Positions 1-64,000 of a stretch of 64,000 nucleotides of DNA are shown piece by piece. Location: positions 124,001 to 188,000 of the forward strand of contig MPNC01000005.1 of NCBI GenBank assembly GCA_002238825.1, written 5' to 3'. A model generated the notes under the pieces. The model saw only the letters and a program-made list of their open reading frames with translations. It ran no database searches and was not told where the DNA came from. The DNA is from SAR202 cluster bacterium bin87 (GTDB taxonomy: Bacteria; Chloroflexota; Dehalococcoidia; Lucifugimonadales; UBA3495). Made by a program: the position numbers and the translations under genes. Every line of letters begins with the position of its first letter. Positions within the stretch are counted from its first letter, which is position 1.

Positions 1-278
1 AGGTCATCGGGGGTGGATTCCCAGGCGGCATCGAGCTCAGCCGCGGGCACTTGCAGGCTGTCCAGATTGGCGCCGTCGAGGAGACTGGCGTAACGGCGGA
101 CAGCATCATCACCACCGGCGCGAACGTCGCGAAGCATCTGCAGGACTGAGGACTCCGGCGTCGCGTCGGCGCCGAAGAGGTCGCGGGTGCGTTGGAGAAC
201 AGGCTCGGGCAACGACGAGAGGTCCAGGGGGTCGATGCGGGTCAGAACCGATTCGGCGGCGGACAGCCCGCGCACCAT
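1..278 (-). CDS. hisD: Histidinol dehydrogenase, N-terminal fragment (cut by window edge)
   Basis: This is the first 92 or so residues of histidinol dehydrogenase, which oxidises L-histidinol to L-histidine in the last two steps of histidine synthesis. The ATG lies one base after the TAA of the upstream gene. The translation carries the N-terminal HisD pattern: a leading R-x-RT-RDLF segment, then LQMLRDVRAGGDDAVRRYA, equivalent to the 'ILxxVRxxGDxAL' region of the family. The catalytic and zinc residues lie beyond the window. Its place as the last visible gene of hisZ-hisG-X-hisD supports the call. Confidence 0.85.
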   Translation of the reverse strand, partial: MVRGLSAAESVLTRIDPLDLSSLPEPVLQRTRDLFGADATPESSVLQMLRDVRAGGDDAVRRYASLLDGANLDSLQVPAAELDAAWESTPDD

Positions 279-279
279 C

Positions 280-1041
280 TTAAGTCGCACTGAGATACTC
301 CCGGGCCTGGGCCTTGGTTTCGTCGATGACCCGCTGGCGGTAGGTTTCGATATGTTCGCGGGGGATCCGTTCGTACACACGCTCCAGACTCTGAGGCATA
401 TGCTCCAGGAATCCGTCCACGACCTGCTGCACATCGTCGTTTTCGCGGTACATGCGGTTGAGGGCGCGCTTGAGTCGTTCCCAGGTGAAATCCCAGCCGA
501 GAAGCCGGGCCACCCAACCACGCCACTCGTCGATCAGTTCGTCCTCGAGGAATTCCAGGGACGGCATCTGGTCCACCGCCGCAATGGCGTCGTTCTCAAC
601 CACGAGACGGGCATTTTCGTCGAGAACGACGCGGTCCATATCCAGTTGCAGCGCTCGGTCCCAGATGTGCGATTCAATTTCCGTGTCGGTGACACGGCTC
701 TCGGGAGCAAAGTGCGGGCGGAACATGGTGGTGATCCACATCTCGTCCGCAACCAGATGGCTCACGTAACCGAGAAGGAACGACCGTGTCTCGGGCGACA
801 AGCCGTTATCGGAGCCGGCCAACTGCGGGTGCAGTTCGAACATACGCTGGACGCTGGCGCCCACATGGGTCACCGACAGGTCGGAGAAGTGGGTGCGAGC
901 GCGGTCCCACTTGGTCATGGCGCGAATGTCGGGCGTAGTTGACCCGAGGTACGCGGCGCCGGGGTGGTCGTGGGCGTAACCCCAATCCAGCTCGATGGCT
1001 ACCTGCTGGCACAGGTAGATGTGCACGGGCAAGTTAGGCAT
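280..1041 (-). CDS. Zinc-dependent phospholipase C-fold protein in the his operon
   Basis: A 253-residue protein resembling the Zn_dep_PLPC family (PF00882). It starts PNLPVHIYL, then has GSTTPDIRAM near residue 34, a Trp-Asp-Arg-Ala-Arg-Thr-His segment, and FLLGYVSHLVADEMW near residue 90. The His and Asp residues in these blocks are the expected metal ligands. There is no signal peptide, so it probably acts in the cytoplasm and need not be a lipase. Its ATG overlaps the end of hisG by 8 bases (ATGCCTAA), and its stop sits one base before hisD, so it is translated with histidine genes. Its substrate is unknown. Confidence 0.7.
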   Translation of the reverse strand: MPNLPVHIYLCQQVAIELDWGYAHDHPGAAYLGSTTPDIRAMTKWDRARTHFSDLSVTHVGASVQRMFELHPQLAGSDNGLSPETRSFLLGYVSHLVADEMWITTMFRPHFAPESRVTDTEIESHIWDRALQLDMDRVVLDENARLVVENDAIAAVDQMPSLEFLEDELIDEWRGWVARLLGWDFTWERLKRALNRMYRENDDVQQVVDGFLEHMPQSLERVYERIPREHIETYRQRVIDETKAQAREYLSAT

Positions 1042-2053
1042 GGTAGGCGTCCTGCCCTTTCAGCGCGTCGACACGGTCCATAAAGCCGGCGAAGGCCTGG
1101 GACTCGCCCTTGAACAGGTACGATAACTGGGCTGCGGCGATATCGACGCCACCGCACTCACGCAGGTGCGAAACGACGTCCAGCAGGCGGTTCTTGCGGA
1201 TCAGCAGGGAGACGGCGTACCAGTCCTCCTCCTCGACGCTGAACACGCGGGCGACGGTGGGTCCCTGGATGCCGGCGATTTCGGGGCGCGCCAATATCAT
1301 GGCGCTGACGTCCTCGGCGGTACGGCCCTGGACGTTGGCGGTGATGCGGTAGTACGGGTCGGCGCGGAGGTGGGCTTCCAGCATCTCTGTGAACGAGCGT
1401 GCCAGTTCGAGGTCGTCGGGACAACTGGCGAGGGCGGACGGATTGGCTATGAGACAGGCCTGGGAGGTGAGGATCGTGCCGCCGTCCAGGGTCTTGAGGC
1501 GGTTTTCCCTGAGGGTTGTGCCGGTAGCGGAAAGATCTGCGATCAGATCGGCGTAGCCGGCGATGGGCGCGGCTTCCAGGGTACCGCTGGCCGGCACGAG
1601 GGTGAAGTAGTTGATGCCCCGCTCGAACAGGTAGCGGCGCAGGAGACGCGGATACTTGGTGGCGATGCGAAGCTGGCGACCGCGCTCGTGGAACTCCAGG
1701 GCCAGGTCGGCGAGGTCGTCGACGGATGTTACGTCAAGCCAGGAGTCGGGCACGGCCAGCACGTAGTCGCAGCCGCCGAATCCGAGGTCCTCCATGACGG
1801 GTATTACCGCGTCATCGTCGTGGCGGTATTCCATCATCCGGTCCAGGCCGGTGATGCCCATCTCAGCGCTGCCCTCTTCCACCTTGGTGGTGATGTCGGC
1901 GGTGCGCTGGAAGAGCACGTCGATGCCGGGCAGGGACGGGATGGAACCGGTGTAGCGGCGGGAGTTGGGCCGATTCACCTTGACGCCACAGGAGGCCAGG
2001 AACCTCATGGTGGGTTCGCCCAGTTCGCCGTCGCTAGGTATGACCAGTCTCAA
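1034..2053 (-). CDS. hisG: ATP phosphoribosyltransferase, long form
   Basis: HisG condenses ATP with PRPP, the first and feedback-controlled step of histidine synthesis. The 339 residues contain the substrate-binding core, the PRPP loop region EAAPIAGYADLIADLSATGT (about 160-179), and a C-terminal regulatory ACT-like domain (about 234-315) with GPTVARVFSVEEEDWYAV. That last domain marks the long, normally HisZ-independent, form. The start is TTG, preceded by CGGAG at about 7 bases. It follows hisZ by 15 bases and overlaps the next gene by 8. Having both a long HisG and HisZ is unusual. Confidence 0.9.
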   Translation of the reverse strand: MRLVIPSDGELGEPTMRFLASCGVKVNRPNSRRYTGSIPSLPGIDVLFQRTADITTKVEEGSAEMGITGLDRMMEYRHDDDAVIPVMEDLGFGGCDYVLAVPDSWLDVTSVDDLADLALEFHERGRQLRIATKYPRLLRRYLFERGINYFTLVPASGTLEAAPIAGYADLIADLSATGTTLRENRLKTLDGGTILTSQACLIANPSALASCPDDLELARSFTEMLEAHLRADPYYRITANVQGRTAEDVSAMILARPEIAGIQGPTVARVFSVEEEDWYAVSLLIRKNRLLDVVSHLRECGGVDIAAAQLSYLFKGESQAFAGFMDRVDALKGQDAYHA

Positions 2054-2068
2054 GGCGATGCTCCGTGT

Positions 2069-3478
2069 TTACACTGTTGCCGTCCGACGAAAATCGGAGC
2101 GCACGTCGTTTCCACCCACGTCCAAAACGGCTACACCTCCCTGCGCCCTGATGTCGGCGGCAGCGCGCAGAGCGGCGGCGTTGGACCCCTCGTCGTCTGG
2201 GGATATCAGGACGGAGTCGGGATCAGTTTCGGGCTCGTCGGCCGGCGGCATCGCGGACAGCAATGCTTCCACGGTGCAGGCGAAACCCAGGGCGGGCACG
2301 GGAGCCGGACCGCCGAGAGCGCGGGCCAGGGCATCGTACCGTCCGCCGCCGCCCAGAGAAGCGTCCGCGTCGCCCCGAACGATGTCGAAGATAATGCCGT
2401 TGTAGTACGCGATACCACGGGCCAGGGAGAAGTCTATCTCCAATCGTCGGGACACCGCGGGGTCTTCACCAATGAGGGAAGTCAATGCGATGAGCCGGTC
2501 GATGGATTGTGTGTCCGCGCCGGCAGCGGCAACGATGGACTGGGCCCGGGGCAGTGCGTGGGCTGGGTCGCCCTTGACGGAGGCGAGCTGACCGGCCAGG
2601 GCGAGGCCGCGTTTCACCGCGTCGGAGGCGTCGCCGCCGCGCAACTTGCGCAGCAGGCGGTCGACGATCTCATCGGGCGTGCGGCGGCCCAGGGGCATGT
2701 CTGCCGACGTGTTCCAGCGCATGAAACCGGCCAGGACGGAGCGTGCCGCGCCGTCGGGAAGACCCGTTACGGCTACGGCGAGGTGCTTCTCCTCGTCGGG
2801 GAGGCCGATACCGGAGACGACGTGGAGCTCAGCAGCCCGCTGCAAAGTCGCCGCGAGACTGTCGCCGCTTTCGCCGATACGGTTCATGTTGGCGACGATG
2901 AACTCGCGGGCGCGGTCGGACAGGCCAACGGTGTCCAGCACGCTGTCCAGCACATCGAGATCGGCCAAGCGGATGCGATAATCGGGGATGCCCAACTCCG
3001 CGGGGATTCCGGCAGCGAGGGTCAGTAGCTCGGCGTCGGCGAGGATGCTGTTGGAACCGACCAGCTCAGCGCCGACCTGGGTGAACTGGCCCGTGTCGGC
3101 GGCGCTGCCAGTGTCGTAGCGGAAGACCGGACCGCAGTATTGCCAACGAACCAACGGGGACTCGTCGCTGTGCCCGTGGATCTCCAGATAATGCCGCATT
3201 ATCGCCGAAGTGAACTCCGGCCGCAGGCTGATGGCGTTGGAGCCGGGGTCAACGAAGGAGTACATCTGCGAAGCCAGGTCGCCGCCGGATTTGCGCAGGA
3301 AAAGCTCGGTGGTTTCCAGCACCGGGACTTCCAGCGCCGAATAGCCGAAGCGGCCGATGAAATCGGCGAGGCGGCGCTCGACATCCTGCTTGCGCTGACG
3401 CGCACCGGCGTCGAAATCACGCATGCCGGGCAAGCGGCGCACCGGATTGGGGCGAACGGACGAAACGGCAGAAATCAT
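2069..3478 (-). CDS. hisZ: ATP phosphoribosyltransferase regulatory subunit (HisRS-like)
   Basis: About 469 residues of class II histidyl-tRNA synthetase fold. It has the motif 2 block RWQYCGPVFRYD (about 111-122), the HisA-like ARGIAYYNGIIFDI, and LGGGGRYDALA. The C-terminal anticodon-binding domain is only a remnant of about 45 residues, so it is unlikely to be a true HisRS. Its place directly upstream of hisG supports HisZ, the regulatory partner of ATP phosphoribosyltransferase. The chosen ATG has no clear Shine-Dalgarno; a GTG six codons upstream (3496) is the alternative. It is the first gene of the his operon. Confidence 0.8.
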   Translation of the reverse strand: MISAVSSVRPNPVRRLPGMRDFDAGARQRKQDVERRLADFIGRFGYSALEVPVLETTELFLRKSGGDLASQMYSFVDPGSNAISLRPEFTSAIMRHYLEIHGHSDESPLVRWQYCGPVFRYDTGSAADTGQFTQVGAELVGSNSILADAELLTLAAGIPAELGIPDYRIRLADLDVLDSVLDTVGLSDRAREFIVANMNRIGESGDSLAATLQRAAELHVVSGIGLPDEEKHLAVAVTGLPDGAARSVLAGFMRWNTSADMPLGRRTPDEIVDRLLRKLRGGDASDAVKRGLALAGQLASVKGDPAHALPRAQSIVAAAGADTQSIDRLIALTSLIGEDPAVSRRLEIDFSLARGIAYYNGIIFDIVRGDADASLGGGGRYDALARALGGPAPVPALGFACTVEALLSAMPPADEPETDPDSVLISPDDEGSNAAALRAAADIRAQGGVAVLDVGGNDVRSDFRRTATV

Positions 3479-3553
3479 CGGAGGATATTGTAGCACCTGC
3501 GCAGGCAGAATTGGCCAGAGCAGGGTTGGACGGACTGATCATTACCGGGCCGA

Positions 3554-3895
3554 CTACCGTACTACAGCGCGTTCCAATCGCGATAACCACTCTGCAAAAT
3601 GCAAGCACTCTGTGCGGATCGCGTGCAATCCGATTTCGGTGACAGCCGCGGGGCCAATAAGCGGCTTTTGATAACCGGGCAGCAAGGCCTCGATTCTTTT
3701 GGACGGCGCGGTTGTGGGAAAATCATTGATGTCTTCTGGAGTATCAAATAAAGCCCTGACTTGCTGGAACGATCCGGCCAAGTCCGGGCGGTCAATCGCT
3801 TGAGCGAACGCGTCGCAATCGCTGAACAGCATGGCCTCGAACTCGTGCATCATTACGTACGGGAGGAATCGACAGGGGTTGAAACCGGGCTCCAT
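3554..3895 (-). CDS. C-terminal half of a DUF4276 Toprim-like protein, split by a stop codon
   Basis: 113 residues reading from an ATG placed directly after an in-frame TAA, in the same frame as the upstream half. It opens with PGFNPCRFLPYVMMHEFEAMLFSD, the DUF4276 mid-family block, and continues with TAPSKRIEALLPGYQKPLIG and a helical tail. Together the halves make a normal-length DUF4276 protein with no frameshift. It may be made by reinitiation at TAAATG, or it may be the dead tail of a pseudogene. It ends well short of hisZ, with only about 75 bases of non-coding sequence between. Confidence 0.6.
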   Translation of the reverse strand: MEPGFNPCRFLPYVMMHEFEAMLFSDCDAFAQAIDRPDLAGSFQQVRALFDTPEDINDFPTTAPSKRIEALLPGYQKPLIGPAAVTEIGLHAIRTECLHFAEWLSRLERAVVR

Positions 3896-4249
3896 TTATT
3901 TGACCACATCGGCGAGCATGGATTGCTGAACATAGTCGCCCTTAGCGGATCGCTGGAGGTGCCCAGCTGCTGAGCGTCCCGGCCAAGCTCCCGGCCCATC
4001 TGCAGGCAAGCCATAAAAATCTACCAACGTAGTAACTAAAACCTCGGAGTCCTGGCAAAGGTGGTTGACGATGTCGCGGCGGGCTTCAGGCCAAGACCGT
4101 ATGCCTCCGCGGCGATGTCTCACTCGCTGTTTGCCGATCAGCCGGCTGCCGACCGCCAAATATCCCATCGAGTAAAGGTGAGGTCCGAGCAGACTGTTAA
4201 CGAAATTCTCCTCGGTTTGTCCCTCAACGAGGATCAGGAGCCGCGTCAT
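3896..4249 (-). CDS. N-terminal half of a DUF4276 Toprim-like protein, ending at a premature TAA
   Basis: 117 residues with the Toprim-like signature of DUF4276: MTRLLILVEGQTEENFVNSL at the start (the Glu of LVEGQTE) and VTTLVDFYGLPADGPG (Asp) near residue 80. In known DUF4276 proteins this region runs straight into the PGFNPRRFIPYVMMHEFE block; here a TAA intervenes and that block follows in frame. An upstream TTG at 4258 is an alternative start. The gene starts about 15 bases after the ATPase stop, so the two form a pair like split OLD-type ATPase/Toprim systems. Whether it is functional is uncertain. Confidence 0.6.
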   Translation of the reverse strand: MTRLLILVEGQTEENFVNSLLGPHLYSMGYLAVGSRLIGKQRVRHRRGGIRSWPEARRDIVNHLCQDSEVLVTTLVDFYGLPADGPGAWPGRSAAGHLQRSAKGDYVQQSMLADVVK

Positions 4250-4264
4250 CGATCGCAATCTTCG

Positions 4265-5320
4265 TCATTCACGGGCCGGCCGGCCGCCGATTTCATTCTT
4301 TTCCCACAATTCGCCCATGCTGTAGTCCTCGAGCCATGCAGCCAATCTTTCGGCGTCTAATCGTTCGAAAATCGCCTCACCGTGCACTCGATTCGAGACG
4401 ATCACATCATCCGGCTCGAAATGGTCCAGCAGAATAGGCGATTGGGTTGCCATGATCACCTGACTGTCTATCGAGGCCTGCTTGACCAACGACGCCAGCA
4501 GGGTAATGGCATAGGGGTGCAAGCCCAGTTCCGGCTCGTCCAACAGAAATACCGAAGGTTTAAGCCTTTGTGGCTGTAGCAGGACGGTTGCCAGAGCGAT
4601 AAATCTTAACGTGCCATCAGACAGTGCTGCGGCGTTGAAATAAGAGTCTGAACCTTTATGTCGCCATTCAAGAATTATCTTTTCTGGGTTCAACGCCTGT
4701 GGTGCTAAGTCGAAATCATCGAAAAACGGCGCCACCATCTGAACTGTTCGCCTAATTGTCCGATACGATTCGGGATGAATGGACTGAAGCAAAAATAGGA
4801 ATGCGGCCAAGTTGGAGCCATCGGTCCGTAGAGCGCGGTTGTCATACAAATCGCCCAACCTCTTCATTGGTGACGCCCGGCCAGTGTCGTGAAAATGATA
4901 CGGAACCCAAGGGTCAGTAATGCGGACGTCGCCGCTGGTAGATTCGTCGTCATATGCGGGTCTCCCGGTCATGTTGGATAGCGCGGATCTGCCAGTAACG
5001 CTTCTCCTCGAGAACGAATCGCCCGTTGTACCGGTGAGGACTAACTCGTACGCTTCACCGTCGTCAAAGATGATGGTCACCTCTAGTTGGTCGGTGGTGC
5101 GGGATCCGAAGTGGAGAATTCGATCGGCGCCACCGGATCTGGCGACGAATTCATGGATGCGGTCCCTAGCCACATCCCGTAGCAACGAGAACACCTCGAT
5201 GAAGTTGGACTTTCCGGAGCCGTTGGCCCCGACTAATACGTTGATAGGGTTGAGCTTGAGCCCTTCAAGTGCTTTGATGCTCTTGAACCCCCGGATTGTG
5301 ATCTCGTCTACTGCAGGCAT
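4265..5320 (-). CDS. AAA family ATPase (RecF/OLD/AAA_21-like), partner of the DUF4276 protein
   Basis: About 351 residues. From the ATG at 5320 it reads MPAVDEITIRGFKSIKALE, the opening typical of RecF/SMC-like ATPases, then Walker A GANGSGKS (about 31-38), an SDGTLRFIALATVLL signature, and Walker B/D-loop LLDEPELGLHP followed by an H-loop-like ATQSP. The possible longer frame to 5395 uses a non-ATG start and would run into the neighbouring SDR, so I reject it. Pairs of such an ATPase with DUF4276 recur in bacteria and are suspected defence modules. The surrounding DNA looks more AT-rich than its flanks. Confidence 0.8.
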   Translation of the reverse strand: MPAVDEITIRGFKSIKALEGLKLNPINVLVGANGSGKSNFIEVFSLLRDVARDRIHEFVARSGGADRILHFGSRTTDQLEVTIIFDDGEAYELVLTGTTGDSFSRRSVTGRSALSNMTGRPAYDDESTSGDVRITDPWVPYHFHDTGRASPMKRLGDLYDNRALRTDGSNLAAFLFLLQSIHPESYRTIRRTVQMVAPFFDDFDLAPQALNPEKIILEWRHKGSDSYFNAAALSDGTLRFIALATVLLQPQRLKPSVFLLDEPELGLHPYAITLLASLVKQASIDSQVIMATQSPILLDHFEPDDVIVSNRVHGEAIFERLDAERLAAWLEDYSMGELWEKNEIGGRPARE

Positions 5321-5334
5321 GACGGCACTGCCAA

Positions 5335-6117
5335 TTATGGATGGGCGTTCAGGCCGCCGTCGATGTAGACGGGCTGGCCGGAGGGGTAGTCGCAATGGGG
5401 TGAGCAGAGATAGACGAGCATGGCGGCCAGGTCGCGGGGATGGCCCTTGCGACGCATGGGCGTGTAGCGGACGAGGAGTTCCTCACGCTGGGTCTCTAAG
5501 GGGATGTCCTCGGCCGTTGACCAGCCGGAGCCGACGGCGTTGACGCGGATCTCAGAACGGCCCCATTCAACTGCCAGCGAGCGCGTGAGGGACAGGACTC
5601 CGGCCTGAGTCGCGCTGTAGGCGGAGCAGTTGATGACCGCGCGCTCGGCCAGGTTGGAGATGACGTTCACGATCCTGCCATACTTCTGGTCCAGCATGCG
5701 CCGACCCACAGCCTGGCTGAGCATGAAGGTGGCGCGGACGTTGCGGGCGTGGAGTTCGTCCCACTCGTCAAGGGAAATTTCAGCGGCGGGTTTGGCGAAA
5801 AAGCTGCGAGTGTCGTTCACGAGGATGTCGACCCGGGGATGCGTGGGGGCGCAAGCGTCGACGATGGCGGCGGCGCCGGCTGGCGTGTCCCAGCGTCCCA
5901 CGTGGCGAGCGGTCCGGCCCCCGGACACCGCAGACACGGCGTCGGCGATGACATCGGCAGTGGATTGGTGGCGAGCCACTGCGATCACCACAGCGCCGGC
6001 CTCGGCCAGAGCGGCGGCCAGGAAGGGCGCTTCGTCGCCGCCGGCCGACGCAACGATGGCGGTATGGCCGGAAAGGCTGAACTCGGACGGGAGGCGGGAC
6101 TGGGACGGGATTGCCAC
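5335..6117 (-). CDS. Atypical short-chain dehydrogenase/reductase (SDR) lacking the catalytic lysine
   Basis: 260 residues of SDR fold, but several key motifs are altered. The glycine-rich cofactor loop (normally TGxxxGxG) reads ASAGGDEAP, the NNAG motif reads NDTR, and the catalytic YxxxK reads YSATQ, so Lys is replaced by Gln (codon CAG). The C-terminal YPSGQPVYIDGGLNAHP is typical of the family. The likely start is a GTG inside a dispersed palindromic repeat (6110-6140); no ATG exists in frame upstream. It lies between a normal SDR and the ATPase. It may be a non-catalytic or altered-chemistry paralogue. Confidence 0.75.
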   Translation of the reverse strand: MAIPSQSRLPSEFSLSGHTAIVASAGGDEAPFLAAALAEAGAVVIAVARHQSTADVIADAVSAVSGGRTARHVGRWDTPAGAAAIVDACAPTHPRVDILVNDTRSFFAKPAAEISLDEWDELHARNVRATFMLSQAVGRRMLDQKYGRIVNVISNLAERAVINCSAYSATQAGVLSLTRSLAVEWGRSEIRVNAVGSGWSTAEDIPLETQREELLVRYTPMRRKGHPRDLAAMLVYLCSPHCDYPSGQPVYIDGGLNAHP

Positions 6118-6140
6118 GTCGCTATGCTCCTCGCAATGAC
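6110..6140. repeat. Single arm of a dispersed palindromic (REP-like) repeat
   Basis: This stretch matches, with few changes, the right arm of the palindromic element at 21284-21373, including the shared CACGTCGCT core and the GCTCCTCGC-AATGAC end. It overlaps the start codon of the atypical SDR. Confidence 0.6.
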
Positions 6141-6174
6141 GGATGGGTGACGGCTTTCAAGTGGAAACGAGGGG

Positions 6175-6984
6175 TTACGGTTCCAGGGCGGCAACGGGCG
6201 CATGGCCGGTGGGGGTGACGCCGGCTGCGAGGCCGGCGCCATCGAGAATGAACATCTCGCCGGTCATGTAGTCGGAGGCGCCGGAGGACAGGAAGACGGC
6301 GATAGGACCCAGATCCTCGGGCTTGCCCAGCTTGCCGGTGGGCAGAAAGTCGCCGGACTGGGGCAGGGTTCGATTGATCTCCGCGCCGGGGTCGATGGTC
6401 GGTATGAATCCGGGGACAATGCTGTTGGCCGTGATGCCATAGCGTGCGAGGCTGAAGGACAGCACGCGGGTCAGCTGGATGACGCCGCCCTTGGAGGTGC
6501 AGTACATGTAGATGTCGCGGCCACCGCGCAGCCCGAAGCCGGACGCTACGTTGATTATCTTGCCCTTGCCGGCGTCGGCCATGGGCTTGGCGGCGGCGCG
6601 CGCGCAGTAGAAGGCGCCGGAGAGGTTGACGGACATGGCCGCGTCCCAGTCGTCGTCGGTGATCTCCCAGATGGGTTTGAGGACGTTGTCCGCGACCATG
6701 GCTGCGTTGTTGATGAGCACGTCGACGCGGCCGAAGTGGGACATGGCGGCGTCGACCAGGGCATTGGCGTCGGACGATTTGGAGACATCGGTGGGCACGG
6801 CAATGGCGTCCTGGCCGGCGGCGATCACCTCGTCACGGGCAGCCTCAATGGGCCCGGCGCGCCGACCGGCAATGACCAGGTTGGCGCCCGAGCGGGTGAG
6901 GGCGCGCACCATTTCGAGGCCGAGACCGGTGCCGCCGCCGGTGATGACGACGACTTTGCCGTCGAGGTACAGGTTTTCAAGCAT
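6175..6984 (-). CDS. SDR family oxidoreductase
   Basis: 269 residues with a complete classical SDR set: TGGGTGLGL cofactor loop near residue 16, INNAA, a catalytic Ser in NVASG, YCTSK (YxxxK), and the C-terminal YMTGEMFILDGAG. It is probably an NAD(P)(H)-dependent alcohol or sugar dehydrogenase; the substrate cannot be read from sequence. The ATG at 6984 overlaps the birA stop by 8 bases (ATGCTTGA), so the two are translationally coupled. The longer frame to 7011 would lie deep in birA. Confidence 0.85.
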   Translation of the reverse strand: MLENLYLDGKVVVITGGGTGLGLEMVRALTRSGANLVIAGRRAGPIEAARDEVIAAGQDAIAVPTDVSKSSDANALVDAAMSHFGRVDVLINNAAMVADNVLKPIWEITDDDWDAAMSVNLSGAFYCARAAAKPMADAGKGKIINVASGFGLRGGRDIYMYCTSKGGVIQLTRVLSFSLARYGITANSIVPGFIPTIDPGAEINRTLPQSGDFLPTGKLGKPEDLGPIAVFLSSGASDYMTGEMFILDGAGLAAGVTPTGHAPVAALEP

Positions 6985-7780
6985 TGGCTGCGGGCGCTCC
7001 TTGGGCTGCACGGAGGGTAATGTCTCCGGCGGTGAGGGTCAACAATTCCCCGGCGTCGACACGGAGCAACAGGTTGCCGTGCTCGTCGATGTCCTCAGCG
7101 AGTCCGGTGTCGGTTGCGCCGTGGTGCGTCACTGTGACGCGCTGTCCGAGGGTGTCCAGCCAGCGGCGCCACTCGGCGATGGGAGAGCAGCCGCGGCGGA
7201 GGTCAAGATACAGGGCGTCCATGTGCTGGAGGATGCGGCGCAGCAGTTCCGAGCGGTCGATTTCGGATTCGGACGCGTGGTTCAGGCTGGTTGCGGTGGC
7301 GGAGATTTCGGGATCTGCGGCGACATCCAGGGCAATGTTCACGCCAATGCCGACTACCGCGTGCTGGACCCGGGAGCCGGACAGGGCGCTCTCGGCGAGG
7401 ATACCGGCTACCTTGCGTCCGTCGATCATGATGTCGTTAGGCCACTTGATGGTGGGATACAGGCCCGCCACCTGGCGGACCGCTCGGGCGACGGCGACGC
7501 CGGCCAGCGGACTCAGCAAGGGCAGCGCGTCCGGTTCCGGTCGGAAGAGAACGGAGAAGTAGAGGTTGCCGTCGTCGGAGATCCACCGCCGGCCCATGCG
7601 CCCACGGCTGGCGGTCTGGGTTTCGGCGACGACCACGGCGCCCTCATCGGCGCCAGCGCGGGCCCACTCCGCAACGTCGTCCATGGTGGAGCCAGTGGAC
7701 TGGTAATAGCGCACGCTCCGGCCGATTACGGCGGTGTACAGACCGGTGCGGAGCATTTGGGAGACGATGGAAGGGGGCAT
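6977..7780 (-). CDS. birA: Biotin--[acetyl-CoA-carboxylase] ligase (no HTH domain)
   Basis: 267 residues of the BirA/LplA catalytic fold. Key blocks are YYQSTGSTMDDV near residue 25, ETQTASRGRMGRRW (biotinyl-AMP loop, GRGRxGR-type), and KWPNDIMIDGRKVAGILAE with the conserved lysine. A short C-terminal SH3-like domain follows. The N-terminal DNA-binding domain of E. coli BirA is absent, so it is a pure ligase that charges biotin carboxyl carrier domains, not a repressor. It starts at an ATG and is coupled to the downstream SDR. Confidence 0.92.
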   Translation of the reverse strand: MPPSIVSQMLRTGLYTAVIGRSVRYYQSTGSTMDDVAEWARAGADEGAVVVAETQTASRGRMGRRWISDDGNLYFSVLFRPEPDALPLLSPLAGVAVARAVRQVAGLYPTIKWPNDIMIDGRKVAGILAESALSGSRVQHAVVGIGVNIALDVAADPEISATATSLNHASESEIDRSELLRRILQHMDALYLDLRRGCSPIAEWRRWLDTLGQRVTVTHHGATDTGLAEDIDEHGNLLLRVDAGELLTLTAGDITLRAAQGAPAANA

Positions 7781-7873
7781 AGGGATCTAACCGGCTTTGG
7801 AGCCAACGTGACGCTTTGGATCTGGGGTAATGTGTGCTGTTTCTCGACGCTAAGCGTGATCATCACCACCAAC

Positions 7874-8671
7874 TCAAACCGATCCCAGGCCGGTTGGCAG
7901 CGCGTTGTCCAATTTACGATGCAAAAACGATATCAACGCGAGGCAATCTGCCGCGTCCACTTCGTCATCCCATAGTATTTTGGGCTCATGCGCTAAAGGG
8001 TTACGTATTGCCACAAAGCAGCCTTGAATTAGCATCGACAAGCCTCTTTGTTCATCCTTTTCGGTTTGGGTGCGCAGCGGGTTGAACGCTAGTTTCGGAG
8101 ATGAACCCAAAAAAGCGCGTTGAACCAGTTTTTCTCCTCCCAGTTCAACGCCTGAAAGATCCTGTATGCGTCGCGCCAGCCCTTTAGTGGCTTCAAACAC
8201 GGCATGAAAGTAGTTATCGGTCATGAGTTCGGCGTCGCAATACTTCAAAACTTCGGGGTGAATGCGGCTGTCCCCAAGCTTCGCCCTGATGGTCTCGGCC
8301 CTCGTTTGAGCCTCGGTAATGGTCCGTGCGATGGGGCGAGTGTACGTCTTGCCGTCCGCCCGGAATTCGAGACCCGCAAAGGCCAATATGGTGTTGAGCG
8401 CTTCTCTATTACCTTGAAATACCTCATCGCGACCGGCAAACCTTGCCGGATCCAGAAACACTTCCATGAACTTGAGCACTTCGTTGATGCTGCGATCGCG
8501 TTGCTGGCTTTGAGTAAACGCCCAACGCAACCTACGCCACTTCGTGCTTTCTCCGGACAAGTCTCGGATGCCTAGGTAAGAGAAGGCATCACTTATTTCA
8601 CTGCCAGTGCCGCAATCTCCAAGCACCCGTGCTAACTGCTCAATCTGGCCGGGAGAGAATTCAATGGGCAT
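7874..8671 (-). CDS. TIGR02391 (Ymh) family protein, Abi-like
   Basis: About 265 residues. The C-terminal half carries the TIGR02391/PF09509 pattern: an IHPEV block, YFHAVFEATKGLARRI, GEKLVQRAFLG, and RGLSMLIQGCFVAIRNPLAHE near the end. The RNPxAHE ending is shared with HEPN-like and abortive-infection proteins, so an RNA-cleaving or defence role is possible but not shown. The N-terminal half is helical and unrecognised. The DNA is visibly more AT-rich than glyS and birA on either side, suggesting recent acquisition. ATG at 8671; a GTG three codons upstream is the alternative. Confidence 0.65.
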   Translation of the reverse strand: MPIEFSPGQIEQLARVLGDCGTGSEISDAFSYLGIRDLSGESTKWRRLRWAFTQSQQRDRSINEVLKFMEVFLDPARFAGRDEVFQGNREALNTILAFAGLEFRADGKTYTRPIARTITEAQTRAETIRAKLGDSRIHPEVLKYCDAELMTDNYFHAVFEATKGLARRIQDLSGVELGGEKLVQRAFLGSSPKLAFNPLRTQTEKDEQRGLSMLIQGCFVAIRNPLAHEPKILWDDEVDAADCLALISFLHRKLDNALPTGLGSV

Positions 8672-8683
8672 TTTCGACACAAT

Positions 8684-10003
8684 TCACCAGCCGTGGTCGT
8701 AGCGGTCCTGGATGACGTCGAGGAGGCGGGCGACGGGGATGCGCTGTTGGGTCATGGTGTCGCGGTCGCGGATGGTGACGGCGTGGTCGTCCAGGGTGTC
8801 GAAGTCGACGGTGACGCAGTAGGGGGTGCCGATCTCGTCCTGGCGACGGTAGCGACGGCCGATGCTCTGGGCGTCGTCGAACTGGCAGCGGAAGCGGCGG
8901 CGGACCAGGTCGTAGACGCTGCGGGCGGTGGGCGCCAGGCGAGCGTTGCGGCTCAGCGGGAGCACCGCGACGGTGACCGGGGCCAGTGCCTGGTGGAAGT
9001 GGAGCACGGTGCGGGTGTCGTTGCCGTCGGGTTCCTCGTCGTAGCTGTCCAACCAGAACGCCAACGTCGCGCGGTCGACGCCGCCGGAGGGCTCGATGAC
9101 GTAGGGCAAGTAGCGCTCGTGGATCGCGTCGTCGAAGTAGGTGAGGTCCTCGCCGCTGAATTCCTTGTGGCGGCCCAGGTCGAAGTCGGCGCGGTTGGCG
9201 ATGCCTTCCAGCTCGCCCCAGCCCCACGGGAAGCGGTACTCGATGTCGTAGGTGGCCTTGGCGTAGTGGGCCAGTTCGTCGCCGGCGTGCTCCCGGAGGC
9301 GCAGGTTGCCCGGGCGGATGCCGTAGTTGACGTACCAGTCGAAACGCGACCGCACCCATTGCTGCAGCCATTCGTCGTCGGTGCCGGGCTTGACGAAGAA
9401 CTCGATCTCCATCTGCTCGAACTCGCGGGTGCGGAAGGTGAAGTTGCCGGGGGTGATCTCGTTGCGGAAGGCCTTGCCAATCTGGGCGATGCCAAAGGGC
9501 AGCTTCTTGCGGGTGGCCGTCTGGACGTTCTGGAAGTTGACGAAGATGCCCTGGGCGGTCTCGGGCCGCAGGAACACCTCGTTGCTGGAATCCTCAACGG
9601 GGCCCATGAAGGTGCGGAACATCAGATTGAAACGGCGGGGCTCAGTGAAGACGCCGCCGCACTCGGGGCACACGTCGGATTCGAGCTGGTCTTGGCGGAA
9701 GCGGCGGTGGCACTGGCGACACTCCACCAGTGGGTCGCTGAAATTTTCCACGTGACCGCTGGCTTCCCAAACGCGCGGGTGCATCAGGATGGCGGCGTCC
9801 AGGCCGACCACGTCGTCGCGTTCGGAGACGACGGAACGCCACCAGGCCTCCTTGACGTTGCGCTTCAGCTCGACGCCCAACGGGCCATAGTCCCAAGTGG
9901 ATCCGAGCCCACCGTACACCTCGCTGGACTGGAACACGAAACCCCGTCTCTTGGAGAGGGACAGGACTTTATCCATATCGGCGTAGGGCAGGGTGCGCGG
10001 CAT
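8684..10003 (-). CDS. glyS: Glycyl-tRNA synthetase (dimeric, archaeal/eukaryotic-like type)
   Basis: 439 residues that charge tRNA-Gly. It starts with DKVLSLSKRRGFVFQSSEVYGG, has WDYGPLGVELK near residue 37, a zinc-binding pair C95-x2-C98 and C112-x2-C115, the class II motif 2 block FGIAQIGKAFRNEITP, and a C-terminal anticodon-binding domain ending VARLLDVIQDRY. It is the single-chain alpha2 enzyme, not the bacterial GlyQ/GlyS pair. It follows chlID by 167 bases that hold a hairpin, so it may be transcribed separately. Confidence 0.95.
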   Translation of the reverse strand: MPRTLPYADMDKVLSLSKRRGFVFQSSEVYGGLGSTWDYGPLGVELKRNVKEAWWRSVVSERDDVVGLDAAILMHPRVWEASGHVENFSDPLVECRQCHRRFRQDQLESDVCPECGGVFTEPRRFNLMFRTFMGPVEDSSNEVFLRPETAQGIFVNFQNVQTATRKKLPFGIAQIGKAFRNEITPGNFTFRTREFEQMEIEFFVKPGTDDEWLQQWVRSRFDWYVNYGIRPGNLRLREHAGDELAHYAKATYDIEYRFPWGWGELEGIANRADFDLGRHKEFSGEDLTYFDDAIHERYLPYVIEPSGGVDRATLAFWLDSYDEEPDGNDTRTVLHFHQALAPVTVAVLPLSRNARLAPTARSVYDLVRRRFRCQFDDAQSIGRRYRRQDEIGTPYCVTVDFDTLDDHAVTIRDRDTMTQQRIPVARLLDVIQDRYDHGW

Positions 10004-10092
10004 ACTGGGACCTCGTTGTCAGGATCAGGGTGGAATTATGTTATCACTGACCGGCCGGATACTGCGGAGGCCAACGATCTCCGAAGCGCTGG

Positions 10093-10112
10093 ATTCCTGC
10101 TTCCGCAGGAAT
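10093..10112. repeat. Short palindrome in the chlID-glyS gap
   Basis: Two 8-base arms (ATTCCTGC and GCAGGAAT) with a 4-base loop. It resembles short palindromic repeats found in many intergenic regions. It has no U-tract on either strand, so it is a weak terminator at best. Confidence 0.45.
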
Positions 10113-10170
10113 GGCGGTTCCTGGTCCCGTCGGGCATCTTCTTCCGCGCGGGGGCGAAAGTGCGAGGGAA

Positions 10171-12243
10171 TCAGGCTGGGGCGAGATCTTCCACGGGCCG
10201 CTCGCCGGGCAGTTCGCGGCGGACCGCGTCGGCGAGGCTCTGGGCAGCCAGGTCGTCCAGCTTGATGTAGCGGGCCGACATGGCGTCGGCGATGTTTTTC
10301 GCCAGCTCCAGCTTGATGAAGTCCTGCTCGGTGTCCACGACTACGGCGGGGATTTTGGCGGCGGCGACCGTCTCGCCGAGTTGGCGCACCTCGTCGGGCA
10401 GTGTCAGGACGTTGGATGACTGGTCGCCGGCGAGGGTGATGTTGGCGCGGCCGTCAGACAGCAGCACCAGCAGGGGCAGGACATCCCGATCCTTCATGCG
10501 CTCAGTTTCGAGGGTCTCCATGGCGAGATAGATGGCACGGGCCAGCGGAGTGCGGCCGCCAGTGGGCATCTCCTGGAGGCGCCACTGGGCCATTTCGACG
10601 CTGCCCGTGGGCGGGAGCAAGACCTCCGCTCCGGTTCCCCGGAAGGCGATCAGGCCGACCCGGTCGCGACGCTGGTAGGCATCGAGCAACAGCGACATGA
10701 CCGCGCCTTTGACGGCTACCATGCGACGCTGGGCACCCATGGAGCCGCTGGCGTCGACGACGAAAAGGATCAGGGAACCGGTGTGGGTCTCGCGGACCTT
10801 CTCGCGGACGTCCCACGGTTCGATGAGCAGGGCGGACGCATCGTCCTCGGACACCTGACGGCGGGTTTGTTGGTGGGGCGCGGCGGCGCGAAGGGTGGCG
10901 TCCAGCGCGAGATCGGATGCGGGGCCCTCCGGAACGCGGGCACCGACGTAGCGGCCCGCTGAGGTGCCGCTTATGGTGGTGGCACGGCGTCCGGAGGAGC
11001 GACGGGCCCGGCGGTCTGGGGGCTGGACCTGGAGGTTCTGAACGGCGTAGGGGTCGCCGATCTCAAACCATTCTTCGCCCAGGGCGGCGTCGGCAGGATC
11101 CTCGGGCCGGTCGTCAGGAGGGTCGGGTTCTCTATCGCTATCGGAGTCGCCGGGGTCATCGTTGCCGGGGTCGTTGTCGGCGGACGGCTCCCGGTCGCGC
11201 TGCTGGTTCTGGAAGTCCTCCAGCATGTTGTCCAGCTGCTCGGTGACCAGGTGCGGCTGCTGGAAGGGCTGGCGACGCTGGCGATGGAGCAGCGCCATGA
11301 GGGCCGCTTCGCGGACGTCTTCCACATCAACGACGGTGCGCCCCTCGTAGGCAGCGATGGTGCTGGCGGTCTTGTACATCACGATGTCGCCGCGTAGCCC
11401 ATCCACCTCGTACTCGGCGCAAATGTCGGTGATGAGCTCGAGGATCTCGTCGGGGACAACTACGTCGGCAAGGAGCCGCTGGCTGCTCAACAAGCGCTGT
11501 CGTTCCGCCTGCTCGGCGTCGGCCCAGTTGTCCATGAACTCGAAGGGGTTGGACTCGAAGGCCATGCGGCGGCGAACCACTTCGCGGCGTGCGGCGGGCT
11601 CGAACACGCCGTCGACCTCCACGGCCAGACCGAAGCGGTCGAGAAGCTGGGGCCGGAGGTCGCCTTCCTCGGGGTTCATGGTGCCGACCAGCATGAACTC
11701 GGCTTCGTGGCTGACGGAAATACCCTCGCGTTCCACGTAGTTGCGCCCCATGGCCGCGGCGTCCAGCAGCACGTCCACCAAGTGGTCGTTCAGGAGATTA
11801 ACCTCGTCAATGTAGAGGATGCCGCGGTGTGCGGCGGCGATCAGTCCCGGCTCGAAGTTCTTCTCGCCGGACTTGATGGCCTGTTCGATGTCAAGGGAAC
11901 CCACGAGACGGTCTTCCGTTGCCCCGACCGGCAGGTCAACGATGCGGACCTGGCGGGCGGAGGGGCTGCTGGACCGTCCGACCTTCTGGCACGGCTGACA
12001 CACTTCCTGCGGATCGCCCGGCTGGCAGCTGTAGGGACAGCCGGGAACCACCGGAACCTGGGGCAGCAGCGCAGCCAGGGAGCGCACGGCGGTGCTCTTG
12101 GCGGTTCCCTTCTTGCCCCGGACCAACACGCCGCCGATGCGCGGGTTGATGGCATTCAGCAGTAGCGCCCGCTTCATCGGCGTCTGGCCGACGATGGCGG
12201 TGAAGGGGAACCGGGGCTCGCGGCCGGCGGCGGGTTGTGTCAC
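10171..12243 (-). CDS. Magnesium/cobalt chelatase ATPase, fused I and D subunits
   Basis: 690 residues that combine an AAA+ ChlI-like ATPase with a ChlD-like von Willebrand A domain. Walker A is GKKGTAKST (about 43-51) and Walker B is GILYIDEVNLL (about 141-151), with a Cys-rich insert CPYSC...CQPC near 69-85. An acidic, Pro-rich linker (about 355-395) leads to the vWA domain, whose MIDAS reads DASGSMG. Beside cobN, this fused protein most likely powers ATP-driven cobalt insertion into the corrin ring, as the CobS/CobT equivalent. There is no bacteriochlorophyll context. It follows cbtA by 27 bases. Confidence 0.88.
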   Translation of the reverse strand: MTQPAAGREPRFPFTAIVGQTPMKRALLLNAINPRIGGVLVRGKKGTAKSTAVRSLAALLPQVPVVPGCPYSCQPGDPQEVCQPCQKVGRSSSPSARQVRIVDLPVGATEDRLVGSLDIEQAIKSGEKNFEPGLIAAAHRGILYIDEVNLLNDHLVDVLLDAAAMGRNYVEREGISVSHEAEFMLVGTMNPEEGDLRPQLLDRFGLAVEVDGVFEPAARREVVRRRMAFESNPFEFMDNWADAEQAERQRLLSSQRLLADVVVPDEILELITDICAEYEVDGLRGDIVMYKTASTIAAYEGRTVVDVEDVREAALMALLHRQRRQPFQQPHLVTEQLDNMLEDFQNQQRDREPSADNDPGNDDPGDSDSDREPDPPDDRPEDPADAALGEEWFEIGDPYAVQNLQVQPPDRRARRSSGRRATTISGTSAGRYVGARVPEGPASDLALDATLRAAAPHQQTRRQVSEDDASALLIEPWDVREKVRETHTGSLILFVVDASGSMGAQRRMVAVKGAVMSLLLDAYQRRDRVGLIAFRGTGAEVLLPPTGSVEMAQWRLQEMPTGGRTPLARAIYLAMETLETERMKDRDVLPLLVLLSDGRANITLAGDQSSNVLTLPDEVRQLGETVAAAKIPAVVVDTEQDFIKLELAKNIADAMSARYIKLDDLAAQSLADAVRRELPGERPVEDLAPA

Positions 12244-12270
12244 GGGATCACCAAAGAGTGGCCGAAATGA

Positions 12271-13068
12271 TCAGCCAGCGGTCGCTCGAGCGGCGCCGCC
12301 CGCCTGGGGATAGGCGTGGACGTTCCGCTCGCGGTAGTAGCGGTAGCCGATGGTAGCGAAGGCAATACCCATCCAGAGAAGCAGGTGTCCGGCGGCGGTG
12401 AAGGTGCGGAACATGATGGTCAGTTCCGGCGGGAGCCAGGCCGGCGCGGCGTCGCGCACGCCGGGCACTGCGAAGGCGAGGATCAGCGCCACCACCGCGT
12501 AGGCGATGCCGATCCCAGCGTATCTGAGCCAGCGTCCAGACCCGGCCGAACTGCGGTTGATCAGTCCAATGCCGTACACGACCAGGCACACGGAAATGGT
12601 CGACACGGCGATGAAGAGGAACTGGAAGCCCTGGCGGGCCAGCAGCGTACCCTCGTCACCGATGCCGGGCGGATTGAGGGGGAATTTGATCTGGGTGTAC
12701 ATGGACACGCCCCAGAACCCCAACAGACCGGCCACGGCGGCCCAGGCCCACGGGTTCCAGCCCGGCGTGGCATTCCGCATCAGGTGGTACAGGGCAGTGA
12801 AGACGGCGGCGTAAAGGATACCGACAACGGCCAAGCCGACCGTCATGCCGATGCGCTGTCCGCCGAGGGAAGTCAAAAAGGACAGGGGTAGCGGCGCTTC
12901 GTCTTCGGCGGCGGCCATCTGTTCAGCGCAGCCGGCACGATCAATGTCGCAACCCTCGAGGGCAATGGCCCATTCCATCACGGGCACGTTGAGGATGTTC
13001 ATGTAGGCTGCAACGAGCAGACCTGCAATTACGCCCATTACCAGGGCGGTGGGGAGAATGCGCGTCAT
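12271..13068 (-). CDS. cbtA: CbtA family cobalt transporter subunit
   Basis: About 265 residues with at least six hydrophobic segments, starting with an N-terminal membrane helix (TALVMGVIAGLLVAAYM). The layout fits CbtA (PF09490), the proposed membrane subunit for cobalt uptake. Its cluster mates CbtB, CobN and the chelatase ATPase support this. Two ATGs lie side by side at 13071 and 13068; a GGAGG sits 3 and 6 bases before them, which favours 13068. It is likely co-transcribed with chlID downstream. Confidence 0.85.
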   Translation of the reverse strand: MTRILPTALVMGVIAGLLVAAYMNILNVPVMEWAIALEGCDIDRAGCAEQMAAAEDEAPLPLSFLTSLGGQRIGMTVGLAVVGILYAAVFTALYHLMRNATPGWNPWAWAAVAGLLGFWGVSMYTQIKFPLNPPGIGDEGTLLARQGFQFLFIAVSTISVCLVVYGIGLINRSSAGSGRWLRYAGIGIAYAVVALILAFAVPGVRDAAPAWLPPELTIMFRTFTAAGHLLLWMGIAFATIGYRYYRERNVHAYPQAGGAARATAG

Positions 13069-13216
13069 CATGATCCTCCGATGACTATCTGACTGAACGG
13101 GCCTTGCGGCCGTGACGGCCAACCGCGATAGAAACGGACAAACCGGTCAGGCAGATTCACGGCGCACTCCTCCAGACGCTCCGCGGAGCGTTCGCGCGGC
13201 GAAACTTGCCGATCCG

Positions 13217-13268
13217 TTCCGGCTTCAGCCGGAAGAAAGAGGCGACCCGGCGTCAGGTCAACGCCGGG
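13217..13268 (-). terminator. Two tandem hairpins between cbtB and cbtA
   Basis: One hairpin pairs TTCCGGCT (13217-13224) with AGCCGGAA (13227-13234). The other pairs CCCGGCGT (13246-13253) with ACGCCGGG (13261-13268). Both lie just after cbtB. No U-tract follows, so they may stabilise or process the message rather than end it. Confidence 0.4.
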
Positions 13269-13280
13269 CCGGGGTAGAGC

Positions 13281-13481
13281 CTAGTGGCACATGAAGGCGA
13301 CGTGGCGGGCGTGGTGGAAGAACTCGTGAACGGTGTTCAGGATGCCAGGGGCGCCCACGGAAGCGGCGTGCACTCCACCATCAACGTAACCGACGACATA
13401 GAGGGCCATCGCGCCGAGGACGAGCCACGGGGCCCATGCAGCGGTATCGGTGGCGGACAGGAACCGGTTGATCATACCCAT
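13281..13481 (-). CDS. cbtB: CbtB family cobalt transporter small subunit
   Basis: A 66-residue protein with one transmembrane helix (about 18-36, APWLVLGAMALYVVGYVDG) and a His-rich C-terminus reading HEFFHHARHVAFMCH. This matches CbtB (PF09489), in which the terminal histidines are thought to bind cobalt. It lies directly before cbtA. The ATG at 13481 is preceded by GAGGAG. Confidence 0.88.
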   Translation of the reverse strand: MGMINRFLSATDTAAWAPWLVLGAMALYVVGYVDGGVHAASVGAPGILNTVHEFFHHARHVAFMCH

Positions 13482-13596
13482 GTTTTCACTCCTCTTGCTG
13501 GGATGGACGTTTTGAGTCTCATCACGGGTGGCATTTTAGTACCTTGCTGCTGGCAACACAATACCGGCAGTCGCATAATATTGGCGAATGCGCTGA

Positions 13597-14007
13597 TTAG
13601 CGCTCCACGAAAATGAGGTCGTCCTCCTTTCCGACCCAACGATCGCGGGATTCCTCAAAAGCCCGGAGTTTGTCGGGCTGTAGCTCGGTGCGTTTTTCGT
13701 CGTCGTCCAGATACGGGTTGGGGAAATAGCAGCGCACCAGGGTTTCGTCCCATTCGTGAGAGAACCGGACGTAGTAGGACTTGAGGTCGCCGTGGCTGGT
13801 CGCCTCCACGAACTGGATGCCGTCGATCTTTTCCAGTTGAAGGTGGAAATGCCAGTTTTCAGCCTCGATGGTGGCCCAGCCGTTGTGCACCTCCGGTTGC
13901 TGGATGCCGTGGGCATGGTTCTCGCTGACTACGGAGCCACCGCCCACAACCCACATCATTTTGGGGTCGCTGGTGAGTTCGTTGAGCAATTCGAGCGTAT
14001 TTTTCAT
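13597..14007 (-). CDS. Conserved-looking small protein of the cobalt cluster, function unknown
   Basis: About 136 residues, soluble, with no signal peptide. It is rich in His, Trp and acidic residues: SENHAHGIQQPEVHNGWATI, then ENWHFHLQLEKIDGIQFVE, SYYVRF, and TLVRCYFPNPYLDDDEKR. The pattern recalls the HutX/ChuX/HemS heme-handling fold, but this is only an impression. It starts 17 bases after the cobN stop; an ATG overlapping the cobN stop is possible, but the GGAGG at 9 bases favours 14007. Being between cobN and cbtB, it may bind or deliver cobalt or a tetrapyrrole. Confidence 0.6.
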   Translation of the reverse strand: MKNTLELLNELTSDPKMMWVVGGGSVVSENHAHGIQQPEVHNGWATIEAENWHFHLQLEKIDGIQFVEATSHGDLKSYYVRFSHEWDETLVRCYFPNPYLDDDEKRTELQPDKLRAFEESRDRWVGKEDDLIFVER

Positions 14008-14024
14008 CGGCCGCGTCCTCCTGC

Positions 14025-17000
14025 TCATGAAGTGGTTGCGGGATTGGTACGGGCGCCAGCTTCCTGCCGGGCCTCAATGTCGGTCTCAAGTTCGAGGTAC
14101 ATGCGTCGAAGCTCGTCCAGCATTTCCGGCGGTGGGTTTTCCCACATGCCGCGCTGGACCGCCTCCAGCAACCGTTCGACGATACCCCGGAGGGCCCAGG
14201 GGTTGCTCTGCCGGAAGAACTCCTGCATGTCAGGATTGAGAACGTACTCCTCGGTGACGTCCTCGTACATCCAGTCCTCGATCACCTGGGCGGTGGCGTC
14301 ATAGCCGAACATGTAGTCCACGGTGGCGGCCAATTCAAAGGCGCCCTTGTACCCGTGGCGCTGCATGGACTGCATCCACTTGGGGTTGACGACGCGGCTG
14401 CGGAAGACGCGGCGGGCCTCGTCCTGCAGGTCCCGGACCCGGGCGCGCGACGGATCGCTGCTGTCCCCGAAGAACTGCCGGGGGTTGCGGCCGGTCAGCG
14501 AACGGACGGTGGCGATCATCCCGCCGTGGTACTGCATGTAGTCGTCGCTGTCGAACACGTCGTGCTCGCGGTTATCCTGGTTCTTGGCGGCGATGACGAT
14601 CTGACCGAATCGGGTGCGGAACTCGTTGCGGGCGGTGACACCGAAGTCCTGCCGTGAGTACGCGTAGCCGCCCCAGGAGGTGTATACCTCCGCAAGGTCG
14701 TGGACCGTTTCCCAGTTGCGCTCGTCCAGCACGCCGAGGATGCCAGCGCCGTAGGCGCCCGGCTTGCTGCCAAAGATGCGGAAGAGTGTCGGATCTCCGG
14801 CGCTGTCGGTAGATTCCTGTTCCGGAGCGGCGGCGCGGCGTTCCGCATCCTCGCGGACGTGCTTGACGACGTAGTTGTCCTCGGGGGATTCATCCTGGGC
14901 GGCGGCCAGGGCCACGGCCTGGTCGATCAGGTAGATGAGGTTGGGGAAGGCGTCGCGGAAGAAGCCGCTGATGCGAACCGTGACGTCGATGCGGGGACGG
15001 CCCAACTCGGAGATGGGGATCACTTCCAGGCTGCTGACCCTCCGGCTCTCGGCCTGCCAGACGGGTTTCACGCCAAGGAGGTACAGGATCTGCGCGATGT
15101 CATCGCCGTGGGTGCGCATGGCTGAGGTGCCCCAGACAACCACGCCCACCATTTCGGGGTAACCGCCTTCCTCGTCGAGGTACTTCTGCAACAGCGCGTC
15201 GCCCAGGGACTTGCCGACGTCCCACGCGGTGGGCGATGGCAGGGCGCGCGGGTCCACCGAGTAGAAGTTGCGGCCGGTGGGCAGGACGTTGACCATGCCC
15301 CGGGTAGGCGCTCCGGAAGGACCCGGCGGGACGAACCGGCCCTCGAGGCCGCGCAGCAGGTTGTCGATCTCGTCAGTGGTGCGCAGGAGGGACGGGTAGA
15401 TGTGCTGGCCCACGTAATCAAGCACGCCTTGAACTCGGGGGTCGTCCCGGCCCAACGCGTCCGCGACGACGCCTGGGATCAGATGGGCGGCGAAGCCATC
15501 GTCGCAGAGGCGTTGGTATGACTGCCGGCACAGGGATTCCAAGGCCTCGATGACATCACCGGCGTTGCGGATGGGCGAATCCTCGTCAACGCTCCGTAGA
15601 GCCGATGGCGTGCTGCCATTGACCGCCGCTGCCGGGTCCTCGAGCAGTGCGTAATATTCGTAGCCGAGGGCTTCGGCGAATGATCGGCGCAAACTGGGAA
15701 CGGCCCCGTTATCGAGACGGGTCAAGGCGCAGAGCAGGCCCACCATCTGCTCGTCGGTGGGCGGCTGACCGAGCGTGTGGAGTCCGTCCTTGATTTGAGC
15801 GTCCTTGATCTCGCACAGATACCCGTCGATTTCCAGCATGAATTCCGGGAAATCGTCGGGCTGTTCTTCCACGCCCAGGTCTCGGTGGAGCTCAGCCTGC
15901 TGCACCATCTCCCAGATCTGGGCCTCCAGCGTGGGAAGCTTGGCCGGGTCCAGGGTCTGGCACTGGTAATGCTCGTCCATGAGCTGCTCCAGTTTGGCGA
16001 TGTCGCCGTAGGAGTCAGCGGTGGTCATGGGCGGGATGAGGTGGTCGATGATGGTGGCGTGGGTACGGCGTTTGGCCTGGGTGCCCTCACCGGGGTTGTT
16101 GACGATGAACGGATAGAAGAGCGGTATGTCGTCCAGGGCCACCTCGGGATAGCAGGCCTGGGAGAGACCGACGCCCTTGCCCGGCAGCCATTCCAAGGTG
16201 CCGTGCTTGCCGATGTGTATCATGGCATCGGCCTTGAAGACGTCACGGATCCAGCGGTAGTAGGCGATGTAGTGGTGTGTCGGCGTGAGATCCGGGTTGT
16301 GATAGACCGAAATGGGGTTCTCGCCGAAACCGCGCGGGGGTTGCAGGCCCACGAAAACGTTGCCCATGGGCACGCCGGCGATGGCCAGGCGGTCGCCGGC
16401 GCGGTACACCTGGCCGGGCGGGTCGCCCCAGGCATCCAGCAATTCGGCGCGGACCGATTCGGGGAAACCCGCGTACCAACGAGCGTAGTCGCGGCGTTCG
16501 ACATGGCCGGCTGCGAGGCGAAGCTGCTGTTCGGTCAGGCTGTCGGTGTCGTTGCTGCAACGCTCGATGATGCGCTGGACCAGCTCATCGCCGTCGGCAG
16601 GGATGTCTTCGACCATGTACCCGGCGCGTTTCAGGGCCTGGAGCAGGTTGATAGCCGACGCCGGGGTGTCGAGTCCGACGGCGTTGCCGATGCGAGCGTC
16701 CTTGGTGGGATAGTTGCTGAGGATGATGGCGATGCGCTTGTCGGCGTTGGCCTTGCGGCGGAGAGCCGCGTGACGCGAGGCGAGTCGGGCCAGGTAGTCC
16801 ATGCGGTCCGGTTGGGCGACGTAGCGCTGCATGCGGCCGGCGGATAGAGTGTCGGGCGCGGCGGCGGTGTCCTCCTTGAACGACACCGGAACCGTGATGA
16901 TCCGGCCGTCGAACTCGGGGAAGGCGACGTTCATGGCGGTGTCGATGGGACCCAGCCCGAGCGAACTTTCCTCCCATTCCGTGCGGGTTCCGGTGCTGAC

Positions 17001-17921
17001 GATGCCCTGGAGAATTGGCACGTCGAGGTTGTCGAGCAACTCCTGGGACCAGCCGGTGGCGACGGTGGCGCCCGTGCCGCCCTGCTGGTGATCGAGGTCG
17101 CTCATCGCCAGACCCATGGTGTTCACGATGCAGTCCACGCGGGGGATGCCGTCGGGATCGACCATGTATTCTGTCAAGGTATGGCCGCCGTCAGCTTCGC
17201 CGTCTTCCGGTTGGTGCTTGAGGCTGTAGGAGAACACGGGGAGGACATTGACGTCCTGGGCCTCGAGGTTTGCGATGAGGTCGTCGATGAACGCCAGGTT
17301 CCCGCTCATCCAGTGCGCGCGATAGAACAGGACACCCACGGAAGGACGGTCCGGGGAGAATCGGGCGAGACGGTAGTCGCCGACGGAAATGCCTTCGGCC
17401 ATCTCGGGATGATAGATGCCCTGCCACGGCATGGGCGCCGGCGCCTCGTGGCCGAAATCGCCGCCCAGGTAAGTATCGGCCAGGAAAAGGAACAGGTTGC
17501 GGAAATTGAGCACGCCGCCGCGCATCAGATAGGAGAAGACGGTCTCGACCTCTGCCACCGGAGCGGTGCAGGCTGCAACCAGGTCGTCATCCCATTCCTG
17601 GTGCCCGGGGCATGCGATCAGCGGCGTGCGGTTGCGCAGGCAGATCTCCCACAGGGGATCGAACACCTCGCCCAGGGCGCGCCGGCCTCCCAGCAGGCGG
17701 AGCACGACGGCAGAGGCGGCATCCACAGCTTCCAGCAAATCGCGACGGGCAGTCGCCGCGTCATCCGTGTCACCCTCCAGGGCCACCGGGTTGAAGGCGA
17801 GGACAGTCACAGCGTCGCCCCACGGCATCCCCACCAGCGCGCGCTCCGCCGTGAGGATATCGGTATCGGCGGTGGTAACCAGTACGATGGAACCGGCAGC
17901 GTTCTGCGTTTCGGTGGTCAT
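14025..17921 (-). CDS. cobN: Cobaltochelatase large subunit
   Basis: A 1298-residue CobN/BchH-type protein, the porphyrin/corrin-binding subunit that inserts cobalt into hydrogenobyrinate a,c-diamide with an ATPase partner. Seen blocks include [17 protein letters not shown] and [22 protein letters not shown] in the middle, a [17 protein letters not shown] block, and [19 protein letters not shown] near the C-terminus. The length fits CobN. It starts 3 bases after cbiE, and the partner ATPase (fused chlID) is four genes downstream in the same run, behind a B12 riboswitch. Confidence 0.95.
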   Translation of the reverse strand: [1298 protein letters not shown]

Positions 17922-17924
17922 GGA

Positions 17925-18623
17925 TCAGTCCGGTTCCTGACTAGGTCGGGGAAACACCATGATGGAGAGATCGCTGAATTCTTCGGTGACGCGAGCGAGT
18001 TCGGCCAGGGTACCCTCCCAACGCTGTTCGTCGGGCAGAGTGAGACGCTGAAACACGATGACGGGGTGTTCAGTCTCGGCGCCGTCGGTGATGGCGTTAG
18101 CGGCGATGGCCGGCGGCATGAAGTCGAAGGGGCGGGGGAGCAGGATCACATTGCGGCGACCCTGGTTCAGCGTGTCGACCAATTCGCCCAACTCGGAGCC
18201 TCGATCCCAGCGCTGGTGCAGCGTCAGGAACAGCGACTCTTCCAGGGATATTCCGGAACGGGCACAAGCCAATTGGATGCTGCTGACGCCGGGCACCAGC
18301 TCGACGGTCTCAGCGCGACGGCGGACGCGGTTCAGCAACTCCTTGGCGGACACGTTCAGGTCTCCCCAAACGCAGACCACGCACTGCATACCCTGCCGGG
18401 CCTGCTCCTGCGCGTAGTCCAGAACGGATTCCTGGTCGCGGTACGCCATGGGGCGCACCTCGGCGTTGCCCGTGCAGCCGGCCACCACGTCGAGGACGGT
18501 CTTGAACCCGACCACGAGGTCGGCGCCCTGAATTGCATCACGCCCCTTGAGGGTGAGCATGTCAGGGTCGCCGGGGCCGACGCCCACGACGGTCATTTTG
18601 ATTCCCGCATTTGAGGATGTCAT
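17925..18623 (-). CDS. cbiE: Cobalt-precorrin-7 / precorrin-6Y C5-methyltransferase
   Basis: 232 residues of the tetrapyrrole methylase fold (PF00590). The N-terminus VVGVGPGDPDMLTLKG is the family opening, and VPGVSSIQLACARSGISLEES...LH is characteristic of CbiE. The mid GDP loop reads WGDLNVS instead of the more usual SGDPxFYG. It methylates the corrin ring at C5 in B12 synthesis. CbiT, often fused or adjacent, is not seen here. The first ATG is at 18623; a second at 18596 (MTVVGVG) is equally plausible. It is the first gene after the riboswitch terminator. Confidence 0.82.
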   Translation of the reverse strand: MTSSNAGIKMTVVGVGPGDPDMLTLKGRDAIQGADLVVGFKTVLDVVAGCTGNAEVRPMAYRDQESVLDYAQEQARQGMQCVVCVWGDLNVSAKELLNRVRRRAETVELVPGVSSIQLACARSGISLEESLFLTLHQRWDRGSELGELVDTLNQGRRNVILLPRPFDFMPPAIAANAITDGAETEHPVIVFQRLTLPDEQRWEGTLAELARVTEEFSDLSIMVFPRPSQEPD

Positions 18624-18635
18624 CGCATTTTCGGC

Positions 18636-18672
18636 AAAAAAGAGAACCCTGGGAATTAGCTCCGCCAGGGTT
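18636..18672 (-). terminator. Intrinsic terminator of the B12 riboswitch
   Basis: On the minus strand, AACCCTGG (18672-18665) pairs with CCAGGGTT (18652-18645) and is followed by CTC and six U. It lies between the aptamer and the cbiE start codon, which fits transcription attenuation when cobalamin is bound. Confidence 0.8.
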
Positions 18673-18772
18673 CAGTGTTGTCGCGGATGTCGGTTGGCGC
18701 AATTGGATGATCGACCGACTCGCAGCGTGCACCAGAACGACCCTGTTGAGCGCAGAGCAGAGTTCCGAGGCA

Positions 18773-18950
18773 ACACCGGGCAGGTCTCCTGGCTTGCGGC
18801 TCGCAGCCGTGGCGACGCCTTCCCGCGATCCGCATGGTGCAGACCGCAGTGGCAAATCGTCGGACGGCTCCCCGCTTACAGTGGCGCAACCGCGGCGGAT
18901 TCTCACCGCCTTCCCAATTAAGCCGTTGGTATCGAATGGCGCCCGGGTGT
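18773..18950 (-). promoter_or_regulatory. Cobalamin (B12) riboswitch aptamer
   Basis: The B12 box AGCCAGGAGACCTGCC is present exactly (18794-18779, minus). Other conserved parts follow the class order: GGGAAGGCGGTGAGAATCC (18915 downward), GCCACTGTAA, a second CCACTG, and GGGAAGG. The ends close a P1 stem, ACACCCGGGC (18950-18941) with GCCCGGTGT (18781-18773). It should sense adenosyl- or hydroxocobalamin and control cbiE-cobN-cbtBA-chlID. Confidence 0.92.
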
Positions 18951-18990
18951 CCAGATTTCGAATTTTAATCAGCGGACGAACCGCGTAGTC

Positions 18991-19019
18991 AATTTAGCCC
19001 GGATGCCGGGGGTTGTCAA
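18991..19019 (-). promoter_or_regulatory. Sigma-70-type promoter of the riboswitch transcript
   Basis: A perfect -35 TTGACA (19019-19014), a 17-base spacer and a TAAATT -10 (18996-18991) on the minus strand. Transcription should start near 18984, about 35 bases before the aptamer. Confidence 0.75.
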
Positions 19020-19418
19020 CGGCGGAAGCGTTACCACGCACACCCGCCGTGCCGTGACGGGGCGCATCGCCACATGGCGATGTAGTCACCGAAACAGCCA
19101 TCACTCAAGAACGTGACTGCCCCGTTGCGTTCGTGATGACATTTCCAGTGTGGCCGAGCGCACGCGACGGGCGGCGTTTTACCGGATCCGGCATTGAGAT
19201 CCACGCTGCGCCGCTAGCCCGGCGCGGTGTCATCCGGGCACGCCCCAGGTGTGCGCCGACACACCCCGACGAAATGGCGAAGTCATGATCCGATGCCGCA
19301 CTAAGCACGTAAATATATACAAAGGCATATAGCCGGGAAGATTGTCGTCACTCAGATGACTGTTCATGTGGCGCGATGGAGACGAGAGCCAGGTTCGATA
19401 ACGCGAGGAGAAATACTA
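19020..19418. other. Gene-free upstream region of the DUF3352 gene
   Basis: About 400 bases between the riboswitch promoter and the DUF3352 start. I see no convincing gene. An AT-rich patch at about 19308-19330 (TATATA core) could hold a plus-strand promoter, and GAGGAG 8 bases before 19419 is the ribosome-binding site. The rest shows nothing I can assign. Confidence 0.5.
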
Positions 19419-21224
19419 ATGGGGATAAGAATATTTGTCGTGGCCGCGATCCTGACCATATTGGCCGCGATGGGGATTGCGTTGGGAATCTATTTCAGGG
19501 TTATTCCCGTGCCGATGTCGCTGCTCAGCATGTTTACGCGAACAAATCAACCAGAGTTTTCAGCACATTATTACCCTCCGGACACTGTGGCCTACACCTG
19601 GGTCACACTGGCGCCGCGCGGGAGACAGATGAGGCACATGGGAGAGATCTGGGGAAGATTCAACGAGTATCCCGGATTCGTCAGCAAAGTCGATGATTGG
19701 AAGTCAGAGTTGGCGGAGGAAACAGGTATCAGTTTCGACGAGGAAGTTGCGACCTGGATAGGCCCGACCGTGTCGTCCGGGTTGCTGGGCCTGGACCCGG
19801 ATACTAGCCGTCCCACAGTCGCGGCGGTGGTTGGCGTTCGCGACCAAGATGCGGCGTCGGATTTTCTCGACAAGTGGATCGACTACCTTTCTGCTCAGGC
19901 GTCGCTGGAATTCGACACGGGAATTTACGAGGAGCATCCGACCTGGATCTCCGCCGCCGGCAACCAGGCCTACGCCCTGACCGGTGACTGGTTGATTTAC
20001 GCTACGGATGAGGAAACGCTGCACGCGACCATCGATGGCATCAATGGCAACGTCGACGAAACTCTGTCCGGGTCGGCCAGGTTCCGAGCCGCACGAGAGG
20101 CGCTACCGGAAACGCGATTCGCATCAGCATACCTGGACTACGAGCGTGGGGAGACGATCCTGACCGAATGGGGCGAGGGGTTCGGCCCCATCGCGCCACT
20201 CCTGCCCGTCTCGTTCACCGGACGCGGCGGGATCACTGAATGGCTGGCGGTCGCGGCGAAGTGGGTTGACCGAGGGCTGGTCACCGAATGGGTGACGCCG
20301 TCAGTTGCGACGCCGGGGCTGGAAGTCGTCAACTTGGGCGATCCGGCGACGTTGCTGCCGGAGGATACGTTGGCGTTTGCCGCGGTCGGCTTTGACCCAA
20401 GCCTGGACCATTGGCGCGCGGCGTTGGAAAACCTGAACTTGTCGGACGTGTTCCCCGGAGGCGATAGCGTAGAAGCCATCCCCGGTTTGGTGCCCGGGAT
20501 CGGCAGAGAAGAGAATTCGCAATTGGGACCGGACGCCAGCCTGGCGGAGGCGCTGGACCTCGGCCTGGCAGTGGCCCATGAGATGACGGGGATTGACCTG
20601 GAAGAAGAGTTCGTCGATCACCTGGCGGGTACCGTCGTGCTGGCGATCCGAGATTTCGATTTCGCGGCAGTTCGGGACGACCCCGCCGGGCATCCCGTTG
20701 ACGCGGTGGCCATGCTGTCCTACAACGAAGGCGGCCGGGACGATCTGCGCGAGACCATGAACAGTTTGGCCGAGTTGGCGCAAACCCGCGCCGCGATGAA
20801 CGTTGAAACAGTTGACGTCGGCGGAGATGCCCTGGCGACGGTACTTGACCTGGGCCCGCTGGGGATGTTGACAGGCGGCGCGACCGGGTACCGACCCGGG
20901 TACGTGCTGCACGACCAATACCTGACAGTGGGCACAACCCAACACGCTCTGGCCGGCACGGTGGCGCTGCAGAATGGCCAGGGCGAAAACCTGTCTGCGG
21001 ACGCGGAGTACCGCCGGGCGATGCAATATCTCCCGACTGCCCGGCAAGTCCTGGCGTATGTGGACACGCACCGGGTAGCCGACCAACTGGACGGGGAAGA
21101 TCTGCATCTGGAGGAGGACGAATACGAAGCGGTGCGCGACGCGCTGGGTGTCTTCACCCTGGGGTCGGGCCGCGGGGGAGAATACAGCCGCAGCATCGCG
21201 GTGCTGACGCTGTTCCCCGAATAG
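19419..21224 (+). CDS. DUF3352 domain membrane-anchored protein
   Basis: About 601 residues. A single N-terminal membrane helix (IRIFVVAAILTILAAMGIALGIYF, about 3-26) anchors a large, probably extracytoplasmic domain. The start YYPPDTVAYTWVTLAP (about 50) and later sections fit the DUF3352 family (PF11832), whose function is unknown. The ATG at 19419 has a GAGGAG site 8 bases upstream; the longer frame to 19356 lacks one. It stands alone, transcribed away from the riboswitch cluster. Confidence 0.75.
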   Translation: MGIRIFVVAAILTILAAMGIALGIYFRVIPVPMSLLSMFTRTNQPEFSAHYYPPDTVAYTWVTLAPRGRQMRHMGEIWGRFNEYPGFVSKVDDWKSELAEETGISFDEEVATWIGPTVSSGLLGLDPDTSRPTVAAVVGVRDQDAASDFLDKWIDYLSAQASLEFDTGIYEEHPTWISAAGNQAYALTGDWLIYATDEETLHATIDGINGNVDETLSGSARFRAAREALPETRFASAYLDYERGETILTEWGEGFGPIAPLLPVSFTGRGGITEWLAVAAKWVDRGLVTEWVTPSVATPGLEVVNLGDPATLLPEDTLAFAAVGFDPSLDHWRAALENLNLSDVFPGGDSVEAIPGLVPGIGREENSQLGPDASLAEALDLGLAVAHEMTGIDLEEEFVDHLAGTVVLAIRDFDFAAVRDDPAGHPVDAVAMLSYNEGGRDDLRETMNSLAELAQTRAAMNVETVDVGGDALATVLDLGPLGMLTGGATGYRPGYVLHDQYLTVGTTQHALAGTVALQNGQGENLSADAEYRRAMQYLPTARQVLAYVDTHRVADQLDGEDLHLEEDEYEAVRDALGVFTLGSGRGGEYSRSIAVLTLFPE

Positions 21225-21283
21225 GCAATAGCGCCGGGCGTCAATCCGTGAGCGATCTCACGCGTACGCAGTTTCTGCAAACC

Positions 21284-21373
21284 TGTCATTGCGAGCGAAG
21301 CGCAGCAATCTCGTTGGGGCAAGACGCTACTGCGGTAACGCGATCGCCACGTCGCTCCGCTCCTCGCGATGAC
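21284..21373. repeat. Dispersed palindromic element (REP/BIME-like)
   Basis: Imperfect inverted repeat with arms beginning GTCATTGCGAGCGAAGCG (21284 on) and ending CGCTCCTCGCGATGAC (to 21373). A copy of one arm lies at 6110-6140. Such elements are often scattered between genes in a genome; no coding sequence overlaps this one. Confidence 0.6.
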
Positions 21374-21433
21374 CAAAATGGGTACACGTGAGGTGAGCGA
21401 TTGAGAGGAATCATCCACAACTGCGAAGCGAGA

Positions 21434-21458
21434 AGGGGTTGCCGTGTTGGCAACCCCT
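21434..21458 (-). terminator. Hairpin downstream of the ThiS/MoaD-like gene
   Basis: A 10-base perfect stem (AGGGGTTGCC with GGCAACCCCT) and 5-base loop, 26 bases after the ThiS/MoaD-like stop. There is no U-tract. Confidence 0.5.
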
Positions 21459-21483
21459 CCTGCAATCTTGAATGTCGCTGCGC

Positions 21484-21753
21484 CTATCCGCCGCCGATGG
21501 CGGGCAGGAAATGCATCTCGCTGTCGTCGGTGACACGCTCCATCAAACCGAGTTGGCTGACGTCGCCATCGACGATGACGGCCAGGCCCGGCGTTATGTC
21601 GTCCAACTCTTCGTCGTAGAGGAGTTCCTTGATGCCGGGATGAAGTTGCTCAAGGTTGTTTATGACCTGCCGCACCGTGGCGCCGGCCACCTGAACACGG
21701 TCGGGAGCGCCGGTGATACGCTGCATCGGCGCGGGTATCCATACGTCAGGCAT
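21484..21753 (-). CDS. ThiS/MoaD-like ubiquitin-fold sulfur carrier
   Basis: 89 residues of beta-grasp type, ending in IGGG, the Gly-Gly(-Gly) tail that is adenylated and thiocarboxylated in MoaD and ThiS. Internal blocks VRQVINNLEQLHPGIKELL and LAVIVDGD fit the family. It follows the molybdopterin hydroxylase large subunit by about 85 bases on the same strand, so a role in molybdopterin synthesis or cofactor sulfuration is reasonable. No MoaE or MoeB partner is in the window, so the exact pathway is open. Confidence 0.78.
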   Translation of the reverse strand: MPDVWIPAPMQRITGAPDRVQVAGATVRQVINNLEQLHPGIKELLYDEELDDITPGLAVIVDGDVSQLGLMERVTDDSEMHFLPAIGGG

Positions 21754-21793
21754 TCCGACCTCCTGTTAGTTGGCAGCAGTCTCGGCGAAATGA

Positions 21794-21823
21794 GGCAGGG
21801 GAGAATGAGCATTCGCCCCTGCC
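21794..21823. terminator. Hairpin between the xdh-type gene and the sulfur carrier gene
   Basis: GGCAGGGG pairs with CCCCTGCC, and inside it GAATG pairs with CATTC. It has no U-tract. It may weaken read-through between the two genes. Confidence 0.4.
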
Positions 21824-21838
21824 CGGTCCGGACGTGAA

Positions 21839-24163
21839 CTACGAGCCGTTCTTTTCCCAAAGCGCTTCCAGGACGTTGCCCGGGTTCATGGGAAGGACGG
21901 TCAAGCGTACGCCGATGGCGTCGTAGATGGCATTGGCGATTGCAGCCATGGGAGGAACGATGGGCACCTCGCCCACGCCGCGCACGCCGTAGGGATGGTT
22001 GGGATTGGTGATCTCCACGATGCAGGTGTCGATCATCGGCAGGTCGAGGCTGGTGGGCATGCGGTAGTCCAGAAAGCTGGAGTTGACCATGTGCCCCTGG
22101 TCGTTGGTGTAGTACTCCTCGTTGAGGGCCCAGCCGATGCCCTGGACGGCGCCGCCCTGGATCTGGCCTTCCACGTAGGAGGGGTGGATCGCCTTACCGG
22201 CGTCCTGTAGGGCGGTGTAGCGGACAATCTCCACCTTGCCGGTGTCCTCGTCAACCTCCACGTCGACGATGTGGACGCCGATGCACGGGCCGGCGCCGCC
22301 GGGGTTAACGCCGCCGCGTCCCACGATGGGGCCGCCGGTGGGAACCTGGCGCGCGGCGAGTTGCTGGAAGGTCATCTGCAACTGGTCGTCGGCGCGGTGC
22401 TTGAGGACGCCGTCCTCGTAGAGCACGTCGTCGGTCTCCACTTCCCAGATACGGGCGGCGCGGGCGATCATCTGCTGCCGGACATCCTGCGCGGCGGTGT
22501 ACGCGGCGAAACCGGTCTTGAAGGTGACGCTGCTGCCGCCGGTGTTGGACGTAAAGCCAATGCTGTCAGTGTCGCCGATCTGTGGATTGACGTCCTCCGC
22601 GGCGATACCGAGCACCTCGGCCAACTGCTGGGCCACGGAGGCGCGGGTGCCGCCGATGTCGGGCGAGCCCTCGGTCAGCGTGACGGTTCCGTCGGGGTTG
22701 ACCAGCGCAACCGCGGCGGACGGGCCGGTGTTGTTGCCCCAGAAACCGGAGGCCACGCCACGGCCACGCTTTTTCCCACCTTTGGGCGCAGCGTAGTGGG
22801 GGTGAGCCTTGGTGGCTTCCAGGGTTTCGATGTAGCCGACTGTCGGGGTCAACGGACCAGTGGGGCGGCGGGTTCCCTCCTTGGCGCTGTTGATGAGGCG
22901 GAGGTCGATGGGGTCAACGCCGAGTTTCTCGGCGAGTTCGTCCAGGGCGACTTCGACGCAGTAGGCAGCGGCCGGCGAGCCGGGGGCGCGATAGGCCGCG
23001 GTCTTGGGCCGGTTGACCACGATGTCGTAGCCCTCGATCCAGGTGTTGGGGATGTCGTATGCGGCGAGCACGCAGTTGGCTGCGCCGGCGACCGGCGAAC
23101 CGGGGAACGCGCCAGCCTCAAAGATGAGGTGGACCTCGGCGGCGGTGATCTTCCCGTCGTTGGTCGCGCCAATGCGGCAGGAGATCTCGGTGCCGGAGGT
23201 TGGGCCCGTGGCCTCGAAGACCTCGGTGCGGTTCATGGATACCTTGACGGGAGCATGGGCCTTGCGGGCCAGCAGAGCGGCCAGCGGTTCCATGTAGACC
23301 GCGAGCTTGGCGCCGAAACCGCCGCCGATTTCCATGGGCACGGCCTTGACCTTGGATACGGGAATACCCACCAGCCGGGCCGTGTGGTCACGGACGGTGA
23401 AGTGGCCCTGACTGCTGGAGTAGATGGTCAGGCTGCCGTCGTCGTGCCACATGGCGGTGCCGCTATGGGGTTCGATGTACCCCTGGTGAACGGCGGAGGT
23501 GGAGACGCTGCGTTCCGCGACAATGTCCGCATCGGCGAAACCGGCGTCGAGGTCGCCCATGCGGAACTCGAAGTGGTTGGCGGTGTTCGTGCCGCGCGCG
23601 CTATCGTCGTCATCCAGTACGCCGCCGGCGCGGGTGCCGGCAGTCTGGAACGCCGCGAGACGCTCGTGAACCAGGGTGGCGTCATCGGCCATGGCCTCGC
23701 GGGCGTACATGACCGGGGGCAGTACTTCGTACTCGATGTCTATGGCGTCCAACGCTTCTTCCGCCAAATGCGCGTTGACCGCGGCGACGGCAGCGATGGC
23801 GTGGCCCTTGTACAGGGCTTTGTCCTGGGCCATGATGTTGTTGCTCAGGAACTTGAAGTTGACCATCGCCCCCTCGGCCAGGTCGGAGGCGCGGCCCGTG
23901 GGCTCAACGATATCGGCGCCGGTGATCACCGCGCGGACGCCAGGCATGGCCTCGGCACGGCTGGTGTCGATGGACTTGATGCGCGCATGGGCATGGGGGC
24001 TGCGCAGGACCCTGCCATAGAGCATGCCGGGCAGGTTCAGGTCAGCGCTGTAGCGAGCCATGCCAGTGACTTTGTCGGCGCCGTCGTGGCGGACCGGGCG
24101 AGTCCCGACAACCTTGTATTCCTTGTCGCTAGTCAGGACCATGTTGGGCGTGTAGTCCGGCAT
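21839..24163 (-). CDS. Xanthine dehydrogenase / CO dehydrogenase-type molybdopterin-binding subunit
   Basis: 774 residues of the XdhA/CoxL large-subunit family. The N-terminal part VVGTRPVRHDGADKVTGMARYSADLNLPGMLYGRVLRSPHAHAR is the hammerhead-domain opening. Later blocks include GGGFGAK-type EIGGGFGAKLAV, a TAAYRAPGSPAAAYCVEVALDELA segment, and a C-terminal GVRGVGEVPIVPPMAAIANAIYDA. The CoxL-specific VAYxCSFR loop is not seen, so true CO oxidation is unlikely. The usual [2Fe-2S] and FAD subunits are missing nearby. It hydroxylates some aldehyde, purine or heterocycle; the substrate is unknown. Confidence 0.85.
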   Translation of the reverse strand: MPDYTPNMVLTSDKEYKVVGTRPVRHDGADKVTGMARYSADLNLPGMLYGRVLRSPHAHARIKSIDTSRAEAMPGVRAVITGADIVEPTGRASDLAEGAMVNFKFLSNNIMAQDKALYKGHAIAAVAAVNAHLAEEALDAIDIEYEVLPPVMYAREAMADDATLVHERLAAFQTAGTRAGGVLDDDDSARGTNTANHFEFRMGDLDAGFADADIVAERSVSTSAVHQGYIEPHSGTAMWHDDGSLTIYSSSQGHFTVRDHTARLVGIPVSKVKAVPMEIGGGFGAKLAVYMEPLAALLARKAHAPVKVSMNRTEVFEATGPTSGTEISCRIGATNDGKITAAEVHLIFEAGAFPGSPVAGAANCVLAAYDIPNTWIEGYDIVVNRPKTAAYRAPGSPAAAYCVEVALDELAEKLGVDPIDLRLINSAKEGTRRPTGPLTPTVGYIETLEATKAHPHYAAPKGGKKRGRGVASGFWGNNTGPSAAVALVNPDGTVTLTEGSPDIGGTRASVAQQLAEVLGIAAEDVNPQIGDTDSIGFTSNTGGSSVTFKTGFAAYTAAQDVRQQMIARAARIWEVETDDVLYEDGVLKHRADDQLQMTFQQLAARQVPTGGPIVGRGGVNPGGAGPCIGVHIVDVEVDEDTGKVEIVRYTALQDAGKAIHPSYVEGQIQGGAVQGIGWALNEEYYTNDQGHMVNSSFLDYRMPTSLDLPMIDTCIVEITNPNHPYGVRGVGEVPIVPPMAAIANAIYDAIGVRLTVLPMNPGNVLEALWEKNGS

Positions 24164-24370
24164 TACTTCATCCTCCGGCGGGTACGAAAATTACGGGCTG
24201 GACACGGGCGGAGCGGAGCCCGAAATCCCGTGCCGGCAGTATGATAGCATAGCGAACAAACCGATGGGACGGGCCGATTCCCGTCCCGTGTTCATGTGCA
24301 GTGAAAAGTGGCGCGAGGGCAAGATTTCCGCGCTGCACTACCAATGACCAACACGAAACAGGCGGGAAAC

Positions 24371-25258
24371 ATGGACACCATCATCATCAAAGGATGCATC
24401 AACGGCAGTCGCGGTCGCGAGCACAACCCCAACGTACCGTTCACGCCGGAGGAAGTGGCGCAGGAGGCCATCCGGTGCTACGAAGCCGGGGCGTCGATTG
24501 TGCATATCCACGCCAGGACGCCGGACGGAGGCATCAGCTACGATCCGGCCTGGTATGCGCAGACGGACGCGATGATACGGGCGCAATGCGATCTCGTGCT
24601 AAACCACACCACGGCGCGGCAGGCTCACGTGCCGGTGGAGGCGGTGACGCGGTACCTGTTGGAGACGCCGCAGCCGGTGGAGATGGTGTCGCTGAACCTG
24701 GGTTCCGGCACCCGCTGGGTCCCCGATCCGGAAACCGGCCAACGGCGCACGGTGACCAGCCCGAACTCTTTTGAGGACATCGTGGCCACCCTGGACGCGT
24801 GCTACCAGCGCGGCACTTTCCCGGAGCCAGCGGTACACGACGTGGGCAACGTGAACGCCGCCATCACGCTGATGCGGGAGGGCTACATCAGGGATTCCCG
24901 CTACTTCCTGGTGGAGCCGGGGGCCCACTGGGGCGACGGACGGGTGAACATGGTTGGCTCGCCGCGCAACTACATGCTCATCGCCGACACCATCCGGGAA
25001 CACTACCCGGAGGCCACCTGGCTGGCACACAGCAGCCTGGAGCAAACCTTCCCGCTGTGCGCGATCGCAGTTGCCACCGGGGCGCACATCCGTGTCGGCA
25101 TGGAAGACAGCCCGTTCCTGCCCAATAACCCTGAGCCCAGGTCGAACGCTGAGTACATCGAGTGGGCGGTCACCATGGCGCGGCTGCACGGTCGCGAGCC
25201 GGCGACGCCACAGCAGGCGCGGGATATGCTGGGATTGAACCCGTATCCGGAGGCGTAG
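24371..25258 (+). CDS. BKACE family beta-keto acid cleavage enzyme (DUF849)
   Basis: About 295 residues of TIM-barrel fold. The N-terminus IIIKGCINGSRGREHNPNVPFTPEEV, the metal-binding HIHARTPDGG near residue 47, SLNLGS, VHDVGNV and RVGMEDS with a catalytic Glu fit the BKACE/Kce family. These enzymes cleave a beta-keto acid with acetyl-CoA. The best-known member acts on 3-keto-5-aminohexanoate in lysine fermentation; here the substrate is not clear. The ATG at 24371 has GCGGG upstream; an ATG at 24344 is possible. Confidence 0.85.
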   Translation: MDTIIIKGCINGSRGREHNPNVPFTPEEVAQEAIRCYEAGASIVHIHARTPDGGISYDPAWYAQTDAMIRAQCDLVLNHTTARQAHVPVEAVTRYLLETPQPVEMVSLNLGSGTRWVPDPETGQRRTVTSPNSFEDIVATLDACYQRGTFPEPAVHDVGNVNAAITLMREGYIRDSRYFLVEPGAHWGDGRVNMVGSPRNYMLIADTIREHYPEATWLAHSSLEQTFPLCAIAVATGAHIRVGMEDSPFLPNNPEPRSNAEYIEWAVTMARLHGREPATPQQARDMLGLNPYPEA

Positions 25259-25303
25259 CGCAGCGCACACCACCGGATCAGGCGGAGAGCCAACCAGCGG
25301 AAA

Positions 25304-26125
25304 TCAGTCAATTCGTCGGCCGCGCCAGTACTGGGGCGGCCGTTGGTAGTCCTGGCCGCGACGACCGCCGTCGGATCGGGATATGCCGCCGGGTCCGCGC
25401 CGGAACGGCCGGACAGCCAGGCCCACGATGGCGCCCACGACGAATCCACCGATGTGAGCAAAGAACGCGGTGGAGACCTCGTGGCTCACGCCGATCGACA
25501 TGAGCCCCTGGATGGCTTGCAGAGCGAACCAGATCGCCAGGAGCCACACCGCGCGCAGTTCGATGACCGTGATGAGGAAGTAGATCAGCAGGGTGCGGAT
25601 GCGGTTGCGGGGGTACAGGAGAAGGTAGGCGCCCATTACGCCGGAGATGGCGCCGCTGGCCCCGACCAGAGGGGTCTGGGAAGACGGATCGATGGCGTAG
25701 TGGGACAGGGTCGCCAGGATGCCGGCCACGATGTAGAACAGCAGGTACTTGACGTGACCGAAGGTATCTTCGATGTTGTCGCCGAACACCCACAGGAACA
25801 GCATGTTGCCGATGAAGTGCATCAGGCTGCCATGGATGAACATGGACGTGAGCATCGTGCCCCAGGTCGGGATCGGGGAAGTGATGTCGACTCCCCCGGA
25901 GCCTATCGGGAGCAATTCGAAGCCCCGGCCCGACGAGAGTTCGGCGGGTATGAAGCCGAACTCCAGGAAGAACACGAAGATCGGCAGACCGCCGCCGCCA
26001 AAGAGGAACCCGAACCCTCCCAGGGTGATCTCGTAGAGGAATACGAGACAGTTGAGCCCGATCAGGACGAGGTTGACAACCGGGACCGAGCCGTGACGCC
26101 GCCCGGCGTCGGAGATGGGGAGCAC
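25304..26125 (-). CDS. Rhomboid family intramembrane serine protease
   Basis: 273 residues with six or seven membrane segments. The catalytic serine lies in GASGAISG (Ser157) and the histidine in AHIGGF (His224). The HGSLMHFIGNMLFLWVFG block (about 98-115) is the usual rhomboid second-helix motif. A basic, Gly-Arg-rich tail follows the last helix. It cleaves membrane proteins within the bilayer. It starts 2 bases after the cytidylate-kinase-like gene, the third gene of a likely operon with GNAT. Confidence 0.92.
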   Translation of the reverse strand: MLPISDAGRRHGSVPVVNLVLIGLNCLVFLYEITLGGFGFLFGGGGLPIFVFFLEFGFIPAELSSGRGFELLPIGSGGVDITSPIPTWGTMLTSMFIHGSLMHFIGNMLFLWVFGDNIEDTFGHVKYLLFYIVAGILATLSHYAIDPSSQTPLVGASGAISGVMGAYLLLYPRNRIRTLLIYFLITVIELRAVWLLAIWFALQAIQGLMSIGVSHEVSTAFFAHIGGFVVGAIVGLAVRPFRRGPGGISRSDGGRRGQDYQRPPQYWRGRRID

Positions 26126-26127
26126 GG

Positions 26128-26838
26128 CTAGGCGGGGACTGCGGCCGCGATATCTTCGGTGGCGTGGGCGATGATTTCAGCGGCCGTGCTCTGGGAGATG
26201 CGGCCGATGTTAAGCATCAGGTGGAACTTGGTGGGATCGTTCGCTTCGGCCCGGAAGAACTTGCGATAGAAGGTTACCCGAGCGTTCTCCAGCTCTTCTG
26301 AATAGGAGCGAGCCTCCTCTGGGGAGAACAACTCGCGCTTGGCCATGGTGTCGATACGAACATCCATCGGGGCGAGGAGGCCGACGTGGATCACGCCGGG
26401 CGCGTCGGCCAGGATCATGTTGCTGCCGCGGCCGATAATGACGACGTCGCCCCCGGCTGCCAGTTCCTTAATCACGGAAGTCGTGGCCTCGATGAACGCC
26501 CGGTCGTGAACGTTGGATGAGGAAGCGGCGTCCGAAACCAGCTCGGTGTATGCCTCGGCAGGCAGCATCTCGATGCCGCGGCCGAAGTAGGGTTCGGCGC
26601 CGGCGCCGGCGACGGCCGAGCGCTCGAGAACGGTCTGCATGAAGCGGGCGACTTTTTCGCGGAACGGGACCACCCGCTGTTCTTTCTCGATCAAACGGCT
26701 GATCGGCGAGCCGACCAGGCGGGCCGCCTCGGAGAATATGTACCGGTCGACGTAATTCAGGCCCATGTTCTGGGCCACCAGATGGCCGATTTCCAGCGTG
26801 CCGCTGCCGATTACGCCGTTGATGGTTATGACCGGCAT
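26128..26838 (-). CDS. Cytidylate kinase-like protein
   Basis: About 236 residues that start MPVITINGVIGSGTLEIG, a P-loop of the cytidylate-kinase-2 group (PF13189). The P-loop lacks the Lys-Ser/Thr end of a classical Walker A (GSGT-L instead of GxGKS/T), so activity may differ. FREKVARFMQTVLERS and VIIGRGSNMILAD are also typical. GGAGG stands 7 bases before the ATG. It sits between a GNAT acetyltransferase and a rhomboid protease. Confidence 0.75.
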   Translation of the reverse strand: MPVITINGVIGSGTLEIGHLVAQNMGLNYVDRYIFSEAARLVGSPISRLIEKEQRVVPFREKVARFMQTVLERSAVAGAGAEPYFGRGIEMLPAEAYTELVSDAASSSNVHDRAFIEATTSVIKELAAGGDVVIIGRGSNMILADAPGVIHVGLLAPMDVRIDTMAKRELFSPEEARSYSEELENARVTFYRKFFRAEANDPTKFHLMLNIGRISQSTAAEIIAHATEDIAAAVPA

Positions 26839-26864
26839 GATGTTTCCTCCATCACGGACGCTGA

Positions 26865-27452
26865 CTACGCCGTGTATTGGGCCAGGACCCGTTCGCGGCG
26901 CCGGTGGTACTCGTCGGAGAGCAAGCCCATCGCGAAGGAGTCGTACCAATTCCCGTCTTTGCGGTGAGTACGGCGCAGGTGACCTTCGAGCACGAATCCC
27001 AGATGTCGGAACATCTGCAACGCGTGCTCGTTGTACTCCGGAACGTCGACCCAGACGCGGTGGAGTTCGAGGTTGTCGAAAGCCTCGTCAAGGAGGGTAA
27101 CCAGAGCCGCAGTCCCGTAGTGGTGGTGCCAAAGATCCTTGCGGCCGATCAGGATGAAGAGCTGCGCTTCTTCAAGGGGCCATTCGACGAGCAACTGGCC
27201 TTCGCCGATGTGGGCTTCGTCGGTGGCGTAAATGGAGTAAATGCGCCGCTCGTCCTGGTTGAACGTGTGCTGCCACGTGTCTTCATCGGCGTCCTGGATG
27301 GACTCGGGGGCGTAACCGATGTGGAGAGCGTGGCCGTCGGCGTCATCGGTGCCGTACCACAGCGAGCTTACTTCGGGATCACGCAGCCAGTCGCGGATGC
27401 GGGAAATATCGTCTCGGGAAACGTCTGAGTTAAGGTTAACTGCTGGGAACAT
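26865..27452 (-). CDS. GNAT family N-acetyltransferase (RimJ/RimL-like)
   Basis: About 195 residues of GNAT fold. The acetyl-CoA-binding region is degenerate (LWHHHYGTAALVTLLDEAFDNLELHRVWVDV), followed by NEHALQMFRHLGFVLEGHLRRTHRKDGNWYDSFAMGLL, a classic RimJ/L-like ending. It acetylates an amino group of an unknown target. AGGAGG lies 7 bases before the ATG. A longer frame to 27575 lacks a start signal. It is the first gene of the GNAT / kinase-like / rhomboid operon. Confidence 0.85.
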   Translation of the reverse strand: MFPAVNLNSDVSRDDISRIRDWLRDPEVSSLWYGTDDADGHALHIGYAPESIQDADEDTWQHTFNQDERRIYSIYATDEAHIGEGQLLVEWPLEEAQLFILIGRKDLWHHHYGTAALVTLLDEAFDNLELHRVWVDVPEYNEHALQMFRHLGFVLEGHLRRTHRKDGNWYDSFAMGLLSDEYHRRRERVLAQYTA

Positions 27453-27531
27453 ATACCGGCCTCCTAGAACTTGCAATGGTAATGATTGTCCGACTTTCCG
27501 GGGGCCAAATTGAGTACAAGGGATTACCCGG

Positions 27532-27540
27532 ATTATAACA
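27532..27540 (-). promoter_or_regulatory. Extended -10 promoter of the GNAT operon
   Basis: TG-T-TATAAT on the minus strand, an extended -10 element with no good -35. It gives a start about 70 bases upstream of the GNAT ATG. Confidence 0.55.
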
Positions 27541-27581
27541 CGGCGGTGCGTGCGAAACGGGTCCGACACCATCAAGGAATC

Positions 27582-27613
27582 GATGAGGGGCGAACCGGAA
27601 TTCGCCCCTCATC
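27582..27613 (-). terminator. Terminator-like hairpin after DAHP synthase
   Basis: A 13-base perfect stem (GATGAGGGGCGAA with TTCGCCCCTCATC) and 6-base loop, 27 bases after the DAHP synthase stop. No strong U-tract follows. The same GGGGCGAA core occurs in other intergenic hairpins of the window. Confidence 0.6.
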
Positions 27614-27640
27614 AGATCGTGCGGACATGCAGGTTGGGAG

Positions 27641-28714
27641 CTAATCTGCGGGTACGGCGACCTCGCTGCCTATGGCCTCGTAGGCCCATTCGAGCAGGTC
27701 GACGGTCTCATCCCAACCGATGCAGGAATCGGTAATGGAGATGCCGTATTCCAGGTCCGACGGATCTACGCCAAGCTTCTGTGCGCCGGGATGGATATTG
27801 CTCTCGAGCATGACGCCGATGAGATCGGAGTTGCCGGCGATTCGCTGCTGCAGGACATCGCGGAGAGCGATGTGCTGGCGGGTGTGGTCCTTGTTGGAAT
27901 TGCCGTGGCTGCAATCCACCACTATTGGCGAAGGCGCGCCCGATTTGCGGAGAGCGTCAGCGGCGGCGGAGATGGAACGGGCATCGAAGTTGGTTCCGCT
28001 GCGCCCGCCGCGCATGACCAGGTGGCAGTTGGGATTGCCCCGGGTCTCGACAATGGAGGCCTGGCCATCGTGGTCGATGCCCAGGAAAGCCTGAGGGGTG
28101 CCGGCAGCGACGAGGGCGTCCACTGCCGTCTGAGGATCGCCGTCGGTGCCATTCTTGAAACCGACGGGCATGGACAGGCCGGAAGCCATCTGGCGGTGGA
28201 TCTGGCTCTCGGTGGTACGCGCGCCGATGGCTGCCCAGGTGACGAGGTCGGCGACGTACTGGGGCACGATTGGGTCGAGGAATTCGGTGGCGGAACTCAG
28301 TCCGGTTTCAGCGATCTCCATGAGGAGTTTGCGAGCGCGGTGTAGGCCGTCTTCAATCTGGTAGGTGTCGTTGAGGTTGGGATCGTAAATGAGGCCCTTC
28401 CAGCCGACGGTGGTGCGCGGCTTCTCGAAGTACACGCGCATGACGATCATGATGCGGTCGCTGAGCCGGTCGGCTAACGGCTTGAGACGCGCCGCGTAGT
28501 CCAGCGCGCCCGAATGGTCGTGAATGGAGCAGGGGCCAACGATGACGGCAAAGCGCTCGTCGTCGCCGTTGAGCACGTTTTCGAGTTGGCGCCGGCTGTC
28601 CAGCACCACCTCTTCCGCTTTAGCGGTGAGGGGAATGCGGGCCTCCAGTTCGGAAGGCCGGATCAGCGCGTTGTTACTCATCACGTTCACGTCTTTTGCC
28701 GGTGAGATTGCCAT
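27641..28714 (-). CDS. 3-deoxy-7-phosphoheptulonate (DAHP) synthase, class I AroFGH type
   Basis: About 357 residues. It joins phosphoenolpyruvate and erythrose-4-phosphate in the first step of the shikimate pathway. Visible family blocks are VIVGPCSIHD (about 60), MRVYFEKPRTTVGWKGLIYDP, SATEFLDP, WAAIGARTTESQIHRQMASG, VMRGG, and VDCSHGNSNKDH. The length and motifs fit the E. coli AroG/F/H class. The ATG at 28714 has AGGAGG 8 bases upstream. The gene lies behind a Tyr/Phe-rich leader peptide and an intrinsic terminator. Confidence 0.93.
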   Translation of the reverse strand: MAISPAKDVNVMSNNALIRPSELEARIPLTAKAEEVVLDSRRQLENVLNGDDERFAVIVGPCSIHDHSGALDYAARLKPLADRLSDRIMIVMRVYFEKPRTTVGWKGLIYDPNLNDTYQIEDGLHRARKLLMEIAETGLSSATEFLDPIVPQYVADLVTWAAIGARTTESQIHRQMASGLSMPVGFKNGTDGDPQTAVDALVAAGTPQAFLGIDHDGQASIVETRGNPNCHLVMRGGRSGTNFDARSISAAADALRKSGAPSPIVVDCSHGNSNKDHTRQHIALRDVLQQRIAGNSDLIGVMLESNIHPGAQKLGVDPSDLEYGISITDSCIGWDETVDLLEWAYEAIGSEVAVPAD

Positions 28715-28763
28715 CTTTTTGTCCTCCTGACCGTACCGGATGCGAGGGGCTGAGGTTACCAAC

Positions 28764-28798
28764 AAAAAGGACTTCAGCCTCCGTCCGGCTGAAGTCCT
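28764..28798 (-). terminator. Attenuator terminator before DAHP synthase
   Basis: A 12-base perfect stem (AGGACTTCAGCC, 28798-28787, with GGCTGAAGTCCT, 28779-28768) followed by five U, 50 bases before the ATG. It follows a leader ORF rich in Tyr and Phe codons. Confidence 0.85.
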
Positions 28799-28822
28799 GC
28801 CAAAGTGGTTGTCACCAAGTTT

Positions 28823-28927
28823 TTATCGGGCTTCCCATGCCGGGTTTACGCTGGCCGTGTTGCGGTAAGCGTAAAAGTAGAATGGGCGATAATACCCGGG
28901 GACGATTTGGCGGCAGGCGGTATTCAT
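28823..28927 (-). CDS. Tyr/Phe-rich leader peptide of DAHP synthase (attenuator)
   Basis: A 34-residue ORF starting at ATG 28927 and ending TAA at 28823. Residues 11-22 read GYYRPFYFYAYR: seven of ten residues from 12 to 21 are Tyr or Phe, and one Trp follows at 31. It lies between a strong promoter and an intrinsic terminator upstream of the shikimate-entry enzyme. This is the classic layout of ribosome-mediated attenuation: stalling at scarce aromatic codons would allow read-through. The ATG is only about 4 bases after the predicted start of transcription, so it may be leaderless. Confidence 0.75.
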   Translation of the reverse strand: MNTACRQIVPGYYRPFYFYAYRNTASVNPAWEAR

Positions 28928-28937
28928 ATCGACGAAA

Positions 28938-28966
28938 ATGCTACTCCGGTCATATTGCGTTGTCAA
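28938..28966 (-). promoter_or_regulatory. Sigma-70-type promoter of the DAHP synthase leader
   Basis: A perfect -35 TTGACA (28966-28961), a 17-base spacer and TAGCAT (28943-28938) on the minus strand, just after trpA. Confidence 0.75.
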
Positions 28967-29028
28967 CGGCGGGAAGGCCCTATTTCGGAAATTGCTGGTA
29001 AAACGGTACCCGTGCGCCACGATTCGAA

Positions 29029-29847
29029 TTATTGCGACCGTCCCGCGAGTTCGGCCACGACGGCGGCCCCGCGATCAGCGGCTTGCTCATCTGGGCCATC
29101 GGACAGGGCGCGCACCAACAAACTGCCGACCACCGCCGCATCTGCCCTCTCGCCAACGTTCAGCACGTGCTCGCGGCTGGAGATGCCGAAGCCGACCGCG
29201 ATCGGGAGGTCTGTACGCTGGCGGACCCGGTCGACCAGGTCCAGGCCGCGGCCGGACACTTCGGAACGAGCGCCGGTGATCCCCACCACGCTGGTGCAGT
29301 AGACGAAACCGCCGCCCAGCGCGACCGACCGCTCGATGCTCTCATCGGTGCTGGTGGGAGCGAGCAACGGGATCAGACGGACGCCGCAGGGGTCGAGTTC
29401 GGACACAAACGCCTCAGCCTCCGAGCTCGGCAGGTCAACGATGATCAGGCCGTCGACGGTGGCCTCGGAACAGGCCACGGCAAATTCCTTTAGTCCGAAG
29501 GACATGACCGGGTTGTAGTACCCCATCAGGATGAGCGGGGTGTCGCCGACCCGAGGGCGGAGCGCAGCCGCAGTGTCCAGGCAGTCCCGAGCGGTGACGC
29601 CGTTTTGCAAGGCCAGGTAGCTGGAAGCCTGGATCACGGGCCCCTCGCCGATTGGATCGCTGAACGGTATACCCAGTTCGATGGCATCCGCGCCGGCTTC
29701 CACCAGTCGCGGAACTACGTCCAGGGCCGCATCCTTGTACGGATGACCGACGGTTACGAAGACCACGAGGCCAGGCCGGTCTTCAGCCTTGATGGCGGCG
29801 AACTTGGCGGCGATACGGTCAGGACGGGTTGCGGTCGAGATTGACAT
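29029..29847 (-). CDS. trpA: Tryptophan synthase alpha chain
   Basis: About 272 residues of TIM-barrel fold that split indole-3-glycerol phosphate into indole and glyceraldehyde-3-phosphate. The active-site segment is AIELGIPFSDPIGEGPVIQ: the catalytic Glu is residue 57, while the position of catalytic Asp60 in E. coli is here Glu68 (IGEG instead of LADG). YYNPVMSFG and VGFGIS are also typical. The ATG at 29847 is preceded in frame by a GTG and a TTG. No trpB is in the window. Confidence 0.92.
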   Translation of the reverse strand: MSISTATRPDRIAAKFAAIKAEDRPGLVVFVTVGHPYKDAALDVVPRLVEAGADAIELGIPFSDPIGEGPVIQASSYLALQNGVTARDCLDTAAALRPRVGDTPLILMGYYNPVMSFGLKEFAVACSEATVDGLIIVDLPSSEAEAFVSELDPCGVRLIPLLAPTSTDESIERSVALGGGFVYCTSVVGITGARSEVSGRGLDLVDRVRQRTDLPIAVGFGISSREHVLNVGERADAAVVGSLLVRALSDGPDEQAADRGAAVVAELAGRSQ

Positions 29848-29980
29848 GGGCGGCACTCTGGGCAAGTTCGGATTACAACTAGACTATCCTACGGGCCGGC
29901 GGGTGTCCAGACAGCGCGGACGAACGTAGTGTCGCAGCGATACCGGATCAATCGCCTGGGGACGGTTGACACTCACCGAT

Positions 29981-30745
29981 CTACAGGCCGAACCATGTGC
30001 TGAGCACGGCCACCAGGTTCTGGGCGGCGTGCACGGCGATGCACGGCCACAGCGATCCGGTACGTTGGTACAGGAAGCCCAACAGCAGGCCGGTGACAAA
30101 AACGGGCAGCAGCAAGGCGGGTGCGAGGTGGAGCGCGGAGAACACGGCCGCAGACACGATGAGGGCCGGCGCGAATCCCCAACGGTTGGCGAGCCCGCGC
30201 AGGATGAATCCACGGAAGAACACCTCCTCGGCAACTGGTGTCCAGACCGCCAGGGCCACGGCGCTGAATACGACCCAACCTCCGGGCAGCAGCAGTCCAT
30301 CCGGAAGCTCGGGCGGCGTGAGGAAGTCCCAGCCCGAGGCCATCACAGCCATGGTGTACACCTGGGCAAACCCGAGGCTGCCAATCAACGCGGCCACGGC
30401 AAACCCTGTGGTGATGAAGCGCGAAGTTCGGGGTCCGTTGAAACCCACGAGGTACAACGGAGGCGGCCAGGCGCGGATGGCGAGGAGCCACACGAGAGCC
30501 ACCTGAAGGATGCCCAGCACGGTGGCGGAAATCACGGCGGCGAGCGCCAGGGGGATCAACAGAGCCAGGGATGCGACCAGCGCTGCGGAGGGCACGAGCA
30601 CCATCAACCCAAGAGCGGGCTGCCAGATATCCCAGGGGCGCGCCTCGGATTGCACGGGAGCAGCCGCAACGACTGCGTGGCACCCCGGACATTCTGGCGC
30701 GCCGGGCGAAAGGGCGGCGCCGCAATGGGTGCAGAACGATTGCAT
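29981..30745 (-). CDS. CPBP family intramembrane glutamic endopeptidase with N-terminal zinc ribbon
   Basis: 254 residues. The N-terminus has a zinc ribbon (C5-x2-C8 and C19-x2-C22) followed by about seven membrane helices. The ABI/CPBP motifs are EE at 173-174 in EEVFFRG, His206 in ALHLAPA, and H239-x3-N243 near the end. These proteases include CAAX-processing and bacteriocin-immunity proteins. The ATG at 30745 precedes the zinc ribbon; the longer frame adds a doubtful tail. It stands alone upstream of trpA. Confidence 0.85.
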   Translation of the reverse strand: MQSFCTHCGAALSPGAPECPGCHAVVAAAPVQSEARPWDIWQPALGLMVLVPSAALVASLALLIPLALAAVISATVLGILQVALVWLLAIRAWPPPLYLVGFNGPRTSRFITTGFAVAALIGSLGFAQVYTMAVMASGWDFLTPPELPDGLLLPGGWVVFSAVALAVWTPVAEEVFFRGFILRGLANRWGFAPALIVSAAVFSALHLAPALLLPVFVTGLLLGFLYQRTGSLWPCIAVHAAQNLVAVLSTWFGL

Positions 30746-30940
30746 TATGACAACGTCCTCGTGGATGGACCCCAAAAGTTCGACGATGCAGTATAGAGTA
30801 CAGGCGCGACCGCGGGCCGGTTTGGCGCGGGCCGGCATGCCCGCAGGGGCGCCGGTCCCATTTGCCAACTTGGGCGCATTGGGCCATAATTGCGAACGCC
30901 GCCTGGACAGCAGATCACGGCGATGTTGCGGGGAGAGCGA

Positions 30941-31174
30941 ATGTCCACAGATTCCGATTCACCAGGGGTTGGAGAAGGGTTTCTGCGCATGGCCCAGGCG
31001 TTGGGCCTGGACGTGTCCGACGAAGAACGCGCGCAAGACCTGGCCCGCCGAGTTGGACTGATGCGAGAGGGTTTGGCCCGTCTGTACGAGATCGACGTCT
31101 CGGGCGCCGAATCCCCGTCGGCCTTCGTCCCATCGTTGCATCAAGAACCCAGCGCAGGAACCGGGAGAGGCTGA
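30941..31174 (+). CDS. Small GatC/AtzG-like protein upstream of the amidase
   Basis: 77 residues, helical and acidic, with a hydrophobic-helix pattern like the small partner of amidase (GatC or AtzG-like). It starts GVGEGFLRMAQALGLDVSDEERAQDLA. Its stop is 3 bases before the amidase start, so the two are co-translated. A GGGGAGAG site lies before the ATG. The family call is based on size, pattern and neighbour, not on a strong motif. Confidence 0.55.
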   Translation: MSTDSDSPGVGEGFLRMAQALGLDVSDEERAQDLARRVGLMREGLARLYEIDVSGAESPSAFVPSLHQEPSAGTGRG

Positions 31175-31177
31175 ACC

Positions 31178-32590
31178 ATGGCCGGCAACGAACTTCATTA
31201 CATGTCAGCCTGGGAACTGTCCGGCCTCATCCGAACCCGAGAGGTATCTCCCGTCGAAGTCGTGGAAGCGTGCCTGGCACGGATCGAGGAAACTGAACCG
31301 ACTCTCAATTCCTTCATCACCCTGATGCCGGAGCAGGCACGGGACGCGGCGCGGCGCGCGGAGACTGAGATTGGGCGGGGGAATTATCGTGGGCCGCTGC
31401 ACGGCATCCCCGTGGGATTGAAGGACCTGTTCAACACGGCAGGGGTCAAGACGACCTCGGGGACCCGGATCTACGACAACTTCGTGCCCGAAGAGGACTG
31501 CACGGTGGCGTCAAAATTCAGCCAGGCCGGCGCGATCCTGCTGGGCAAGCTCAACATGCACCCCTTCGCGTTCGGTCCCACCGGGGAGAACGGCGACTAT
31601 GGCCACATGCACAACCCGTGGAATCCGGAACGAATCACCGGCGGTTCCAGCGGGGGCAGCGGATCCGCCGCCGCCGCCGGCCAGTGCACCATCACCATGG
31701 GCAGCGACACCGGCGGCAGCGTCCGGATACCCGCGGCGTTATGCGGGATCGTCGGCCTGAAGCCGACCTACGGGAGGGTGAGCCGCGCCGGGTTGACGCC
31801 GTTGTCGTGGTGCCTGGACCATCCCGGGCCAATGGTCAGAACCGTTGAAGACGCAGCGTTGGCCATGAACGTAATCGCCGGATACGATCCTCGCGACCAC
31901 GCGACGTCGGACGCGCCGGTCCCAGACTACACAACGGCGCTGACCGGAGATATCCGCGGCCTGCGCATCGGCGTTGTGAAGGAATATTTCGAAACGGAAA
32001 TCGATCCGGCGGTGGCGACTGCGACGCAACAGGCGATCGCCATGCTCGGCGAGCTGGGTGCGGAGATCGTGGACGTTTCCCTGCCCCTGTACGAGTACGC
32101 CCAACCCATCAGCAACGCCATTCTCAGCGCCGAGGCGACCGCGGCGCACCGGGACGTTCTGCTCAGCGACGGCGACAAGATGTACCCGCAGGTGCGCGAG
32201 CGTTTGGAGGAAGGCCTCTTCATCTCCGCAGCGGAATACCTGCGGGCCCAGCAGGCGAGGCAGGTTTTCTGCCAGCAGGTGGCCGGCCTGCTGGAATCCG
32301 TGGACCTCCTGGCCGGGCCGGTTGAGCCGGTGACGGCTCCGAAAATCCTGGAAAGGCGCATCGAGATTGGCGGGCAAGCGTTGCCGGCGGTGCCCATGCT
32401 GACGAAATACACGCGGGTGTACAACATCACCGGGTCACCCGCAATCTCCGTGCCCTGCGGATTTGGACCGGACGGGCTGCCCGTGGGGCTGCACCTGGCG
32501 GGCCGAAACTTCGACGAACTGACCGTGCTGCGCGCCGCATACGCCTACCAGCAGGCGACGAACTGGCACGCCCAGCGACCCCCGCTGTAG
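31178..32590 (+). CDS. Amidase signature family hydrolase (GatA/AtzE-like)
   Basis: 470 residues with the Ser-Ser-Lys catalytic triad of the amidase signature family: Lys in PVGLKDLF (about 83), the GGSSGGSGSAAAAG loop, and the nucleophilic Ser in GSDTGGSVRIPAALCG. It may be the GatA subunit or an AtzE/biuret-type amidase. No gatB is near and the small partner is AtzG-like, so a metabolic amidase is more likely. It starts with an ATG. Confidence 0.88.
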   Translation: MAGNELHYMSAWELSGLIRTREVSPVEVVEACLARIEETEPTLNSFITLMPEQARDAARRAETEIGRGNYRGPLHGIPVGLKDLFNTAGVKTTSGTRIYDNFVPEEDCTVASKFSQAGAILLGKLNMHPFAFGPTGENGDYGHMHNPWNPERITGGSSGGSGSAAAAGQCTITMGSDTGGSVRIPAALCGIVGLKPTYGRVSRAGLTPLSWCLDHPGPMVRTVEDAALAMNVIAGYDPRDHATSDAPVPDYTTALTGDIRGLRIGVVKEYFETEIDPAVATATQQAIAMLGELGAEIVDVSLPLYEYAQPISNAILSAEATAAHRDVLLSDGDKMYPQVRERLEEGLFISAAEYLRAQQARQVFCQQVAGLLESVDLLAGPVEPVTAPKILERRIEIGGQALPAVPMLTKYTRVYNITGSPAISVPCGFGPDGLPVGLHLAGRNFDELTVLRAAYAYQQATNWHAQRPPL

Positions 32591-32646
32591 ACCGGTTTCC
32601 CAGAGCCGCAACGACCCTCGCACCATCGCCAGGAACCGCGAAAACA

Positions 32647-33408
32647 GTGGCTACAATAAACGCCGTAACCTTCGATCTGTGGCAGACGCTGATCCTGGAC
32701 AACCGGGAACTGGGCCTCCAGCGAGCCCAGGTTCGCCTGGATGGCGCGCGGGATCTGCTGGCCGAGCAGGGCATCCACCACGACCCGGACCACATCCGAG
32801 AGGCCTACCGGGGATGCTACCGAGCGTGCCGAGCCGTCCGCAACAACAACGCGGACGTGAGCTTCCGCGAGCAGGTGGAGATCTTCATCAACCTGATCGA
32901 CGAAGGCCTGGTCGGGCGTTTGCCGGAGCCAACGGTCGCGGAGATCGAGCGGATATACGCCGAGTCCTTCTTCGACTTTCCGCCGCGATTCCACGAAGCG
33001 ACAAAAGAAACGCTGGAATCGGTGCACCAAATGGGGCTGCGGATCGGCCTGATATCCAATACTGGAATGACCCCCGGGTATACCTTCCGGCAATTCCTGG
33101 AGCAGCATGGCCTTGCGGCATACTTCCAAACGATGACCTTTTCCGACGAAGTGCTGTTGGCCAAGCCTTCGGATGAAATATTTCTGATGACCATCGGCGC
33201 TTTGGATTCGACCCCGGCAGACGCTATCCACGTGGGCGATCACGTCAGTAACGACGTGGTCGGCGCCAACCGGGTGGGCATGAAATCCGTTTGGATACGC
33301 GGTTTCTACGAACCTGAGGATCCGGACGACCCCGACAGCAAAGCCGATGCCGAGGTCGACGACCTCTCAGGCGTGGCGTCGGCGATACGGGAACTGATTT
33401 CGGGCTGA
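32647..33408 (+). CDS. HAD family hydrolase
   Basis: 253 residues with motif I FDLWQTLI, motif II LISNTG, a Lys in LAKPSDEIF and motif IV VGDHVSNDVVGANRVGM. These are HAD subfamily IA features; the second Asp of motif I is Trp, as in several members. It acts on a small phosphate or haloacid substrate, not identifiable here. The start is GTG, and no strong ribosome-binding site is seen. Confidence 0.85.
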   Translation: MATINAVTFDLWQTLILDNRELGLQRAQVRLDGARDLLAEQGIHHDPDHIREAYRGCYRACRAVRNNNADVSFREQVEIFINLIDEGLVGRLPEPTVAEIERIYAESFFDFPPRFHEATKETLESVHQMGLRIGLISNTGMTPGYTFRQFLEQHGLAAYFQTMTFSDEVLLAKPSDEIFLMTIGALDSTPADAIHVGDHVSNDVVGANRVGMKSVWIRGFYEPEDPDDPDSKADAEVDDLSGVASAIRELISG

Positions 33409-33475
33409 CACCACTATCAATTGGCTGTTGGCAGGATGGCGCGGTCGAGTCTTATCGGGCGCAGGGAGCATAACC

Positions 33476-34051
33476 TTGTTCCAGGAACTCAGCGGGGGGC
33501 CGCTTCCCAACGGGCGGTATCCTGATATCATCCTGGCCATCTTTCCGCACCTGAAGGAATTCGTGGTGGTGGACACCCGTGGCCCAGCGGCAGAGGTGAA
33601 GCTGCTGTCCACCGAGGACGTGTTCAACGACGAATATTATCGTACGGTCGAGAGCGAGTTCGCCAGCGCTTTGCGTGAGGGGGGAGACCGGCCGTTCCTC
33701 CACCTGATGCACCTGCCCGGTCAGGTGGACGATATCGTGCGTGGGGTGGCGATGCACTACATCCTGGAGCGGCTGGGCGTCGACTATCACGACGAAAACA
33801 ACATGCCGGAAGTGGTGGTCTTCGTCATTTCGGGGCCAACGCTGGCGATCCCTACCGACCAGGTGGTCGCGGGGTTTTCGGAAATGCTGTCGGGCAAGCT
33901 GGACAGCGCTGACGTCGACCGGTGGTCCCGGGAACTGAACCGGCTGATCGAGCAGGAAAGCCAGGCGTTTCCGGCCGCAGGCGATGCGCTGGGCGAGACG
34001 ATGACCGACGAATCCCTGGACCCGTACTACATCTGGCAAAACCGGAATTGA
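33476..34051 (+). CDS. Conserved-looking protein of unknown function
   Basis: About 191 residues, soluble and acidic. It begins at a TTG (33476) preceded by GGGAGC at 6 bases; an earlier TTG at 33428 lacks a site. Notable stretches are VDTRGPAAEVKLLSTEDVFNDEYYRTVESEF and VVVFVISGPTLAIPTDQVVAGF. I do not recognise a family. It lies between a HAD hydrolase and an LLM flavoprotein on the same strand with gaps of under 100 bases, so it is likely part of a small catabolic operon. Confidence 0.6.
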   Translation: MFQELSGGPLPNGRYPDIILAIFPHLKEFVVVDTRGPAAEVKLLSTEDVFNDEYYRTVESEFASALREGGDRPFLHLMHLPGQVDDIVRGVAMHYILERLGVDYHDENNMPEVVVFVISGPTLAIPTDQVVAGFSEMLSGKLDSADVDRWSRELNRLIEQESQAFPAAGDALGETMTDESLDPYYIWQNRN

Positions 34052-34060
34052 GGAAGAATC

Positions 34061-35080
34061 TTGACCACCCAACGCATCGCGCTGACCTTCAGCAGCCGTG
34101 ACAACAACGATGACGACGACCTGATCGCCGTGGCGCAGGCCGCGGACCGGCTGGGTTACGAATCGTTCTGGACCGGAGAGTCGTGGGGCCGGGACGCTTT
34201 CACCGTGCTGACGATGCTGGCGTGCCACACCGAACGCATCGGGCTGGGAACCGGCATCGTCACGGTGTACAGCAGGACACCCGGATTGGTGGCGCAGAGC
34301 ATCGCATCCCTCGACCGAATCAGCAACGGACGAGCTGTGCTGGGGCTGGGAAGCAGCGGGCGCATCGTAATCGAAGACTGGCACGGGGTAAAATTTGACC
34401 ATCCCGTGGGACGAACCGCCGAGTACATCGATATCATCCGGCTGGCGCTGTCGGGGGAACGGGTCAACTACGAGGGCCGGTTCTACAGCCTGAAGCGTTT
34501 TCGCATGGGCGTCCTACCGGTGCAGGAGCGGGTGCCAATCTACGTGGCGTCGTTGGGCAAGCGCAACCTGGAGTTGACCGGTCGCGAGGCGGACGGCTGG
34601 CTCCCCATCTGGACCCACCGCGAGAAACTTCCCGTGATCAAGGAACCTCTGGCGCAGGCGGCAGCATCGGCGGGACGCCAGGTTACCGACGTAACCACCG
34701 CGCCCCAAATCCTCAGCTGCGCCAGTCAGGATGAGGCCACGGTGTCGGACGCGGTGGCACAGGCGCGATCTCACATGGCCTTCTACATCGGCGGGATGGG
34801 TCAGTATTACTACGACCTGTTCTGCAGGTATGGATACCAGGACGAGTGCGACCGGCTGCGCGCCGCTTGGGCAGAGGGAAACCGGGCCGGGGCAGCAACC
34901 TGCATAACCGATGAAATGGTGGACAGCATCACGGCGATCGGTACTCCGGAAGACTGCCGGGACAAGATGTCCCGTTTCCGAAGCAATGGGGTGGATATGC
35001 CGATAGTGGCGTTCCCACATGGGTCCGACCGCGACACGATGCTGGGCACCCTGGAAGCGCTGTCGCCAGCAACGGCATAA
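34061..35080 (+). CDS. LLM class (luciferase-like) flavin-dependent oxidoreductase
   Basis: 339 residues of luciferase-like monooxygenase/F420-dependent reductase fold (PF00296). Blocks include AQAADRLGYESFWTGESWGRDAF near residue 27, GLGTGIVTVYSRTP, and LGLGSSG. The substrate may be a flavin- or F420-linked small molecule; this cannot be decided from sequence. The start is TTG with GAGGAAG 7 bases upstream. It lies 9 bases after the unknown gene and 9 bases before the metallophosphoesterase. Confidence 0.88.
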   Translation: MTTQRIALTFSSRDNNDDDDLIAVAQAADRLGYESFWTGESWGRDAFTVLTMLACHTERIGLGTGIVTVYSRTPGLVAQSIASLDRISNGRAVLGLGSSGRIVIEDWHGVKFDHPVGRTAEYIDIIRLALSGERVNYEGRFYSLKRFRMGVLPVQERVPIYVASLGKRNLELTGREADGWLPIWTHREKLPVIKEPLAQAAASAGRQVTDVTTAPQILSCASQDEATVSDAVAQARSHMAFYIGGMGQYYYDLFCRYGYQDECDRLRAAWAEGNRAGAATCITDEMVDSITAIGTPEDCRDKMSRFRSNGVDMPIVAFPHGSDRDTMLGTLEALSPATA

Positions 35081-35089
35081 GTCAATCCA

Positions 35090-35665
35090 GTGAAGATCGG
35101 GCTGATCTCCGACACCCATTCCGCGGGCAGTGGCCGGGACCTGCCGACGGCGGTCTTCGATGCGCTACAGGGATGCGAGCTGTTGCTACACTGCGGCGAC
35201 CTCGAGTGCATCGGCGTGCTGGATTACCTCGAAGAACTGGCGCCGGTATTGGCGGTGCGGGGGTACGAGGATCCCGTCGAGCCCGGTGAGCGGCTGGCGA
35301 ACGTTTCGCGCATTGTCGAGGCGGCGGGGGTACGGATCGGGATGGTGCACGACATTCAGTGGCCTACGCCGTCGATTGCGACCACGCCCGATGGAACGGG
35401 GCTGGTTTGGCCGGCAACCGGCCTGGGCGCGTTGCTGGAAAAGAAATTTGGCGGCGAGGTTGACGTGGTCGTCTTCGGAGACACGCATGAAGAAATGGTG
35501 GAATGGAAAGAAGGGGTATTGTTCGTGAACCCGGGCAGCCCCACGTATCCCGGTCGTCGCCACGCGCCGGGATCGCCGGGTACAGTCGCCATCGTCGATA
35601 TCGACGATATCGACGACGGCGAAATCAGGGCACGCATAGTCGATTTAGCGCCGGAAACCGCCTAA
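35090..35665 (+). CDS. YfcE/MJ0936-type metallophosphoesterase
   Basis: 191 residues. Metal-binding blocks are ISDTHS (about 6-11), LHCGDLE, GMVHD, and FGDTHEEMV. The GNxD position of the family reads GYED here, so the Asn ligand is replaced by Tyr. It probably hydrolyses phosphodiesters. The start is GTG. It follows the LLM gene closely and ends just before the promoter of the pyrophosphatase. Confidence 0.85.
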   Translation: MKIGLISDTHSAGSGRDLPTAVFDALQGCELLLHCGDLECIGVLDYLEELAPVLAVRGYEDPVEPGERLANVSRIVEAAGVRIGMVHDIQWPTPSIATTPDGTGLVWPATGLGALLEKKFGGEVDVVVFGDTHEEMVEWKEGVLFVNPGSPTYPGRRHAPGSPGTVAIVDIDDIDDGEIRARIVDLAPETA

Positions 35666-35674
35666 CCCTTTTGA

Positions 35675-35703
35675 TTGACACCCAACAGGGCCTGTGCTAA
35701 TTT
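35675..35703 (+). promoter_or_regulatory. Sigma-70-type promoter of hppA
   Basis: A perfect -35 TTGACA (35675-35680), 17-base spacer and -10 TAATTT (35698-35703) on the plus strand, starting transcription about 40 bases before the hppA start codon. Confidence 0.75.
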
Positions 35704-35748
35704 CGCAACGTTTGTCGGGATTCATAGCCGAAAAACGGAGAGGAGAGA

Positions 35749-37818
35749 ATGGTATCAATCATCGTAGCCTTGGCGGCTGGGGTAATCGCCCTGGCTTTTG
35801 CGGCCTTCACGGCCTTCCGAGTTATCGACTCGGACCAGGGGAATGAGCGCATGCGGGAGATCGGCGACGCGATCCGCACCGGCGCCTCCGCCTTCTTACG
35901 GCGCGAGTACATGTCGCTGCTGCCATTCGTTGTGGTGGTAGCCGTGATCCTGGCCATACTGGACTACACGGTCTTCACGCACAACCTGGGCGTTCCGGCC
36001 ACGGCGATTTCATACCTGGTGGGAACGATTTGTTCCGGACTGGCCGGTTTCGTCGGTATGAACGTGGCGGTACGCGCCAACGTCCGAACTGCTGCCGCGG
36101 CCATGCGGGGGTTGAACCCGGCCCTGCGGGTGGCGTTCTCCAGCGGCACCGTGATGGGCGTGACCGTAGTGGGCATTGGCCTGCTGGGCGTCACCATCCT
36201 GTACCTGATTTTCCAGGACATCGGGGCCGTGGCCGGCTTCGGGTTCGGCGCCAGCTCCATCGCGCTGTTCGCCCGCGTGGGCGGCGGCATCTTCACCAAG
36301 GCGGCCGACGTTGGTTCCGACCTGGTGGGCAAGGTGGAAGCCGGCATCCCTGAGGATGACCCGCGCAACCCGGGCGTGATCGCCGACAACGTCGGTGACA
36401 ACGTGGGTGACGTGGCCGGCATGGGCGCCGACCTGTTTGAATCCTACGTGGGCAGCATCATCTCTGCGATCGCTCTGGCTGCTGCCAGCACCACCGCGTT
36501 TGCGGTGTTCGGCAACGACGCGGTGTTCCCGATGCTGCTGGCCGGCGCGGGCATCGTGGCCGCAATCCTGGGCACTTTCGTGGTGCGCAGCGGGGAGCAG
36601 GCCGACTTCGAGCGGCTGCTCTGGGCCCTGCGCTACGGCATCTTCGCCGCGGGCGGGCTGCTGATAATCTTCGCCGCGATATTGACCATCACCCTGACCG
36701 GGAACTGGTGGTGGTTCGGCTGCGTGGTAGCCGGCCTGGTAGCAGGGACCATCATCGGACTGGCGACGGAGTACTACACGTCCTACAGCTACAAGCCGAC
36801 GCAGCGCGTGTCGGAATCCTCGCAGACCGGCGCGGCCACCGTAATCATCAGTGGTATCGCCTCCGGCATGCTGAGCACGCTGATCCCGGTGATCTGCGTA
36901 TCGGTAGCAATCCTGCTGGCGTACTGGTTTGCCGGCTTCTACGGCATCGCGCTGGCCGGCGTGGGGCTCCTGTCCACGTTGGGGATCACCCTGGCAACCG
37001 ACGCCTACGGACCGGTCGCGGACAACGCTGGCGGCATCGCCGAGCAGGCCAACCTGGACCCGCAGGTGCGGGAGCGCACGGACGCTCTGGACGCCCTGGG
37101 CAACACCACGGCGGCCACGGGAAAGGGATTCGCCATCGGATCGGCGGCATTGACCTCGTTGGCGCTGCTGGCAGCCTATTCGGTGAGCGCCGGGTTAATC
37201 ACCCTGGGGCCTGATGGAAGGCTGGCCGCCGGCGGGACCGGCATCAATATTCTGCAACCGCAGATCCTGGTGGGTCTGGTCATCGGCGCGATGCTGCCGT
37301 TCATCTTCTCGGCTCTGACCATGCAGGCGGTTGGCCGGGCGGCGCAGGGCATCGTGGACGAAGTGCGCCGTCAGTTCCGCGAAATACCGGGTCTGATGGA
37401 AGGCACCGCCACTCCCGATTCGGCACGGTGCGTCGATATCAGCACGCGCGGGGCGCTGCGGGAGATGATCCTGCCCGGCGTGATGGCGGTGCTGGCCCCG
37501 ATTGCTGCCGGTTTCATATTGGGCGAGGCCGCCCTGGGCGGGATGCTGATCGGGTCCGTGTCGGCCGGTTTCATGCTGGCGATCATGATGGCATCGGCCG
37601 GCGGGTCCTGGGACAACGCGAAGAAGTATGTCGAGCTGGGCAACTTTGGCGGCAAGGGCTCAGACGCTCATAAAGCCGCGGTGGAAGGCGACGTGGTGGG
37701 TGACCCGTTCAAGGACACCTCCGGACCGAGCCTGAACATCCTGCTCAAGCTGATGGCGATCGTGTCGCTGGTGTTTGCTCCGGCATTCGTCGCGGCGCCG
37801 GCGTTGATCAACCTGTAA
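35749..37818 (+). CDS. hppA: Membrane-bound pyrophosphatase (K+-dependent type)
   Basis: 689 residues with about 16 membrane helices. It pumps H+ or Na+ using pyrophosphate. The catalytic segment is DVGSDLVGKVEAGIPEDDPRNPGVIADNVGDNVGDVAGMGADLFES (about 185-225). The K+-dependence motif reads GNTTAATGKG; Ala at this site marks the K+-dependent group, while Lys would mark the independent one. Whether it moves H+ or Na+ cannot be read safely. A GAGGAG site lies 3 bases before the ATG. It has its own promoter and terminator. Confidence 0.95.
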   Translation: MVSIIVALAAGVIALAFAAFTAFRVIDSDQGNERMREIGDAIRTGASAFLRREYMSLLPFVVVVAVILAILDYTVFTHNLGVPATAISYLVGTICSGLAGFVGMNVAVRANVRTAAAAMRGLNPALRVAFSSGTVMGVTVVGIGLLGVTILYLIFQDIGAVAGFGFGASSIALFARVGGGIFTKAADVGSDLVGKVEAGIPEDDPRNPGVIADNVGDNVGDVAGMGADLFESYVGSIISAIALAAASTTAFAVFGNDAVFPMLLAGAGIVAAILGTFVVRSGEQADFERLLWALRYGIFAAGGLLIIFAAILTITLTGNWWWFGCVVAGLVAGTIIGLATEYYTSYSYKPTQRVSESSQTGAATVIISGIASGMLSTLIPVICVSVAILLAYWFAGFYGIALAGVGLLSTLGITLATDAYGPVADNAGGIAEQANLDPQVRERTDALDALGNTTAATGKGFAIGSAALTSLALLAAYSVSAGLITLGPDGRLAAGGTGINILQPQILVGLVIGAMLPFIFSALTMQAVGRAAQGIVDEVRRQFREIPGLMEGTATPDSARCVDISTRGALREMILPGVMAVLAPIAAGFILGEAALGGMLIGSVSAGFMLAIMMASAGGSWDNAKKYVELGNFGGKGSDAHKAAVEGDVVGDPFKDTSGPSLNILLKLMAIVSLVFAPAFVAAPALINL

Positions 37819-37842
37819 TCGCAGCGCACCTTCAGGATATTC

Positions 37843-37866
37843 GGGGGCGGCCGACTGGTCGCCCCC
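37843..37866 (+). terminator. Terminator after hppA
   Basis: GGGGGCG (37843-37849) pairs with CGCCCCC (37860-37866), followed by ATGTTTT. It lies 25 bases after the hppA stop. Confidence 0.7.
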
Positions 37867-37967
37867 ATGTTTTGACAGACGACGGTGGCGGTCGACGCCA
37901 GCGGATGGCAGAATAGCGCATCGCTCTTTGGCGCCGATTAATCACGCAACGAACGGAGACTACGGCA

Positions 37968-38747
37968 ATGACCAGCAGCAACGGCAACCTGTTTGACCTC
38001 ACCGGGCGCGTGGCCCTGATCACCGGCGGGAACGGCGGCCTGGGCTTGGGCATGGCGTTGGGGCTGGCCAACGCAGGGGCGGACATCGCCATCGCCGCGC
38101 GCAACGCGGAGAAGAATGCTGCGGCCGTCGCGGCCATTGAAGCGTCCGGCCGTCGCGCGTTTGCGATCCCCACGGACGTCACCAGCGAATCGGACATCGA
38201 TGACATGGCTTCCCGGGCGATAACGCATTTCGGTCACGTTGACATCCTGGTCAACAATGCCGGAGCCACCGTGCGCAAGGCCCCGGAGGACATCACCGCC
38301 GCCGAGTGGGACAACGTGCTGGACGTGAACCTGCGGGCGGCGTTCCTGTCGTGCAAGGCGATATACCCGCATTTCAAGGCGCACGGCGGGGGCAAGATCA
38401 TCAGCATCGGCAGCATGTACAGCATCTTCGGCGGCGGGGGCAGCGGGGTGCCCTACTCGTCAAGCAAGGGCGGCATAGTGCAACTGGCGAAGAGCTTCGC
38501 CGTGGCTTGGGCCGGCGACAACATCCAATCCAACGCGATTCTGCCGGGCTGGTTTATGACCGAACTGACGCAGGCCATACCGGAAACCCAGCCGGAACGG
38601 TACGACCTGATCAACAAGCGCATACCCATGGGACGCTGGGGCGACGCCAGCGAGTTGCAGGGGGCAGCGGTTTTCCTGTCCAGCCGGGCGTCCGACTACG
38701 TGACAGGGGCGGTGATCACGGTGGACGGAGGGTTCTCGGTGGCGTAA
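37968..38747 (+). CDS. SDR family oxidoreductase (KduD-like)
   Basis: 259 residues with all classical SDR motifs: TGGNGGLG near residue 19, VNNAG, catalytic Ser in SIGSMYS, YSSSK, and the C-terminal YVTGAVITVDGGFSVA. It resembles 2-deoxy-gluconate dehydrogenases, but the substrate is not certain. The ATG is preceded by GGAG at 10 bases. It follows the hppA terminator. Confidence 0.85.
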   Translation: MTSSNGNLFDLTGRVALITGGNGGLGLGMALGLANAGADIAIAARNAEKNAAAVAAIEASGRRAFAIPTDVTSESDIDDMASRAITHFGHVDILVNNAGATVRKAPEDITAAEWDNVLDVNLRAAFLSCKAIYPHFKAHGGGKIISIGSMYSIFGGGGSGVPYSSSKGGIVQLAKSFAVAWAGDNIQSNAILPGWFMTELTQAIPETQPERYDLINKRIPMGRWGDASELQGAAVFLSSRASDYVTGAVITVDGGFSVA

Positions 38748-38780
38748 TCGGTCAGGGCAACAATACAACGGGAGTGAGCC

Positions 38781-39011
38781 ATGAAAGCGCTAACCGTAAC
38801 CGATAGCCTGTATTTTGCGCTTGAAGAGGCGGCTAATCGCAGCGGTAGACCGGTGTCGGATTTACTGTCCGACGCTATCGAGGCCTGGTTGATCAACGAC
38901 GCGATGGACGATGCCGAGCGGCGAGAGATCGGTGCAGCCCGTGCTGAAGCGGCCGAACAGGGCGGGATCGCATTCGAGGCGTTGTTCGCTGCGGACCGGG
39001 GCACTCAATAG
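38781..39011 (+). CDS. Small antitoxin-like protein (no toxin neighbour)
   Basis: 76 residues: a short beta-strand-like start (KALTVTDSLYFALEEAANRSGRPVSDLLSDAIEAWLI) resembling the ribbon-helix-helix fold of antitoxins, then a charged acidic helix. No toxin gene lies next to it. The function is unknown; it may be an orphan antitoxin or a small DNA-binding protein. It follows the SDR by 33 bases and has GGGAGTG upstream. Confidence 0.55.
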   Translation: MKALTVTDSLYFALEEAANRSGRPVSDLLSDAIEAWLINDAMDDAERREIGAARAEAAEQGGIAFEALFAADRGTQ

Positions 39012-39066
39012 CGTAAGCCATGGCAGACGTTCAGTTAATTGACTCGGTTACAATTGGGTGCCGCAG

Positions 39067-39075
39067 TGCTATATT
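39067..39075 (+). promoter_or_regulatory. Possible extended -10 promoter of the 39112 gene
   Basis: TG-C-TATATT on the plus strand, about 40 bases before the start codon. No good -35 is seen. Confidence 0.4.
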
Positions 39076-39111
39076 CCGCTCATCATCCACTCATGAGCGA
39101 GGCGAGCCGTC

Positions 39112-39870
39112 ATGGAACTGCACGAGCTTCTACTTCAAATCACTCGTTGCCCTGAGTTGATATTGGCTGGAATGGATGGAGGCCATCCTTGCGCTAAGGT
39201 AGCAGCAGCACAGCCGGCGCACACCTACCAAGTGGTCGAGCCATGGTTGGGGCATATCGACAAAGCGCCAATATTGTTCATCTCGCGCAGCCCGCGCGTG
39301 GGAGAGAACAGTTACAGTCCACGGCTTGATTGGAGCGAACATGACACCGTCAGTTTCTTCCAACGTCACTTTGACAAAGATGCGGATTGGTCGCGGGTAA
39401 GCTCGAATGGCGTGGTAAAGGGGTATGTGTTTGACAACGCCGGCAACAAAGTCCCGACGGGCGGCGTGCCATTTTTTGGCAGCCTTAGGCAACGCGCTAA
39501 GGAACTCCTGGGACGCAACGCATTCGCGGGACGTGATTTTGCATTGACTTGCGCGGTACATTGCAGGACTCCGAAGGGTGAAGGCGTACCGGAAGCTTTG
39601 ACCAAATGTGCCGAGACATGGATGAATCTCGTTCTCGAACACGCGGCTGCGTCGATTGTGGTCCTGATGGGACCCGAAGCTCAAGACGCTGCCACCAAGC
39701 TATGGAAACTTGATGCTTCACGAAAGGTACAGTTCGATGTCCCTGTCTCAGGTCGAAATAGAGCCATCGCCCGCTTACCTTTGCCCGGAGCCGGAGTACC
39801 CGGCAAATTCGAGAACTGTGTCGATCCTGATGACTTGCGACGGCTCCGCGCTCGGTTGTCTGCGGTTTGA
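39112..39870 (+). CDS. Uncharacterised protein, possibly uracil-DNA-glycosylase fold
   Basis: 252 residues. The start (ITRCPELILAGMDGG), then ILFISRSPRVGENSYSPRLD, FFGSLRQRAKELLG, DFALTCAVHCRTPKGEGVPEAL, and IVVLMGPEAQDA, follow the order of strands in the UDG superfamily, where the first block is normally FVGxNPG. The catalytic residues of known UDGs are not evident, so this is an impression only. The DNA is more AT-rich than its surroundings. It has GAGGCGAG before the ATG and converges on the formamidase gene. Confidence 0.5.
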   Translation: MELHELLLQITRCPELILAGMDGGHPCAKVAAAQPAHTYQVVEPWLGHIDKAPILFISRSPRVGENSYSPRLDWSEHDTVSFFQRHFDKDADWSRVSSNGVVKGYVFDNAGNKVPTGGVPFFGSLRQRAKELLGRNAFAGRDFALTCAVHCRTPKGEGVPEALTKCAETWMNLVLEHAAASIVVLMGPEAQDAATKLWKLDASRKVQFDVPVSGRNRAIARLPLPGAGVPGKFENCVDPDDLRRLRARLSAV

Positions 39871-39878
39871 AATACAAC

Positions 39879-40751
39879 CTACAATTGCTCCAGCGCCTGA
39901 CGGGAGAGCATCATCTTGACCGGGCTGATGGGGCGGAAGGTGCGTGAGACGCGAACGTCGCCGGCGAGGCTGCACAGCGTGTAGGCATCGTAGGGCGCCA
40001 TTTCCTTTTCGGTGATCAGGAAGTCCACCATCTCGCGCACCGCCTGCTTCATGGCGGGACCGAGATCATCGCCGTGGGACAGGACGACGTAGTGCTCAGG
40101 TGTGATGGCGCGAGGTCCGGTGAGGGTCATGCCCTTTTCGACCGTGACGCGAACGTGGGTGTCAGCGGAGCACTCGGCGCCGGTGCCGGCCACCGCGCCA
40201 TCGCCGACCACGGCGTGGCAGTCGCCCATGGCGAGGAGCGCGCCGGGGACGAACACCGGCAGGAAGAGGACGCTCCCCTCTACCAACTCTTTCATGTCGA
40301 TGTCGCCGCCGTAGGGCCCGCTGTCGCTGGCCGTTTCCTGCGGGTAGGTCGGCGTGGTGGCGACGAGCCCCATGGAGGGATTCAAGGGCAGGCGCATGCC
40401 GCTGGGCAACACCAGATTGTCACCGTCAATGCTCATAACGGTTGGGTATCCCTCGGTGAACTCGGCTTCCAGGAAACCGCGGCCGGGCATGACCATGTGG
40501 GCCGGGTTTTCCTTGGGCTTGATGCTGACGAACTCAACGCGCAGGGCGTCGCCGGGTTCGGCTCCATTGACGTAGATCGGCCCGGTGGCCGGGCCTTTCA
40601 GGGACTTCTCCTGGAGGACGCCGGGCTCACGGATGCCCTCGAAGGCGTCCCAGGTTTCCACCATCAGGTCATCGCCGGAGTCGATGGTGACGGCCGGCTC
40701 GTTCTCCGGGTGGAGGACGTAGATGCGATGGTCGCGGGAGATGGATTTCAT
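39879..40751 (-). CDS. Acetamidase/formamidase family protein
   Basis: 290 residues of the FmdA/AmdA family (PF03069). Blocks include VETWDAFEGI, YVNGAEPGDALRVEFVSI, MGDCHAVVGDGAVAGTGAECSAD and the C-terminal MLSRQALEQL-type end. It hydrolyses a short amide such as formamide to ammonia and the acid. The ATG at 40751 has AGGAG 8 bases upstream. It is the last gene of the long minus-strand run, 15 bases after the metallophosphoesterase. Confidence 0.88.
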   Translation of the reverse strand: MKSISRDHRIYVLHPENEPAVTIDSGDDLMVETWDAFEGIREPGVLQEKSLKGPATGPIYVNGAEPGDALRVEFVSIKPKENPAHMVMPGRGFLEAEFTEGYPTVMSIDGDNLVLPSGMRLPLNPSMGLVATTPTYPQETASDSGPYGGDIDMKELVEGSVLFLPVFVPGALLAMGDCHAVVGDGAVAGTGAECSADTHVRVTVEKGMTLTGPRAITPEHYVVLSHGDDLGPAMKQAVREMVDFLITEKEMAPYDAYTLCSLAGDVRVSRTFRPISPVKMMLSRQALEQL

Positions 40752-40766
40752 GGCGGGGACTCCTGG

Positions 40767-41540
40767 TCAGTTATCAGCAGCAATTGGCAGGTTTGCGGAG
40801 AATGCGTGGGACATCTGCATTTCGACTTGCGAAACCACGACTACCGGTGACGCATGCGGGAACAGATCGACGACGTTCACCGCGACCCGTCCGCGCTCCG
40901 TCGCCGCGCCCATGGGAGAACCGGAATAGAACGCCGTTACACCGCTTTGGGACACTTCCTCGAAACGTTCCCAATGCCCGAGGGCGATGTAGTCGCAGGA
41001 GGCATCGGCGATTTCATGGGGGCGTATGGGCGATGAGCGTTCCTCGGTATCGTCCGGGTAGTGAAAGTGGCCGTGGGCCATGGCAACGCGCCAGCGGCGG
41101 TTCCGGTGACTCGGCATGCCGGCCAGAGGTCTAAAAGCCGGCGTGTGGCCGTCCATGGCCCGGCCCCACACCTCCAGCGAAAGCTCTGGGAAGGTCAGCG
41201 TCTGCCCGCGGGTGCCGCGTATGATGTGCAGGTTCTCCGGAGCATTGCCGAACGGAGACCGATGATAAAGCGACGCGGAGTCGTAGAGATCATGGTTGCC
41301 GGGCAGTATCACCGTCGGGACGGCGGCGCGACGGATCTCACTTACGAAAAACTCCAGAACGGCATCGGAAATACGGGCGTTGTCGAAGACGTCGCCGGCA
41401 ATCAGCAGCGCGTCGCCCCGCTGATCGTGCACTCCGTCCACCACAGCGGACAGAGCGCGCTGTGCGGATTCGGGGTCCCAGTCGTCTCCCAGGTGCGTAT
41501 CCGAGGTATGGATGATGCGGATCTGCCGTCGAGTAGTCAT
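40767..41540 (-). CDS. SbcD/Mre11-type metallophosphoesterase
   Basis: About 257 residues. The metal-binding blocks are HTSDTHLGDDWD (near the start), LIAGDVFDNA, LPGNHDLY, MAHGHFHYP and ALGHWERFE, as in DNA-repair exonucleases of the SbcD/Mre11 class. It is shorter than SbcD and no sbcC partner is near. An alternative GTG start at 41567 overlaps the hflX stop (GTGA). Confidence 0.8.
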   Translation of the reverse strand: MTTRRQIRIIHTSDTHLGDDWDPESAQRALSAVVDGVHDQRGDALLIAGDVFDNARISDAVLEFFVSEIRRAAVPTVILPGNHDLYDSASLYHRSPFGNAPENLHIIRGTRGQTLTFPELSLEVWGRAMDGHTPAFRPLAGMPSHRNRRWRVAMAHGHFHYPDDTEERSSPIRPHEIADASCDYIALGHWERFEEVSQSGVTAFYSGSPMGAATERGRVAVNVVDLFPHASPVVVVSQVEMQMSHAFSANLPIAADN

Positions 41541-41563
41541 CAAGAAAGGTCGCCCGGAATAGG

Positions 41564-42751
41564 TCACGCGGTGGCGGGAGCAGGGACTGATGCGGCGGCT
41601 CCTACTTGGTCCAGGATGGATTCCAGCAGCGCCGGCAAATTCCAGCCGCGAGCGGCGGACACGAAGACTCGGCCATTCACCGCGGGCGAATCGGCTCCGG
41701 AGATGGCGGACAGGTCGATGCGGTCGAGCACTTCCACGTCGGCAGGGTCGTCCGTGAGCAGGTCCAGCTTGTTGATAACCAACAGGCGCGGTTTGCCGCC
41801 GAGGTCCAGGTCGGCGAGGGTCTGTTCCACCACCTCCGCCTGCTCTGGAGCCTTGGGGTGGGTTATGTCAATGACGTGCAGAAGCAGGTCGGCCTCGCTG
41901 AGCTCTTCCAGGGTGGCGCGGAAGGCGGCAACGACGGTGGGCGAAAGTTTTTGAATGAATCCCACAGTGTCACTGAGCAGCAACTCGTTGCCGTCGGGCA
42001 GGCGCAGACGCCGGGTCACCGGATCCAGGGTGTTGAACAGCTGGTCCTCGGCGGGCACGCCGGCGTCGCAGAGGGCGTTGAACAGCGTGCTCTTACCCGC
42101 GTTGGTGTATCCCACGAGAGTCGCCATGGGCGTCGACGAGCGCCGCCTTCGCTCGAGGTACTGGCTGCGACGTTTGCGCACGTTGTCCAACTCGGACTCG
42201 ATTTTCTGGATACGACGGCGGATCAGGCGGCGGTCGGTCTCGAGCTGGGTCTCACCCGGGCCCCGCGTGCCGATACCTCCGCCGAGGCGTTCCAGGTGGG
42301 ACCACTGACCGACCAATCGGGGCAGCAGGTACTGGTGCTGGGCCAGTTCCACCTGGATCTGGCCCTCGCGCGTGCGAGCGTGGCGTCCGAATACATCGAG
42401 GATCAGCGCCGTACGATCGATCACCTTGATCTGCAGAGCCGCTTCGAGGTTGCGCTGCTGAGTGGGGGTCAGTTCGTCGTCGCAGATCACAACGTCGGGC
42501 CGTTCGTCCTCCAACAATTCCCGCAACTCCTGGAGCTTGCCCTTGCCGAGGTAGGTTGGGGTGATGCGTTCGGCCCGCTGGGACACGGTCGCGACCACCT
42601 CGGCTCCGGCGGACCGGGTAAGGTAATCCAGCTCCACGAGGGTATCGTCCAGCCCCCATAGGCTCTCGCCGCGCTTCTTGGCCTCCACGGCAACCAATAC
42701 TGCCCGTTCGGTATGCGGGCCGGTTGGTTTGGGTCGACGAGACTTGGGCAT
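41564..42751 (-). CDS. hflX: GTPase HflX
   Basis: 395 residues. The N-terminal HflX domain carries DDELTPTQQRNLEAAL and GGIGTRGPGETQLETD, and the G domain has GYTNAGKSTLFN (G1) and DTVGFIQKL (G3). HflX binds 50S or 100S ribosomes and helps to rescue stalled or stressed ones. It follows the Uma2 protein by 9 bases. Confidence 0.95.
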   Translation of the reverse strand: MPKSRRPKPTGPHTERAVLVAVEAKKRGESLWGLDDTLVELDYLTRSAGAEVVATVSQRAERITPTYLGKGKLQELRELLEDERPDVVICDDELTPTQQRNLEAALQIKVIDRTALILDVFGRHARTREGQIQVELAQHQYLLPRLVGQWSHLERLGGGIGTRGPGETQLETDRRLIRRRIQKIESELDNVRKRRSQYLERRRRSSTPMATLVGYTNAGKSTLFNALCDAGVPAEDQLFNTLDPVTRRLRLPDGNELLLSDTVGFIQKLSPTVVAAFRATLEELSEADLLLHVIDITHPKAPEQAEVVEQTLADLDLGGKPRLLVINKLDLLTDDPADVEVLDRIDLSAISGADSPAVNGRVFVSAARGWNLPALLESILDQVGAAASVPAPATA

Positions 42752-42760
42752 AGTCGGCGT

Positions 42761-43336
42761 TTATCGATGCCGACGAAAGAGTTGCCAGACGGGGATGCTG
42801 AACCCGGGCAACAGTTCTTCGCCATCCAGAACGTCGTCCTCTTGGAGCGTCACGGTGGGCTGACCAGGGCGATAACGGGCTACGCTGGTGTTCTCAGGGT
42901 TGAGCACCCAGACTTCGAGGGTGCCGAAGTCCAGCCACATCTGGGCCTTGTCCGACAGGAGGCGGTCGTTGCGGGAATTGCTGGGTGAGGCTACCTCAAT
43001 GCACAGGTCCGGGGCAAGTTCGGGAAAGCCGGTGATACCGGGCGGGATGCGTCCCGGAGCGAACCAGGCGACATCGGGGGCGCGGACGGTATCAGGGTTG
43101 CTTTCCAACTTGTACCCCGGCTCGCCTGTTATGGCCACCCCGTAATCGGTTTCCAACGTATAGATGAAAAGCATCCCGTGACTGCACGACACGGTTTCTC
43201 CGTGCGGGTGTCCGGTAGGCACTTCTTTCTCCGTGAGGACGCCGCGGATGAGTTCGTACCGCTTGCCTGGAACACGCTCCATGACCAAAAGCTCATCGGC
43301 GGTCATCAAGCGCGACGGTGTTTTGGCGGTAGTCAT
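42761..43336 (-). CDS. Uma2 family (DUF820) PD-(D/E)XK endonuclease-like protein
   Basis: 191 residues from the ATG at 43336, which is 2 bases after the dapL stop. It contains the Uma2 pattern: MTADELLVMERVPGKRYELIRGVL, PDVAWF with the metal-binding Asp, LCIEVASPSNSRNDRLLSDKAQMW with Glu and Lys, and GTLEVWVLNPENTSVARYR. Uma2 proteins are nuclease-fold with unclear roles, and are abundant in Cyanobacteria and Chloroflexota. Confidence 0.85.
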   Translation of the reverse strand: MTTAKTPSRLMTADELLVMERVPGKRYELIRGVLTEKEVPTGHPHGETVSCSHGMLFIYTLETDYGVAITGEPGYKLESNPDTVRAPDVAWFAPGRIPPGITGFPELAPDLCIEVASPSNSRNDRLLSDKAQMWLDFGTLEVWVLNPENTSVARYRPGQPTVTLQEDDVLDGEELLPGFSIPVWQLFRRHR

Positions 43337-43338
43337 GG

Positions 43339-44517
43339 CTAGCCTCGCGGCGCGGGAATGGTCCAGTTTTCGAGGCGTTGGCAACCGGTCTCGACGCGTT
43401 CGTCGGGGGTGGTCAGGGAGAGGCGGATGTAGCCTTCGCCGTACTGTCCGTAGGACGAACCGGGGGTCACAACGATGTCGATATCTTCCAGCAGGCGGGC
43501 CGCGAAGTCGGCGGAGGTGAAACCTTCCGGCACGGGCGCCCAGATGTAGAGGCTGGCGCGGGGAGTCTCGACGTCCAATCCCATCCGACTCAGGGCCTGG
43601 AGCACGCGGTCCCGGCGCCACTGGTAGGTGTCGATGTTGTCATCGATGCAGTCCTGGGGACCGGTGAGCGCCTCCATGGACATTTCCTGGATGGCCTGGG
43701 GGATGCCGGAGTCGAGGTTGGCCTTGATCTGGAAAAGGGCCTTGATCATGTCGGCGTTGCCCACGGCCATGCCCATACGCCAACCCGTCATATTGTAGGT
43801 CTTGGAGAGGGAATGGAATTCCAGACCCACCTCTTTGGCCCCGTCAAGCTGCATCATGCTGCCGGCGCGGTACCCATCGTAACCGACCTCGGAATAGGCA
43901 GCGTCGTGGAGCATGGCGATGTCGTGCTCGCGGCAATAGCGCAGGGCGGACTCGAGATCCTCCTGGGACGCCACCGCGCTGGTGGGGTTGTTGGGGTAAT
44001 TGAGCCACATGACCTTGGCCTGTCGGGCCACGTCTTCCGGAATGGCGTCGAGTTCGGGCAGCCACCCGTTGCGCTGGTACAGGGGCATCACGTAGCTCTC
44101 GGCGCCGGCGAACATGGTGCCCACCGCGTAGACCGGATACGCAGGGTCAGGAACCAGCGCTATGTCTCCTGGATCCAGGAACGCGAAGGCGGCGTGTCCG
44201 ATGCCCTCTTTCGCGCCGATGAGGGGCAACACCTCGGTGTCGGGGTTGAGGTCGACGTCGAAGCGCTGCTTGTACCAGTGAGCGACGGCGCGCCGCATCT
44301 GCGGCAGGCCGTCGGTTTCGGGATACCGGTGGTTCGGCGGATCCTGGGAGGCGGTGAGCAGGCGGTCAACTATGGGCTGAGGTGTGGGGATATCAGGATC
44401 ACCAATGCCAAAGGTAACCACGTCGGCGCCGGCGGCGCGCTTCTCCGCGATGATCCGGGAGATCTCCACGAAGGGATACGGGGCAAGTTTACCGAGGCGT
44501 TGCGAGAGGTTTGGCAT
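43339..44517 (-). CDS. dapL: LL-diaminopimelate aminotransferase (DapL-type)
   Basis: 392 residues of class I/II PLP aminotransferase fold. FGIGDPDIPTPQPIVD near residue 36, WLNYPNNPTSAVA, HDAAYSEVGYDG, and the PLP lysine in SLSKTYNMTGWR fit LL-DAP aminotransferases. The nearby dapF, which isomerises its product, supports the assignment. It makes LL-2,6-diaminopimelate from tetrahydrodipicolinate in one step. Aspartate aminotransferase is a less likely alternative. Confidence 0.78.
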   Translation of the reverse strand: MPNLSQRLGKLAPYPFVEISRIIAEKRAAGADVVTFGIGDPDIPTPQPIVDRLLTASQDPPNHRYPETDGLPQMRRAVAHWYKQRFDVDLNPDTEVLPLIGAKEGIGHAAFAFLDPGDIALVPDPAYPVYAVGTMFAGAESYVMPLYQRNGWLPELDAIPEDVARQAKVMWLNYPNNPTSAVASQEDLESALRYCREHDIAMLHDAAYSEVGYDGYRAGSMMQLDGAKEVGLEFHSLSKTYNMTGWRMGMAVGNADMIKALFQIKANLDSGIPQAIQEMSMEALTGPQDCIDDNIDTYQWRRDRVLQALSRMGLDVETPRASLYIWAPVPEGFTSADFAARLLEDIDIVVTPGSSYGQYGEGYIRLSLTTPDERVETGCQRLENWTIPAPRG

Positions 44518-44621
44518 GATGCTCCTGGGAAATTTTCAGGCTTGTTTGATAGGCCCCGGTCCGACCGTATCTGCGGCCGTCCCGCTGCTGGCCTACGGAG
44601 GTTTCGCGAAGATGCTTTGGC

Positions 44622-45302
44622 CTACACCGCGACCGCTGCATTGGGCTGGAAGACCATTTCGCGCTCCAGCGTCACCCAGTTGTATTCGTCGACGAACTTG
44701 GCGAGGCTGAAGGGCGGGTCGATGCCGAGCTGGGCAGACAACGCGCCCGCCGGATCTTCCATGCCGTGCTGGCCGCGCGCGTCGGCGACAATGGCCAGGG
44801 CGGCCATGCGCATGACGGTAAGGAACTGCGAGTAAGTCGCGCCGTTGGGGCGGTCCTGCGGGAAATACGCTTTTCGGATTCCTTCGCCCCAGGACACGAA
44901 CAACTGGGGATTAATGACGGTAAGGAGGGCAGACGCGCCGGTCGGCCCAATCCCGTTGGCCTCGGTCAGGCGGTCGAAGGCGCGCTCCACGACATCCAGG
45001 GTCGAGCAACGCAGGTCGTCGAATTCCAGGGCGGAGACCGCCATGGGCTCAAGCAACCGCGCCGCGTCGGTCAACGCGTCGGCGATGCCGCCAGACTTGT
45101 GCTGGGGAATGCGACAACCCCACTGGTTCACGTAGGCTACCAGGGTGGCCCAGTCAGCATCTTCCCGACCGGCCAGGATGGGCTCACGAAACGAGTGCGC
45201 TCGGGCGGCGATGCAGGTCGCATCCTCTGAAAGGCTGCGGAAAACCTGGGCGGACCAGCGAAGCTGGTCAAAGGTGGTGGGGCCGGTTACGTAATTGCTC
45301 AT
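44622..45302 (-). CDS. Uncharacterised protein coupled to dapF, HhH-like segment
   Basis: About 226 residues, soluble and mostly helical. ANGIGPTGASALLTVINPQLFVSWG (about 135-160) resembles the helix-hairpin-helix of HhH-GPD-like DNA glycosylases (GvGxxtASalL...P), but no catalytic set is seen. Its ATG overlaps the dapF stop by 4 bases (ATGA), so it is translationally coupled. A distantly similar PxLFxxW block appears in the protein at 56602-57240. Its function is unknown. Confidence 0.55.
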   Translation of the reverse strand: MSNYVTGPTTFDQLRWSAQVFRSLSEDATCIAARAHSFREPILAGREDADWATLVAYVNQWGCRIPQHKSGGIADALTDAARLLEPMAVSALEFDDLRCSTLDVVERAFDRLTEANGIGPTGASALLTVINPQLFVSWGEGIRKAYFPQDRPNGATYSQFLTVMRMAALAIVADARGQHGMEDPAGALSAQLGIDPPFSLAKFVDEYNWVTLEREMVFQPNAAVAV

Positions 45303-46156
45303 TCTGTCCACACTCCGCTGAAAACTTCGGCCGCGGGGCCTTCCAAATAAACTTCGCCGGCGCCGTTCCACTCGATGTTGAGGGTGCCTCCGGGCAGGTT
45401 TACCGCCACCCGGTCGCCGGTATGACCCAAAAGCCGGGAAGCGACGCCGATGGCGCAGGCTCCGGTGCCACAGGCCATGGTCTCGCCGGAACCCCGCTCC
45501 CAGACCCTGGCGTCCAGGTTGCCGTCGTCCCGGATATTGACGATTTCGAAATTTACCCGATCGGGAAAGATGGGGTGACGCTCGACCAGGGGGCCGATGT
45601 TATGCAGGGGAAATTCCTCGATGGGCTGGTCGATGAAAGTCACCGCATGGGGGTTGCCCATTGACACGAAGGTAAGGGCCAGCCGGAAATCGCCAGGGTG
45701 GATGGCGTAGTTGATGATGGGGCCTTCCTGACCGGCAATGGCGGGGTCGATGTCCACGGGGATTTCCGAAGGGGCAAGCCGCGGCGGGCCCATGCTCACG
45801 CGCGCGGAGTCCACGGCGGCCCCGGCGTAATGGGGCACGATGGTGCGAACGCCAGCGAGCGTGTCGACGGTGACCTCCCGGGACGAATTGGGCACAATGC
45901 CGCGTTCAATGGCGTACTTGGCGAAGCAACGAATACCGTTGCCGCACATGGCCCCTTCGGACCCGTCCGAGTTGAACATGCGCATTTTCAGATCTGCGAC
46001 GTCGGAATCCATCACCAGAATCAACCCGTCGCCGCCGACTCCGAAGTGACGGTCGCTGATGGCGCGCGACAGACTGTTCCAATCCCGTTCGGGCATCGCA
46101 CGGGCGTCGACATACACGTAATCGTTGCCAGCCCCGTGCATTTTGGTGAATTCCAT
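45299..46156 (-). CDS. dapF: Diaminopimelate epimerase
   Basis: 285 residues. It turns LL-diaminopimelate into meso-diaminopimelate for lysine and peptidoglycan. The two catalytic cysteines lie in GAMCGNGIRCFAKYA and MACGTGACAIGVAS, and the N-terminus FTKMHGAGNDYVYVDA is typical. AGGAG precedes the ATG at 46156 by 8 bases. It belongs to the same run as dapL. Confidence 0.95.
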   Translation of the reverse strand: MEFTKMHGAGNDYVYVDARAMPERDWNSLSRAISDRHFGVGGDGLILVMDSDVADLKMRMFNSDGSEGAMCGNGIRCFAKYAIERGIVPNSSREVTVDTLAGVRTIVPHYAGAAVDSARVSMGPPRLAPSEIPVDIDPAIAGQEGPIINYAIHPGDFRLALTFVSMGNPHAVTFIDQPIEEFPLHNIGPLVERHPIFPDRVNFEIVNIRDDGNLDARVWERGSGETMACGTGACAIGVASRLLGHTGDRVAVNLPGGTLNIEWNGAGEVYLEGPAAEVFSGVWTE

Positions 46157-46190
46157 CGTCGCGACTCCTGCGCCGAAACCGGCCTTTTCG

Positions 46191-47147
46191 TCAAGCGCCA
46201 ATTGTATCACAAGGGGTCGGCGATTCCAGGAAACGCCGGACGAGAGCGACGGCTTCGGCGACCGGCAGACTGTGCGTGGCGTCCAGCCAATCGATGCGGT
46301 GGTCTCCGCGTTTGAACCAGGTGTACTGCCGGCGGACCAGGCGGTGGGTGCGGGTCTTGGCGCGAGCGACCGCTTCGTCCAGCGTCATCTCGCCGGCCAG
46401 ATGCATGCCAAGTTCGGTGTAACCGACCCCAGACAAGGCGCCGCTACCCAGCGTATAGCCGTCCGCCCGAAGGCGAAGGGCCTCCTCCAGCAGACCGTCC
46501 GACATCATGGAGTCGAAACGGGTGTCGATCCGGTCGTACAGGGCAGCTCGGTCGGCAGTGAGACCGAGAACGAGGGAACGGTACGGCGCCTCGGCGCTCT
46601 TCCCGGTGGTTTCAAGCGGACGCCCGACCTTCCGCAATATCTCCAGGGCGCGGATGATGCGCCGCGAATTGTTGGGATCTATTGACCTCGCCCGCGGCGG
46701 GTCCAGTTCCCGCAGCTCCTGCCACAGAGGAGACGGGCCTTCCGCGGCCAGACGACGCTCCAGCCGGGTGCGCAGTTCCGGATCGGGCGGCACCTGCGGG
46801 ACGGCCCAACCTTCGAGAAGAGCCCAGACGTACTGCCCGGTGCCACCACACAATATGGGCAACGCGCCCCGGGCCGAAACGGACTCGATACATTCCCGCG
46901 CCAGCGGCAGGTACTCGCCGAGGCTGATGGGCTCATCGGGCGTACGGATGTCGATCAGGTGGTGACGGGCGCTATTCCGCTCGGCCGCAGTGGCTTTGGC
47001 AGTCCCGATATCCATGCCGGTATAGACCTGCCGGCTATCGGCGTTAACGATCTCGCCATTGAAGCGCTGCGCAAGGGCGATTGCGAGGGCGGTCTTGCCC
47101 ACGGCGGTGGGCCCGACGACGGCGATCAGATTGGGCGGGGCCGACAT
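46191..47147 (-). CDS. miaA: tRNA dimethylallyltransferase
   Basis: 318 residues. It adds the dimethylallyl group to A37 of tRNAs that read UNN codons. The P-loop GPTAVGKT is near residue 12, with NADSRQVYTGMDIGTAK, GGTGQYVWALLEG and the C-terminal RRQYTWFKR block. The ATG at 47147 is used; a TTG five codons upstream is the alternative. It lies 27 bases after tpiA. Confidence 0.93.
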   Translation of the reverse strand: MSAPPNLIAVVGPTAVGKTALAIALAQRFNGEIVNADSRQVYTGMDIGTAKATAAERNSARHHLIDIRTPDEPISLGEYLPLARECIESVSARGALPILCGGTGQYVWALLEGWAVPQVPPDPELRTRLERRLAAEGPSPLWQELRELDPPRARSIDPNNSRRIIRALEILRKVGRPLETTGKSAEAPYRSLVLGLTADRAALYDRIDTRFDSMMSDGLLEEALRLRADGYTLGSGALSGVGYTELGMHLAGEMTLDEAVARAKTRTHRLVRRQYTWFKRGDHRIDWLDATHSLPVAEAVALVRRFLESPTPCDTIGA

Positions 47148-47174
47148 GAACCGGCCAGTCAACGGCTATCGCTC

Positions 47175-47942
47175 TCAGTTGGAGAAGGCAGCGGCGACTT
47201 CCAGGAACGCGCTGGCGTCCAGGCTTGCCCCGCCGACGAGAGCGCCGCTGATGCTGGGTACGGCGGCGAAGTCGCCAGCGTTCGCCGGGTTCACGCTGCC
47301 GCCATACAGCAGCGGGATCGCTGAAGCGGCGTCAGCGCCCAGCGCGGCGGCGATGGTGGGGGCGATGGCGCCTCCCATTATCTGGTCTGCTATTTCCGGA
47401 GTGGCAGCCCGACCCGTGCCGATGGCCCACACCGGCTCGTATGCAATCGCCAGGGCGCCGGTGACGGACTCCGGCTCAATATCTGCAAGCGCAGCGATGA
47501 CCTGTCTCCGGATGACCTCCGCGGCTCGACCCGACTCGCGCTCGTCAAGGGTTTCCCCCACGCAAAGGATGGGCCGCAATCCGTGTTGCAGGGCGGCTGC
47601 GGCCTTCCGGCCAACGGACTCGTCGGTCTCGCCGAAGAACTGGCGGCGCTCGGAGTGCCCGATGATCACGTAGTCGCATAGTCCGACCAGCATGGGCGGC
47701 GCGATCTCACCGGTGAAGGCGCCGCTATCATCGGCGTGCATGTTCTGAGCGGCCACTGCGACGCCGCTGCCGGCCACCGCATCTCGAACCGCCGCCAACG
47801 ACACGAAGGGCGGCGCGACAATGATTTGGGCGCCGGACAATGCCGACGCGCCGGCGGCCACGGCGGAGGCCAGATGAACACCGGAGGCCACATCCGTGTT
47901 CATCTTCCAGTTGCCGGCGACGATGTTGGTGGGAGAGGCCAT
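47175..47942 (-). CDS. tpiA: Triosephosphate isomerase
   Basis: 255 residues of TIM-barrel fold. It has NWKMN (Lys), IIGHSERR (catalytic His), AYEPVWAIGTG (catalytic Glu) and the phosphate-binding LYGGSVNPANA. It interconverts DHAP and glyceraldehyde-3-phosphate and lies with pgk and apgM in a glycolytic run. Confidence 0.96.
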   Translation of the reverse strand: MASPTNIVAGNWKMNTDVASGVHLASAVAAGASALSGAQIIVAPPFVSLAAVRDAVAGSGVAVAAQNMHADDSGAFTGEIAPPMLVGLCDYVIIGHSERRQFFGETDESVGRKAAAALQHGLRPILCVGETLDERESGRAAEVIRRQVIAALADIEPESVTGALAIAYEPVWAIGTGRAATPEIADQIMGGAIAPTIAAALGADAASAIPLLYGGSVNPANAGDFAAVPSISGALVGGASLDASAFLEVAAAFSN

Positions 47943-47969
47943 AATAGTTCCCTGTGGGCGTTACGCCGG

Positions 47970-49175
47970 CTACGGTCCGTATTTGCCGAGTTTGCCGGAG
48001 TGAGACAGCGCGAGGAGCATGATGGTTTCCGCCGGGATGCGGCCGATGGAACCGTGGGCGCAAGCCCGTTCGTTGAAACCGTCAACCCCTTCCCCGAGGG
48101 TCAGCCTGGAATGGAGCATGAAGGGAACCGGGTGCCAGCTGTGCGATGCCATGATGGCGGGGGTAGCGTGGTCGCCGGCAACCATCAGCACATCGGGTTC
48201 CAGGTCCAAGATTCGGGGGATGTGGATATCCAACTCCTCGAGGCACTTCACCTTGCCGTCGAAATCCCCATCCTCGCCGGCGGTGTCTGCGGGCTTGTAA
48301 TGGATGAAGAAGAAGTCGTGATTGTCCCAATTGGCGTGGAGCGTTTCGACCTCGTCGCCAAAGGTCATACCCGTGGGAATGATCCGCATGTTGGCAACGG
48401 AAGCCAGACCCCGATACATGGGATAGGCGGCGATGGCAGCCGGGTTCAGATGGTAGACCTGGCCGAAATCCGGCAGGTTGGGCAGTTGCGCCCACCCACG
48501 CAGCAGCACCATGTTGGCGGGTTCTTCCTCCGACAGGACGCGCCCGGCCTGGGATACAAACTCCTGCACGACATCGGCGGTGCGCTGTCCCTGAGGGTCC
48601 AGGGCGCGAGCCATCCGTGGGGGCAGGCCTTCACGCTGGGGATCGGTCTCTTCCACCGCCTCGGACAGACCCTCGCCACGCAGGCGCAGCACGAACCGGT
48701 AGTCCTGTACCGGCAGCACGTCCACCTGCACCCCGGGGATCTCTATTTCATCCAGGCGCTGACACAGAGGAGCGCTCAGCTCGGTTCGAATTCGGCCGGC
48801 CCGACGGTCGGTCAGCAGACCATCATCGTCCACTGTGCAGAAATTACCGCGTGCGGCCAGGTCACCGGGCAGCAGTTCGACTCCGCTGCCGAGCGCCTCC
48901 AGCGCGCCGCGACCGATCACGTACTTCAACGGGTTGTACCCGAAAAGCGCCAGGTGGCCAGGCCCGCTCCCCGGGGCAACTCCGACCTCCACGGGTGTGG
49001 TCAGACCGCAGGCGCTGCGCTGGGCCAACGCGTCCAGGTTTGGCGTGTGGGCGGTCTCCAGCTCCGATTTTCGGGTATCAGGGTGGGGCAATCCGCCCAA
49101 CCCATCGGCCACCAGGAGGACGATCTTGGACGGGGTGCTGGCTATACTGTCGTGGATCTGTTCCAGATCAATCAT
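47970..49175 (-). CDS. 2,3-bisphosphoglycerate-independent phosphoglycerate mutase, archaeal-type (ApgM)
   Basis: 401 residues of the alkaline-phosphatase superfamily. VLLVADGLGGLPHP with the nucleophile region, AHTPNLDALAQRSACG, GSGPGHLALFGYNP (catalytic Ser and phosphate site), FFFIHYKPADTAGEDGD and VMVAGDHATPA fit ApgM. It interconverts 3- and 2-phosphoglycerate and sits between pgk and tpiA. Confidence 0.93.
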   Translation of the reverse strand: MIDLEQIHDSIASTPSKIVLLVADGLGGLPHPDTRKSELETAHTPNLDALAQRSACGLTTPVEVGVAPGSGPGHLALFGYNPLKYVIGRGALEALGSGVELLPGDLAARGNFCTVDDDGLLTDRRAGRIRTELSAPLCQRLDEIEIPGVQVDVLPVQDYRFVLRLRGEGLSEAVEETDPQREGLPPRMARALDPQGQRTADVVQEFVSQAGRVLSEEEPANMVLLRGWAQLPNLPDFGQVYHLNPAAIAAYPMYRGLASVANMRIIPTGMTFGDEVETLHANWDNHDFFFIHYKPADTAGEDGDFDGKVKCLEELDIHIPRILDLEPDVLMVAGDHATPAIMASHSWHPVPFMLHSRLTLGEGVDGFNERACAHGSIGRIPAETIMLLALSHSGKLGKYGP

Positions 49176-49200
49176 GATTAGCTCCGGTAGCCGCGAGGTG

Positions 49201-50397
49201 TCAGGCGTTAGGGATGGCGTCGATCCCGGGAAGCGCTCGGCCTTCGAGAAACTCTAGGGACGCGCCACCGCCGGTGGATACATGGGTCATGCTGTCCATG
49301 AGTCCCAGCGATTCAACAGCTTCTGCGGTGGACCCGCCGCCCACCACAGTGGTTGCGCCGGGCGAACCCGCGATGCCGTTGGCCACCTGCCGGGTGCCGG
49401 CGCTGAATTGTTCCATTTCAAACACACCCATAGGTCCGTTCCACAAGATGGTCCTGCAGTCGGCCAGGGACGCGGCGTATGCCGCGGCAGCGGTTTGGCC
49501 AATGTCCATGATGTACCAGCCGTCGGGTACGCCATCGACGGGCACGGTGTCCACCGCCCCGGGTTTGGGATCAAACTCACTGGCGACTACCAGATCCGCC
49601 GGCAGATGCACGGCGACGCCGGCGGCCTCGGCTCGTTGCATCGCTTCGCGGGCGAAATCCAACCGGTCGGTTTCGACGGACGATGCGCCGACGGATTTGC
49701 CCTGGGCGGCCAGGAAAGTCACGGCCATGCCGCCGCCGATAAACAAGTGGTCCAGCCGGGTCAGCAGGTTTTCAAGGATGAGGATTTTGTCGCTGACCTT
49801 GGCGCCGCCCATGAGCGCCGCCAGCGGGCGAACCGGGTTTTCCAGGGCCACGCCCAGGGACTCGACCTCACGCTGGGTCAGCAGGCCCATGGCGGTTGGG
49901 AGATGCCTGGGAACTCCGACCGTGGAGGCGTGGGCGCGGTGGGCCACCGCGAACGCGTCCATGATGAAGCAGTCGGCCAGACCGGCCAACTGGGCCGAAA
50001 ATCCTGCATCATTGCTTTCTTCGCCGCCGTGAAAACGCAGATTTTCGAGAAGGCAGACGTCGCCGGACGACATCCGGGCGACCGCTCCGGCAACGGCCGG
50101 GCCAACGCAATCGTCCAGAGGGGTCACCGGCCGGCCCAGTAGCGTAGCCAGCCGCTCTCCCACGGGAGCCAGCCGAAGGGTCTCATCCACCTTGCCGCCG
50201 GGTCGACCGAGGTGTGAACACAGCACGACCTTGCACCGACGTTCGAGCAGGTATTCGATGGTCGGCAGGGTGGCGCGCAAGCGATGATCGTAGTTGGCGA
50301 TGAATTCTGCGCCCTGCTCGATAGGCACGTTGAAGTCCACGCGAACCAGAACGGTCTTGCCGTTCACGTCCAATTGACTGAGGGAACGCTTGGTCAT
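49201..50397 (-). CDS. pgk: Phosphoglycerate kinase
   Basis: 398 residues. VLVRVDFNVPIEQG near residue 16, LCSHLGRPGGK, a GGAKVSDKI block, and the C-terminal GGGSTAEAVESLGLMDSMTHVSTGGGASLEFLEGRALPGI are the expected signatures. It makes ATP from 1,3-bisphosphoglycerate. The gene lies in a minus-strand run with apgM and tpiA. Confidence 0.96.
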   Translation of the reverse strand: MTKRSLSQLDVNGKTVLVRVDFNVPIEQGAEFIANYDHRLRATLPTIEYLLERRCKVVLCSHLGRPGGKVDETLRLAPVGERLATLLGRPVTPLDDCVGPAVAGAVARMSSGDVCLLENLRFHGGEESNDAGFSAQLAGLADCFIMDAFAVAHRAHASTVGVPRHLPTAMGLLTQREVESLGVALENPVRPLAALMGGAKVSDKILILENLLTRLDHLFIGGGMAVTFLAAQGKSVGASSVETDRLDFAREAMQRAEAAGVAVHLPADLVVASEFDPKPGAVDTVPVDGVPDGWYIMDIGQTAAAAYAASLADCRTILWNGPMGVFEMEQFSAGTRQVANGIAGSPGATTVVGGGSTAEAVESLGLMDSMTHVSTGGGASLEFLEGRALPGIDAIPNA

Positions 50398-50416
50398 TCC
50401 TGAGTGGTCCGTAAAT

Positions 50417-51436
50417 TCATTCCGCCTGGCGTCCGACGACCCATTGGATCGCCCAATCCAACGCCTCAGGATGGCTCAGTTCGACTTCGTCGCCCGACAA
50501 GGCTTCGCGGGCGTCCTGAAGCAACTCATCCATTTTGCCATCTGAGTATTCCCGAGACCCGGCCTCCTCCAGGATAGATACTATCCGGGGAGTATCGCCG
50601 GGTTCCAGCACGCGTTTCATGTATATGGCGCCCAATTCACGTTTGGCAGCGGTGTCGGAGGTTTGCAGAGCGTGGATCAGGGGAAGGCTTTTTTTCTTGT
50701 TGAGGATGTTGGCCGGGGTAAATCCGTCTCCGGAGCGTCCCCACAGGTCGGAAATATCATCCCGGACCTGGCGGGCCATGCCGAGTTTTCTTCCCCACTG
50801 CTCCAGGGCATCGGCGGTGGCCGATTGCGCCCCGCTGGCCAGCGCCCCCAAAAGCGCTGAGCATCCGGCCAGGGCTCCCGATTTCCGACCCACCATGTCC
50901 ATGTAGTCGGCTTCGGACACCATGATCTGGTCCTGATAGGTGAGGTCCATGTACTGCCCTTCACACAGGGTCAGACACGCCTGATCCAAACCCCGGAGGG
51001 CGGACAGGACGGTTTCCGCGTCAGTCCCCGCATCGGAAAGGCGCATCAACACGGAACGGGCCAGGGCGTGCAATCCGTCGCCGGCGTTGATGGCCTGGGA
51101 GGGACCCCACACCCACCAGATGCTGGGCCGAACGTTGTCCTGGTCGATGCGGCCGGCCTGCACGTCGTTGTGCACAAGCACGAAATTGTACGCCAACTCA
51201 ACCGCGGCAGCAGCGGAGACCGCCTCCCGGTGCTCGCCGGATACGGCGTCGGCCGACGCCATGGTCAGAACGCCGCAGTGATGCAGCGGGGTCAGCGCGT
51301 CTTCGGCAGGGTTGCCGCGCTCGTCCACCCACCCGAGATGGTAACGGAGCAGGTCATACAACATGCCCTGCCGGCCGTCGAACGCGGATCGCAGTTCGGC
51401 GTGCACGCCGGCCCGGTAACTATCGTATGTTTCCAT
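50417..51436 (-). CDS. Polyprenyl synthetase family protein
   Basis: 339 residues of all-helical prenyltransferase fold. The first Asp-rich motif is altered to HNDVQAGRID, a form found in some bacterial paralogues, while the second, RQVRDDISD, keeps DDxxD. It makes a polyprenyl diphosphate for lipids or quinones; chain length cannot be inferred here. It lies between tsaC and pgk with gaps of about 20 bases. Confidence 0.82.
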   Translation of the reverse strand: METYDSYRAGVHAELRSAFDGRQGMLYDLLRYHLGWVDERGNPAEDALTPLHHCGVLTMASADAVSGEHREAVSAAAAVELAYNFVLVHNDVQAGRIDQDNVRPSIWWVWGPSQAINAGDGLHALARSVLMRLSDAGTDAETVLSALRGLDQACLTLCEGQYMDLTYQDQIMVSEADYMDMVGRKSGALAGCSALLGALASGAQSATADALEQWGRKLGMARQVRDDISDLWGRSGDGFTPANILNKKKSLPLIHALQTSDTAAKRELGAIYMKRVLEPGDTPRIVSILEEAGSREYSDGKMDELLQDAREALSGDEVELSHPEALDWAIQWVVGRQAE

Positions 51437-51456
51437 CGATGTGATGACCGACCTCG

Positions 51457-52107
51457 CTATTCGACCAGCCCGAGCGTTTCGAGGGTTGCGCGCACGCGCT
51501 CGTAGGGCAGTACTCCCTCGCGGAGCAGGCGGATACCGTCGCCTGAGACCGCCACGATCGTGCTGGCGCCGCCGACGGGTTTTGGGCCGGACACAATGAT
51601 ACCATCAACGCGAGGAGCCAGGACGCGGCGAAGTTCGTCCGGGTCAGTGATGTCAGGTTCACCGCTGCGATTGGCGCTGGTGCCGGTGATGGGGCGACCC
51701 AGGGCGTCGGCAAGAGCCCAGGGGACCGGATGGTTGGGCATGCGCACAGCGACGGTGTCGCGGCCGGCGGTGAGGCGCTGGGGCAATCCTGGCGCGGCGG
51801 GCAGCACCATCGTCAACGAACCCGGCCAGTAAGCTTCGGCCAGGCGGCGGGCCAGTACCTCGATTTCCGACGACACTGTCGCGACCTGCAGGGATTGCTC
51901 CCAGCCGGACACCAACACAGGCAACGGCATATCGGCGGGGCGGCCCTTGGCGGCGTACACGCGATCCAGGGCGTCGGGGTTAAGGGCGTCCGCCGCCAGA
52001 CCGTAGAGCGTGTCGGTGGGAATAGCGAAGACGCCGCCTTTGGAAAGGGCTTCAGCGGCGCGGCGAATTTCGGTTTGGAAGTCCAATGGAGTAGGGCGTG
52101 GTGTCAT
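51457..52107 (-). CDS. tsaC: Threonylcarbamoyl-AMP synthase (Sua5/YrdC/TsaC)
   Basis: 216 residues. It makes threonylcarbamoyl-AMP for the t6A modification of tRNA at position 37. KGGVFAIPTDTLYGLAADA near residue 19, RVYAAKGRPADMPLPVLVSG and GTSANRSGEPD are the family signatures. It heads the glycolytic/prenyl run and lies about 100 bases downstream of the restriction endonuclease gene. Confidence 0.93.
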   Translation of the reverse strand: MTPRPTPLDFQTEIRRAAEALSKGGVFAIPTDTLYGLAADALNPDALDRVYAAKGRPADMPLPVLVSGWEQSLQVATVSSEIEVLARRLAEAYWPGSLTMVLPAAPGLPQRLTAGRDTVAVRMPNHPVPWALADALGRPITGTSANRSGEPDITDPDELRRVLAPRVDGIIVSGPKPVGGASTIVAVSGDGIRLLREGVLPYERVRATLETLGLVE

Positions 52108-52204
52108 TACAGAACCGGTCGTTGGTGAATACGACTGTTGCCTGGAGTGCAGTGGTCGATTTGGCGGTCACCGTTTGCTAGCCAGGTTCGTTTTGGGCAA
52201 TCGG

Positions 52205-52882
52205 TCAGCCCTGCAACTCGCGGGCGGCGATTGACCTGAGCTCTGGGATCCGGAGCAATTGCTCAACCAGGAAACGCCGGTTGTCGCAGGCGTCGGCCGT
52301 GCGTTCGTCGAGGATGGCATCGTAATCGAAGCCGAGCAGCGCGCAAAACTCACGCCCGGTCCAGACCATGCTCTCGTCGACCGTTTGCTTGAACCCGGCG
52401 ACGATCGCCTGCCGGTCATCCTGGTTGAAGGAACAAATTCTGATTGTGGTCGAATACGGCAGCGTCGACCCGACGTTGGTGCTGAAGGCGGACAGGTTGT
52501 TCACTTCGCCGCTGGATTTCTTGGTGTCGAACTGGTCGCCGTCCTTGAGTTCGAGCACGTAGCATTCGCGTCTGGCGCTGTCCCTTACGAACACCAGGTA
52601 ATCGGGTTCGGCGCTGGGGAACCGGATCCGGGTTGACGCCTTGATAACGGACTTGTCCGCCAGGAAAACGCCGTCACTCCCGTTGGCCAGGAATTCGTCC
52701 AAATCGCTGATCGCGGTGCCGTTGGTCAAGGACTCGCGGCGGATTATGTGCTCAAGCTCGGTCCCGGCCCGGATGCTGGTGGCGTGAACCCGGGATACCA
52801 GGGCGCCAATATCCGGGTCATTGAAGAGCCGGGCGTATCCGCCGTCGCGACGACCCGGGTTGCTCTCCTCGATCCTGACCAT
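52205..52882 (-). CDS. Type II-like restriction endonuclease, PD-(D/E)XK fold
   Basis: 225 residues. SAEPDYLVFVRDSARRECYVLELKDGDQF (about 88-118) holds the PD...ExK-type catalytic motif (Asp, Glu, Lys), and KKSSGEVNN follows. This fits a PD-(D/E)XK nuclease. It starts 8 bases after the methyltransferase stop on the same strand, so the two make a compact restriction-modification pair. The recognition sequence is unknown. Confidence 0.75.
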   Translation of the reverse strand: MVRIEESNPGRRDGGYARLFNDPDIGALVSRVHATSIRAGTELEHIIRRESLTNGTAISDLDEFLANGSDGVFLADKSVIKASTRIRFPSAEPDYLVFVRDSARRECYVLELKDGDQFDTKKSSGEVNNLSAFSTNVGSTLPYSTTIRICSFNQDDRQAIVAGFKQTVDESMVWTGREFCALLGFDYDAILDERTADACDNRRFLVEQLLRIPELRSIAARELQG

Positions 52883-52890
52883 CTACCCGA

Positions 52891-53595
52891 TCACGCCTCG
52901 GTGGCGATGTCGCAACCGAGGAATTGGCGCCCCGCCTGGTGGGCGGCGGTCATCACGGAATAGCTGCCAGCCGCCGGGTCGAGCACTACGTCTCCGGGGT
53001 CGGTGACCGCTTCGATGAGGCGAGCCTGAAGGTTCACAGGTTTCGGATGAACGTTGCCAACACGCTCGACCTTTTCCGTGACCACGTCGGGGATGTCGTG
53101 CCGCTGCCAGACCCCCTTGGCGCGTTTGGGCGGCTTCTGCAGGATCAGCAGGTATTCCCCAACTCGCCGGGTGCGGTAACCCATGCCGATCCGGTCCTTG
53201 TTCCAGGTAACGAGATCCACGACCTCTAGCCCCCATTCTTCCACCCAGGACCCTACCCCGGTGCAAAGGTGGAACTTGTCGATCCAAAGGAACAGGTGGC
53301 CGGAAGGGATCAACGCGCTGGCAATCCCGGCGATAAATTCGCCTATGGTCTCCTCGCTCATCTGGAGCAGCCCCGAGCGTCGCTGGCCGCGACTGACTCC
53401 CTCGTTGCCGTATTGCATTTTGTCCAGGATCCCTCGGTATTGAGGGTCGAAGATGCACAGCGGGACAGTTTCGGCGTCCAAGGCGGCGAGCAAATCCAAA
53501 CCGTCGAATTGATTGCGCCGGTTCAACGGCAGCGGCCAATGGACGGTTTGGGGCCCGCCCAAGCGGGGCGTTCGGGTTGTCGCGAATACGGTCAT
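52891..53595 (-). CDS. DNA methyltransferase (beta-type, N4/N6 amino-MTase)
   Basis: 234 residues. The catalytic motif IV reads FDPQYR (Gln instead of the usual Pro in DPPY) near residue 50, and the cofactor motif I reads LDPAAGSYSV near the C-terminus. The order IV-then-I marks the beta class, which methylates adenine N6 or cytosine N4. It would protect host DNA from its endonuclease partner at 52205. It is divergent from guaA. Confidence 0.85.
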   Translation of the reverse strand: MTVFATTRTPRLGGPQTVHWPLPLNRRNQFDGLDLLAALDAETVPLCIFDPQYRGILDKMQYGNEGVSRGQRRSGLLQMSEETIGEFIAGIASALIPSGHLFLWIDKFHLCTGVGSWVEEWGLEVVDLVTWNKDRIGMGYRTRRVGEYLLILQKPPKRAKGVWQRHDIPDVVTEKVERVGNVHPKPVNLQARLIEAVTDPGDVVLDPAAGSYSVMTAAHQAGRQFLGCDIATEA

Positions 53596-53681
53596 AATGT
53601 CCCCAGGATAATCCCGGATCTGATGGCATCATTCTAGCAGGACAGTGCTCATCAGGCCGGGCTAGTCGGTCACTATGCTAA

Positions 53682-53687
53682 TATAAT
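53682..53687 (+). promoter_or_regulatory. Possible -10 element upstream of guaA
   Basis: A TATAAT hexamer on the plus strand, 31 bases before the ATG. The -35 is poor, so this is a weak candidate for the purine operon promoter. Confidence 0.4.
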
Positions 53688-53718
53688 CCGCGATTCCCCA
53701 GAGGCCGGCAGGGAGTAT

Positions 53719-55272
53719 ATGAGCAGCACAGCGCAGCCCGACGCCATCGCGGTTATCGATTTTGGCTCCCAATATACGCATCTGATCGCCCGGCGCATCC
53801 GAGAACTGGAAGTTTACTCGGAGATCATACCGGCCAGCGCAGGCCGTGAACGGGTCGCGCACCTGAACGTCAAGGGGATCATACTGTCAGGCGGGCCAGC
53901 CAGCGTGTACGACGAGGGCGCGCCGACCATTGCGGACTGGGTCCTGGAATCCGACACCCCCGTGCTGGGGATCTGCTACGGCATGCAGGCTCTGGTCCAT
54001 CAACTGGGCGGCAAGGTCACGCCGGGGGACGCCCGGGAGTACGGCCACGCGGATTTGCGCGTAGCCGGTTCAGCCAACCGACTCCTCGCCGGGGTCGGCG
54101 AATCGGCGCCGGTGTGGATGAGCCACGGCGACCGGGTGGAGCGACTGCCCGAGGGCATGGCGACCCTGGCGCGAACCGAGAACAGCGATTGCGCCGCGGT
54201 GTCGGACGGCCGGCAGTGGTTCGGGTTACAGTTTCACCCGGAAGTGCAGCACACCCCGGACGGCATGACCATCCTGCGCAACTTCGTGCGCGAAATCTGC
54301 GGATGCTCCGGGTCCTGGACGGCGGGCAACTTCGTGGCCGACACGGTGGCCCGGGTTCGGGAGCAGGTGGGCAGCGACCGAGTGATCTGCGGGCTCAGCG
54401 GGGGCGTGGACTCCTCGGTGGCGGCGGCGTTGCTGCATCAGGCAGTGGGGCCGCAGTTGACCTGCATTTTCGTGAACAACGGCCTGCTCCGGCACGGAGA
54501 GGCGGAACAGGTGCAGGAAACTTTCCACCAAAACATGGGCATGGACCTGCGGTACATCGACGCATCGGACCGTTTTTTGCACGGGTTGCGGGGCGTCACC
54601 GACCCGGAAACCAAGCGCAAGACCATCGGCAACGAATTCATCCGGGTGTTCGAGGATGCGGCGGCAGAGATCGAAAACGTGCGCTGGCTGGCCCAGGGCA
54701 CGCTGTATCCCGACGTCATCGAAAGCGAAACACCCGAGAACCGGGCCTCGGCGCGCATCAAAACCCACCACAACGTCGGCGGCCTGCCGGAGCGGATGAA
54801 CTTCGGGCTGGTGGAGCCGCTGCGTTACCTGTTCAAGGACGAGGTGCGGTCCGTGGGATTGGAACTGGGACTGCCCGATGACATCATCTACCGGCAACCC
54901 TTCCCCGGTCCGGGACTGGCGATACGCATCATCGGCGAAGTAACCCCGGAGCGGGTCGAACTGCTGCGCGACTGCGACCGCATCGTGCTGGAGGAGATCC
55001 ACGGCGCGGATCTCTACCGCGACATCTGGCAGAGTTTCGCGGTGCTGACCGACAACCGGACCGTGGGCGTGATGGGCGACTACCGGACCTACGGATACGC
55101 CTGCGCCATCCGGGCGGTGAACTCTGAAGACGCGATGACTGCCGACTGGGTGCGGCTGCCCTACGACGTGCTGGCCCGGATCAGCAACCGCATTGTGAAC
55201 GAGGTCGACGGTGTGAACCGCGTGGTCTACGACATTACCAGCAAACCGCCCGGGACCATCGAGTGGGAGTGA
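53719..55272 (+). CDS. guaA: GMP synthase (glutamine-hydrolysing)
   Basis: 517 residues: an N-terminal class I glutamine amidotransferase (GICYGMQ nucleophile, and [10 protein letters not shown]) and a C-terminal ATP-pyrophosphatase ([10 protein letters not shown]). It makes GMP from XMP. The family C-terminus ends KPPGTIEWE. The ATG is preceded by GGGAG at 3 bases. It heads the purine cluster. Confidence 0.97.
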
Positions 55273-55278
55273 CTCGCG

Positions 55279-56580
55279 GTGCGCGTTCTCGTTGTTGGTT
55301 CCGGCGGTAGGGAGCACGCTCTGGCGTGGCGGTTGGCCGGCTCGACGGCGGTAACGGAGATATTCTCCGCCCCAGGAAACTCAGGCACCGCCCTGGTGGG
55401 AACCAACCTACCCGTTTCCGACACTGACATTGATGGAATGGTCAAGGCCGCCACGGACCGGTCGATTAACCTGGTGGTGATCGGCCCGGAAGTTCCCCTG
55501 GCCCTGGGCCTGGCCGACCGTGTGGCCGAGGCCGGCATCCCATGTTTCGGCCCGAGCCGAAGGGCAGCCCGGCTGGAGTCAAGCAAGAGCTTCGCCCGTG
55601 ACGTGCAGGACGCGGCCGGAATATCCGGCCCGGAGTACCGGGTTTTCCACAACGCATCCGCGGCTCTGGCCTACGCCGAGTACCGCGACCGGCCACTGGT
55701 GGTAAAGGCGGACGGGCTGGCAGCGGGCAAAGGCGTCGCCATGTGCGCCAACCTCGAAGAGGCCAAATCCGCCATCATGATGTGCATGCAGGACCGGATG
55801 TTTGGCGAGGCCGGGGAAACGGTGGTGATCGAGGAATGGCTGCACGGTCCGGAAATCAGCGTGTTCGCGTTCGCCGACGGAGAAAACCTGTCGGAGGTAG
55901 TTGCCGCAACGGACTACAAGCGAGTGGGCGAAGGCGACACCGGCCCGAACACGGGCGGGATGGGCAGCTACGGACCGCCAACCCCCTGGGACGAAACCCT
56001 GGCCAAGCAAGTTCGTTCCGAAATCATGCTTCCAGTGATCCGGGAACTGGCCGCGCGGGGGTCGCCGTACCGGGGCGCGCTCTACTGCGGGCTGATGCTC
56101 ACCGACGATGGGCCGCGCGTGCTGGAGTTCAATTGCCGTTTCGGAGACCCCGAAACACAAGCGATCATGCCCCGGCTGGTAAGCGACCCCGCCGAGGTGA
56201 TGATGGCATGCGCGACCGGCAGCTTGGATGACGTTGCGCCGGTGGAATGGTCGGATAGCCCGGTTGTCGCGGTGGTGATGGTATCCGGAGGATATCCGGG
56301 ATCCTACGAGACGGGGCTGGAAATACACGGGCTGGAAGAGTCGGCTTTTGACGACAATGACTCTATGGTCTTCCACGCCGGGGTCAGCCACGCCGCGGAC
56401 GGCAGCGGGCACCTGGTGACCTCCGGGGGCCGCGTGCTGACTTGCGTCGGCATGGGCGACAACATCGACCAGGCTCGCCACCACGCGTATGGGCGTGCTG
56501 CGGAAATCAGATTCGACGGCGCGTACTATCGGCCGGACATCGCCATGCTCGCTTCGGGTCAGACGGCCCGCATCCCATAG
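55279..56580 (+). CDS. purD: Phosphoribosylamine--glycine ligase (GARS)
   Basis: 433 residues of ATP-grasp fold: VLVVGSGGREHALAWRL at the N-terminus, VVKADGLAAGKGV (ATP site), the GTDYKR-like ATDYKRV block and NTGGMGSYGP. It makes GAR in de novo purine synthesis. The start is GTG, 6 bases after the guaA stop. Confidence 0.96.
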   Translation: MRVLVVGSGGREHALAWRLAGSTAVTEIFSAPGNSGTALVGTNLPVSDTDIDGMVKAATDRSINLVVIGPEVPLALGLADRVAEAGIPCFGPSRRAARLESSKSFARDVQDAAGISGPEYRVFHNASAALAYAEYRDRPLVVKADGLAAGKGVAMCANLEEAKSAIMMCMQDRMFGEAGETVVIEEWLHGPEISVFAFADGENLSEVVAATDYKRVGEGDTGPNTGGMGSYGPPTPWDETLAKQVRSEIMLPVIRELAARGSPYRGALYCGLMLTDDGPRVLEFNCRFGDPETQAIMPRLVSDPAEVMMACATGSLDDVAPVEWSDSPVVAVVMVSGGYPGSYETGLEIHGLEESAFDDNDSMVFHAGVSHAADGSGHLVTSGGRVLTCVGMGDNIDQARHHAYGRAAEIRFDGAYYRPDIAMLASGQTARIP

Positions 56581-56601
56581 GGGCGCGTTCCGATCCCCAC
56601 C

Positions 56602-57240
56602 ATGACCAGCAACTCGTCAATTGGGCATGATTGGCCGGCACTCGCAGACGGTTTCCGCCTCGCGGACCAGGCCGGTGAATTGGACGCATTTCGTCGGCGC
56701 CGCTGGGGGAACGACGGACGCGCCGATTGGCTCGCCCAGGACTATCTGCCGACACTTACGGAGGCCGAGGGGAAGGTCCTGTACCGGGGCGCGGGGGGCA
56801 GGCAGGCCAGGCGTTTCGGGGAAAACTCCATAGCGGACGTGCGCGACGCGGTGGACTTTTTGCTGTATGACACCATCAAGCTCGAAAATCGTTTCGAAGA
56901 GTGCGCCACGGAATCGGGCGGGTTCGGGCTCGCCGGCGCCGGCCGGGAGTGGCCGTCGTATCTGCTGACGCTGCGGGAACCGACCCTCTTCGCGCCGTGG
57001 AGTCCGCACACGGAGCGGACGCTGCGGCGGCTGGGCATGCTGCCCTCAGGGTTCCGCAACGGGCATCCCGGGTTGTGCTACATCGATCTCCTGGACATCC
57101 TGGGAATATTGGCGCGCCGGCTGCGACTCCCTGACTTTCGCAGTCTCGACGAGTTCTGTTACCTTAACGGGCGGCAAAAAAGAGCCGGCAGCGGACAATC
57201 CCAGGCAAACCCCGAACCCAAGCTCACCACGGAGGACTGA
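56602..57240 (+). CDS. Uncharacterised protein in the purine operon
   Basis: 212 residues, soluble and helical. DWPALADGFRLADQAGELDAFRRRRWGNDGRADWLAQ opens it, and PTLFAPWSPHTERTLRRLGMLPSGFRNG lies at about 130-155. No known family is recognised. The PTLFAPW segment is similar to PQLFVSW in the protein at 44622-45302, so the two could be distant paralogues. It sits 21 bases after purD and 3 bases before the next gene. Confidence 0.55.
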   Translation: MTSNSSIGHDWPALADGFRLADQAGELDAFRRRRWGNDGRADWLAQDYLPTLTEAEGKVLYRGAGGRQARRFGENSIADVRDAVDFLLYDTIKLENRFEECATESGGFGLAGAGREWPSYLLTLREPTLFAPWSPHTERTLRRLGMLPSGFRNGHPGLCYIDLLDILGILARRLRLPDFRSLDEFCYLNGRQKRAGSGQSQANPEPKLTTED

Positions 57241-57243
57241 TTC

Positions 57244-57675
57244 ATGCCCTGGCTGGATGACCTGAAACGACTGCGCGTCCGCGTGGACCACGAAGGTTAC
57301 GGAAAGCAGATGGCGGACGCTGCCGAGCGGCGCACGCTCCTCGAGCGGTTCGCGACGGAGTTGGCGGTGGAAGGCATGATGGGGGAAATGAACGACATCC
57401 TCCTGGATGGCGGCGCCCGCCTGTTGGTGGACCGGTCCTGGCAGTACGATTTCGATGGCGACGTGGACGAGCCCAGCGACGACGAGCTGGCGGACGAGAT
57501 TGTCTACACGCTCTACTGGCACGACGGAGAGCCGGTGGAGATAGAGGTGCGGGTCGGGATCGACGACGATGACGCAGGGTACGTGATCGTGGAGGATGAG
57601 GAGGTGGACGACGACAGCGAGGCGATCCAGAAAGCGCTGCTGGAGGCATTCCGGGACATCGCCGACATGGACTGA
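57244..57675 (+). CDS. Acidic uncharacterised protein in the purine operon
   Basis: 143 residues, strongly acidic, with a run of Asp in VDDDSEAI and DDDDAGYVIVEDEE. The start MPWLDDLKRLRVRVDHEGY is hydrophilic; no signal or membrane segment is seen. It may be a small adaptor. It is placed between the other unknown gene and purE with no terminator, so it is co-transcribed. Confidence 0.55.
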   Translation: MPWLDDLKRLRVRVDHEGYGKQMADAAERRTLLERFATELAVEGMMGEMNDILLDGGARLLVDRSWQYDFDGDVDEPSDDELADEIVYTLYWHDGEPVEIEVRVGIDDDDAGYVIVEDEEVDDDSEAIQKALLEAFRDIADMD

Positions 57676-57724
57676 TCGCCGCCGTGGATCTCAACCTGAA
57701 AACGAACCAAAAAGGAGAAGTATC

Positions 57725-58183
57725 TTGCCACTGGTAGGAGTCATCATGGGCAGCGCCTCCGACGAGGAGGCGGTCCAACCGACCATCAACACGCTGGAAT
57801 CGCTGGGAGTGGACTACGAGGTACGCGTAATGTCGGCGCACCGCACCCCCGAGCGCGTCCACGAATACGCATCGACAGCACGGGAGCGCGGCATCGAGGT
57901 GATCATCGCCGCGGCCGGAGGGTCCGCAGCGCTGGGAGGGGCACTGGCAGCCCAAACCACGTTGCCAGTCATTGGCATTCCCTTGACCTCGAGTGAGCTC
58001 AACGGCTGGGATGCCCTGTTGTCCACGGCCCAGATGCCGCCCGGCATACCGGTGGCGGCGATGGCGGTCGGAGGATGGGGAGCCCGGAACGCCGCGTACT
58101 ACGCCGCGCAGATCCTGGGCATCAAACACGACGATATTCGCGATGCCGTCGACCGATACCGGCAGTCCCTTCGTGAACGCTAA
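57725..58183 (+). CDS. purE: N5-carboxyaminoimidazole ribonucleotide mutase
   Basis: 152 residues. The start is TTG (57725), with AAGGAGAAG upstream; the longer open frame has no good start. VGVIMGSASDEEA holds the substrate-binding Ser-Asp, MSAHRTPE the active-site His, and GGSAALGGALAAQTTLPVIGIP the central motif. It converts N5-CAIR to CAIR. No purK is in the window. Confidence 0.94.
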   Translation: MPLVGVIMGSASDEEAVQPTINTLESLGVDYEVRVMSAHRTPERVHEYASTARERGIEVIIAAAGGSAALGGALAAQTTLPVIGIPLTSSELNGWDALLSTAQMPPGIPVAAMAVGGWGARNAAYYAAQILGIKHDDIRDAVDRYRQSLRER

Positions 58184-58859
58184 ACCCACTGGGACGGACC
58201 GTCGGATACCGGCGGTCCTGACGGATTTCGACGACACCGCCGCGGCCCAGAACGTGGCGGAACTGTTGTTGCAAGAATTCGGCCATCCGACCTGGACCGA
58301 GGTGCGAGAGCGATTCCGGGCGGGCGAACTGTCACTGAAGGACTACCAGGAAGCTGCCTTCCTGCGGATGCAGGCGGACAAAGACGCCATGCAGTCCTAC
58401 GTGCGGACCCATGCAAACTTCCGCCCGCACTTCGCCGAGTTGTCGGCGTTCTGCCAGGACAATTCGATCCCCATGTGCATCATCAGCCAGGGACTGGACT
58501 TCTACATTCAGGCACTGCTAGGCGGGTACGGGCAATCGGAAATGCCGGTGTACGCGGTAGTTACTGAATTCGACGGGCAGGGACGGGTTGCCGGTTACCG
58601 GTACGATTTCGCGTATCCGGACGCGCCGCACCTGGGCAACAGCAAGGCTCTGATCGTGCGCCGTTTCCAGGAACAGGGGCACCATGTATTTTTCATGGGG
58701 GACGGGCGTTCGGACTTCGAGGCTGGCGAGGTCGCGGACACGGTGTTCGCACATCGACAGATGGCGGCGATGTGCGACGAGGCCGGCATCGAGTTCGCAC
58801 CGTTCACCGATTTCGGGCCGGTGCTGGAAGCCATACGAGAATACACGAACGCCCTGTAG
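58173..58859 (+). CDS. HAD-IB phosphatase, MtnX/SerB-like
   Basis: About 228 residues. Motif I is LTDFDDTAA, motif II ICIISQGLDFY, and motif IV FMGDGRSDFEAG, in the order of the phosphoserine-phosphatase-like HAD-IB group. The substrate may be a keto-sugar phosphate as in MtnX, but this is uncertain. A GTG start at 58173 overlaps purE by 11 bases; an ATG at 58143 would overlap further. Confidence 0.7.
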   Translation: MNAKPTGTDRRIPAVLTDFDDTAAAQNVAELLLQEFGHPTWTEVRERFRAGELSLKDYQEAAFLRMQADKDAMQSYVRTHANFRPHFAELSAFCQDNSIPMCIISQGLDFYIQALLGGYGQSEMPVYAVVTEFDGQGRVAGYRYDFAYPDAPHLGNSKALIVRRFQEQGHHVFFMGDGRSDFEAGEVADTVFAHRQMAAMCDEAGIEFAPFTDFGPVLEAIREYTNAL

Positions 58860-58985
58860 AGCGGCTGATTTCCGGCAATGGGCACGGGCAACCGTTGCCG
58901 GGCGCCGCAGGTCGAGAGCGGCCGGTATTGAATACCCCTGTGATAAAATATCTAGCCGTTATGGGACTCGCGCGGAGGCGACGCT

Positions 58986-60299
58986 GTGATTGACCGCTAC
59001 TCCAGGCCGGCGATGAAACAGGTCTGGTCTGATGAGAACAAGTACCGCATGTGGCTGGACGTTGAGTTGGCCGTGTGCGAGGCTTGGACCGAGGCCGGGG
59101 TAATCCCGCTGGAAGATATGGAGTCGCTGCGGGGAGCAGCGTACAACCACCAGCGGATGATGGAGATTTTCGAGACTACCCGGCACGACGTCACGGCATT
59201 CCTCCGCTCAATCACGGAAACCCTGGGCCCCGAAGGACGTTGGCTCCATCTGGGCATGACATCCTCCGACATGCTGGACACCGGCCAGGCTTTGCAGTTG
59301 CTGGCCGCGGCCGACCTGCTGCTGAAGGAAATCGACGCCGCCATCGAAGCCGTGGCCGAACAGGCGGTCCTGCACAAGGACACGCTAATGATGGGGCGAA
59401 CGCACGGCGTGCATGCCGAGCCGATGACCTTCGGGCTCAAACTGGCGCTGTGGTGGGACGAACTGCGCCGGCAACGGGAACGGATGACAGCGGCCCGCGA
59501 ATCGGTACGCGTCGGCAAGATCTCCGGGGCGGTGGGAACCCACGCCACGATACCTCCGCACATTGAGGACCGTGTGTGTCATCACCTGGGCCTGGACGTG
59601 GCTCCGGTATCGAACCAGGTGGTGCAGCGTGATCGCCACGCCCACTTCGTTACGACCGCCGCCCTGGTGGCCGCGTCGCTGGAGAAGTTCGCCACCGAGA
59701 TACGGGGGATGCAGCGCACCGAGATCCACGAAGTTGAAGAACCCTTCGGCGCCGGGCAGACCGGATCGTCGTCCATGCCCCACAAGCGCAACCCGGAACT
59801 GACGGAGCGGATCTGCGGGCTGGCGCGCACCATTCGCGGTAACGCGGTGCCCGCCCTGGAAAATGTCGCCCTTTGGGGCGAACGGGACATCAGCCATTCT
59901 TCCTCGGAGCGAATCATCCTGCCCGACACCTGCCTGATGCTGGACTACATCCTGAGCATCTTCACCCACGTGGTGAGCGGCTGGCGCGTGGACACCGACC
60001 GGATGTGGCAGAACCTGGAAAGCAGCCGGGGGCTGATCTTCAGCCAACGGGTGCTGCTGAGCCTGGTCGAGGATAAAGGGCTGTCCCGGGAAGCCGCCTA
60101 CGACATTGTCCAGCGAAACGCCATGCGCGCGTGGGACGACGCCCAGGACTTCCGGCAGTTGCTGAAATCGGACGCCGAGGCCGCCCAGCATCTGAGCGCC
60201 GCGGAGATGGACCAGCTTTTCGACTACGGCTACTACACGCGGTACATCGACGACAATTTCAAGCGCATCGGGCTGCTGCCCGTACCCGCGCTGGCCTGA
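58986..60299 (+). CDS. purB: Adenylosuccinate lyase
   Basis: 437 residues of fumarase/aspartase fold. The signature GSSSMPHKRNPELTE lies near residue 258, with the active-site His in TSSDMLDTGQ and MGRTHGVHAE blocks. It splits adenylosuccinate and SAICAR in purine synthesis. The start is GTG. Confidence 0.96.
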   Translation: MIDRYSRPAMKQVWSDENKYRMWLDVELAVCEAWTEAGVIPLEDMESLRGAAYNHQRMMEIFETTRHDVTAFLRSITETLGPEGRWLHLGMTSSDMLDTGQALQLLAAADLLLKEIDAAIEAVAEQAVLHKDTLMMGRTHGVHAEPMTFGLKLALWWDELRRQRERMTAARESVRVGKISGAVGTHATIPPHIEDRVCHHLGLDVAPVSNQVVQRDRHAHFVTTAALVAASLEKFATEIRGMQRTEIHEVEEPFGAGQTGSSSMPHKRNPELTERICGLARTIRGNAVPALENVALWGERDISHSSSERIILPDTCLMLDYILSIFTHVVSGWRVDTDRMWQNLESSRGLIFSQRVLLSLVEDKGLSREAAYDIVQRNAMRAWDDAQDFRQLLKSDAEAAQHLSAAEMDQLFDYGYYTRYIDDNFKRIGLLPVPALA

Positions 60300-60334
60300 C
60301 ACACAAATTACGACCGGCCCAATCCGGGCCCTGA

Positions 60335-61246
60335 ATGGCTGCCATGATTATTGAAACCCGAATACCCGACCGCATGCACCGCGGAAAAGTCCGCGATACC
60401 TACCAGCTCACCGATGACCTGTTGCTGATGGTCGCCACCGACCGAATATCGGCCTTCGACGTGGTACTCCCCAACGGTATTCCCGACAAGGGAGCGGCGC
60501 TGAACCGCATGTCCGCCTTCTGGTTCGGACTGACGGACCACATCGTGCCGAACCACCTGGTGGCCCTTGCCGACGGCCCGGACGCCACCCCCTACGCGGG
60601 CAACCCGGTTGTTTCCCACCCCGCCTACGCGGAGGACCGGGTTGGCCGGCAGGCGATGATCGTCAAAAAGGCAGACCGCATCGACATTGAGTGCATCGTG
60701 CGCGGATACATCACCGGCTCGGCCTGGGGCGAGTACCGCCGGCAGGGCACCGTTTCCGGCAAGCCCATGCCAACCGGTCTGGTCGAAGGCGACATGTTCC
60801 CGGAGCCCCTTTTCACGCCGACGACAAAGGCGGAAGAGGGCCACGACGAGAACATGACCGACGAGCAGGTGGTCGACATGGTCGGCGCTGACACAGCGCA
60901 GCGACTGGCCGACGTCAGCAAGGCGGTCTATCTCCACGCCCACGACTACGCGAAGAACCGTGGCATCGTGCTGGCGGACACCAAGATGGAATTCGGCTTC
61001 CTCAACGGCGAGCTGATCCTAATTGACGAGTTGCTGACGCCGGACTCCAGCCGTTTCTGGGACGCGGAGGGATATGCGCCGGGCAAGTCCCAGCCGAGCT
61101 ATGACAAGCAGTTCGTGCGCGACTGGCTGACGGCTCAGGGGTGGAACCAGGAGCCGCCGGCTCCGGAGTTGCCCGACGATATCGTGCAACAAACCGCCGA
61201 GCTCTATCGCCAGGCCTACCAGCGGCTCACCGGCGAAACGTTGTAA
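60335..61246 (+). CDS. purC: SAICAR synthase
   Basis: 303 residues. HRGKVRDTYQLTDDLLLMVATDRISAFDVVLPNGIPDKG near residue 14, VKKADRIDIECIVRGYITGSAW and LADTKMEFGF are the PurC signatures. It joins CAIR and aspartate. It follows purB by 35 bases. Confidence 0.96.
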   Translation: MAAMIIETRIPDRMHRGKVRDTYQLTDDLLLMVATDRISAFDVVLPNGIPDKGAALNRMSAFWFGLTDHIVPNHLVALADGPDATPYAGNPVVSHPAYAEDRVGRQAMIVKKADRIDIECIVRGYITGSAWGEYRRQGTVSGKPMPTGLVEGDMFPEPLFTPTTKAEEGHDENMTDEQVVDMVGADTAQRLADVSKAVYLHAHDYAKNRGIVLADTKMEFGFLNGELILIDELLTPDSSRFWDAEGYAPGKSQPSYDKQFVRDWLTAQGWNQEPPAPELPDDIVQQTAELYRQAYQRLTGETL

Positions 61247-61283
61247 GCGTCGAAATTAGCCAGCCGGCACGTAAGGAATCGCT

Positions 61284-61973
61284 TTGCCCCCTTCTCGACA
61301 TCGCCGGCGGAGTGCCGCCCGGCGTTCCCAACGGCGGACTCCGCCAATAGCAACCGGAGGCGGGTTTCGCAGCCGCTGGCTGCTGTTTGCCTTCGCCGCT
61401 ATCGCGGGTCTTTTCATCATCGCGCTGCTGGTGCCCGTGGTGCTGCCGGTCAATTTCGGCGGCGCCGGCCAGGGCGAGGCCAGCGAGTACGTGGAAGGAA
61501 TCGGCATTGAGGCGGAACTCGCCCCGAGCGCGGCCCACTTCCCGGACAATCTGACCATCGGCGAAGTGGTGCCGAACGGTTACCTGACGACACCGCCAAC
61601 ATCCGGCCGGCACTGGAACGGCTGGGTGCAATGCGGTTTCTATACCAGCCCCGTGCCTGACGAGCGCATCGTTCACAACATGGAGCACGGGAACATCATC
61701 GTTAGCTACAACCTGACCGACCAGGCGCAGATCGACGAGTTGCAAGACGTCTTCGACGGTATCGGCCTGACCAACGCATGGGGAGTGGCGCGACCTTACG
61801 ACCAGATCCCCGAAGGCACTATCTATCTGACAACGTGGGGCGTAATCGACGGGCCGATGGACGTGGTCGATAAAGACCGGATCGAACGGTTCTTCGAAGC
61901 CTACTCCGGCAAGTTGGGACCGGAGTTCCCCAACGGAGCCCCGTGCACGACCGGCGGCGTGATGAACCCGTAG
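61284..61973 (+). CDS. DUF3105 membrane-anchored protein (first of two tandem copies)
   Basis: 229 residues. A basic N-terminus is followed by one membrane helix (about 30-53), then a DUF3105 domain with VPNGYLTTPPTSGRHW, VHNMEHGNIIVSYNL and the C-terminal PNGAPCTTGGVM. The start is TTG with AAGGAA upstream. The function of the family is unknown. Its neighbour at 61987 is a close paralogue. Confidence 0.78.
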   Translation: MPPSRHRRRSAARRSQRRTPPIATGGGFRSRWLLFAFAAIAGLFIIALLVPVVLPVNFGGAGQGEASEYVEGIGIEAELAPSAAHFPDNLTIGEVVPNGYLTTPPTSGRHWNGWVQCGFYTSPVPDERIVHNMEHGNIIVSYNLTDQAQIDELQDVFDGIGLTNAWGVARPYDQIPEGTIYLTTWGVIDGPMDVVDKDRIERFFEAYSGKLGPEFPNGAPCTTGGVMNP

Positions 61974-61986
61974 GTGTCCCGCGGTT

Positions 61987-62769
61987 ATGAACGCGCGGAG
62001 CGCGCTGGGAACCGCCTGTATCCTGGGATTGTTCCTGGCGCTGCTGGGGTGCCAGTCGACCATGGAACCGATGCCCGCGCCGCAAGCGACGCCGTTGGCA
62101 ATTGCCACGGTCACGCCTCTGCCCACACCCACGCCTTTGCCCACACCCACGAACACCATCACATCGGTGGGGAGATCATTCATCCCCACGCTGGCGCCCT
62201 CCCAACCAACGGCAACGCCCGCGCCCACCGCGACCGCCGCGCCTACTCCTACGGAGGTCGCAGCAGCGATGGTGCAGCCCACCGACGGGCCGATCCGGGT
62301 GGAGGCCATGCCCAGTAGGGACCACTTCCCGCCTCAACTGAAAATCACCGACGTGATCCCCGGCGGTTACAGCACGGTACCCCCGACTTCCGGACGCCAC
62401 TGGGGAGCGTGGAGCGACTGCGGGTTTTACAACCACCCGTTGCCGGACGAGTTGCTGGTGCATAACCTCGAACACGGCAACATCATCGTGAGCTATAACC
62501 TGGCCAGCGAAGCCGAGGTTGCGGCTTTGCGCGCGGCGGTGGAGGCAATTCCGCTGGCCCGCGAATTCGCCATCGTCCGCCGCTACCTGGCAATCCCGGA
62601 AGGGATGGTGGCAATAACAACTTGGGGCGTCCTCGACCGGATGGAGGGCGTGGACCCGGCGCGCATCGCCAGGTTCTTTGAGGACTATCCCGCGAACACC
62701 GGACCGGAATTCGCCAACGGGCTGCCGTGCACCACCGGCATTGATATGACGCAGTCGTCGGGCGGTTGA
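61987..62769 (+). CDS. DUF3105 lipoprotein (second tandem copy)
   Basis: 260 residues. A lipobox (LALLGC, Cys22) ends an N-terminal signal. A Thr-Pro-rich linker follows (about 40-85), encoded by a short direct repeat near 62113-62151. The DUF3105 domain has STVPPTSGRHWGAW, LVHNLEHGNIIVSYNL and NGLPCTTGID, close to the first copy. It starts 14 bases after the first copy's stop. It is probably a surface lipoprotein. Confidence 0.8.
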   Translation: MNARSALGTACILGLFLALLGCQSTMEPMPAPQATPLAIATVTPLPTPTPLPTPTNTITSVGRSFIPTLAPSQPTATPAPTATAAPTPTEVAAAMVQPTDGPIRVEAMPSRDHFPPQLKITDVIPGGYSTVPPTSGRHWGAWSDCGFYNHPLPDELLVHNLEHGNIIVSYNLASEAEVAALRAAVEAIPLAREFAIVRRYLAIPEGMVAITTWGVLDRMEGVDPARIARFFEDYPANTGPEFANGLPCTTGIDMTQSSGG

Positions 62770-62802
62770 CCGCCAAGGCGACCGGAGAGGCAGGGCACCA
62801 GC

Positions 62803-63054
62803 ATGTTTTTGGCACGAGTCTATGTGACCCTGAAACCCGCGGTGAACGACCCCCAGGGCCTGACGGTCATGGGCGGTCTGCACAGTCTGGGCTACGAAGC
62901 CGTGGCGGACGTGCGCATCGGCAAGTATCTGGAAATCAGGGTGGACGCCGAAGACCAAGCCCGGGCCGAGAGCGACGTAGCGGGAATGTGCGACCGGTTG
63001 CTGGCAAACCCGGTCATCGAGAATTACCGGTTCACGCTGGAACCAGTCGAATAA
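62803..63054 (+). CDS. purS: Phosphoribosylformylglycinamidine synthase subunit PurS
   Basis: 83 residues with the PurS pattern: ARVYVTLKPAVNDPQGLTVMGGLHSLGYEAVADVRIGKYLEI and VIENYRFTLEPVE at the end. PurS joins PurQ and PurL in the fourth step of purine synthesis. PurQ and PurL are not in the window. The DUF3105 pair lies between purC and purS. Confidence 0.92.
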   Translation: MFLARVYVTLKPAVNDPQGLTVMGGLHSLGYEAVADVRIGKYLEIRVDAEDQARAESDVAGMCDRLLANPVIENYRFTLEPVE

Positions 63055-63056
63055 AC

Positions 63057-63084
63057 ATCGGGGCGAACGCGTGTCCGCCCCGAT
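63057..63084. terminator. Bidirectional terminator between purS and the thioredoxin-fold gene
   Basis: A 9-base stem, ATCGGGGCG with CGCCCCGAT, between two convergent genes, with no strong U-tract. Confidence 0.5.
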
Positions 63085-63117
63085 GGCATTGGGCAGGCCT
63101 GAGGACCGAGCCGGACG

Positions 63118-63702
63118 TCAGTGCAGGTGGTCCTGCAGGAGTCCCACCAACTCGTCAACTGTGGCTTTCTGCCAGTCGCCGGCCCGGGCCGCCGTGCGGG
63201 CGCGCCGCTGGCGGCCAAAGTCCTGGTCCGAGATATCCGGCTGTTCGGAGCGGATGGCCGCCTCGATCTCGCCCTGCTCCCGGCTAGCGGTCTCCGAGCG
63301 CTCGATCCAGTGGCAGATGTACTCGTGGCCCTGGTCGTAGAACACAGCGACCGGGATCGACATGTACAGGCCCTCTTTGAGGAACTCGTTCATGATGTCG
63401 TGATTTTCGTCGCGGGGGAAGATGCGCAGCTCAACGCCGGCGGCTTCTGCTACACGGGCGAGCACCGGCAGCTCGCGAACCACGTCGCCGCACCAGTCTT
63501 CGCCGATCACCATCATGCGAGCCGGGCCGTTTTCGTGTGATGCCAACTCCTGCAGCCGGTTGGCCTGCTCGGCGCTCAGCTCCACGTTGGAGTAATACTC
63601 TTCGATCCGGGCCTTGTTGACCTTGACCGTGTCCATGTATTGATCGTAGGTCATACCCTGGGCGTAGCGCTCCTGGGTCACGACGCTGGCTTCCTGCACC
63701 AT
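63118..63702 (-). CDS. Thioredoxin-fold protein with a single-Cys WCGD active site
   Basis: About 194 residues, of the Thioredoxin_9 type. MMVIGEDWCGDVVRELPVLARV shows WCGD in place of WCGPC, so only the first cysteine remains. The start MVQEASV has GAGAGG upstream; the longer frame adds five doubtful residues. It may act as a monothiol oxidoreductase or non-redox chaperone. It lies about 90 bases from the glutaredoxin-like gene. Confidence 0.75.
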   Translation of the reverse strand: MVQEASVVTQERYAQGMTYDQYMDTVKVNKARIEEYYSNVELSAEQANRLQELASHENGPARMMVIGEDWCGDVVRELPVLARVAEAAGVELRIFPRDENHDIMNEFLKEGLYMSIPVAVFYDQGHEYICHWIERSETASREQGEIEAAIRSEQPDISDQDFGRQRRARTAARAGDWQKATVDELVGLLQDHLH

Positions 63703-63789
63703 GATTGCACCTCTCAAGTTGCGCGATGTCGTTATGGCTGTTGCCGAGGGAAGGATTGGGGACGGGCCACCGGCCGGTCAGCCGATTTC

Positions 63790-64000
63790 TCAACCGCGCT
63801 GCCCGCGAAACCCTGTCTCAACCTTGCCATCGGGCCACACGATGATAGGAACGGCATCCCCAAAGTCCAGAGCTTCGTCCAATGTGTCCTGGCTCTGGTC
63901 GACGCGTCGCTCCTCGTATGCAACGCCTTCACGGCGCCAGGCGGCGCGCAGGGAGTCGCATGCGGGACACACCGTCAGGGTATACACGATGGGGATATCT
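63790..64000 (-). CDS. Glutaredoxin-like protein (5' end cut by window edge)
   Basis: The visible part starts beyond the window and reads YTLTVCPACDSLRAAW with a CPAC active site, then AVPIIVWPDGKVETGF. These are glutaredoxin or NrdH-type features. The visible GTG at 63987 is unlikely to be the true start, since the frame is open to the edge and family members begin a few residues earlier. Confidence 0.7.
   Translation of the reverse strand, partial: DIPIVYTLTVCPACDSLRAAWRREGVAYEERRVDQSQDTLDEALDFGDAVPIIVWPDGKVETGFRGQRG

Follow-up and report, generated by a model that had tools for sequence, protein, structure and literature searches.

Probable ribosome-mediated Tyr/Phe attenuation of DAHP synthase in a Dehalococcoidia lineage

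Between trpA and the gene for DAHP synthase lies a short stretch with a promoter, a small reading frame and a terminator, which raises the question of whether translation of that frame governs transcription of the gene. A preliminary description of the window, the whole stretch of 64,000 nucleotides analysed here, had read these elements as a promoter, a 34-residue leader with seven aromatic residues in ten and a terminator with a 12-base stem and U-tract, in the layout of ribosome-mediated attenuation. All of them were found in place on the minus strand (Table 1), and the downstream gene, which the description took for DAHP synthase, scores 471 bits with TIGR00034 (aroFGH), for which the cut-off is 173, and also matches PF00793. 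Judged from sequence comparison and from a model of ribosome positions, DAHP synthase is very probably controlled at this locus by ribosome-mediated transcription attenuation, with charged tRNA-Tyr and tRNA-Phe as the signals sensed.

Table 1. Features of the DAHP synthase locus; positions are those of the window except for the trpE leaders, which are given in their own loci.
Feature	Position	Strand	Remark
-35 box TTGACA	28961..28966	-	present in 12/12 congeners
-10 box TAGCAT	28938..28943	-	ends 10 nt upstream of leader ATG
Leader ORF MNTACRQIVPGYYRPFYFYAYRNTASVNPAWEAR	28823..28927	-	ATG 28927 to TAA 28823; 34 codons + TAA
Control codons TAT TAT CGC CCA TTC TAC TTT TAC GCT TAC	28865..28894	-	5 Tyr + 2 Phe per 10
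Region 1 CGGGU	28894..28898	-	possible pairing with GCCCG 28831-28827 (anti-antiterminator)
Hairpin UUUACGCU-U-ACCG/CGGY-C-AGCGURAA	28845..28875	-	within leader ORF
Region 2 CCGGC-N4-GAAGCCC	28828..28843	-	last codons of leader ORF; antiterminator 5' side
Small hairpin UGGU-GACA-ACCA	28806..28817	-	between regions 2 and 3, in antiterminator loop
Region 3 AGGACUUCAGCC + loop GG	28785..28798	-	terminator 5' arm = antiterminator 3' side
Intrinsic terminator	28764..28798	-	12-bp stem, 7-nt loop, TTTTT tail
DAHP synthase, class I aroFGH type	27641..28714	-	SD AGGAGG 28728-28723
trpA, tryptophan synthase alpha	29029..29865	-	upstream neighbour, same strand; outside switch
trpE T-box leaders	L144 (own genome) 2994-3219; L147 1173-1381; L152 1129-1366	- (L144)	

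The promoter, with its 17-nt spacer, gives 10/12 matches against 0.2 expected in shuffles, and the leader ORF has no Shine-Dalgarno sequence. Translation of DAHP synthase likely starts at the ATG behind AGGAGG, about 50 bases 3' of the terminator. No second pair of ORF and terminator of comparable quality was found elsewhere in the 64,000 nucleotides. Apart from this locus, the window holds a cobalamin riboswitch (106 bits, 18762-18961, minus strand) preceding two ORFs named by eye, one resembling a precorrin methyltransferase (17925-18623) and the other a CobN-like protein of 1298 aa (14025-17921).

A single DAHP synthase gene was detected in the genome of origin, a MAG of 4.96 Mb in 67 contigs, in a search for three types of the enzyme. 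The aroFGH type occurs in 13 of 14 genomes of the genus; no other type was found there, as TIGR01361 picked up the aroFGH gene again with scores under its cut-off, and PF01474 gave no match. Twelve of the thirteen genes are 82-100% identical to that of the window. The thirteenth (G007, locus L031) is 51% identical and has no such leader, which suggests that in this genome the gene and its control may have been replaced together.

All 12 congeners with the 82-100% identical gene have the promoter (TTGACA-17-TANNAT), the leader and the terminator hairpin in common. The leader core in the genus reads GY[YC]RPF[YW][FL]YAYR, and at the seven control positions of the 12 genomes 79 of 84 codons remain Tyr or Phe, or in one case Trp. 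The terminator hairpin is paired in 99% of cells of this comparison (12/12 congeners), region 1 (CGGGU:GCCCG) in 93% (12 genomes, with one compensation of C-G to U-A), and the hairpin inside the leader ORF in 92%, its core pairs being invariant. Moderate support was obtained for the small hairpin between regions 2 and 3, with 83% of cells paired. The RNAalifold consensus of the genus recovered the terminator and the hairpins with scant covariation; the sequences vary too little.

An antiterminator, the pairing missed in the preliminary description, was found at the end of the leader ORF. In the fold before region 4 is made, CCGGC-N4-GAAG.CC pairs with GG.CUUC.GCCGG and encloses the small hairpin; region 2 resembles the 3' arm of the terminator. 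Since the terminator 5' arm, together with the two loop bases that follow it, serves as the 3' side of the antiterminator, the two structures are mutually exclusive. The leader CCGG and the GGA of the terminator loop are invariant in the genus though the terminator does not need them, which is explained by their position in the antiterminator, and within the genus 97% of cells preserve its GAAG/CC pairs and 100% its GGC:GCC pairs. Two other helices taken from the window's own fold, GCCAAA of the early leader with UUUGGC beside the terminator and the CCCAU:AUGGG form of the 1:2 helix, were rejected, neither being kept in the genus.

The copy in the window carries a C.A mismatch, and taken alone its antiterminator fold was no better than that of codon-shuffled versions (p = 0.14); a duplex test restricted to the terminator 5' arm, which misses the loop pairing, gave p = 0.72 for the window. 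Over 11 representatives across genera, codon-shuffling of the region-2 segment worsened the fold with a Fisher combined p of 2.5e-8, and a simpler duplex test gave p = 5e-15 over 21 loci, which are not all independent. The statistical strength of the antiterminator comes from recurrence of the pairing in other genera with unrelated sequence rather than from the window itself. Such pairings are GAGUCUUU:AAAGACUC in L055 and GAGUCUUU:AAAGGCUC in L057 (3' side consensus AAAGRCUC), UUGUUGC:GCAACAA in L032, UUGGUGU:ACACCAA in L016 and AAAGGGC:GCCCUUU in L024.

Leaders rich in Tyr and Phe, unalignable with that of the window, were also observed elsewhere in the class, ahead of DAHP synthase genes from other genera, families and orders, with peptides such as MKITWGGYGYYYYFFTG..., MIENYFTYYYYF... 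and MNKNYYTYYYF... and with terminators beginning 13-39 nt past the leader stop. This wider sample was labelled Dehalococcoidia from the names of genus neighbours (Chloroflexi or Dehalococcoidia MAGs). A strict rule, which demanded at least five F/Y/W in ten codons together with a stem and U-tract within 80 nt, was satisfied by 26 of 59 class loci, against 0/295 dinucleotide shuffles and 0/59 reverse strands. The other 33 loci fail the rule, some narrowly (L010, L015, L030 and L033 look similar by eye), and the leader does not stand at every DAHP synthase gene. In a set of 80 named DAHP synthase loci drawn from many phyla, the only positives were the Chloroflexota loci L060-L062 and L126, from the Planctomycetota MAG NC_groundwater_1043. 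The latter has a Tyr/Phe leader, MNVRNASGYYFYSFSYPWRDPGLRELT, with a terminator, between 192 and 108 bases ahead of its DAHP synthase match; this leader comes with a Shine-Dalgarno-like GAGGA, and a matching antiterminator, CAGGGCU:AGCCCUG, can be read from its sequence. This occurrence outside Chloroflexota may represent convergence or transfer.

How the position of the ribosome would select between the two structures was modelled with a footprint extending 13 nt beyond the first base of the A-site codon; the values are equilibrium estimates that ignore pausing and kinetics. In the modelled window, a ribosome stalled at any of the seven Tyr/Phe codons leaves region 2 free, and upstream pairing of the terminator 5' arm ahead of synthesis of the 3' arm has a probability of 0.75; with region 2 covered by a ribosome at the stop codon the value falls to 0.25, and with no ribosome it is 0.43. 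The contrast between stalled ribosome and ribosome at the stop is similar in most other lineages in the model, and L017, L024 and L059 lose it only at their last aromatic codons. Region 1 may in addition compete for the GCCCG of region 2, and a stalled ribosome would cover it. The elements of an attenuator were found together at this locus: a short ORF rich in codons for the products, a terminator between leader and gene, an exclusive antiterminator, and a structure that is switched by ribosome position in a purely thermodynamic model. Conservation of the leader and recurrence of the antiterminator both bear out the attenuation layout first described.

Based on these elements, a mechanism is proposed in which transcription would start at most a few bases from the leader ATG, as the spacing from the -10 box indicates, and the ribosome would load on a leaderless or nearly leaderless transcript. 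With ample Tyr and Phe, it would reach the leader stop and mask region 2, so that the 12-bp terminator could form and DAHP synthase be switched off. Under a shortage of Tyr (or Phe), the ribosome would stall on the YY.PFYFYAY run, covering region 1 and leaving region 2 (CCGGC...GAAGCC) free for the 5' arm and loop of the terminator (GG.CUUC.GCCGG). Pairing of regions 2 and 3 would then precede synthesis of the 3' arm, and transcription would read through into DAHP synthase; expression would be expected to respond to starvation for these amino acids.

The same RNA switch could in principle be set by the peptide rather than by its codons, through a TnaC-like arrest in which GYYRPFYFYAYR stalls the ribosome upon binding a free aromatic metabolite. 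The non-aromatic residues RP and AYR are indeed kept in the genus along with the aromatic ones, but the peptides of other genera are quite different and have Tyr/Phe density alone in common, and the AYR codons sit in an RNA hairpin with an invariant core (UUUACGCUUACCG), which can explain their conservation; arrest of this kind is considered very unlikely. That the terminator merely ends the transcript of trpA, located upstream on the same strand, with the ORF as a chance reading frame, is less probable still. A consensus promoter kept in all congeners stands between trpA and the ORF, the leader is kept in the genus, recurs in other genera and was never produced by shuffles, and its end can pair with the terminator arm. 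An equally slight chance is given to control by another leader RNA, a T-box or metabolite riboswitch, beside which the ORF would be incidental: the same genomes do use a T-box for trpE, but positions 28740-28980 gave no Rfam match, and the ORF nearly fills the stretch between start site and terminator. Attenuation through translation of the Tyr and Phe codons is the reading preferred here.

The spacing between promoter and leader adds a further property. In 25 of 30 leaders compared, 6-10 nt lie between the -10 box of the sigma-70-like pair (the best of each locus, or the second best for L026) and the leader start codon, the exceptions being L024, L028, L033, L055 and L057, and a Shine-Dalgarno sequence is absent in nearly all of the 30. 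Transcription usually starts 5-9 nt past the -10 box, so the 5' UTR would measure 0 to about 4 nt. The leader mRNA is thus probably leaderless or nearly so.

Tryptophan appears to be handled by a separate device. In the three genus genomes checked, including that of the window, a divergent T-box stands upstream of trpE and scores 73.9, 66.1 and 60.4 bits, which is below the Rfam gathering score of 93 at E-values of about 2e-11 or better, and a terminator lies ahead of trpE in 14/14 genomes of the genus. At DAHP synthase, a search of 28740-28980 for the T-box (RF00230) or any other Rfam leader found nothing at E-values up to 10, in contrast to the trpE leaders of the genus, which match the T-box. 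Upstream of the prephenate dehydratase genes, no leader of the Tyr/Phe attenuator kind was found. Since trpE has a T-box and DAHP synthase a leader ORF, it seems that Trp would be sensed through binding of tRNA to leader RNA, and Tyr and Phe, at the step with which the common pathway begins, through a translated leader ORF. A broader proposal, which could equally well prove right or wrong, holds that leaderless Tyr/Phe attenuation of DAHP synthase goes back to an ancestor of much of Dehalococcoidia, that ribosomes load on the bare nascent 5' end, and that the switch senses Tyr and Phe only and gates the whole shikimate pathway, Trp being sensed apart by the trpE T-box.

With apparently a single DAHP synthase in the genome, such a switch would control the whole aromatic pathway. 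Its occurrence extends classical attenuation to a large and mostly uncultured phylum, in which the antiterminator logic is retained while the sequence changes completely. Furthermore, the promoter spacing suggests that attenuation there operates on leaderless leader ORFs, a point relevant to the way ribosome and polymerase stay in step when there is no 5' UTR. A survey of 2010 knew leader-peptide attenuation only from Proteobacteria and Actinobacteria, to which Firmicutes were added (PMC2965389). The preliminary description held that such control is little described in this lineage, and in the open literature no published attenuation of the Tyr/Phe type in Chloroflexota was found; the broad survey by Lopatovskaya et al. 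2010 could include one. The DAHP synthase attenuator, as its sequence reads, would be a case of classical ribosome-mediated attenuation, a mechanism type already known, and its occurrence in Chloroflexota is apparently new.

Among known systems, the logic of regions 1 to 4, with control codons, alternative hairpins and an intrinsic terminator, is that of E. coli pheL-pheA and trpL-trpE. Unlike these, the present leader stands at the pathway's common entry step rather than at a terminal branch and has no Shine-Dalgarno sequence, and its spacing implies an ORF at or near the very 5' end. The Acholeplasma uORFC-13-1 motif upstream of aroF, a candidate in which a uORF has its Phe codon(s) just before a terminator (PMC8632094), differs in having an RBS, in using Phe rather than Tyr, and in lineage. 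A leader peptide translated without an RBS is reported for the ilvB attenuator of C. glutamicum (Morbach et al. 2000, as cited in PMC4046766); lack of an RBS is the common trait, while the amino acids and the lineage differ, and the leaderless start is here deduced from spacing. In C. glutamicum aroF, the AroR leader with Phe-Tyr-Phe is described as acting by ribosome-mediated attenuation that answers to limitation of Phe and not of Tyr (Neshat et al. 2014, as summarised in PMC11802643; PMC4046766). Going by these accounts, aroR-aroF is the closest known system, with an aromatic leader peptide likewise ahead of a DAHP synthase gene. In contrast to it, the locus described here belongs to a different phylum, carries five Tyr and two Phe codons per ten, adjoins trpA and serves the only DAHP synthase found in the genome. 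The Chloroflexota leader and Corynebacterium aroR are possibly convergent, the leaders being too diverged to align even within the class.
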